Positions 1 to 32,372 of a stretch of DNA of 32,372 nucleotides are shown piece after piece. The first letter of the stretch is position 1, and each line of letters opens with the position of its first letter. The notes beneath the pieces are model-generated. The model did no database searches and was not told the DNA's origin. It was given only the letters and a program-made list of their open reading frames with translations. Origin of the DNA: Acidimicrobiia bacterium (lineage in GTDB: Bacteria > Actinomycetota > Acidimicrobiia > IMCC26256 > JAGPDB01); assembly GCA_018057765.1 (NCBI GenBank), contig JAGPDB010000021.1, positions 1-32,372 of the forward strand. Direction: 5' to 3'. The position numbers were made by a program, and so were the translations under genes.

Positions 1-369
1 CAAGTACCTCTACACCTCGAAGGTGAAGCTGTTGGAGTTAAAGATGGCGGTATGCTTGACCAGTCAGAATTTACGATAACTGTTTCTGCGAAGCCTAACG
101 ATATTCCTAATTCGATTGAACACGATGTTTCTGAAATGGAAATTGGTGGAGTGCTATTATTAAGCGAACTTAAGTTACCTGCAGGCGTTGTAGCTATTGG
201 CGAAGACGATCTTGCATTATGTTCTGTATTAGCTCCACGTACAATAACTGCCGAAGAAGAAGCAGCAGATGCAGAAGCAGCAGCGGCATCAGCCGAGCAA
301 TCAGCGGCATCAGCCGAAGCAGCTGGTGAAGCTCCTGGCGATACAGCTCCTGCTAAAGAAGCAAAATAA
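1..369 (+). CDS. rplY: Ribosomal protein L25/CTC, 3' part (5' end outside window)
   Basis: C-terminal part of the 5S-rRNA-binding ribosomal protein bL25, long CTC form. The reading frame is open from base 1, so the gene starts upstream of the window. The stretch beginning VPLHLEGEAVGVKDGG and the later ELKLPAGV are typical of the CTC beta domain. After about residue 80 of the visible part the protein becomes a low-complexity Ala/Glu/Ser tail, a common acidic extension in actinobacterial L25. A 16-base direct repeat with a 21-base period (281-296 and 302-317) encodes part of this tail. The gene is directly upstream of pth, the usual neighbour in Actinobacteria. Confidence 0.92.
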   Translation, partial: QVPLHLEGEAVGVKDGGMLDQSEFTITVSAKPNDIPNSIEHDVSEMEIGGVLLLSELKLPAGVVAIGEDDLALCSVLAPRTITAEEEAADAEAAAASAEQSAASAEAAGEAPGDTAPAKEAK

Positions 370-423
370 TATTTTAATTACTGCTTTTCATATTTAATAG
401 TAATTTCATCTAATCTAATTGTC

Positions 424-984
424 GTGGATTTTATTATTGTAGGGCTAGGAAACCCTGGTAAAGAATATGAACTAACGAGACACAATGTCGGCTATTTAGT
501 GATAGATATTTTGTGCAATCGTTATGGAGGATCATTAAAGAAAGAAACACCAAATTCGATGGCCGATACTATACGGATTGGTGATAAAAAAGTACTGATT
601 GCAAAACCTACAACTTATATGAATGATTCGGGCAAAGGTGTTGGAGAAATCATTCGAAGATATAAATCGGAACCTAAGCAACTTATAGTTATACAAGATG
701 AACTCGATTTAGAGTTAGGTGATGTAAAAATAAAAGTTGGCGGAGGTTTAGCAGGACACAATGGATTGAAATCAATTAAGGACCACATACAATCTTCAGA
801 TTTCATAAGAATCAGAATTGGTATTGGTAAACCAACTCATTCGTCACGAGGGGCTAGTCATGTTCTTAAAGCATTTTCTAAAAAAGAAACAGAAGAATTT
901 AAAATATCTTGTGAACATGCAGCGGATGCTATTGAATTAATAATTAATACTGATATAGCAAATGCTATGAACCAAATACATTAA
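424..984 (+). CDS. pth: Peptidyl-tRNA hydrolase
   Basis: Cleaves the ester bond between peptide and tRNA on prematurely released peptidyl-tRNA and so recycles tRNA in the cytoplasm. The 186-residue product has the family's usual length. The key residues fall at almost the same numbers as in the E. coli enzyme: N10 and H20 (catalytic, in TRHNVG), N67 (TYMNDSG), D92 and N113 (GHNGLK). The start is GTG at 424, placed so that VGLGNPG lies at the N-terminus as in the family. There is no convincing Shine-Dalgarno sequence upstream. It sits 54 bases after rplY and 7 bases before mfd, so it is probably co-transcribed with mfd. Confidence 0.95.
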   Translation: MDFIIVGLGNPGKEYELTRHNVGYLVIDILCNRYGGSLKKETPNSMADTIRIGDKKVLIAKPTTYMNDSGKGVGEIIRRYKSEPKQLIVIQDELDLELGDVKIKVGGGLAGHNGLKSIKDHIQSSDFIRIRIGIGKPTHSSRGASHVLKAFSKKETEEFKISCEHAADAIELIINTDIANAMNQIH

Positions 985-991
985 TAGTTTT

Positions 992-3900
992 ATGAATAAC
1001 GATCAGTCAGCCATATTTTCAAATATATCAAATGCCTTTGCTAAGTCGTCAATAGGAGACATATTCAGGACAACTATTGGTGATTCATTGGTAGTGCCGT
1101 CGCGCTCACGCGCACTAGCTAGTGCAATTATGTCTAAACAACATAATGAAGAATCTATAGTTGTCGTCACATCAACTATTGCGCAAGCTGAATCTTTAAG
1201 TGCAGATATAAAAGCATTTATTGATCCAAGTGATGTTGAACTATTGCCATGTTGGGAAACGCTTCCATTCGAACGTATTTCGCCTTCCATTGAAACAATG
1301 GGTATTCGATCACATGTAATCTCAAGAATGGGATCACTTAAAAGACCAAAAGTCATTGTTGGATCAGCACGTGCAATATGTCAAAAGCTTTCAAGAATTT
1401 TTGATGCTATAGAAGTAGAAATAAAAATAACAATTGGAAAAGATTTTTCTCAAGATTTCCTCATTAGTAAGCTCGTTGAAATTGGTTACTCGCGTGAACA
1501 ACAAGTTGAAGCTAGAGGCGAGTTCGCTATACGTGGATCGATATTAGATATTTACTGTTCAACATCAATACACCCTATTCGTATTGAATTTTGGGGAGAT
1601 ACCGTTGAGCGGATAAACACATTTTCTTTAAGTGATCAGAGAAGTGTTGAAAAACTCGAAATGATCGTAATAGCACCAGCAAGAGAATTAATTGTAAATG
1701 ATTCATTAAAAGAAAAAGCAAAAAAAGCTGCGATAGAACATCCATGGGCTCAAGAATCATTCCTAAAAATTGAACAAGGTTTGATTTTTGAAGGTATGGA
1801 ATCATTCCTACCATTTTTAACTGAGGATAAACTCGGATTTCTATCATTATTAAAACCAAGTGATCCAATAGTGTTTTGTGATAGCGGTCAAATTGAATCT
1901 CGCTTGGAAGACTTAAAGAATGAAGAAGAAGCATTAAGTAAAACATTAAGTGTTACCTGGGATGCAAAATTAGAAAATACTCCTTCAATGTTTGTTGACT
2001 TTGAAACCTTAAGCAATGTTTCAAACTTAAAAACTTTCTGGGATAGTGTACCTAAATCACCAAATGTTGCATCAATCGCTGGTTTTGGCTTTAATACAAC
2101 TAGAAGCGATATTGGTGAATTAGTTACAAAGTTAAATGACTTAAAAAATGTTGGTAATTCAGTTTTCCTAGTTTCAGACTCAGTTGCTGGTGTTAATCGA
2201 TTATCTAATAAATTATCCGATGAGGGTCTTAGTATAATCTCGTTAGACAAGATAGATCAAACATTAGCCTTTCAACCTGGTATCTATTCATGTGTTGGCG
2301 ATATTGAAGAAGGAACAATATGTTCTACTTTCAAAATCGCGATTATTACTGATCACGAACTAGCAGGTAAACGCTATGTTCGTCGTCGGACTACGACAAA
2401 TAAACGAGCTGTTCAAACTTATGATGATCTGTCTGTGGGCGATTATGTAGTACATCATCATCATGGTGTTGGTCGTTTTGAGGGTTTAGAAACAAAAACA
2501 ATGGTGGGAGTAACACGCGAATATTTAATACTTTCATTTAAAGGAAGCGATAAACTTTTTGTACCTAGTGACCAAGTAGGTTTAGTTCGAAAATATATCG
2601 GTGGAGAAAAACCAACATTACATAAACTCGGTGGTTCAGATTTCGAAAAGACGCGAAGCTCGGTAAAAAACCAAGTAAATCTAATAGCTCAAGAATTAGT
2701 TGTGTTGTACAGAAAACGAATAAATTCTTCAGGTATCCAATACAGTCCGGATACACCATGGCAAAAAGAAATGGAAGATTTGTTTCCATTTGAGTTAACA
2801 ATAGATCAAGCACGTGCTATCGAAGAAGTTAAAGTTGATATGGAAACTGCTCATCCAATGGACAGATTGATATGTGGCGATGTTGGTTTCGGAAAAACAG
2901 AAGTAGCTATGCGTGCAGCTTTTAAAGCAACACAAGATTCTCGTCAAGTAGCAGTATTAGTTCCAACCACATTATTAGCAACGCAACATGGAATATCATT
3001 CGAAGAAAGATTCTCACCATTTGGATTAAGAGTAGAGACATTATCACGATTCAAAACTTCAAAAGAGCAAGATAAAATTGTTCAAGATGTAAAAGATGGT
3101 CTAGTAGATGTTGTGATTGGAACACATAGATTATTAAGTAAAGATATTAAATTTAAAGATGTAGGATTATTGATTGTAGATGAAGAGCAGAAGTTTGGAG
3201 TAAGTCACAAAGAAGCAATTAAGCATTTTGCTCATAATGTTGATGTGCTCACTTTAACCGCAACTCCTATTCCGCGTACCTTGGAAATGTCACTTACAGG
3301 TATCCGGGATTTGTCAATGATTACAACTCCACCAGAAAATCGACAACCAATTTTGACATATGTACATGAGTATGATGAACGTGCTGTTGCAGAGGCAATT
3401 AGAAGAGAGCTTTTACGAGAAGGTCAGGTTTTCTTTGTGCATAATAGGGTAAAAGACCTCGAGCATTTCGCAGATAAAATTCGTGATTTAATACCCGAAG
3501 CTAGGGTTGTTACTGCACACGGACAGATGAGAGATAATCAATTAGAAAATGTAGTTAATGATTTTTATGACCGCAAATACGATGTTCTAATTTCTACAAC
3601 GATTGTAGAATCAGGGCTGGATCTTCCAGCAGTAAACACACTAATAGTCGATAGAGCAGACACTTTAGGACTAGCACAACTATATCAACTACGTGGACGT
3701 GTTGGTCGTAGAGGACAACGAGCTTATGCCTATTTATTTTCACCAAAGAATCAGGCGTTAAGCCACTTAGCCTATGAACGATTAAAAACTATTGGTGAAT
3801 TTACAGAATTAGGATCTGGTTTCAAAATAGCTATGCGCGATTTAGAAATACGTGGCGCTGGATCATTGCTAGGAGATGTACAATCTGGCCATATTGCAGC

Positions 3901-4450
3901 GGTTGGTTTTGACTTGTATTGCGAAATGGTCACAGAAGCAATCGATGAATTAAATGGTATAGAAAAAGAAGAACTTGTAGACGTAACAATTGACATTCCC
4001 GGTGATGCATTAATACCACAAGATTATGTTGCAACCCAAGATCAAAGATTTGATCTCTATCGCAGGCTTTCAATTGCAAAAACAGAAAACGAAATTGACG
4101 AAATATCTATAGAAATAAAAGATCGCTTTGGCATAATGCCAACAGTTTGTGAAAATTTGATTGAGATTACAAAATTAAGAGTTGCTTGTCAATTGGTCGG
4201 AATTTCATCAGTGCTGCGAAGTCGCCAATTTTATAGATTTATAGGTGCACAATTGAGCCAGAGTCAACAAATACGTTTACAAAGAGTATTCAAAGATGCG
4301 ATTTATAAAGAAGCCCATATTTTAGGGCAAAGCGAGATCGTTATAGAGCTAAAAACGATAAGGTCTACATTAAATATAACAAATAATGATATTCCCGTGA
4401 CTTTAATTGCCTTTATTTCGGCAATGTATGACACAAAACAGCTAATCTAG
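992..4450 (+). CDS. mfd: Transcription-repair coupling factor Mfd
   Basis: ATP-driven translocase that removes stalled RNA polymerase from damaged DNA and recruits UvrA. At 1152 residues it is full length (E. coli about 1148). The N-terminal UvrB-like module occupies roughly the first 350 residues. The CarD-like RNA-polymerase-interaction domain starts near residue 480 (SVGDYVVHHHHGVGRFEG). The motor has Walker A GDVGFGKTE near 628, the DEEQ box with QKFGVSHKE near 730, TATPIPRTLEMSL, and the motif-VI region QLRGRVGRRGQ. The C-terminal TRCF domain that masks the UvrA-binding surface follows. The fourth DEAD-box residue is Q, as often seen outside Proteobacteria. It ends in TAG, 4 bases before the next gene. 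Confidence 0.97.
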   Translation: MNNDQSAIFSNISNAFAKSSIGDIFRTTIGDSLVVPSRSRALASAIMSKQHNEESIVVVTSTIAQAESLSADIKAFIDPSDVELLPCWETLPFERISPSIETMGIRSHVISRMGSLKRPKVIVGSARAICQKLSRIFDAIEVEIKITIGKDFSQDFLISKLVEIGYSREQQVEARGEFAIRGSILDIYCSTSIHPIRIEFWGDTVERINTFSLSDQRSVEKLEMIVIAPARELIVNDSLKEKAKKAAIEHPWAQESFLKIEQGLIFEGMESFLPFLTEDKLGFLSLLKPSDPIVFCDSGQIESRLEDLKNEEEALSKTLSVTWDAKLENTPSMFVDFETLSNVSNLKTFWDSVPKSPNVASIAGFGFNTTRSDIGELVTKLNDLKNVGNSVFLVSDSVAGVNRLSNKLSDEGLSIISLDKIDQTLAFQPGIYSCVGDIEEGTICSTFKIAIITDHELAGKRYVRRRTTTNKRAVQTYDDLSVGDYVVHHHHGVGRFEGLETKTMVGVTREYLILSFKGSDKLFVPSDQVGLVRKYIGGEKPTLHKLGGSDFEKTRSSVKNQVNLIAQELVVLYRKRINSSGIQYSPDTPWQKEMEDLFPFELTIDQARAIEEVKVDMETAHPMDRLICGDVGFGKTEVAMRAAFKATQDSRQVAVLVPTTLLATQHGISFEERFSPFGLRVETLSRFKTSKEQDKIVQDVKDGLVDVVIGTHRLLSKDIKFKDVGLLIVDEEQKFGVSHKEAIKHFAHNVDVLTLTATPIPRTLEMSLTGIRDLSMITTPPENRQPILTYVHEYDERAVAEAIRRELLREGQVFFVHNRVKDLEHFADKIRDLIPEARVVTAHGQMRDNQLENVVNDFYDRKYDVLISTTIVESGLDLPAVNTLIVDRADTLGLAQLYQLRGRVGRRGQRAYAYLFSPKNQALSHLAYERLKTIGEFTELGSGFKIAMRDLEIRGAGSLLGDVQSGHIAAVGFDLYCEMVTEAIDELNGIEKEELVDVTIDIPGDALIPQDYVATQDQRFDLYRRLSIAKTENEIDEISIEIKDRFGIMPTVCENLIEITKLRVACQLVGISSVLRSRQFYRFIGAQLSQSQQIRLQRVFKDAIYKEAHILGQSEIVIELKTIRSTLNITNNDIPVTLIAFISAMYDTKQLI

Positions 4451-4454
4451 TTCA

Positions 4455-5513
4455 GTGAATAAATTTAAAACAATAATACTTATAACAATTGCTATTTTCG
4501 CGTTAACATCTTGTGGAACCGTCAAAAATGAACTTGGTTTTGGCGATAAAGCAGGTTTGACCTACAATAAGCTTTCTGTTTCTGAAAAAGATATAGATGC
4601 TGACTTAAAACAATTAGAGACTAACAAAACATTTACTGACCAATTTAGTGACCCTTCACAACCGTTTTTGGTTAAAGGTAAATTGTCACCTGATATAAAA
4701 GCAACATGGGTAAATATTCAATTACAAATACTTGCAATTAAAGAAGCAAGAATTGCAGCTAAATTAAAAATAACTGATGCAGATAAAAAGACTGCTGAAA
4801 AAAATGCTAAATCATTTTTTGCTTCTGGAGACGAAAAAGCAGATAAGAAGATTTGGGATGGTTTTAGTAAATCTTTTAAAGATAGATTGATTAGTGGACT
4901 TTCACAAGAAGCGGCATTCTCTCGTGGTTTAGAAACACCAAGTGATAAAGAGATTAAAGCTTTTTATGAAAAATCATGTCCTAATAAATTGGAAGTAAGT
5001 CATATTTTAGTTGCTACCGAAGCCGAAGCTAAAGCTATTAAATCAGAGTTAGATGCTGACCCTGGTAAATTTGAAGCAATAGCAAAAGAAAAATCTACTG
5101 ATACAGGAAGTGGTGCGCAAGGCGGTGACCTGGGTTGCTTAGTAGACGGAGCTTTTGTAAAGGAATTTGAAAATGGCGCTAAGACTTTAACTCCAGGACA
5201 AATTTCAAATCCCGTAAAGACAGAATTTGGCTATCACATAATTGAGGTAAGTAAACTTTCACCAGTTTCTGATAAAAAAGACCAAATTATTGAAGCAATG
5301 AAGAAAGATACATCGGAACAAGCATTTCAAAAGGTTACCGAAGGTACTAAAGATGCAAAAATTAAGGTATCAAAAAAATATGGTAAGGTTCAAAAAGATG
5401 AACAAGGTATTCCATCTATTGTAAAAAATGAAACAAAAACGTCTGACGTTAAAAAAGATGTCCCTGTTTCAACGATTCCAAATGCAGTCCAAGACACTGT
5501 TCCTAGTACTTAA
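4455..5513 (+). CDS. Parvulin-type peptidyl-prolyl isomerase lipoprotein (PrsA/SurA-like)
   Basis: Probable membrane-anchored foldase for exported proteins. The N-terminus is a lipoprotein signal: KFK, a hydrophobic stretch, then the lipobox LTSC with the lipidated Cys at residue 20. A SurA_N-like helical region follows. A rotamase domain lies at about residues 178-268 (VSHILVATEAEA, GAQGGDLGCLVDGAFVKEFE, VKTEFGYHIIEV). The last 80 residues are Lys/Thr-rich and probably flexible. The start is GTG at 4455, only 4 bases after mfd, without a clear ribosome binding site. A position between mfd and mazG is common for this lipoprotein in Actinobacteria. The family is clear; client proteins cannot be told. 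Confidence 0.9.
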   Translation: MNKFKTIILITIAIFALTSCGTVKNELGFGDKAGLTYNKLSVSEKDIDADLKQLETNKTFTDQFSDPSQPFLVKGKLSPDIKATWVNIQLQILAIKEARIAAKLKITDADKKTAEKNAKSFFASGDEKADKKIWDGFSKSFKDRLISGLSQEAAFSRGLETPSDKEIKAFYEKSCPNKLEVSHILVATEAEAKAIKSELDADPGKFEAIAKEKSTDTGSGAQGGDLGCLVDGAFVKEFENGAKTLTPGQISNPVKTEFGYHIIEVSKLSPVSDKKDQIIEAMKKDTSEQAFQKVTEGTKDAKIKVSKKYGKVQKDEQGIPSIVKNETKTSDVKKDVPVSTIPNAVQDTVPST

Positions 5514-5515
5514 TA

Positions 5516-5914
5516 TTGAGCAATATGGAAATAGCTAAAGCTGTTGATATCGTTGCTGAATTACGGGACCCAGAAAACGGTTGTCCTTGGGACCTAAAAC
5601 AAACGCATGAATCATTGACTAAATATTTTATTGAAGAAGTCGAAGAGGTCTGTGAAGTTTTAGAAGATTTTGAGAATACTAAAGATTATACAAATTTGAA
5701 AGATGAACTTGGCGACGTTTTACTTCAAGTATTATTGCATTCACAATTAGCAAGCGAAGCTAATGAATTTACTTTTGATGACGTTGTTTCAAACTTAATT
5801 GAGAAATTGATACGTAGACATCCGCATGTTTTTGGTGACAGTGAAGCTAAAACTGTTGAAGAAGTTGAGAAACAATGGAAATTAATTAAAGAACAGGAAA
5901 AAAATGAAAATTAA
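5516..5914 (+). CDS. mazG: MazG-family nucleoside triphosphate pyrophosphohydrolase
   Basis: Hydrolyses (d)NTPs to the monophosphate and pyrophosphate, probably cleaning the nucleotide pool. The Mg-binding signature is complete: [13 protein letters not shown], the EEVEEV helix (ExxE) and [10 protein letters not shown] (ExxD), followed by RRHPHVFG and QWKLIK. At 132 residues it is a single MazG domain, about half the two-domain E. coli protein, as usual in Actinobacteria. The start given is TTG at 5516, two bases after the previous stop; ATG at 5525 (MEIAKAV) is an alternative. The 3' end overlaps eno by 11 bases, suggesting coupled translation. Confidence 0.93.
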
Positions 5915-7178
5915 ACTAGTGCAAGCAATTGAAATATTAGATTCGCGTGGTTTTCCCACTCTTGAGGTGAATGTTGAATTAGAAAATGGCATAAAAGGTG
6001 TAGCTGCCGTTCCTAGTGGTGCAAGCACTGGTATCCATGAGGCCTGTGAATTAAGAGATGGGGACAATTCGCGATATGCAGGAAAGGGTGTTCAAAATGC
6101 TGTCAGTAACGTTAACGATCAAATTTCAAAAATAATTATAGGTAGCCAAGTAGGAAATCAAAAAGACATCGATATGAAAATGTGCGATTTTGATGGTACA
6201 AAAAATAAATCAAATTTGGGAGCAAATGCAATTCTTGGTGTTTCTTTAGCTGTTGCATATGCAAATGCAAATAATGAAAATAAGGCATTATTTGAATCGC
6301 TAAATAATGATGGGCATATATTGCCAGTTCCTATGATGAATATTTTAAATGGTGGAGCACATGCTGCATCAAATATAGATTTTCAAGAATTCATGATCTT
6401 GCCAATAGGGGCAAGTACATTTAGTGAAGCTTTACGCTGGGGTTCAGAAATTTATCATGTACTTAAATCGATATTGAAGGATAGAGGTTTATCAACTGGA
6501 CTCGGTGATGAAGGTGGATTTGCACCCAATATTGATACACCAAAGAATGTACTGTCTTTAATAAGTGAAGCAGTAGAAAAGGCTGGTTATTCTTTAGGTG
6601 ACGACATTGCATTTGCCTTAGATGTTGCGGCCTCAGAGTTTTATCAAGAAGGTAAATATAATTTGGCCGGTCTCGGTGAGAATTTTTCTTCGGCGGAATT
6701 AACAGATTATCTTGCTGTTTTGGCAGCAGATTTTCCTATAATATCTATTGAAGACGGTTTAGATGAAGATGATTGGTCTGGTTGGAAATATATGACAGAG
6801 AAACTTTCGTCTTCTCTACAGTTAGTAGGCGATGATCTTTTCGTAACTAACGTTGAGCGTTTGCAAATGGGAATAGACCAAAATATTGCTAATTCTATAT
6901 TGATCAAATTAAATCAAATCGGTACTTTAACGGAAACTTTAGATGTTATGAACTTGGCAAGTAAGAATAACTATAAATGTGTGGTAAGTCATAGAAGTGG
7001 TGAAACTCATGATAGTACAATTTCAGATTTGGCTGTCGGCACTAACTGCGGACAAATAAAAACTGGAGCTCCAGCACGTACAGATAGGGTTTCTAAATAT
7101 AATCAATTATTGAGAATCGAGAAAAAACTAGGTGATAGGGCTGTTTATGCTGGAAGAAGTGTATTCACCAACAGTTGA
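5904..7178 (+). CDS. eno: Enolase (phosphopyruvate hydratase)
   Basis: Interconverts 2-phosphoglycerate and phosphoenolpyruvate in glycolysis. The 424-residue product is normal for bacterial enolase. Visible motifs in order: [33 protein letters not shown], the catalytic Glu in [11 protein letters not shown] (E203), metal ligands in [22 protein letters not shown] and VGDDLFVTN, the catalytic Lys in LIKLNQIGT, and the substrate loop [11 protein letters not shown]. The ATG start is preceded by an AGGA-type ribosome binding site inside the end of mazG, and the genes overlap by 11 bases. The eno / septum-initiator / DUF501 / ppx order that follows is a known actinobacterial synteny block. Confidence 0.98.
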
Positions 7179-7193
7179 TTAATTATAACTAAA

Positions 7194-7553
7194 ATGACGC
7201 GAATGAATACTGCAACTATTAATCGTACGAAATATGCAAAAAATACAGTTCATAATAAGAATAATTCTTCGAATCAATTAAATCACCATAGAATAATAAT
7301 TGCTTGTGTACTAATTTTGCTAACAGTAGTTGCGATTATGTTTATATATGTTTATCCGATACGTGCGTACTACGCTGAGACATCAAAATTAAAAACCGAA
7401 CAGCATAAATTGCAAATATTAAAAGAAGCTAATGTAAAAATGAAGAAAGAACGTACTAACTTATCTAAAGATAGTGAAATTGAAAAATTAGCACGTGAAG
7501 AATATCATTTAATAAAACCAGGTGAAGATGCATATATAGTTACTGGAAAATAA
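7194..7553 (+). CDS. FtsB/DivIC-family septum formation initiator
   Basis: Small bitopic division protein expected to act with FtsQ/DivIB and FtsL at the septum. It is 119 residues: a basic Asn-rich cytoplasmic tail (1-32), one membrane segment at about 34-54, and a coiled coil at about 60-91. It ends with the family motif EKLAREEYHLIKPGEDAY. The position directly after eno is the standard one for this gene in Actinobacteria. Two ATGs (7194 and 7203) are possible starts, neither with a strong ribosome binding site. FtsB and DivIC cannot be told apart from sequence alone. Confidence 0.88.
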   Translation: MTRMNTATINRTKYAKNTVHNKNNSSNQLNHHRIIIACVLILLTVVAIMFIYVYPIRAYYAETSKLKTEQHKLQILKEANVKMKKERTNLSKDSEIEKLAREEYHLIKPGEDAYIVTGK

Positions 7554-7564
7554 AATCCATAATC

Positions 7565-7614
7565 CGTGTTGGCTGTTGTACGTCTTAGTACTAATACATA
7601 CAACAGCCAACACG
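7565..7614. terminator. 16-bp perfect inverted repeat between the division gene and DUF501
   Basis: The left arm (7565-7580) and right arm (7599-7614) are perfect 16-base complements separated by 18 bases. The loop itself contains the palindrome TTAGTACTAA. There is no T-run on either side, so it is not a textbook intrinsic terminator, although it sits where the enolase operon should end. Its right arm falls in the spacer of the putative promoter for the next gene, so an operator role is equally possible. Confidence 0.6.
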
Positions 7615-7615
7615 A

Positions 7616-7621
7616 TAAACT
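7616..7621 (+). promoter_or_regulatory. Putative -10 element for a leaderless DUF501 transcript
   Basis: TAAACT ends 6 bases before the ATG at 7628. That would place the transcription start at or next to the A of the start codon. No Shine-Dalgarno sequence is visible before this ATG, which fits a leaderless mRNA, a type common in Actinobacteria. No clear -35 is seen. Confidence 0.4.
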
Positions 7622-7627
7622 GTAGCT

Positions 7628-8167
7628 ATGAAATTTATTAAGCCAACGAGTTGGAAAGAACCATCCCAAGTTGATATATCAAAAGTTGCAAATCTTTTAG
7701 GTAAAGATCCTCAAGGTGAATTTCAGATAATTGTCTATGATGAAGCTACTCCATTGATCATAGAAAATTCGCCATTTTTTTATGATGGTACCCCTATGCC
7801 TACTCGTTATTGGATTTTGGAATCTGATATCTTTAATAAAATATCTAAACTAGAAAGTTCAGGAGCAATAAAAAAAGTTCAAGAAGAGATTGATATTAGT
7901 GAAATACAAAAAGTTCATGATAAATATGAATTTGCTAGGAATGCATTGATTGACCCATCTTTTGTAGGTCCAAAACCCAGCGGTGGAGTGGGTGGAACAA
8001 GGAAAGGTGTCAAATGTCTTCATGCTCATGTCGCCAATCTTTTGGCTACTAATGATGATATTATTGGGCAGTGGACTTTAGATGAAATCGCCAAGACTGA
8101 CTTTATTAATCATAGGGAACGAAAGGTCGCCTCGAGTCAAGACGAGTCAAATAAAAGGATAGTATGA
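7628..8167 (+). CDS. DUF501 family protein
   Basis: Conserved actinobacterial protein of unknown biochemical function. The 179 residues carry the family hallmarks in order: LLGKDPQGEFQIIVYDE, DGTPMPTRYWILE, the alpha-helical middle with the IDPSFVGPKPSGGVGGT segment, and GVKCLHAHVANLLA with invariant Cys and His residues. It is nearly always encoded next to an exopolyphosphatase gene, and here the two overlap by 4 bases (ATGA at 8164-8167), implying translational coupling and a shared role in phosphate or stress metabolism. The family assignment is secure; no function is claimed. Confidence 0.9.
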   Translation: MKFIKPTSWKEPSQVDISKVANLLGKDPQGEFQIIVYDEATPLIIENSPFFYDGTPMPTRYWILESDIFNKISKLESSGAIKKVQEEIDISEIQKVHDKYEFARNALIDPSFVGPKPSGGVGGTRKGVKCLHAHVANLLATNDDIIGQWTLDEIAKTDFINHRERKVASSQDESNKRIV

Positions 8168-9093
8168 TAGTTGCAATTATCGACATAGGAACTAACACCA
8201 CAAGACTTTTAGTAAAAGATAGTGAAACAGGAACTGAACTAACACGTGAGATTGCCTTGACGCGTTTAGGACAAGGTATAGAAAACACGGGCAAGTTACT
8301 TGATGAGGCAATGACAAGAACAAGATTACAAGTTGAAGAATTTGTTGAAAAAGCAAAAAAATTCGAGGCGAAGCAAATTAATGTTTTTGCTACTGCAGGA
8401 TGTAGAAATTCATCTAATGGTAAAGATTTTATTAATACATTGAATGATATAGATGCTGTAAAAGCAATAGTTATTGATGGTAACTATGAAGCAAATGCAA
8501 GCTTTGCTGGTGCTGTTAGTGGTTTTAGTTTTGAAGATTCACCACTTCCACTGGCAGTAATCGATATAGGGGGAGGCTCAACTGAAATAGGAGTTAGTTC
8601 ATTAACTGATGTATCTAAATGCGAATCATATGTGTCTATACCTATTGGAAGTTCTAGATTAACTGAACGATATCTCCATAGCGATCCACCTAAACCAGAA
8701 GAATTAACAAACGCAATTAGAGATGTTCGGGATTCAATAAGTGATGCAATATCGAGTAATAATGTGCTTGCCAATGCAAAAACATTCATTGGAGTAGCAG
8801 CAACTTTTACAACAGTTGGTGCAATTGAGATTGGTTTAACAAAATTTAATTTCGATAAATTACATGGCTTTGTTTTAACTAGAGAAATGATTGAAGAGAT
8901 ATTTCGAACTTTAGCAACTGAAGATTTAGAAACGAGAAAGTTTAACCCGGGGCTAGACCCAGAACGAGCAGATTTAATTGTAGGCGGCATATGTATATTG
9001 GTTGCAATTATGCGTCAACTAGATCTTGCTCAAATAACTATAAGTTGTACTGATCTTTTAGACGGCTTATATAATATGGTTTTGGATAACTAG
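8164..9093 (+). CDS. ppx: Exopolyphosphatase / Ppx-GppA family phosphatase
   Basis: Probably releases terminal phosphate from polyphosphate, or hydrolyses pppGpp. The 309-residue protein has the actin-like ATPase fold signatures of the family: IIDIGTNTTRLLVKD at the N-terminus, FATAGCRNSSNG, the second phosphate loop VIDIGGGSTEIGV, and IPIGSSRLTERY. The C-terminal part has FIGVAATFTTVGAIE, LHGFVLTREMIEEI and PERADLIVGG. It is the short, two-domain actinobacterial form, without the C-terminal HD-like region of E. coli Ppx. The start overlaps the DUF501 stop. Ppx and GppA activities are not separable by sequence. Confidence 0.93.
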   Translation: MIVAIIDIGTNTTRLLVKDSETGTELTREIALTRLGQGIENTGKLLDEAMTRTRLQVEEFVEKAKKFEAKQINVFATAGCRNSSNGKDFINTLNDIDAVKAIVIDGNYEANASFAGAVSGFSFEDSPLPLAVIDIGGGSTEIGVSSLTDVSKCESYVSIPIGSSRLTERYLHSDPPKPEELTNAIRDVRDSISDAISSNNVLANAKTFIGVAATFTTVGAIEIGLTKFNFDKLHGFVLTREMIEEIFRTLATEDLETRKFNPGLDPERADLIVGGICILVAIMRQLDLAQITISCTDLLDGLYNMVLDN

Positions 9094-9116
9094 GCTTGTA
9101 GGACAGACCCTAAAAA

Positions 9117-9719
9117 TTATTTGAGCATATGATCACGGTAATATTTCATCTCATCAATAGAACCTAGAATATCATCGAGCGCACGATGGTTTCCTAATTT
9201 TTCTGGCCTTGCTTTAAAAATATCCGGGTACCAACGTCGACATAATTCTTTAAATGAAGAAACATCAACACTTCTATAGTGTAAAAAGTAATCTAACTTT
9301 GGCATATATTTATCCAAGAATCGTCGGTCAACTCCTATCGAGTTTCCACAAAGAGGAGCAGAGCCTCCTTGTATTCCTAATTTTCGCAAATACTTAAGGC
9401 ACATTGTTTCTGCTTCTTTTAAAGATACATTACTGTTTAAAATCTCTTTTGTTAATCCAGATTTTTCATGCATCTTTTTTACGATATCTTTCATGGAATC
9501 TAGCTTCTCACCAGTTTCTTGAATTACTATATCAATTCCTGGATCTATAATATTTAGGTCCGAATCAGTAACTACAAGTGCAATTTCTACGAGTGTGTCT
9601 GACTCAGTATCTAGACCTGTCATCTCACAATCTGCCCAAACCAGGTATTTTGATGGCAATGGTGCCTTAGAGGTGAAGGGTTTTTCGTTATTGTCAGTAT
9701 CGTTCTCGTTAGAATTCAT
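9117..9719 (-). CDS. orn: Oligoribonuclease
   Basis: 3'-5' exoribonuclease that degrades the last 2-5 nucleotide RNA fragments, including pGpG from c-di-GMP turnover. The DEDDh catalytic set is visible: D and E in VWADCEMTGLD, a central D in GNSIGVDRRFLDKYMP, and H/D in NHRALDDILGSI. The body aligns over the full family length of about 180 residues. The first 24 residues are a polar extension (Asn/Asp/Lys), longer than in E. coli; the ATG at 9719 is the only good start upstream of the conserved YLVWADCE. It is convergent with ppx, with 23 bases between them. Confidence 0.95.
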   Translation of the reverse strand: MNSNENDTDNNEKPFTSKAPLPSKYLVWADCEMTGLDTESDTLVEIALVVTDSDLNIIDPGIDIVIQETGEKLDSMKDIVKKMHEKSGLTKEILNSNVSLKEAETMCLKYLRKLGIQGGSAPLCGNSIGVDRRFLDKYMPKLDYFLHYRSVDVSSFKELCRRWYPDIFKARPEKLGNHRALDDILGSIDEMKYYRDHMLK

Positions 9720-9819
9720 GTAATTACTCTAGCGTGTAGCTATGCGAATACTATAAGTGCAGGTTAATGGATAAAATGATTAATATTGGTATTAAAGGTA
9801 CATCTGTATTAATATAGAT

Positions 9820-9846
9820 TTGAAATTGGTATCTACAAAGTAGATT
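9820..9846 (+). promoter_or_regulatory. Possible promoter of the leader ORF / GT20 operon
   Basis: A TTGAAA (9820-9825) and a TAGATT (9841-9846) are separated by 15 bases, upstream of a strong ribosome binding site (TAGGAGAA at 9853-9860). The spacing is short, so TTAAAT at 9845-9850 may be the real -10 element. Confidence 0.3.
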
Positions 9847-9865
9847 AAATATTAGGAGAAACACG

Positions 9866-9951
9866 GTGATCCAACCTCAACAAGAGGTTGCGACGACGGT
9901 AACTATCGATTATTCGAACATTATCGGCTCCTCACCGGAGCATGACGCAAC
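9866..9951 (+). ncRNA. Candidate structured leader RNA before the GT20 operon
   Basis: This stretch is visibly richer in G+C than the AT-rich spacer around it and can fold. There is a perfect 7-bp hairpin (9872-9878 with 9884-9890, loop AACAA), a second hairpin (9927-9931 with 9937-9941), and a long-range stem GTTGCG (9887-9892) with CGCAAC (9946-9951). The long stem uses part of the first hairpin's 3' arm, so the two are mutually exclusive, as in attenuators and riboswitches. I do not recognise a known riboswitch class. The same bases also form a short open reading frame. Confidence 0.35.
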
Positions 9952-10003
9952 TAGTAGTATTTTTATAATTTATAACAGTCCATGTGTAATGGCGAGATTT
10001 TAA
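9866..10003 (+). CDS. 45-residue leader ORF, possible small protein
   Basis: The short open frame starts with GTG at 9866, seven bases after a good AGGAGA ribosome binding site, and runs 45 codons to TAA at 10001-10003. Two bases later comes the ATG (10006) of the GT20 gene, which has no strong ribosome binding site of its own. This is the layout expected for translational coupling. The product begins MIQPQQEVATTVTIDYSNII and ends PCVMARF; it has no membrane segment or motif I recognise. It could be a real small protein, a regulatory leader peptide, or an accidental frame across a structured RNA. Confidence 0.4.
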   Translation: MIQPQQEVATTVTIDYSNIIGSSPEHDATSSIFIIYNSPCVMARF

Positions 10004-10005
10004 TT

Positions 10006-11907
10006 ATGGGATTATCATCTATTCAAAAAGTTGCCGACAAACCTACAGTTTTCGTAGTAATTCACGCTCCGATTAAAAAGAACGGATCTAATGGCTGGGG
10101 AACAGCACTATATGGTTCATATTATGATCTAGTCGAAAGTGGAGAAGTAGACAGAGTCATAGTCTTATCTGCACCTCAAGATCAAGCAAATATCCCAGAT
10201 AGAGATACGAATGTAATCTATAGACAAGTTGATTGTGATAGATCAACATTTACTAATTCTAAAGCCCCTGCTACAGATGTTTATATTTGGGATTTGGTGC
10301 ATTTAATGAGAGAACGTGATACTAGCCCATTGGTTAGTAATGCATTTAAAAATGCGCCAGCAAAATATTATGAAGCTTGGAAGAATTTCTTTTTATATTC
10401 AATTGCCACTGCAACGACAGCTTTAGAAGAAGGTGCCAAAGTTAATAATCCTATCTTTCATTTAAATGATCCTCATGATTGTTTTGTTAGTGCTCTATTT
10501 GAAGGCAATTATGATCCTGAATTTATAAGTCAAATAATTGGTGCAGAAAATAGAGATGAATTGATGCGATTTGAGACTATAAAATCTGTATTTTTAGAAA
10601 AAAATAAATCAATAAAACACAGCCGTTTTTGGCATATTCCTGCAATAGATATTGAATCATTTGATGAGTGGTTTGTACAAGACCCAAAAATGGCAGCACA
10701 CTTATTTTCGTCAGTTTTTTCATCTCCATTAAATGTGCACTCTTTAATATGGAAAAAGCCATTTGATGAATTGTTTAAAAAATATGTAGATTTAGTAAAG
10801 GATATAATACCTTCAGCAAATAGAAGCTCATTAGATAAAGGTGTTGGAGTAGGACCGATTGCTTATGATCCAGGTTCATTTATTAAACGGTTTGAAGAAT
10901 ATGATCAAAGTGGTGAGCTCAGAGAAACACTACCTATCCTTGAGGAATGGTCTAATCAAATAGTACAGAGTGTTGGTTCTGATAGCGATGGAAAGAAACT
11001 TGAACCATTCGTAGTATTTTTAACCTGTAGGGGTGATGACCCTAAAGCTAATTTGATAGACACTGTCAAATCGATTATAGCGTCAGTTCAAAATGATCCG
11101 GAAATGGCAAAAAGATTAGTATTGGTAGCCGCATTTAATTCAAGCAGGGTTTTTGAAGATGAGTTGTATCAAAGAACTTTAGATGGTTTCAAATTAGAAA
11201 TAGCCAAACTGGCTAAATTAATAGGAACTGATAGGATTATCTGTGCTGAGTCTTTACCCGCTATTGAAAAAGGTATAGCAACTGATAACTTAGATCAAGC
11301 AGTTGAACTTTCAGCACAACAACATAGAGACGCTCTTATTGATTTAGTTGGTCAAGATGTTGCAGAGTGCTTTACCCTTTTGCCAAATCGTGGAAGTAAT
11401 ATGCCTCATCAGACCGCAGGGTTTATATTAGCTAATGCATTTATTTGTGCATCTCGTGGTGGTTTTGATGTTGTGGCTTTAGAGGCTTCTATAGTTGGAA
11501 AATTAAAACAGCAAGGTACTTTAGCAAAAGAATATCTCAAAGTTTTAGATGACCACAATATGCGTCATGATGTATTCCGTTTGATAATAGCTAATACAGC
11601 TGGATCTGCAAGCTATTTAAAAAAGATCATGCCAGACAATTGTACTTTGATTAATAGTGATGATGATCGAATGCCAACTGCTGAAAGAATTTATTTTGCG
11701 TTGCTTGAAGCTTATGATTTAACTATTCTTGGTGACTCAGTATTAAAACCCGAGACTGATGTTATTGGTGCTCTAGGAGAAGTCTGTGGTTCTGATTGTG
11801 TTACCCAATGGACTGATAATGCTGTTAATGGTTATCCACAAGATCATCCTCGAACATTTGAAAGTTATCTTAGAGCGAACCAACAGGTACCGGCTGTTAG
11901 ACTATAA
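10006..11907 (+). CDS. Divergent GT20-type glycosyltransferase (trehalose-6-phosphate synthase-like)
   Basis: Probably joins a nucleotide-activated sugar to a sugar-phosphate, as OtsA or glucosylglycerol-phosphate synthase do. The GT-B landmarks appear in GT20 order: NGWGTALYGSYYDL near the N-terminus, HLNDPHD (152-158, matching the HDYHL box), FWHIP (H210), and the phosphate-binding pair in CRGDDPKAN (R342, K347) with the same five-residue spacing as OtsA R262/K267. GGFDVVALE (E493) stands in place of the DGMNLVAKE loop. About 633 residues is longer than OtsA (about 470). I start it at ATG 10006 because of the coupled upstream ORF; ATG 9982 would add 8 residues. The phosphatase gene begins directly after its stop. 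The acceptor sugar cannot be told. Confidence 0.72.
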   Translation: MGLSSIQKVADKPTVFVVIHAPIKKNGSNGWGTALYGSYYDLVESGEVDRVIVLSAPQDQANIPDRDTNVIYRQVDCDRSTFTNSKAPATDVYIWDLVHLMRERDTSPLVSNAFKNAPAKYYEAWKNFFLYSIATATTALEEGAKVNNPIFHLNDPHDCFVSALFEGNYDPEFISQIIGAENRDELMRFETIKSVFLEKNKSIKHSRFWHIPAIDIESFDEWFVQDPKMAAHLFSSVFSSPLNVHSLIWKKPFDELFKKYVDLVKDIIPSANRSSLDKGVGVGPIAYDPGSFIKRFEEYDQSGELRETLPILEEWSNQIVQSVGSDSDGKKLEPFVVFLTCRGDDPKANLIDTVKSIIASVQNDPEMAKRLVLVAAFNSSRVFEDELYQRTLDGFKLEIAKLAKLIGTDRIICAESLPAIEKGIATDNLDQAVELSAQQHRDALIDLVGQDVAECFTLLPNRGSNMPHQTAGFILANAFICASRGGFDVVALEASIVGKLKQQGTLAKEYLKVLDDHNMRHDVFRLIIANTAGSASYLKKIMPDNCTLINSDDDRMPTAERIYFALLEAYDLTILGDSVLKPETDVIGALGEVCGSDCVTQWTDNAVNGYPQDHPRTFESYLRANQQVPAVRL

Positions 11908-12933
11908 ATGGAAATCGATTTTTTAAACATTCCGTTTGAAAATGATGCTCATATTATCTTTGACAATGATGGTGTACTTTCTTCTTTAATTCCTGATTGG
12001 AATACGTCTAGTCCCAATGAAAAGACTTTGCGAGGAATAAAAGCTATCTTGAGAAAAAATCCACGATCAAAGGTATCTGTTTTAACTGGACGTTTGACTA
12101 CTTTTCTTAATTCGAGAATAGGCTTCCAGTCCCTTATTAATACGTACCCTGATCAAGTAACATTTTATGGCTTCTACGGAAATCAAAAATATAACCCTAT
12201 AACTGATCCTGAACACAGTGTTATAGAAAAGTTAGATGAGTATAAAGAACTAATTCCAAAACTTCTTAGCCTTTTAGAGCAAGGCTTAGACGAGATACTT
12301 ACTGAATTAAATAAAATTAGTTTAAATGGTGAAAGTCCAATGAATATAGATCTACTCAAACAACTTGTAATCGAAGATAAAGCATTTGGTTTAGGAATTC
12401 ATATTCGTCATCTATTGAATCATATGGGATTAATTAATAAAGATAATAGTGATCAGGAAATCGAAAATAGAAATAAAGTTATTAAACTTGTAAATGATGT
12501 TGTTAGTGAAATAGTAGCTGCTCTAAATTTTGCTAACCCTACCTTACCTTTTAAAATAAAATCTGGCTCTTTGATTAGCGAAATATTCCCAGCTTCTGGT
12601 ATTAACGATGACAAAGTTGAAAGGTTTCTACAAATATATAATGATCACTTACAAAGAAATGATTGCCCTATAATTTACTATTTTGGTGATGATCTTGGTG
12701 ATGCAAAAATTAATAATTTTTGTTATTCGAATCGAGATAATAATTATGCTCCAAAAACAGTGTTTATATTTGTCGATTCTTCGCCAGATGATTATGACCC
12801 AACTCGAGTGCGAATGCGTGAACAAGCAGATTTTGTTGTTTCGCCTAATGATCTACACAATGCAACTGAAGTTTTATCAAATATAATCGTACACAAGGCA
12901 AGTTTAGCTATTTCTCATGGAATAGAAATATGA
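11908..12933 (+). CDS. HAD-superfamily sugar phosphatase (trehalose-6-phosphatase-like)
   Basis: Probably removes the phosphate from the product of the preceding GT20 enzyme. The HAD motifs are present: motif I FDNDGV (D19, D21), motif II SVLTGR, a motif III lysine in the FKIKSGSL or DDKVERF region, and motif IV FGDDLGD (D261, D262, D265), resembling the GDDxTD of OtsB. A helical insertion at about residues 105-215 makes it longer (341 residues) than typical OtsB (about 260). The ATG follows the GT20 stop with no gap. The pairing of synthase and phosphatase supports a phosphorylated disaccharide or glucosyl-polyol intermediate; which one is inference. Confidence 0.72.
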   Translation: MEIDFLNIPFENDAHIIFDNDGVLSSLIPDWNTSSPNEKTLRGIKAILRKNPRSKVSVLTGRLTTFLNSRIGFQSLINTYPDQVTFYGFYGNQKYNPITDPEHSVIEKLDEYKELIPKLLSLLEQGLDEILTELNKISLNGESPMNIDLLKQLVIEDKAFGLGIHIRHLLNHMGLINKDNSDQEIENRNKVIKLVNDVVSEIVAALNFANPTLPFKIKSGSLISEIFPASGINDDKVERFLQIYNDHLQRNDCPIIYYFGDDLGDAKINNFCYSNRDNNYAPKTVFIFVDSSPDDYDPTRVRMREQADFVVSPNDLHNATEVLSNIIVHKASLAISHGIEI

Positions 12934-13106
12934 TATTAACAATAATTGTAAACTAATTATATACGATATAGGAGGCTAATGATCAAAATGCTAGTGTGGT
13001 AAATCTGTTGATAAGGACTAGTAATATATATAGACAATTAATTCGAAAGTGCAATATCCAACATATTTAAATAAAAATAAAAAATGTTTTCAAATATTTT
13101 TTATCT
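12934..13106 (+). promoter_or_regulatory. Spacer before the GH15 gene with mini-ORF and putative -10
   Basis: This 173-base AT-rich spacer contains an isolated AGGAGG (12970-12975). It is followed by a seven-codon frame, ATG 12979 to TAA 13000-13002 (MIKMLVW), with spacing that is too short for efficient initiation. The GH15 ATG at 13107 has no ribosome binding site. TATTTT at 13095-13100 lies 6 bases before it and could be the -10 of a leaderless transcript. The phosphatase and hydrolase may therefore be separate units. Confidence 0.35.
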
Positions 13107-14930
13107 ATGAAAGCAAATAAAGTGAATACATATCCAGAAATAAAAGATTGCTCTCTACTAAGCGACAATCGAACTATTGCAATAGTCGAACCTAACTGTT
13201 CTATCTCATGGATGTGCGCTCCACGTGCAGATTCTGCACCGATATTTGCACATTTGGTTGACACGGAAAATGAATCTAGTAAGGCCGGTGTTTTTGCGAT
13301 TTCTGATATCACTGGTGATAATCCACGTCAAAGTTATGTTGGTGACACTATGGTATTGCGGAGTCATTTTTCTTCATTTCATGTTACTGACTATTTAGAT
13401 GTATCTCGAGGTAGAACAAAACATCAAGCTGGACGTACAGATTTAATCCGTGTAATTGAAGGCTCAGGCGTAGCCAAAGTTGTATTTGCCCCTCGTTTAA
13501 ACTTCGGTCGATCATTAACAAAACTGATACCTAAAGATAGAGGTCTTATTGTTAAAGGCGGAAATGACTTAATGTCACTACGCTCGCCAAAGATTTTCTG
13601 GGATATCAAAGAAGAAGATGGTAGCGATACAGCTGTCTGTGAAATTGATTTAGATTCAATGGGCGGACGAGTAAAACTTGAACTTCGTTGCGGAACTGCA
13701 AATATTACAGCAGATGTTATTTCTGAACCAGAACGACGTAGTGCAACTTTATTGTATTGGCAAAAATGGGTGGACAAATTATCTATACCTAAACTCGCAA
13801 CCGATGAAGTTAAACGTTCTGCAGTAACGCTAAAAGCACTTTGTTATAGACCAACTGGTGCGATATTAGCTGCTGCAACAATGTCAATGCCAGAGGAAAT
13901 TGGTGGGTCAAGAAACTGGGATTATAGATATTGTTGGTTAAGAGATGCATCTCTTTCTGCAGCATCGCTTGTGCGTGTTGGTAGTTATTCAGAAGCAATG
14001 TCATTTTTAGATTGGTTACTTGATGTTGTTGAGATGAGAGACGGTGCCGAAAATCTACAGCCTCTATATAACGTAAATGGAAAGCATCTTGCTCCAGAAG
14101 CAGAGATTACACAACTGAGCGGATTTAGAGGTTCTAGTCCTGTCCGTATAAATAATGGAGCTGATTCTCAAGTGCAACTTGATGTTTTTGGCCCCATTGT
14201 TGATCTAATTCATTTATTAGCAATTCGTGGTGAAGGTTTAGCAACGAAGCATTGGGAGTTGGTCAATCAGCTAGTTAATGCTGTAAAACTCCGATGGAAA
14301 GAAGTCGATTGTGGTATTTGGGAAGTGCGTAGCGCGCCACGTCACTACACGTATACAAAATTGATGTGTTGGGTGGCAGTGGAACGTGCAATTGAGCTTG
14401 CTGATCACTTTACAGGCGAAGTCGATGAAGAATGGGTTGTATTAAAAGACGAAATTGCAGAGTCAATAAATAGTAATTCCTATAAAAGTGAAATGAATGC
14501 CTATACCTCAGCATATGATGAAACAGATATTGATGCTTCAGTATTGGCACTTGGACTATACGGGTTTATTCAAATGGATGATCCTCGTTTTGTAGGTACA
14601 ATTAAAGCTGTTGAAGATCATTTATTAATAAATAATACTGTTTTTCGCTATATATTAGATAGTGGTAACGAGGATGGTATTGAAGGCCATGAAGGAGGAT
14701 GGAATATTCTCACATTGTGGTTAATTAAATGCTATTGGGCTTCTGGTCGTTTAGATGACGCACGAAAACTCTTTCAAATTGTTAGAAAAAATATTGGTGC
14801 TACAGGACTTATCTCTGAACAAGTAGATCCTATAACTCTTGAATCTTTAGGGAATCACCCGCAAGCATATTCACATTTGGCATACATCGATACAGTAATT
14901 GCAATGGCTGCGGGAGCAGATTTAGATTAA
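13107..14930 (+). CDS. GH15-family glycoside hydrolase (trehalase/glucoamylase type)
   Basis: Hydrolyses terminal alpha-linked glucose. In Actinobacteria, proteins of this architecture include the mycobacterial GH15 trehalase. The N-terminal beta-sandwich domain (1-230: YPEIKDCSLLSDNRTIAIV, ISWMCAPRADSAPIF) precedes the (alpha/alpha)6 barrel. The barrel has GGSRNWDYRYCWLRDAS near residue 268, YTYTKLMCWVAVERAIELA, DIDASVLALGLYGF, GHEGGWNILTLWLI, and GLISEQVDPITLESLGNHPQAYSHLA with the acidic catalytic region. The 607-residue length is normal and no secretion signal is seen, so it is cytoplasmic. Beside a GT20/phosphatase pair, trehalose is a plausible substrate, giving a make-and-break cycle. 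Substrate is inference. Confidence 0.85.
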   Translation: MKANKVNTYPEIKDCSLLSDNRTIAIVEPNCSISWMCAPRADSAPIFAHLVDTENESSKAGVFAISDITGDNPRQSYVGDTMVLRSHFSSFHVTDYLDVSRGRTKHQAGRTDLIRVIEGSGVAKVVFAPRLNFGRSLTKLIPKDRGLIVKGGNDLMSLRSPKIFWDIKEEDGSDTAVCEIDLDSMGGRVKLELRCGTANITADVISEPERRSATLLYWQKWVDKLSIPKLATDEVKRSAVTLKALCYRPTGAILAAATMSMPEEIGGSRNWDYRYCWLRDASLSAASLVRVGSYSEAMSFLDWLLDVVEMRDGAENLQPLYNVNGKHLAPEAEITQLSGFRGSSPVRINNGADSQVQLDVFGPIVDLIHLLAIRGEGLATKHWELVNQLVNAVKLRWKEVDCGIWEVRSAPRHYTYTKLMCWVAVERAIELADHFTGEVDEEWVVLKDEIAESINSNSYKSEMNAYTSAYDETDIDASVLALGLYGFIQMDDPRFVGTIKAVEDHLLINNTVFRYILDSGNEDGIEGHEGGWNILTLWLIKCYWASGRLDDARKLFQIVRKNIGATGLISEQVDPITLESLGNHPQAYSHLAYIDTVIAMAAGADLD

Positions 14931-15005
14931 TACAATAAATATTAAAAAATTCAATAAATTCTGATTAGGTATAGATTTGAACTTATGGGCCCTTTTATGT
15001 AAGAT

Positions 15006-15896
15006 ATGAAAAAAGATTTTGGTTTAAAGGGAAGTAGCAGCAAAATGAATAAACATAAAACCAAACCAGATCTTCAGCTCTCGCTCGAGGAAGAACTAAA
15101 TCGATTTTTCAAAATCAATGCTAAAAGACATATTGCGCAAGCTAAATTTGACGCCAAGCCAAAGCATTATTCTATACCGAACCGTTTAATTAAATTAGCT
15201 GCAACTTTGAGTGCTTTTGTTGGTATAGGTTTGCTAAGGTTTGGCTACGCGCCAGTGGCTGCAACACAAGGTATTAGTTATGTAGCTGGAGGTTTACTAC
15301 AAATTGGCGCAGCATTAACTGGATTCAAATATGCATTTGCCGATAAATTTCGCGTTGCGAATCTACAGAAACTAAATTTCAAAACAGAACTTGCAAGACA
15401 GTACACTTTTACTAGCTTAGGTAGAACTAATGTAGAATCTTTTTTAAATGCATTAATTAAATTAAATTCAACTGCATTAATACGACTTAAATTTGATAAT
15501 AACCTCACAAATAGACAAAAGAAAAAAGTTGTTATAGCGTTCCAAAATATTGACGATGCTTTAGTACACATGGCAGGTTTACATATTTCAAAAGAGATTG
15601 ATCTAGAAAAACTACTATCTTTCCAAAAGAAAATGGAAACTTTAGCTCATGAAAGTATAAGTCATAATATTATAGAGATAGCAGACAATAGTCGTAGCAT
15701 TATTCGATCTATTGCGAAAATCCGTATAGGTCAAGTAGGAGAACCAAGCGACAAAGAAGTACCTCTAGCAGCTGACACTTTAGAATCAACATCAATTGAA
15801 CCACCTGACTTAACAGTACAGGCGAATACCCCTGGGTCAGCTCAGGTAGAAGAGATTACACATGATAAACCGTCAAATTTTGGTCATGGACTCTAA
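15006..15896 (+). CDS. Unrecognised two-TM protein with cytoplasmic helical domain
   Basis: I do not recognise a family. The 296-residue product has a basic, polar N-terminus (1-57), two hydrophobic helices at about 61-80 and 84-108 joined by a short turn (a hairpin in the membrane), and a charged helical stretch (115-245) containing RQKKKVVIAFQNIDDALVHMA. The last 50 residues are acidic and Pro/Ser/Thr-rich. The start is uncertain: ATG 15006 lacks a good ribosome binding site, while ATG 15045 (MNKHKTKPD) has AAGGGA some distance upstream. It stands alone between the GH15 gene and the ROK kinase, both on the same strand. Confidence 0.7.
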   Translation: MKKDFGLKGSSSKMNKHKTKPDLQLSLEEELNRFFKINAKRHIAQAKFDAKPKHYSIPNRLIKLAATLSAFVGIGLLRFGYAPVAATQGISYVAGGLLQIGAALTGFKYAFADKFRVANLQKLNFKTELARQYTFTSLGRTNVESFLNALIKLNSTALIRLKFDNNLTNRQKKKVVIAFQNIDDALVHMAGLHISKEIDLEKLLSFQKKMETLAHESISHNIIEIADNSRSIIRSIAKIRIGQVGEPSDKEVPLAADTLESTSIEPPDLTVQANTPGSAQVEEITHDKPSNFGHGL

Positions 15897-15927
15897 GATA
15901 ATAATATTCAACAGGTGAAGTATTATC
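15897..15927 (+). terminator. Weak hairpin after the two-TM protein gene
   Basis: GATAATA (15897-15903) and TATTATC (15921-15927) can pair directly after the stop codon, with a 17-base loop. The stem is AT-only and lacks a T-run, so it is at best a weak terminator. Confidence 0.25.
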
Positions 15928-16027
15928 ATTTAAATCTATTAATGTAGTGACACCTAAATTCATACCGATTAGGTATTCTTATCAGCTCATCATTAGAATC
16001 TAAATACATTTTAATAGGGGAATTTTT

Positions 16028-16909
16028 ATGCGAAAATTAATACTAGGAATAGATATGGGTGGTACGAAAACTGCTGCTGGTATTTTTGAATATGATGGTG
16101 AACTATTATCCAAAGAAGTATTAATAAATCCTAAAACTGATGATGCAGAAGAAGTTTGGAATGGGATTACTGATCTTATAGATAAAGTATCGGCACCTTA
16201 TATTGATGAAATTATTGTTTGTGGTGTTGGAGCAGCAGGTCCAGGCGAGCCAAAAGGTAAATCGTTATCTCCAGCTAATCTTCCAGCATGGAAAAAGTTT
16301 CCTTTGCGTGAACGCTTAGAAGCACATATAGGAAAAACAGCTTATATAGAGGATGATTGTAAAGCATTGGCTATGGGTGAAGGTTGGAAAGGCAGTGCTG
16401 TTGGCAAAAATAACTATATCTCTATGGTTGTTTCAACTGGTATAGGCGGAGGCATAGTTCTAGATGGCAAACTCCTTCACGGTCATGGAATGATGGCTGG
16501 ACACGTTGGTCATATTATTATCAACCCTAATGGTCCTCTATGTGGTTGTGGACAATTTGGTTGTATCGAAGCTCATGCTTCAGGGCCGGCCTTATTGCGA
16601 AAATTCGGTATAGCTCCTGAGAAAGCTACATTGGAAATGAAAGAATATTGTGCTGATATGATTGCACATTTAATATGCATTGTGACAGCAACATTAGATA
16701 TTAATTGGGTAACTATTGGAGGTTCAGTCGCACTAGGTTTCGGTGATGTATTTTTTAATCGTGCACAAGAAACTTATGACAAGATGATGCAAATGGATTT
16801 TGGCAAAGGACTAAAAATCGTACCTTCAGGTTTAGGTATAGACGGTGGGCTAATTAGTGCAGCAAGAGTCGGTAAATTGGGCTATAGAGGGATACTTTGG
16901 AGCTCTTAG
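16028..16909 (+). CDS. ROK-family sugar kinase (glucokinase-like)
   Basis: Probably phosphorylates glucose or a related hexose with ATP. The 293-residue protein shows the ROK plan: the N-terminal phosphate loop GIDMGGTKTAAGIF, ANLPAWKKFPL, the catalytic aspartate in YIEDDCKALAMGE, the second loop VSTGIGGGIVLDGKL, and the ROK zinc signature GHVGHIIINPNGPLCGCGQFGCIEAHASG split over about residues 158-185. The ATG at 16028 has an AGGGG ribosome binding site. A ROK glucokinase near GH15 and GT20 genes would feed released glucose into glucose-6-phosphate. True glucokinase versus another sugar specificity is not certain. Confidence 0.87.
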   Translation: MRKLILGIDMGGTKTAAGIFEYDGELLSKEVLINPKTDDAEEVWNGITDLIDKVSAPYIDEIIVCGVGAAGPGEPKGKSLSPANLPAWKKFPLRERLEAHIGKTAYIEDDCKALAMGEGWKGSAVGKNNYISMVVSTGIGGGIVLDGKLLHGHGMMAGHVGHIIINPNGPLCGCGQFGCIEAHASGPALLRKFGIAPEKATLEMKEYCADMIAHLICIVTATLDINWVTIGGSVALGFGDVFFNRAQETYDKMMQMDFGKGLKIVPSGLGIDGGLISAARVGKLGYRGILWSS

Positions 16910-16947
16910 CTAATATCTTGAGTTTAAATTCTTCAATTAACTAAGAT

Positions 16948-17523
16948 ATGTATGTGAATAAAATAATTGGAAAGAATATTTTTTTAAGACCTTTAATTTT
17001 TTCTGATTATAATAACTATTTTGAAGTTAAAACAAGATGTCACGATTGGCTAAGTAAATGGGAGCCAACATTTAACGGAACTTTCCAGGATAGTATTTCT
17101 ACACCAGCTCTATTCGCAGGTCGTATTGAAGCTTTTGAAAGAGGAATAGCACAAGATAACTATTATGGACTAGGAATATTTCTACATAATTCTACTTTTA
17201 TTGGTGAAGTGACAATAGGAAATATTGAACGAGGCCCTTTCCAATGCGCAAAGTTGGGATATTGGATTGATGAAAAGTATGCCGGAAGATCTTATACACC
17301 ACAAGCTGTAAAATTAGTTATGGATTATGCATTTAGTGATCTAGATTTTAAAAGAATTGAAGTAGCTATTGTCCCTAGGAATAAACCAAGCGTAAGAGTC
17401 GTTGAAAAATTAGGTTTTGAATTTGAAGGTATATCAAGGGAATATATTGAAGTTAATGCTGTGCGCGAGGACCACAATCGTTATGCCATGACAAAAAGTC
17501 AATATTTATTGTTGAATCAGTAA
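16948..17523 (+). CDS. GNAT-family N-acetyltransferase (RimJ/RimL-like)
   Basis: Acetyl-CoA-dependent acetyltransferase of the RimJ/RimL type, acting on protein N-termini or small amines. The 191-residue protein begins with the usual NIFLRPLIFSDYNNYFE beta-alpha unit. It has GEVTIGNIERGPFQCAKLGYWIDEKYAGRSY (beta4 and the acetyl-CoA pyrophosphate loop, seen as two shorter motifs), and ends with VVEKLGFEFEGISREYIEVN and DHNRYAMTKSQY, all characteristic of the family. It follows the ROK gene by 38 bases. The last 7 bases overlap the 3' end of the convergent proS gene. The substrate cannot be inferred. Confidence 0.88.
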   Translation: MYVNKIIGKNIFLRPLIFSDYNNYFEVKTRCHDWLSKWEPTFNGTFQDSISTPALFAGRIEAFERGIAQDNYYGLGIFLHNSTFIGEVTIGNIERGPFQCAKLGYWIDEKYAGRSYTPQAVKLVMDYAFSDLDFKRIEVAIVPRNKPSVRVVEKLGFEFEGISREYIEVNAVREDHNRYAMTKSQYLLLNQ

Positions 17524-19052
17524 GCTTGAGAAAAAATGGCTATCTCGCTTGCTTGATTACCTGTAATTAAACATTTCATTTTCGAACCATTACTATCTAG
17601 CAAATCTTCACTGTGAACATAAGGAATAAGACCAGTATCTATGCCTGAATCTATATCTTTATTACTTACCGGTAAACACCTTATTGTTGCTTTAGTCTCA
17701 GACTTTACCTGAGCTTCAGAAGCAATAGCCCCATCCCAAGGAACAATTGCGTAACCGCCACATTCATTTAAGAAAGATTTCATTTCGTCATAACTCTTCG
17801 GACGTATAGTATTTTCATCACGAAAATCACGCGCCTCATCAAATAGTGCTTGATCATGTTGGATCAACATCTCATTAATTCGATTGGCCAAACTTTCAAA
17901 ATTAACTTTTTCTTTTTGGCTACCTCGAGCATCAGGCTCAATCGTTGAACCTGCGCGCATTGAAACAAGAACAGTGCCCTCCTCAATATCACGAGGACCA
18001 ATTTCGATACGAATAGGAACACCTTTAAGTTCCCACTCAAAAAATTTGTTGCCAGGACGAACTTCTTCACGGTCATCAAGCTGAACGCGCATGCCATTAG
18101 CGACCAATTCATTTTTAATACTATTTGACTTGTCTAGAACGCCACTACGTTCGTCATCATCTCTATAAATAGGAACAATAACAACTTGTCTCGGTGCAAC
18201 AGCACTAGGTAGACGCAAACCTTTATCATCACCGTGAGTCATGATAATTCCACCAATAAGGCGAGTAGAGACACCCCAAGAAGTAGCATAAGGATTATCT
18301 AAAGACCCATCATGAGTTTGAAATTGAACACCATAGGCCTTTGCAAACTTTTGACCAAGATAATGTGAAGTACCAGCTTGTAAAGATTTCTTATCGCGCA
18401 TCATTGCTTCCATCGTGAAAGTTTCACTTGCACCAGGAAAACGTTCGCTTTCAGATTTACGTCCAGCAATTACAGGCATCATAAGTTTATTAAGCACAGT
18501 ATCTAAATATACATCACGTAAAATAGTGAGTGTTTCTTTGATAGCTTCTTGCTCTGTTTCGTGTGCAGTATGGCCTTCTTGCCACAAAAACTCAGATGTA
18601 CGAAGAAAAAGACGAGAACGTTTTTCTGAACGGAAAACATTAGCCCACTGGTTATACATTAAAGGTAGATCGCGATAACTCTGAACCCACCTAGAATAAG
18701 TTTCCCATATAATAGCTTCAGAAGTAGGACGTAAAAATAAGTTCTCTTCTAAAGAACGGCCACCAGATTGTGTAACTTCATAAACTTCAGGTGCAAAACC
18801 TTCAACTAAATCTGCTTCGGCACCAAAAACACTCATTGGGGCTAAAGTGGGAAAATAAAAATTATCGTGACCTGTCAACTTAATGCGCTTGTCTACTTGT
18901 GCCTGTATTTGTTCCCAAATCGCATAACCCCAAGGTTTAATAACCATAGATCCTTTAGCCAAGCCATTTTCTGCCATTTGTGCTTCACGAATAACACTTT
19001 GATACCAGCCTGGAAAGTCATTTTTTTGTGTTGGAAGTTTTGATTGTGCCAT
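17517..19052 (-). CDS. proS: Prolyl-tRNA synthetase, eukaryote/archaeal-like type
   Basis: Charges tRNA-Pro. The 511-residue protein lacks the INS editing insertion of the classic bacterial enzyme and follows the eukaryote/archaeal-like (ProS type 3) plan: KNDFPGWYQSVIREAQMAE, VIKPWGYAIWEQIQ, class II motif 2 in FRSEKRSRLFLRTSEFLWQEGHTAHET, SHYLGQKFAKAYGVQF, and motif 3 near TRLIGGIIMTHGDDKGLRLP. An anticodon-binding domain and a C-terminal zinc-type domain follow, ending in Tyr as is typical. This type is widespread in Acidimicrobiia and a minority of other bacteria. It is divergent from the tRNA-Leu gene and overlaps the GNAT gene end to end by 7 bases. Confidence 0.95.
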   Translation of the reverse strand: MAQSKLPTQKNDFPGWYQSVIREAQMAENGLAKGSMVIKPWGYAIWEQIQAQVDKRIKLTGHDNFYFPTLAPMSVFGAEADLVEGFAPEVYEVTQSGGRSLEENLFLRPTSEAIIWETYSRWVQSYRDLPLMYNQWANVFRSEKRSRLFLRTSEFLWQEGHTAHETEQEAIKETLTILRDVYLDTVLNKLMMPVIAGRKSESERFPGASETFTMEAMMRDKKSLQAGTSHYLGQKFAKAYGVQFQTHDGSLDNPYATSWGVSTRLIGGIIMTHGDDKGLRLPSAVAPRQVVIVPIYRDDDERSGVLDKSNSIKNELVANGMRVQLDDREEVRPGNKFFEWELKGVPIRIEIGPRDIEEGTVLVSMRAGSTIEPDARGSQKEKVNFESLANRINEMLIQHDQALFDEARDFRDENTIRPKSYDEMKSFLNECGGYAIVPWDGAIASEAQVKSETKATIRCLPVSNKDIDSGIDTGLIPYVHSEDLLDSNGSKMKCLITGNQASEIAIFSQAY

Positions 19053-19215
19053 ATCAATAGATTCTAGTGGCTTCGTATAAGAAATTATTCATGATTAAAA
19101 TACAAATATAATTATATTTCAAAATGATCTGGTTAAAACATTCACCTATTAGAAGAGCTATTATATTTGCCTACTACATTATGATTTTCATAAATCGTAA
19201 AGTAGTGCGCAATGT

Positions 19216-19298
19216 GCCCGAGTGGCGGAATGGCAGACGCGAGCGGCTTAAAACCGCTTGCTCGAAAGGGCGTGCGGGTTCGAGTCCCGCCTCGGGCA
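19216..19298 (+). tRNA. tRNA-Leu (anticodon UAA)
   Basis: The 83-base class II tRNA has acceptor stem GCCCGAG (19216-19222) pairing with CTCGGGC (19291-19297) and discriminator A at 19298. The D arm contains GGCGGAATGGCAGACGC. The anticodon stem AGCGG/CCGCT carries loop CTTAAAA, giving anticodon TAA (19249-19251). A long variable arm with GAAAG and the T arm GCGGGTTCGAGTCCCGC follow. The 3' CCA is not encoded. Confidence 0.97.
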
Positions 19299-19316
19299 CA
19301 AATTAATACTTTCCAA

Positions 19317-19339
19317 GGTCGAACCTACGACGTTCGACC
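19317..19339. terminator. 8-bp perfect hairpin after tRNA-Leu
   Basis: GGTCGAAC (19317-19324) and GTTCGACC (19332-19339) form a perfect stem with a 7-base loop 19 bases after the tRNA. No T-run follows, so it may be a processing or weak termination hairpin. The CGAAC/GTTCG halves recall a LexA box, but the spacing is 7 rather than 4. Confidence 0.4.
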
Positions 19340-19820
19340 CATTACTGTTCGAGTACACAAATTATTTGCTAATTTTATTGTGCGACACGATGGACTTGAA
19401 CATTAATGTATGTATTTGAAGATAAAAAAGTTCATACAAGCTTTCAAAATTTTCATTTCATAGTAATTAAAAAATTTTTAATTGATGATACTCCAAAAAA
19501 TATAAATACATAAATCGCAATTCGAATAGAAATAATTATAGGAATTTAATATGATTTTTAATCAAAAATTAGCCAAATTACTATAGAGAAATGTCTCATA
19601 TTTCTGATTTTTGCGATCAAGAATCCAATATTTTTTAAAATAATAGTAGTACATAGTACAACTCTTAGGACATAATGCACATTTTTCTATAAATGCAGGT
19701 GGTTGTCCAATTAAAAGCTTAAATTGGGCTATATATAGTGTTATATCGTGACATTTAGTGCATGGCTACACTTGTAATTCAGAATCTCAACATGTTAACT
19801 TCTTCATTGTCCTATTTGTA
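19340..19820. other. Long AT-rich spacer without recognisable genes
   Basis: About 480 bases of AT-rich sequence in which I find no open frame with a start and ribosome binding site, no further tRNA, and no repeat. A promoter for the downstream Rpf-like gene must lie at its right end, but I cannot place one with confidence. Confidence 0.5.
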
Positions 19821-19830
19821 CACAGCCCGT

Positions 19831-19984
19831 GTTTGGTGAGTTTGGTTTAGGGGAATCGAACCCAAGTACGGAGATAAATAGACCGGCTGCCCATTACGCA
19901 GCATGATGATAAACCCACACATTCGTGTTCGAACATTTCTATGTCCGTGCGCGCTTAAACAGAAAACATAGAGAAAGGACAAGC
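19831..19984 (+). promoter_or_regulatory. Candidate structured regulatory leader of the Rpf-like gene
   Basis: This stretch is richer in G+C than the spacer before it. Visible pairings: an outer stem 19836-19843 with 19911-19918 (one mismatch), a hairpin GCTGC (19886-19890)/GCAGC (19898-19902), and near the start codon two mutually exclusive stems. CTATG (19939-19943) can pair with CATAG (19967-19971), or TGTCC (19942-19946) can pair with GGACA (19977-19981), which would cover the ribosome binding site AAAGGA. Actinobacterial rpf genes often have c-di-AMP (ydaO) riboswitches, but I do not see that class's conserved blocks. Confidence 0.4.
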
Positions 19985-21256
19985 ATGTACGTTAAGTCAT
20001 ACGGTGTAGTCAATCAATCTTCAAATTCTAAACAGAGCTTGTCTCCTAAGCTCGGGCTGAAACCTCGGGGACACGCGTTAGGTTCCCAACAACGTTTGTC
20101 CCACCTAGGTAATACAATCGGAAAATTAAATAGGTTTGCACTTATTGTAATTCTTACCTTTGCTTTAATCACTACAGCATTCGCAGCTGCAAAACTCTCC
20201 AAAGCAGATGCACATATTCAAGGTGCAATAAACTCTTTCGGAGCTGCACAATATTACGGTAATCCAGGTGTTGGTGCTGGCGAAGAGGTTGCTGGTATTG
20301 ATTCGGTTAATTCTGGATCAGGCTATTGGACAACAACAAATACTGGTCGCGTATCAGCATTTGGCCAAGCAATTAGCTATGGTGATCTAGCAGGCAGAAA
20401 TATAAGAAACATTGTAAGTATCGTTGCTACACGCACCAATAATGGATATTGGTTGTTAGGTTCTGATGGTGGAGTTTTTACTTTTGGTGATGCTCAGTTT
20501 TCAGGTTCAGCAGTTGGAGCTAATAATAGAAACGCACCTTTCGTAGCTCTTATACCTTCGAGATCTGCACGTGGATACAATATCGTTGATGCTAGCGGAG
20601 CGGTGTTTACTTTTGGCGATGCTCAGTACTATGGTGGAGCAAACGGTATAACTTCAGGCGATAGAATTGTCGATGTAACTTCGTCAGCTACTGGTGAAGG
20701 ATATATCATGGTTGCATCTAAAGGTGGAGTATTTGCTTTTGGCGATGCTCAATTTTATGGCGCACTTGATAAGTCACAATTAAATGAATCTGCAGTTTCA
20801 ATAGAATTAACAAATAATGGAACTGGCTATCTCATATTGGCTGACGATGGTGGTGTGTTCACCTTCGGTGCAGCTTCATTCCATGGATCAGCAGTAGAGG
20901 ATATAAAATCTAGAGTTCCGTCGACCGATATCGCAGTTTATGCAAACGGCAAAGGATACTGGGTTGTAAATGGAATCACTAGATCAGCAAGAGCTACTAG
21001 GACAGCTAGCGGTTATGGTGCTGATGTGTGGGCAAAACTAAGAAATTGCGAATCACATGGTAATTATCAGTCAAACACCGGAAATAGCTTTTATGGTGCA
21101 TATCAGTTTACAGCTTCTACGTGGAACTCAATGGGCACAGGCTATCCATATGCACATATGGCACCTCCAGAGGTCCAAGATGATGCGGCACTTAGATTAC
21201 AACAGCGTGCAGGTTGGGGCCAATGGCCACTATGCTCTAAGGTGGCACTAAGGTAG
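19985..21256 (+). CDS. Secreted Rpf-domain muralytic protein with N-terminal repeat domain
   Basis: Probable resuscitation-promoting-factor-like transglycosylase that cuts peptidoglycan during growth. I start it at ATG 19985 behind GAAAGGA (423 residues); an upstream GTG at 19925 has no such site. A long basic N-region precedes one hydrophobic export segment (about 51-69, ending AFAAA). Residues about 77-330 hold five to six repeats of roughly 40 residues built on GYWxxxxxGGVFTFGDAQFYG, probably a beta-propeller-like cell-surface module common in Acidimicrobiia. The C-terminal Rpf domain (about 343-423) has WAKLRNCESHGNY with the catalytic Glu E356, FYGAYQFTASTWN and AGWGQWPLCS. A single gene with its own leader and terminator. 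Confidence 0.9.
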   Translation: MYVKSYGVVNQSSNSKQSLSPKLGLKPRGHALGSQQRLSHLGNTIGKLNRFALIVILTFALITTAFAAAKLSKADAHIQGAINSFGAAQYYGNPGVGAGEEVAGIDSVNSGSGYWTTTNTGRVSAFGQAISYGDLAGRNIRNIVSIVATRTNNGYWLLGSDGGVFTFGDAQFSGSAVGANNRNAPFVALIPSRSARGYNIVDASGAVFTFGDAQYYGGANGITSGDRIVDVTSSATGEGYIMVASKGGVFAFGDAQFYGALDKSQLNESAVSIELTNNGTGYLILADDGGVFTFGAASFHGSAVEDIKSRVPSTDIAVYANGKGYWVVNGITRSARATRTASGYGADVWAKLRNCESHGNYQSNTGNSFYGAYQFTASTWNSMGTGYPYAHMAPPEVQDDAALRLQQRAGWGQWPLCSKVALR

Positions 21257-21303
21257 TGAATTAATATATCGATTCTGGGATAATACCTAGAAATCAACAG
21301 GAC

Positions 21304-21360
21304 GCGTCGTGTAATGGTCTACTTCTTGAGGGTGTGACTTTTACACGGCGCTAATTTTTT
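21304..21360 (+). terminator. Intrinsic terminator of the Rpf-like gene
   Basis: GCGTCGTGTAA (21304-21314) pairs with TTACACGGCGC (21341-21351) through 11 positions including one G-T wobble. It is followed by TAATTTTTT (21352-21360). The loop is long (26 bases). Confidence 0.8.
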
Positions 21361-21375
21361 ATACCCTACCTGTTG

Positions 21376-22107
21376 CTAAGCCACACAATATTTGAGGTCG
21401 GGGAACCCTTGACTTTCAATAATTGACATAGGTTCTGTTGATGAAAAATAGTTTGCAATTCCTACACTTAACATAATTATAATTACACCAATAAGTTGGT
21501 ATGCATTTATAATTTGAACTAATAACATCCATCCAAAAAGACAACTAAATAAAGTACCGAAAGGTACAAACAATCCGTTGAGCGTGAGAGATGATATCTT
21601 CTGTGTCTTTGAATAAACAACGTCGCCTATCGTTCCAACGGCACATGCAATAGTCAATAAAAATATTTGGGTAAAGCTTGGTGTAATCTTCGTTGTAATA
21701 GTGTGCATTGAAATTAATATGTACAAAAAAGGTAATGAGAGCAAACCTGTCCAGCCATGCATATACGTAATATGATTTGTAGTTGGCATAACAAAAACAC
21801 TTAAGGCGCCAATAGTATTAAATACTCCAACATTTAAAAATAGGAATGTATAAAAGGCTAGCCCAAGAGATATAACTATAGAGATAGAATATATGAGGCT
21901 TATACGGGATTCTTTCTAACTTAAAGGGATCTTATTGTATTTACAATATGAAAAAAAACTTAAAAAAGAAAAAGGTGCTTGAAAAGTTATTCCAGCAGGA
22001 CCAAATTTTGCAGAAGCACAAAATACGCTATAAATTGACCAGGTTGCATACGTTGTTAATAGACCTAAAACGGGTTTCATTTTCTTCATTGCCAAAGGGT
22101 CAACCAT
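21376..22107 (-). pseudogene. DMT/EamA-like transporter interrupted by an in-frame TAG
   Basis: One continuous minus-strand frame from ATG at 22107 to TAG at 21376-21378 is broken by a single TAG at codon 64 (21916-21918). Before the stop there is a membrane segment (PVLGLLTTYATWSIYSVF). After it the frame continues in register as KESRISLIYSISIVISLGLA, then several more membrane helices. It ends with a segment typical of the C-terminal half of EamA transporters (LNGLFVPFGTLFSCLFGWML, then LIGVIIIMLSVGIANYF). Even read through, 242 residues is short for this family (about 290), so the gene is probably decaying. TAG is a normal stop elsewhere in the window, so recoding is unlikely. Confidence 0.7.
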
Positions 22108-22147
22108 GGAAATACTTTTAAGCTATAAAAACTATTTTTTTCTAAAT

Positions 22148-22627
22148 CTATTGAACAGGATAATTACTATTCGCCATATTTACAAAATTACCAAAACTTG
22201 GAGTCGTCCAACGTAATACTTTTGCGATTTTTTTAGACACTTCATGCCACTTGTTAACATCAAAACCATTTACTATATTAGCTACTGATGTATCTTGTCT
22301 TACATGAACTATTGCTGGCAGTGAAGTTATGCCTAAAGCCTTACACACTTCAAAATCTGGATCAACAAAATATTGAAAGTTAATATTCATAGATTCTTTA
22401 ACAAGTTCAGCTCCTCTGATATCTCCTGGTATCAATATTGCGCATCGAGCGTCAGAATCACCGAAAGTTTTAAATATGGAACTGATTACACCTTCATATT
22501 CTTTAGCCTCACCGCGAGCAGGTAGTGCAATCCACACTTGAGTAAACATGGTTGTTAAATCATCTAAAGTTCTTGTAGTTCCATTTAAGGAAGTAATTTC
22601 TAAAGTAGGATTCGTAGTAGATGTCAT
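22148..22627 (-). CDS. Thioredoxin-fold protein without CXXC
   Basis: The 159-residue cytoplasmic protein (no signal peptide) looks like a thioredoxin fold: a beta-strand VWIALPARGEA where a redox CXXC would normally follow, a helix, strand CAILIPGD, strand FQYFVDPDFEVCKALGI, the cis-proline region TSLPAIVHVR, and a C-terminal helix. The CXXC is replaced by PARGEAKEYEG, so a classic disulphide role is unlikely. It may be a structural or peroxiredoxin-like relative. ATG at 22627 begins MTSTTNPTLEITSLNG, a normal N-terminus for this group. It lies 41 bases upstream of the damaged transporter gene on the same strand and is divergent from the flavoprotein gene. Function unknown. Confidence 0.72.
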   Translation of the reverse strand: MTSTTNPTLEITSLNGTTRTLDDLTTMFTQVWIALPARGEAKEYEGVISSIFKTFGDSDARCAILIPGDIRGAELVKESMNINFQYFVDPDFEVCKALGITSLPAIVHVRQDTSVANIVNGFDVNKWHEVSKKIAKVLRWTTPSFGNFVNMANSNYPVQ

Positions 22628-22684
22628 TCTTATAGATTAGCGTTTTTTGTGTACAAATTCCTTTTTAAGTTTAAGAAAAATTGA

Positions 22685-22690
22685 TATACT
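22685..22690 (+). promoter_or_regulatory. Putative -10 for the sarcosine-oxidase-like gene
   Basis: TGATATACT contains a good -10 hexamer (TATACT) 30 bases before the ATG at 22721, which has a GGAGA ribosome binding site. No convincing -35 is visible at 17 bases. Confidence 0.4.
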
Positions 22691-22720
22691 TCGATTACTA
22701 GCTTTTTAGTTTGGAGAAAA

Positions 22721-23797
22721 ATGAAGCATTATGATGTGGCAGTAATTGGTGGTGGAATCCACGGTTTATCGAGTGCATATGCAATATCGAAACAAGGCAA
22801 ATCAGTGGTGCTTTGCGAACAATTTGAATTTGGACATTTACGTGGCGCATCGCATGGGCCAACTCGAATTTTTCGCATGTCATATGATGATTCTGATTAT
22901 GTATCCATGGCACTTAACTCGCTGGGGATGTGGAGAAAATTAGAAGAAGAAGCAGGTGTGAGCTTGCTTGATTTAAATGGATGCGTTGATCATGGTAATG
23001 CTGAACGTATGTCAAAAGTTGTTCTAGCAATGGATTCATGTTCTATATCTAGTGAAATATTGTCACAAGGTGAAGCGAAAGATAGATGGCCAAATTTAGA
23101 ATTTGATGATGTAATACTATTTCAACCAGGTGGTGGGAGACTATATGCTCGTTCAATATTAACTGCACTCTATGAATTATGTAAGGCAAAGGGTGTTGAT
23201 TTAGAAGAATTTATGCCTGTAAAGAAAATAGTTAATGATACTAGTGGCAAAATGATTCTTGAATGTGAGAATGAAACTTATAGCGCAGACCAAGTAGTTA
23301 GTTGTGCAGGAGCATGGACTTATGAGCTATTAAAAGATAATATAGCTTTATCGGAACCTACAATAACTCAAAGCGATTTGTTGTTTTTTGAAAGTAAAGA
23401 CCTAGGCGCTATTTGGCCAAATATTAGACATCATTCTGACATTGATTATTTTTCACAAGAAGCACCAGGAGTTGGGATACTTGTTGGTTCAGATAAAACC
23501 GGTCAGATTATTAAACATCCAGAAGATAGAGATTTCCTTATTGATCCTGTCAATGGTGTAAAAATTTGTGATTATATTTCGAAGTATATGTCAGGCTTAA
23601 AAGAACAGCCAATATCGTCATCTACATATATATCTACATATAATAAATCTGGAGATTTTGTTGTTGACCGAATAGGTAATATAGTTCTTGTCCAGGCTTG
23701 TGAGCAACGTGGCTTTAAGTTCGGACCCTTAATTGGCAAATACACTGCTGATCTTATTAGTGGTAATAAATTTTCACAATTGAGGTTTCGTTTATAA
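22721..23797 (+). CDS. FAD-dependent oxidoreductase, monomeric sarcosine oxidase-like
   Basis: Probably oxidises an N-methylated or secondary amine with FAD and oxygen. The 358-residue protein has the FAD Rossmann motif VIGGGIHGLSSA at 8-19 and the MSOX-type segment GASHGPTRIFRMSYDDSDYV. VVSCAGAWTYELL follows mid-protein and the flavin-binding GFKFGPLIGKYTADLI lies near the C-terminus. The length is slightly below MSOX (about 390). Two family residues are changed: the cysteine that binds FAD covalently in MSOX aligns with Ser/Thr in SSSTYISTYNKSGD, and the active-site His of the GHGFKF motif is Arg (QRGFKF), while the Lys is kept. FAD is thus probably non-covalent and the substrate may differ. 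Ribosome binding site TTGGAGA. Confidence 0.82.
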   Translation: MKHYDVAVIGGGIHGLSSAYAISKQGKSVVLCEQFEFGHLRGASHGPTRIFRMSYDDSDYVSMALNSLGMWRKLEEEAGVSLLDLNGCVDHGNAERMSKVVLAMDSCSISSEILSQGEAKDRWPNLEFDDVILFQPGGGRLYARSILTALYELCKAKGVDLEEFMPVKKIVNDTSGKMILECENETYSADQVVSCAGAWTYELLKDNIALSEPTITQSDLLFFESKDLGAIWPNIRHHSDIDYFSQEAPGVGILVGSDKTGQIIKHPEDRDFLIDPVNGVKICDYISKYMSGLKEQPISSSTYISTYNKSGDFVVDRIGNIVLVQACEQRGFKFGPLIGKYTADLISGNKFSQLRFRL

Positions 23798-23837
23798 AAA
23801 AAGAGGAATCACATTTTAAAATATGAGACCTCTTTTT
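23798..23837. terminator. Bidirectional terminator between convergent genes
   Basis: AAAAAGAGG (23798-23806) pairs perfectly with CCTCTTTTT (23829-23837). The arms carry their own A- and T-runs, so it can stop transcripts from the flavoprotein gene (+) and from the SGNH gene (-). It begins right after the flavoprotein stop codon. Confidence 0.85.
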
Positions 23838-23995
23838 AATGGCGTAATCGACATTGGGGTGGGAGAGAGACGCCGATTAGCTTTAATATAATATTGCATC
23901 ATGAGTCACAAAAAAAGAATAGGTCGAAATGTCTATTTTGTCGCGCAGTTTGGTTGATTTTGCGAAATATTAGTCTGTTGACGAACTCAATAATA
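23838..23995. other. Convergent spacer with a G-rich pseudoknot-like element
   Basis: After the terminator, GGCGT (23841-23845) can pair with ACGCC (23870-23874) and AATC (23846-23849) with GATT (23875-23878). The order a-b-a'-b' is that of an H-type pseudoknot. The intervening bases are a purine-rich ATTGGGGTGGGAGAGAG. A TATAAT-like TAATATAATATT follows at about 23883. No convincing open frame is present. Confidence 0.3.
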
Positions 23996-25143
23996 TTACT
24001 CTGTTAGTTCTTCATCAGGTATAGGTGTTGGTGTAGGTATAGGCGTAGGCGTAGGCGTAGCGGTAGTAGAGCTGGTAGTGGTGTACGAACTTGATGGGCT
24101 TGTTGGTTTCCTCGTGGTGAGTGTTTTTGATTTAGTCTTAGGTGCTACACAGCAACCTGGAACTTTTATTACTTTAATAGCCTCATCATCGTTTATATTA
24201 TCTAAATTAATTAATGAGGAGATTTTATTAAATATAAAATCACTTAAAATTTTTCCACCATTTACTGAAATATGAACTCCATCGTCTGTTCTAAGTATTT
24301 TATTGTTTATTGATTTAACAAATTTATTTCCTGGTGATAAAACTTCGCTAGATTTTATTGTTTCATATGAATTATCATCAGCAAATTTTTGAATTACTGC
24401 GTTGATTTTCATAAGATTGGAGTTTAATGTCGAGTTTTGCATATTTGGTGCTAAAACAAAATAAATTGGTTGAGATTTAGTAGAAAAATTTTGTGTGAGT
24501 TCGTTGAGCATTTTTGTATAGTTTTGAATATAGTTCTCTGGATCCGACTTAACAACGCTTGCATCATTAGTGCCTACAATAAAGAAATAAATTTCTGGAT
24601 TGTATTTTGTAGCAATATTTTTTGCTTGCTTATTCCAGTCAAAAAAGTTCGAGTTGGTCAGACCACTAGAAGGTCTAGAATCCCAACTAGCTAATACTTT
24701 GCCCGTTTTACTTAGTTTATTTGCGAGTTGTGAACCAAATGCGTCAGCGAGTGAGTCCCCACCTATATATATACGAAGAGGGTTATCTTTATCAAACGAG
24801 CGAATGTCGCTTAGATAATTGTCTGATTCTTTGATTACAGTTGAGTTTGTAACAAGTTTTTTTTTAAGGTAGAGCTCTCTAAACTAGGTCTTGGACCTGT
24901 TCCTATCTTTACAATGTCAGTTGCAACTAATGCTAAAAAAATACCAATAATAATTGATAAGGTAATTAAGATTATTCTTCGAATCTTATTTCTTTTTTTT
25001 CTAAATTCTCGTCGTTTAGATACCGATGCACCACTTACGGAATTGGAGTGTTCATCCGAAAAATTTCGCAAACCTATACCTTGGGAATTCTTAGAGCTCA
25101 AAGGTTTATAAAGGTTATCGTCGTAGTTGCTCATATCAGACAA
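23996..25143 (-). pseudogene. Membrane-anchored SGNH/GDSL hydrolase, frameshifted at an A9 run
   Basis: Two minus-strand frames together encode one recognisable protein. The first (start ATG 25134 or TTG 25143) gives a polar, basic N-terminus and a membrane anchor (RRIILITLSIIIGIFLALVA). Its frame breaks at a run of nine A (T on the plus strand, 24857-24865). The next frame runs without a stop to 23996 with the SGNH blocks: GGDSLADAFGSQLAN, SSGLTNSNFFDW, VGTNDA and DDGVHISVNGGK. This resembles the DUF459 group of surface hydrolases. The C-terminus is a Thr/Pro repeat tail (TPTPTPIPTPTPIP). One extra A would restore a single frame of about 380 residues. It may be a sequencing error, a phase-variable gene or a pseudogene. 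Confidence 0.75.
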
Positions 25144-25148
25144 TTATA
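25143..25148 (-). promoter_or_regulatory. Perfect -10 (TATAAT) of a likely leaderless SGNH transcript
   Basis: On the minus strand TATAAT occupies 25148-25143, eight bases before the ATG at 25134, with no Shine-Dalgarno sequence between. Transcription would start within one or two bases of the ATG, which argues against the TTG at 25143 as start. Confidence 0.5.
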
Positions 25149-25206
25149 CTACGCGATTATATTTTGGTTTAATAATTAAACGACTAATTTTGTTTATGTA
25201 TTGAAT

Positions 25207-27069
25207 TTATGTAATTTGAATTTTATATAACTCATTATATAGTCCTTTTTTAGCAATAAGTTCTGTATGTTTGCCTGTTTCAACTATCTTGCCGGCTTCT
25301 AGAACAATAATTTTATCTGCATTAATAACCGTTGAGAGTCGGTGTGCAATAACAATCGCGCTTCTTTGTTTTAATGCTTCTTCAAATGCTGTTTGAATTA
25401 ATCCTTCTGTTTCAGAATCTAAATGACTAGTTGCCTCATCTAATATAACAATTGCTGGGTTCTTTAATAACACTCTTGCAATTGCGAGCCTTTGTTTCTC
25501 GCCACCCGATAAACGATATCCTCGTTCGCCAACTAAGGTGTCATATTTATCTGGTAACGAATCAATCAAATTATGTATTTGAGCGCGCTTGGCAGCATCG
25601 ATCATTTCATCTAGGGTTGCATCTGGTTTTGCATAAGAAAGGTTCATACCAATTGACTCATGAAATAAATGAGGATCCTGTGTAACGACACCGATTGTGT
25701 CTTTAATTGATTCAAACGAAAGTTCTTTAACATCAACTCCATCGATCAAAATCGAACCACTAGATACTTCATACATTCTTGCAAGAAGCATTGCGGTTGT
25801 AGTCTTGCCAGCACCCGATGGACCAACTAGCGCAATGGTTTGACCAGGTTCAACACTAAAACTAATATCGCTAAGTATTTGTGCTTCTTGCTCAATAGCT
25901 TGATTTGGGTTGTCTTCTTCTAGCGATGGGAGTGTAATAAGCTCGACTTTTGGGTGAGTAAACGAAACATTCTTATATTCAATTTTACCTTTTGGATTCT
26001 TTAAAGTTATCGGGTTCTCTATCTCAGTTATAAGTGGTTTGAAATCAAGTATTTCAAAAACCCGGTCAAAACTAACCATTGCACTTAAAACGTCTACGCG
26101 AGCATTTGTTAATTGGGTCAAGGGTGAATAAACCTGTCCAACATAAATTATAAAAGCACCAACAGTACCTGCAGATATTATGCCCTCTAGAGCGAATCTA
26201 CCACCTACGTAATATACGACTGCTGCTCCAATTGCAGAAATTAGTCCTAATGCAGCGAATAATATACGCACGTACATTGCAGATTGAATTCCAATGTCTG
26301 CAACTCGTCTTGCACGTTTAGCAAACGACGCTGTTTCTTCTTTTGGACGTCCGAAAAGTTTAACTATTAGAGCTCCTGATACATTAAAGCGTTCAACAAT
26401 TGTTGTGTTCATTGAAGAATTAAGGTTCATTGATTCTTTAATTGTGCCTTGTAGCCTTCTGCCAACTCGTCTGATAGGAAAAATAAATAATGGCAGGATT
26501 AACAGAGTTATTATTGTCAATCTCCATTCGAGTCTTAACATGACGCTTAGAGTTACAATGAGGGTAATAATATTGCTAACAACGGTACCAATGGTAGAAG
26601 TCACTGCTAGTTGGGCGCCAATAACATCATTATTTAGCCTGCTCATTAAAGAACCAGTTTGAGTTCTTGTAAAAAAAGAAAGTGGCATCTTTTGTATATG
26701 GTCAAATAGAGCAACCCTTAAATCGTAAATTAGACCTTCACCGATTTTTGAAGAATAATATCGTTGAGCCAATCCTAAACCTGCGTCACTTAAAGCAACA
26801 ACAACACCCGCAATAGATATCCAGACAACTACAGTTAGGCTTCCTTTATTTGAAGCAGTACCAATACCTTTATCTAATAATTCTCGAAATAGTAACGGTG
26901 GAATAGCACCACTTATGGCAGCAAAAATTAGAACACCTAGGTAGACATAAATTGATTTTTTATAAAATCTTGCAAAATGCCATATACGGCTTATCTTGAC
27001 TTTATCAAGCTTTTTGCCTTTAACTGATTTAGGGTCGTTACGAAAACTCCCTACTGTCTGCCAACTCAT
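25207..27069 (-). CDS. ABC transporter, fused permease and ATPase (exporter type)
   Basis: Half-size multidrug/lipid-type exporter, expected to act as a dimer in the membrane. In 620 residues it has a six-helix membrane domain (about 35-330; coupling region RVALFDHIQKMPLSFFTRTQ, TGSLMSRLNND) and a C-terminal ATPase. The ATPase shows Walker A GPSGAGKTTT, Q-loop VVTQDP, signature LSGGEKQRLAIAR, Walker B VILDEATSHLD and the switch His in IAHRLS. A roughly 20-residue insert (ITLPSLEEDNPNQAIEQEA) precedes the nucleotide-binding core, a feature often seen in actinobacterial homologues. The ATG at 27069 has an AAGGATGGA ribosome binding site. It is not paired with a second half-transporter here, so a homodimer is likely. 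Substrate unknown. Confidence 0.94.
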   Translation of the reverse strand: MSWQTVGSFRNDPKSVKGKKLDKVKISRIWHFARFYKKSIYVYLGVLIFAAISGAIPPLLFRELLDKGIGTASNKGSLTVVVWISIAGVVVALSDAGLGLAQRYYSSKIGEGLIYDLRVALFDHIQKMPLSFFTRTQTGSLMSRLNNDVIGAQLAVTSTIGTVVSNIITLIVTLSVMLRLEWRLTIITLLILPLFIFPIRRVGRRLQGTIKESMNLNSSMNTTIVERFNVSGALIVKLFGRPKEETASFAKRARRVADIGIQSAMYVRILFAALGLISAIGAAVVYYVGGRFALEGIISAGTVGAFIIYVGQVYSPLTQLTNARVDVLSAMVSFDRVFEILDFKPLITEIENPITLKNPKGKIEYKNVSFTHPKVELITLPSLEEDNPNQAIEQEAQILSDISFSVEPGQTIALVGPSGAGKTTTAMLLARMYEVSSGSILIDGVDVKELSFESIKDTIGVVTQDPHLFHESIGMNLSYAKPDATLDEMIDAAKRAQIHNLIDSLPDKYDTLVGERGYRLSGGEKQRLAIARVLLKNPAIVILDEATSHLDSETEGLIQTAFEEALKQRSAIVIAHRLSTVINADKIIVLEAGKIVETGKHTELIAKKGLYNELYKIQIT

Positions 27070-27153
27070 TTTCCATCCTTACTATAACTATACGTTACCC
27101 TAACTAATAGTGTATTTTCGAATAACGATTATCAAATCAGTTAGGATTATCTG

Positions 27154-27723
27154 ATGGCAAATATTGAAAAATCTTCACTTATTAATGATGTTCTAATTAT
27201 TACTCCACAAGTTTTTAGTGATGATCGTGGAATGTTTGTTGAAACCTTCAGGCAAGAATGGTTGCCTGAAAATGCACCAACTATGGTCCAGGGTAATAGA
27301 GCAACTCGTATAAAAGGTTCTTTAGTAGGGCTTCATTATCATCTTCATCAAGAGGATTTTTGGTATGTTCCTTTTGGTAGCGCCATAGTTGCTCTTCACG
27401 ATTTACGTGAGGGTTCGTCCACTAATGGCACAAGTCAGACTATAGAGATTAGTGGCGATAATCATAAGTGTGTTTATATTCCTCGCGGTGTTGCACACGG
27501 GTTTTTGGCTCTAAGTGATATGACAATTACATATCTTGTCGATAATTACTATAACGGTAGTGATGAACTTGGAGTTCATTATGCTGATCCCGAAATGGCT
27601 TTCCAATGGCCTCTAGATGATTTAACTGTTTCAGATCGCGATAAAGAGAACCCTATGAGAAAAGATATTCCAAGTGAGATTCGTCCTGTAGTTAATTCTT
27701 TATATGATGTTGTACCTAAATGA
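27154..27723 (+). CDS. RmlC-like cupin (dTDP-4-dehydrorhamnose 3,5-epimerase family)
   Basis: Family member of the nucleotide-sugar 3,5-epimerase fold, 189 residues, normal length. Landmarks: SDDRGMFVETFRQEW, VGLHYHL with the catalytic-type His, HDLREGSSTNGTS, IPRGVAHGFLALSD, NYYNGSDELGVHYADPEMAFQWP, and VSDRDKENP with the catalytic-type Asp. Two residues conserved in RmlC appear replaced: the Arg before GLH is Val, and the Lys of the AQxKLV strand falls in QEDFWYV. No rmlA, rmlB or rmlD gene is nearby. The ATG has AGGA 8 bases upstream. It may act on another sugar nucleotide or have a changed reaction. Confidence 0.85.
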   Translation: MANIEKSSLINDVLIITPQVFSDDRGMFVETFRQEWLPENAPTMVQGNRATRIKGSLVGLHYHLHQEDFWYVPFGSAIVALHDLREGSSTNGTSQTIEISGDNHKCVYIPRGVAHGFLALSDMTITYLVDNYYNGSDELGVHYADPEMAFQWPLDDLTVSDRDKENPMRKDIPSEIRPVVNSLYDVVPK

Positions 27724-27740
27724 TGTTAGATTTAATATAA

Positions 27741-28511
27741 ATGATCTTTTTTGCAGTTAATGTTTCTTACTCTTTTGTTGGAATAATAATTGCTTTTATT
27801 GGTGGAGTTCTTAGTGTTATCTCACCTTGTGTTTTGCCAATACTTCCGGGGCTTGCAGGAATCACTACTGGTATGTCTATTGAGGAGCTAGGAAGCGATA
27901 AAAAACTTGTCAAAAAGATTATTTCAATGTGTGTATCTTTTTCTATTGGGTTTTCTTTTGTTTTTGTTCTTATAGGTTTGACTACTTCTGAGATTGGACA
28001 GAAACTTTCTCGCAATAAAGAACAGTTGACCAGAATTTCAGGTTTAATTCTAATTGTGTTGTCGATCATTTTCTTATTATCTTTTTTTACTAAATTTCGT
28101 ATTTTTAATTTTGAAAAAAAGTTTAAATTCAAGAAAAGCTTAGGCGCTATTCCTGTAATTTTTATTGGCGCAGGTTTTGCACTGGGATGGTCGCCATGTT
28201 TGGGGCCCGTGTTAGCTGGTGTCCTTAGTGTCGCGGCAACTGAAGAAAGTCTTTTTGGCCGTATTATTATTCTTTTGGCTTATTGCTTAGGCTTATGTTT
28301 GTCGATGAGCACAATTATTATCGCGAGCTTTAAATATAAGCGATTGCTTGGGTTTATAAAAAAACATACTAGAACTATTGTGGTTATTACCTTTTTGGTC
28401 ATGTTTTGTTTTGGTCTAATATTATTTTTCGACAAGATGGCATTGTTAACAGCTCGTGTAACACAGTTCTTTGACTTTATTGGTCTTGATAGAATTTCAA
28501 GTGGGATTTAA
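27741..28511 (+). CDS. CcdA/DsbD-type transmembrane thiol-electron carrier
   Basis: Probably moves reducing equivalents from cytoplasmic thioredoxin across the membrane, for cytochrome c maturation or extracellular disulphide reduction. The 256-residue protein is almost all membrane helices (about six) and has the two diagnostic proline-flanked cysteines: C30 in SPCVLPILPG and C153 in GWSPCLGPVL. No extracytoplasmic thioredoxin domain is fused, and no ResB/CcsA genes are in the window, so the partner must lie elsewhere. It starts 17 bases after the RmlC-like gene and ends 2 bases before the next gene, so it is in the same transcription unit. Confidence 0.9.
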   Translation: MIFFAVNVSYSFVGIIIAFIGGVLSVISPCVLPILPGLAGITTGMSIEELGSDKKLVKKIISMCVSFSIGFSFVFVLIGLTTSEIGQKLSRNKEQLTRISGLILIVLSIIFLLSFFTKFRIFNFEKKFKFKKSLGAIPVIFIGAGFALGWSPCLGPVLAGVLSVAATEESLFGRIIILLAYCLGLCLSMSTIIIASFKYKRLLGFIKKHTRTIVVITFLVMFCFGLILFFDKMALLTARVTQFFDFIGLDRISSGI

Positions 28512-28513
28512 AT

Positions 28514-29197
28514 ATGGATACTATAAAAATTGTAACTTTTAATTTACATCATGGTAAAGAAAATGATGTTAAATATTCTAAAGAGAAACTTTTAGATGAT
28601 ATTTCTAGTTTGAATGGCGATATTATTTGTTTGCAAGAAGTTGACAAATATTCTATTAGAACAAAATTTAATAACCAGGCGAAATTGATTGCGAATCATT
28701 TAGGTTATTTTGTTCATTCAAGTTTTGTTCGTTTTTTTGGTTTGGGCTTTCAGTACAATATTATTTTGTCTAAATTTCCTATTGAGGTTATAAAAGAAAT
28801 AGTCTTGCCTAACATAAAAGGTAAGCAACGTAGACTTGCCACAAAAGTTAAAATTACCACAGATAATGGTCCTCTAGTTTTAATTAATACTCATTTAACT
28901 TCTGGAGATATTGTATCTGGCAATTCTATTGCACAGACTCAACTAAAGTTTTTGTTAGAAAATAATAGTGAAGATATTTTCATTATCGGTGATTTAAATA
29001 TGTTGGCTTTGCAAGTATTGCCTAATATAGAGAAATTTGGTTTTAAGACTTTGAGCGAATATAAAACATCACCAGCTAATAATCCTAAGAATCAAATCGA
29101 CTGGATATTAACGCGAGGGTATAAGCTCAATAGTATGCGAACTTCAGAAAAGCTATGCAGCGACCATAGGGCTCTTATAGCTATTATCAATCTATAA
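28514..29197 (+). CDS. Endonuclease/exonuclease/phosphatase (EEP) family hydrolase
   Basis: Mg-dependent phosphodiesterase of the DNase I/AP-endonuclease-like superfamily. In 227 residues all the main motifs appear: TFNLHHG (metal Asn), LQEVDKY (metal Glu), INTHLTSG (His), IIGDLNM (Asp/Asn), IDWIL and the C-terminal SDHRALIAI with the catalytic His. No signal peptide or membrane segment is seen, so it is cytoplasmic. The ATG at 28514 lies two bases after the CcdA stop. The target (nucleic acid, lipid head group or other phosphodiester) cannot be told. It is convergent with the cation exchanger. Confidence 0.88.
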   Translation: MDTIKIVTFNLHHGKENDVKYSKEKLLDDISSLNGDIICLQEVDKYSIRTKFNNQAKLIANHLGYFVHSSFVRFFGLGFQYNIILSKFPIEVIKEIVLPNIKGKQRRLATKVKITTDNGPLVLINTHLTSGDIVSGNSIAQTQLKFLLENNSEDIFIIGDLNMLALQVLPNIEKFGFKTLSEYKTSPANNPKNQIDWILTRGYKLNSMRTSEKLCSDHRALIAIINL

Positions 29198-29255
29198 ATA
29201 GAAATATTGACTTATATTCCATCAATTTGCTTAGGTTTACAGTAAAAACAAATAA

Positions 29256-30302
29256 CTAGATTTGAAAGACTATATAGCTAACGTAGGCTATATAGAGGGC
29301 AATTAGAAGAAAACCACTTCGACTACCAATTCTCCATTTGCGGATAACTAACAAAGCGATAATGGCCACCACTGTGGCGAATAACAAAATGATACTTGAA
29401 GACAAGTTCTCGTTGCTTACTTCAATATTTCCACCGTTGATCAAAATATAAGCCAACCATGGCACACCCAAAGCAAATAAAATATCAAAAATGTTTGAAC
29501 CTATAGCATTAGCAACTGCCATGTCTCCACGGCCTTGCTTTGCAACAATTATTGAACCAATAAGATCAGGTAGTGAAGTTCCGGCAGCTAAAACTGTTAA
29601 AGCTAGAAAAGTAGGGTTGATACTTAGAATATCAGCAGCATGAATTAATTGTTCTACGAGAAAATAACTAGCAATCGCAATTGCAACAATACTCAAAACA
29701 AAAGTGGCAATATATTGATTAGGCTTCTTTTTAACATCTGGAATTATATAGCCAATAGTTTTTCTAACCTTAAGAGTGAAACCTTTTGGTTTAATTGCTT
29801 CAAAATCTTCAGAAATTTTAATATCTTTATAATCAAACCATTTTTTCCAATTAATAGTTGCATAAATATAGATTGCATATAGCCCCACAAACATAATTGC
29901 TTCAATAAGAGTTATAGTGCCATCACGAAATGCAAACAACAAAAGCAAGATGGTCAGAACGTAGAAAGATAAATCTCTAATAACTGGTTTCCACTGCAAA
30001 ATAACAGATTTAAAAAGTGCGCTAACACCAATAATAATAAGAATGTTAAATATTGCAGAACCCACAATTGTTCCAGAACCAACGTCAGCACTAGCACCGG
30101 CTAAACCAAAAATAGCAATAGTTGAGGCAAATAACTCAGGTGCACTAGAACCCATAGCAAGAAGAGTAGCTCCGGCAACGTCACTCGGAAGTTTCATCTT
30201 TTCACTTAGAACATCTATTGATGGTACAAAAAATTCATCACACACAATTGCTAATAGATAAAATAAAATTAGAGTAATAACAATAATAAAAAATAGATCC
30301 AT
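29256..30302 (-). CDS. Na+/Ca2+ exchanger of the K+-dependent (NCKX) type
   Basis: Membrane antiporter of the CaCA superfamily, 348 residues with about ten membrane helices and both alpha repeats. The alpha-1 region (about residues 20-65) reads CDEFFVPSIDVLSEKM, ATLLAMGSSAPELFAS. The alpha-2 region (about 235-280) reads AAGTSLPDLIGS, GRGDMAVANAIGSNIFDILF. These match animal NCKX (SLC24) motifs more than typical bacterial YrbG-type exchangers. The aspartates in PDL and in SNIFD (about D272) correspond to residues tied to K+ dependence in NCKX2. ATG at 30302, with no obvious ribosome binding site. Expected role: calcium export using the sodium (and perhaps potassium) gradient, which would suit a marine habitat. 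Confidence 0.9.
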   Translation of the reverse strand: MDLFFIIVITLILFYLLAIVCDEFFVPSIDVLSEKMKLPSDVAGATLLAMGSSAPELFASTIAIFGLAGASADVGSGTIVGSAIFNILIIIGVSALFKSVILQWKPVIRDLSFYVLTILLLLFAFRDGTITLIEAIMFVGLYAIYIYATINWKKWFDYKDIKISEDFEAIKPKGFTLKVRKTIGYIIPDVKKKPNQYIATFVLSIVAIAIASYFLVEQLIHAADILSINPTFLALTVLAAGTSLPDLIGSIIVAKQGRGDMAVANAIGSNIFDILFALGVPWLAYILINGGNIEVSNENLSSSIILLFATVVAIIALLVIRKWRIGSRSGFLLIALYIAYVSYIVFQI

Positions 30303-30387
30303 CGGAACATTCTACAAATCATTAACAATAAAGACAGTATCTAGTCGATGTCCAGAATATCAATATGCTCAATAGTTTTGTCTAGAT

Positions 30388-30420
30388 CATGCTACACATG
30401 ATGTTTTTATGTGTAGCATG
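30388..30420. promoter_or_regulatory. 12-bp perfect inverted repeat at the start of the DUF2207 gene
   Basis: CATGCTACACAT (30388-30399) and ATGTGTAGCATG (30409-30420) are perfect complements with a 9-base, T-rich spacer. The right arm ends 5 bases before the ATG at 30426 and contains TAGCAT (30414-30419), a possible -10 six bases before the start codon. The spacing suits an operator over a leaderless promoter; as RNA it would be a stem directly before the start codon. Confidence 0.5.
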
Positions 30421-30425
30421 TACTG

Positions 30426-32372
30426 ATGAATTTAAAATATATCTCTATTAAAAAGCCGATAATCATTTGCTTCATACTTTTGATGCTTTGTGTAACAATC
30501 TTATTTCCTCAAAGTCAAAATGCGTATGCGAACACAAAGGATGTAGATACATATACACGATACGAACATATAGAAAGTTTTGATTCGCAAATTTTTGTAC
30601 ACAAAAATGGAACAATAGATGTTGAAGAAACAATCGAATATGACTTTGGCTACTATTCACGACATGGAATATTTCGTTACATTCCATTTGAATATAACTG
30701 GGATGGCGAAAAACCCAAAAGCGCTATTGAAGGATCAAAATATCTACGTGAAACACCACTAAAAATAAATTCAATCACTCAAGATATAACAAACAAAGCA
30801 GAATTTTCAGTAAAAGAAGAAAATCAAAGTAAAGTAATAAAGATCGGTAATGCAAATAGGACGATTGCTGGACAACACCAATACAAAATATCTTATACTT
30901 TAAAAAACTTTATTAATTCGTTCGGTGACATCGATGAACTTAACATAAATATTAATGGGAATGGCTGGGACATCCCAATATCAAAGTTGAAGGTACAAAT
31001 TGAAATTGAAGGTGTTGACGATGTCAAACAGTTAGAAACCTTATGTTTTGTAGGATATATAGGTAGTACAAGAAAATGTGATACTCAAGAAAATGCTGGC
31101 GGCAAATTTATAAATTTTGAACAAAATAATTTGGTCTCAACTCAAAACGTGACAACTCTAGTAGCTATACCAAAAGGTGTGCTTTCCCCCGAGAAACCAA
31201 TCATAAAAGAAGAATTTACTTTTAAATCAGCATTTAGAATCACACCCTTAACACTGGGAGGATTTTTCTTGATACTCTTCATCGGTTTAGGAATCGTCAC
31301 AATGTTGGTATATAAAAAAGGTCGAGATCGTAGATTTGTGGGAAGCGCAATTGATGCAGCGATGGGAAATAATAGTGGTGAAGAATATTTAAAGCCACTA
31401 TTTAATAATGAATCTAACCCTGTTGAATTTATACCTCCAGAGAATATACGACCAGGCCAGATAGGGGTACTGGTAGACGAGAAAGCCGATGACGTAGATG
31501 TTACAGCTACTTTAGTTGACCTTGCAGTACGGGGATATATCAGCATTAGCGAAGAGCAAATATCGAAAAAGAGCATAATTGGTTTTTCGAAAAATTCTAC
31601 AGAATATTCACTCACTAAAGTGAAAGAATTTATCCAGGATGAAAATCTTAACGGTTATGAAAAAAATCTTCTAAGTGGTTTATTTTCTAAAAACAAAACA
31701 TTCAAACTTTCCGATATGACTAATAAGCAATCTAAAAGTATTTTAAAAGCCAAAGATGAGTTATACGATAACGTCGTAAAAAATAAATGGTATAGAGTTA
31801 GACCAGATAAAACAAGGTCATTCTGGTTAACGTTTTCCAGTATAATATTTTTGGTAATTGGTTTACCTGCCGTTGTGCTTGTAGCATATTTCACACATTT
31901 TGGCTTTAGTTCTTTAGCGATACCTATAAGTGCACTAGCACTACTGGTTAACTATAAAAAGATGCCGGCCAGAACAGCTAAGGGAACAGCAATGGTCGGA
32001 AGAATCGCAGGCTTTCGCCAAATCTTTGACGCAGGTGAAGGTGAACGTCAGGCGTTTGCCGAAAAATCGAATCTGTTTCTAGAATATCTACCTTATGCAA
32101 TCGTTTTCGGATGTGCAGAAAAATGGGCGAAAGTTTTCGAAGACCTAGGATTTACTCAGGAACAATTAGGTATTAACAAATTCTATAGTGGAACTAATTT
32201 TACACCATTGCATTTAGCATACGCAATGGGCTCATTTTCCGCAGCTACCATAAGCACAACTGCCAGTGTGCATACTGCTGCATCTCGATCATTTTCATCA
32301 GGATCCAGTGGTTTTTCTGGCGGAGGTTTTTCTGGTGGTGGCGGAGGCGGTGGTGGCGGCGGAAGCTGGTAA
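30426..32372 (+). CDS. DUF2207-domain membrane protein with Gly-rich tail
   Basis: Surface-exposed membrane protein of unknown function; the 648-residue frame is complete and ends at the last base of the window. A signal peptide (1-35, cleavage after AYA) is followed by the extracellular DUF2207 domain (YEHIESFDSQIFVHKNGTID, YSRHGIFRYIP, GNGWDIPISKLKVQI). A membrane segment at about 274-297 is next, then a cytoplasmic domain (IPPENIRPGQIGVLVDEKA, VDLAVRGYISI). Two closely spaced membrane helices lie at about 465-508, and after another soluble part (GERQAFAEKSNLFLEYLPYAIVFG, split in the family as two motifs) the protein ends in a glycine/serine tail. All of this is the standard DUF2207 plan. 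It is divergent from the exchanger gene. Confidence 0.9.
   Translation: MNLKYISIKKPIIICFILLMLCVTILFPQSQNAYANTKDVDTYTRYEHIESFDSQIFVHKNGTIDVEETIEYDFGYYSRHGIFRYIPFEYNWDGEKPKSAIEGSKYLRETPLKINSITQDITNKAEFSVKEENQSKVIKIGNANRTIAGQHQYKISYTLKNFINSFGDIDELNININGNGWDIPISKLKVQIEIEGVDDVKQLETLCFVGYIGSTRKCDTQENAGGKFINFEQNNLVSTQNVTTLVAIPKGVLSPEKPIIKEEFTFKSAFRITPLTLGGFFLILFIGLGIVTMLVYKKGRDRRFVGSAIDAAMGNNSGEEYLKPLFNNESNPVEFIPPENIRPGQIGVLVDEKADDVDVTATLVDLAVRGYISISEEQISKKSIIGFSKNSTEYSLTKVKEFIQDENLNGYEKNLLSGLFSKNKTFKLSDMTNKQSKSILKAKDELYDNVVKNKWYRVRPDKTRSFWLTFSSIIFLVIGLPAVVLVAYFTHFGFSSLAIPISALALLVNYKKMPARTAKGTAMVGRIAGFRQIFDAGEGERQAFAEKSNLFLEYLPYAIVFGCAEKWAKVFEDLGFTQEQLGINKFYSGTNFTPLHLAYAMGSFSAATISTTASVHTAASRSFSSGSSGFSGGGFSGGGGGGGGGGSW

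Follow-up and report, generated by a model that had tools for sequence, protein, structure and literature searches.

In the repY-repZ system of IncI-alpha/IncB plasmids, a translated leader ORF with an overlapping start is combined with a long-range pseudoknot. Protein-binding translational operators are known to enclose a start codon in a pseudoknot, and for ribosomal protein S15 diverse translational regulators have reportedly been described. SAM-II and preQ1 are start-masking metabolite riboswitches, in which aptamer and expression platform overlap.

In M. tuberculosis, expression of PPE2 requires translation of uPPE2, a leader ORF that is controlled by a riboswitch (PMC11260477). The stop codon of uPPE2 overlaps the start of PPE2, PPE2 lacks a Shine-Dalgarno sequence of its own and it is translated mostly by termination-reinitiation (PMC11260477). 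The ppe2 aptamer is large, resembles the class-IIb B12 aptamers and is located upstream of the uPPE2 ORF (PMC11260477).

Here, we analyzed a stretch of 32,372 nucleotides from an Acidimicrobiia bacterium (the window), in which a short leader ORF precedes a sugar operon. We consider it probable (about 0.6), as judged from sequence comparison within the genus, that positions 9831-10008 constitute a genus-restricted, cis-acting bistable translational switch, which acts on a leader ORF coupled to this operon.

Leader ORF, its junction and the sugar operon

When we re-read the sequence, we found AGGAGA at 9854-9859 and GTG at 9866-9868, as reported in a preliminary description of this DNA, and translation confirmed 45 open codons after the GTG (VIQPQQEVATTVTIDYSNIIGSSPEHDATSSIFIIYNSPCVMARF). 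The TAA at 10001-10003 is followed by two bases and the ATG at 10006-10008, as also reported there, and the statement that this ATG lacks a good ribosome binding site is fair when judged by eye. The leader ORF is the bearer of the sole good ribosome binding site. Related loci were identified by synteny, with orn, the divergent neighbour, and the GH15 gene further downstream as anchors; both are present in the relatives G002 and G001. Our comparison thus involves the window and the two other genomes of the genus that were examined. The coding features are as follows:

9854-9859, + strand: Shine-Dalgarno sequence AGGAGA of the leader ORF (AGGAG common to all three species)
9866-10003, + strand: leader ORF of 45 codons (57 codons in G002, 53 in G001; same frame across the core)
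10001-10008, + strand: stop/start junction TAA-TT-ATG (TAATG in G002, TTATGA in G001)
10006-11907, + strand: first operon gene, very divergent GT20 (trehalose-phosphate-synthase-like); ATG 9982 is an alternative start
11908-12933, + strand: second operon gene, which encodes a divergent HAD protein of the trehalose-phosphatase-like kind
9982-17523 of the window, L017 2974-17435 and L018 3223-11868: variable sugar locus

Loss of the stems and of the reading frame among related genomes had been named as an outcome that would refute the leader element, but both were kept in the relatives and the finding survived. The element is present as one copy per genome in 3/3 examined genomes of the genus, between the divergent orn and the sugar operon. 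Counted along the first sequence of the three-leader alignment, 53 of the 98 core positions (~54%) were invariant, compared with about 24% on either side (approximately 39/161 upstream and 15/66 in the tail). The leader had been described as less AT-rich and, indeed, the GC content of the core is 0.50 vs 0.355 for the window. In the relatives, the core is GC-rich as well (58-61% GC within regions of 40-47%) and therefore this patch probably represents conserved sequence that withstood a drift to AT.

The leader frame is open to its end in all three species and, as in uPPE2, its stop codon overlaps or abuts the next start, also in the relatives. Relative to the next ATG the stop is located at -5, -2 and +1, which corresponds to an overlap or a distance of at most 5 nt. 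The joint frequency of an open frame and of stop/start proximity in all three species was 0.0016 in shuffled tails, but this statistic was chosen post hoc and, with the frame set, the ATGA overlap of G001 follows in part automatically. Folding of the start region of the downstream gene was unremarkable (z-scores of -1.0, 0.7 and -0.6 in the three species) and we therefore do not claim masking of the downstream start.

The designation of the operon as divergent GT20 holds via an intermediate: the protein encoded by the first gene matched no Pfam or NCBIfam family and did not reach the PF00982 cutoff, but a G002 protein matches PF00982 (E 3e-10), and in a direct comparison with two proteins the window protein shares 23.5% identity with it (E 5e-9). 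Similarly, the second gene product shares 27% identity with the trehalose-phosphatase of G002, which matches PF02358 (E 7e-16). On these alignments, the first operon gene is a genuine, extremely divergent GT20. When we searched 395 class and 396 phylum genomes with the GT20 protein, only the window's own genome matched, and no relatives were found in viral contigs, plasmids, phages or the other collections tried. For the GT20/phosphatase pair (10006-12933) there was no relative in about 850 related genomes, so that the G002 pair is its sole link to the family.

Between orn and the ROK/GNAT/GH15 genes, the three species carry a variable locus of sugar metabolism, each with its own set of front genes (3 to 13 kb). 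In G002, the locus includes a GT2-type glycosyltransferase, galT, a galactokinase-epimerase fusion, a galE-like gene, a nucleotidyltransferase and GH13, as well as GT20, trehalose-phosphatase, ROK and GNAT genes. The G001 locus comprises two mannitol dehydrogenases, HAD, ROK, DUF4432 and GNAT genes. Common to the three species are ROK, GNAT and GH15, and the front genes have been exchanged. The order of GH15 vs ROK/GNAT is also altered among the three species. A 296-aa protein encoded in the operon (window 15006-15896) had neither a Pfam/NCBIfam match nor an obvious counterpart at the loci of the relatives.

For the occurrence of the element elsewhere, a covariance model was employed. The genus members scored 81-103 bits and nothing credible was detected in 58 order, 395 class and 396 phylum genomes. 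The matches outside the genus (at most 34 bits) were treated as chance on the basis of those inspected, and most of them involved a broken P2 or P3 helix. Among the matches for which the genomic context was read, the two strongest lie over long ORFs, which by eye are cyclase-like and penicillin-binding-protein-like. A pattern scan of an 84,980-species collection returned the two relatives and one Gordonia match (L052), which scored 13.6 bits with the covariance model and was rejected as chance. The plasmid collection did not contain a match, and blastn matches to Serratia phages were trivial (26 nt at E 0.5). The earlier statement that no described RNA class fits this leader was corroborated by Rfam 15: there was no match at the gathering threshold, and at low threshold the best E-value was 3.1, for unrelated families. 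At the gathering threshold, a scan of the window detected only a tRNA, and a match to the cobalamin (B12) riboswitch family was absent. Since the element is single-copy, there is no regulon that would hint at a signal.

Upstream of the leader, both relatives carry a TGTGCAGAAA-like word (L017 2690-2706; L018 2972-2985), which is partly shared by the window as AGTGCAGG (9755-9768). This word may possibly be a promoter or operator. A simple scan did not reveal any convincing shared promoter.

Folding of the leader and selection on RNA and peptide

The preliminary description had noticed a perfect 7-bp hairpin and a competing long-range stem, and both were recovered: CAACCTC (9872-9878) and GAGGTTG (9884-9890) enclose an AACAA loop, and GTTGCG (9887-9892) pairs with CGCAAC (9946-9951). 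Three additional hairpins (9831-9845, 9897-9926, 9927-9941) and the complementarity between the loop of the last one and the start codon had been missed. Together, the folded RNA involves the following elements:

9831-9845, + strand: upstream hairpin ATCTAC-AAA-GTAGAT, directly 5' of the Shine-Dalgarno sequence
9865-9869, + strand: RGUGA including the GUG start codon, 5' side of the predicted loop/start pseudoknot with 9932-9936
9872-9890, + strand: hairpin P0, the alternative to P1, which uses 9887-9890, a strand shared with P1
9887-9892, + strand: 5' strand of P1 (GUUGCG), structure counted on the alignment
9897-9926, + strand: hairpin P2, in which CGGUAA (9897-9902) pairs with UUAUCG (9921-9926), from the alignment
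9927-9941, + strand: hairpin P3 (GCUCC-UCACC-GGAGC) with an invariant stem; its loop (9932-9936) is complementary to 9865-9869
9946-9951, + strand: 3' strand of P1 (CGCAAC), which closes the three-way junction P1/P2/P3

Compared with dinucleotide shuffles, folding z-scores of -2.9 (window), -2.1 and -2.2 (the two relatives) were obtained for the leader. For the three-species pseudoknotted structure, 98.4% of the alignment cells were paired vs 31-56% when the partners were slid by 1-3 columns. Two-sided changes were observed in three pairs, one each in the pseudoknot, in P1 (U-A to C-G in G001) and in P2 (A-U to U-A in the window). In P2, three more pairs were changed on one side, and all of them are still paired. 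The P3 loop UCACY is complementary to RGUGA, the leader ORF's own start, and it covaries with the base before GUG: this base and the last loop base form G-C in two species and A-U in G002. The RGTGA motif is unique within each of the three leaders. A fully paired loop without linker would be sterically tight and perhaps only four of these pairs form. We also observed that AGGAG of the Shine-Dalgarno sequence could pair with CUCCU of P3; both are invariant, and this pairing is incompatible with the loop/start pairing.

P0 also exhibits a two-sided change, which falls on a middle-strand base that is used by P1 as well. The three P0/P1 strands are CAAC:GTTG:CAAC in two species but CGAC:GTCG:CGAC in G001, and thus the base that can pair in either alternative changed along with both of its partners. 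Forcing P0 or P1 yielded ensembles that differed by 2.2 kcal/mol in the window, 0.3 kcal/mol in G002 and 0.8 kcal/mol in G001, and the RNA is thus nearly bistable in all three. The covariation is based on three sequences of one genus with one compensatory pair per helix, and its total score was reached by 14 of 500 shuffles. In both relatives, a hairpin of unrelated sequence occupies the place of the upstream hairpin 5' of the Shine-Dalgarno sequence. Equally good folding was seen in 7.1% (window), 0% (G002) and 3% (G001) of the shuffles, which makes this hairpin weak in the window.

At the junction, GCGACGACG is invariant and largely unpaired (unpaired ACGA), and its synonymous sites are frozen. 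Six four-fold sites (GCG ACG ACG, GGC TCC TCA) are identical in 3/3 species, compared with 39 of 308 (12.7%) in orn, GH15, ROK and GNAT; two more four-fold sites of the core, in a Val codon and a later Thr codon, vary. For the core, a dN of 0.30 and a dS of 0.46 were calculated (G002 vs G001), which corresponds to a dN/dS of about 0.65. The core indels (6 and 9 nt) preserve the frame. Little purifying selection was seen on the leader peptide, in which VATT and GSSxE are shared and the C-terminal half is unconserved. Taken together, the frozen four-fold sites, the dN/dS ratio and the unconserved C-terminal half indicate that selection acts mainly on the RNA, and the peptide residues are shared because the RNA is frozen. 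With its weak purifying selection and unconserved C-terminal half, the leader peptide probably serves as a relay rather than as a small protein with a function of its own.

Proposed switch, its signal and competing explanations

At the sequence level, the leader is characterized by conserved helices, covarying loop/start complementarity, mutually exclusive P0 and P1, a kept frame and stop/start proximity. We propose that P0 would form early in transcription and leave the Shine-Dalgarno sequence and the GUG free (ON fold). In the OFF fold, P1 would capture the 3' strand of P0 and close the three-way junction P1/P2/P3, and the P3 loop UCACY would pair with RGUGA and bury the GUG. The choice between the two folds may depend on a signal or on the ribosome traffic through the ORF, which would melt P1-P3. 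Ribosomes would finish the leader ORF at the ATG of the first gene, or within 5 nt of it, and reinitiate there, so that control of the leader GUG would mean control of the whole operon. We infer repression by the loop/start pairing, coupling through termination-reinitiation and the binding of a ligand or protein at the invariant GCGACGACG junction. From the leader to the first gene, no intrinsic terminator was detected on the + strand in the window or in either relative, which favours control at the level of translation over attenuation of transcription.

Control of the operon by this element, perhaps via an osmotic or sugar signal, had been suggested in the preliminary description. The conserved cis-regulatory leader, the coupled small ORF and the competing stems stand, but an osmotic or GT20-specific signal is not supported: in G002 this element precedes a GT2/gal operon, and in G001 it precedes a mannitol-dehydrogenase operon. 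As the first genes differ among the species, the signal is expected to be common to the ROK/GNAT/GH15 core or to reflect sugar status rather than the GT20 product, and it is probably not GT20-specific.

A conserved structured mRNA leader with mutually exclusive folds, as expected of riboswitches as a kind, was found here in three species only. A specific form of the switch reading, which we consider possible but tentative, is a ligand-binding riboswitch of an undescribed class, in which the ACGA three-way junction would be an aptamer for a sugar, a sugar phosphate or a nucleotide and binding would fix P1 and the pseudoknot. The invariant, largely unpaired junction with its frozen synonymous sites, the bistable P0/P1 pair and the sugar-gene context in 3/3 species are consistent with this proposal. 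However, the element is restricted to one genus with one copy per genome and differing first genes, and the invariance could equally serve a protein or the fold alone. Slightly more speculative is the notion of a new riboswitch class, whose aptamer would hold the start codon of its own leader ORF and be overrun by it; the ligand would close the junction, the apical loop would capture the GUG, the relay to the sugar operon would proceed solely via termination-reinitiation, and the leader would have stayed while the first genes were exchanged.

Alternatively, a protein might trap the pseudoknot at the leader start, as in a translational operator of the S15-leader type. The position of the start codon within the pseudoknot, as in such operators, and the invariant P3 hairpin would fit, but we recognized no RNA-binding family among the operon proteins scanned and the genome does not contain a second site to mimic; we consider this explanation unlikely.

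The bistable translational switch is also preferred over leader-peptide attenuation or stalling, in which codons or peptide would respond to an amino acid or a drug and thereby release the start downstream. The translatable leader ORF with its competing stems and the shared VATT and GSSxE residues would be expected in this case. However, the leader peptides of the three species share no run of regulatory codons, a + strand terminator is absent, and the dN/dS of about 0.65, the unconserved C-terminal half and the frozen RNA, which accounts for the shared residues, render this mechanism improbable. Marginally less credible is that the element is a small RNA acting in trans, or an exchange site for sugar cassettes in the DNA, and merely happens to be located before the operon. 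Although the downstream gene content differs in the three species and there is a single copy per genome, the compensatory changes and the position of the Shine-Dalgarno sequence and GUG point to an mRNA, there is no terminator after the element and no integrase or transposase was noticed among the junction ORFs. A conserved small protein gene with incidental RNA structure, which would explain the frame open in three species and its good ribosome binding site, is very improbable because the synonymous sites are the best-conserved part, the pairs covary, purifying selection is weak and there is no Pfam family.

If the bistable switch on the leader ORF is real, it would add a cis-regulatory RNA that has not been described before to those of uncultured actinobacteria, and the phylum would have a second, independent example of operon control by a structured leader via a relay ORF. 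It would also be a regulator that stayed in place while the first genes under its control were exchanged, and it would point to a short ORF with its end at an ATG as a general route for a regulatory RNA to enclose its own start codon.

Comparison with known systems

The nearest functional analogue is, by analogy of architecture, the riboswitch/uPPE2 relay of M. tuberculosis ppe2. Both are actinobacterial and combine a structured leader with a short ORF that stops at the start of a gene without good ribosome binding site. Unlike the ppe2 aptamer, the RNA described here is about 90-125 nt long, unrelated and located mostly inside the ORF, and its loop shows complementarity to the start codon of the leader itself. 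With repY-repZ of IncI-alpha/IncB, the element shares a translated leader ORF, the overlap or proximity of the starts and a long-range pseudoknot, which is predicted here; however, the repY-repZ pseudoknot activates the downstream gene and responds to an antisense RNA, whereas the pairing predicted here covers the leader's own start. As in the S15 operators, a pseudoknot including the start region would control initiation, but there is no ribosomal-protein gene downstream and a relay ORF is added. The predicted capture of the initiation region by a loop pseudoknot resembles the start-masking riboswitches SAM-II and preQ1; in contrast to these, the element has no Rfam match and the start that would be masked belongs to the relay ORF.
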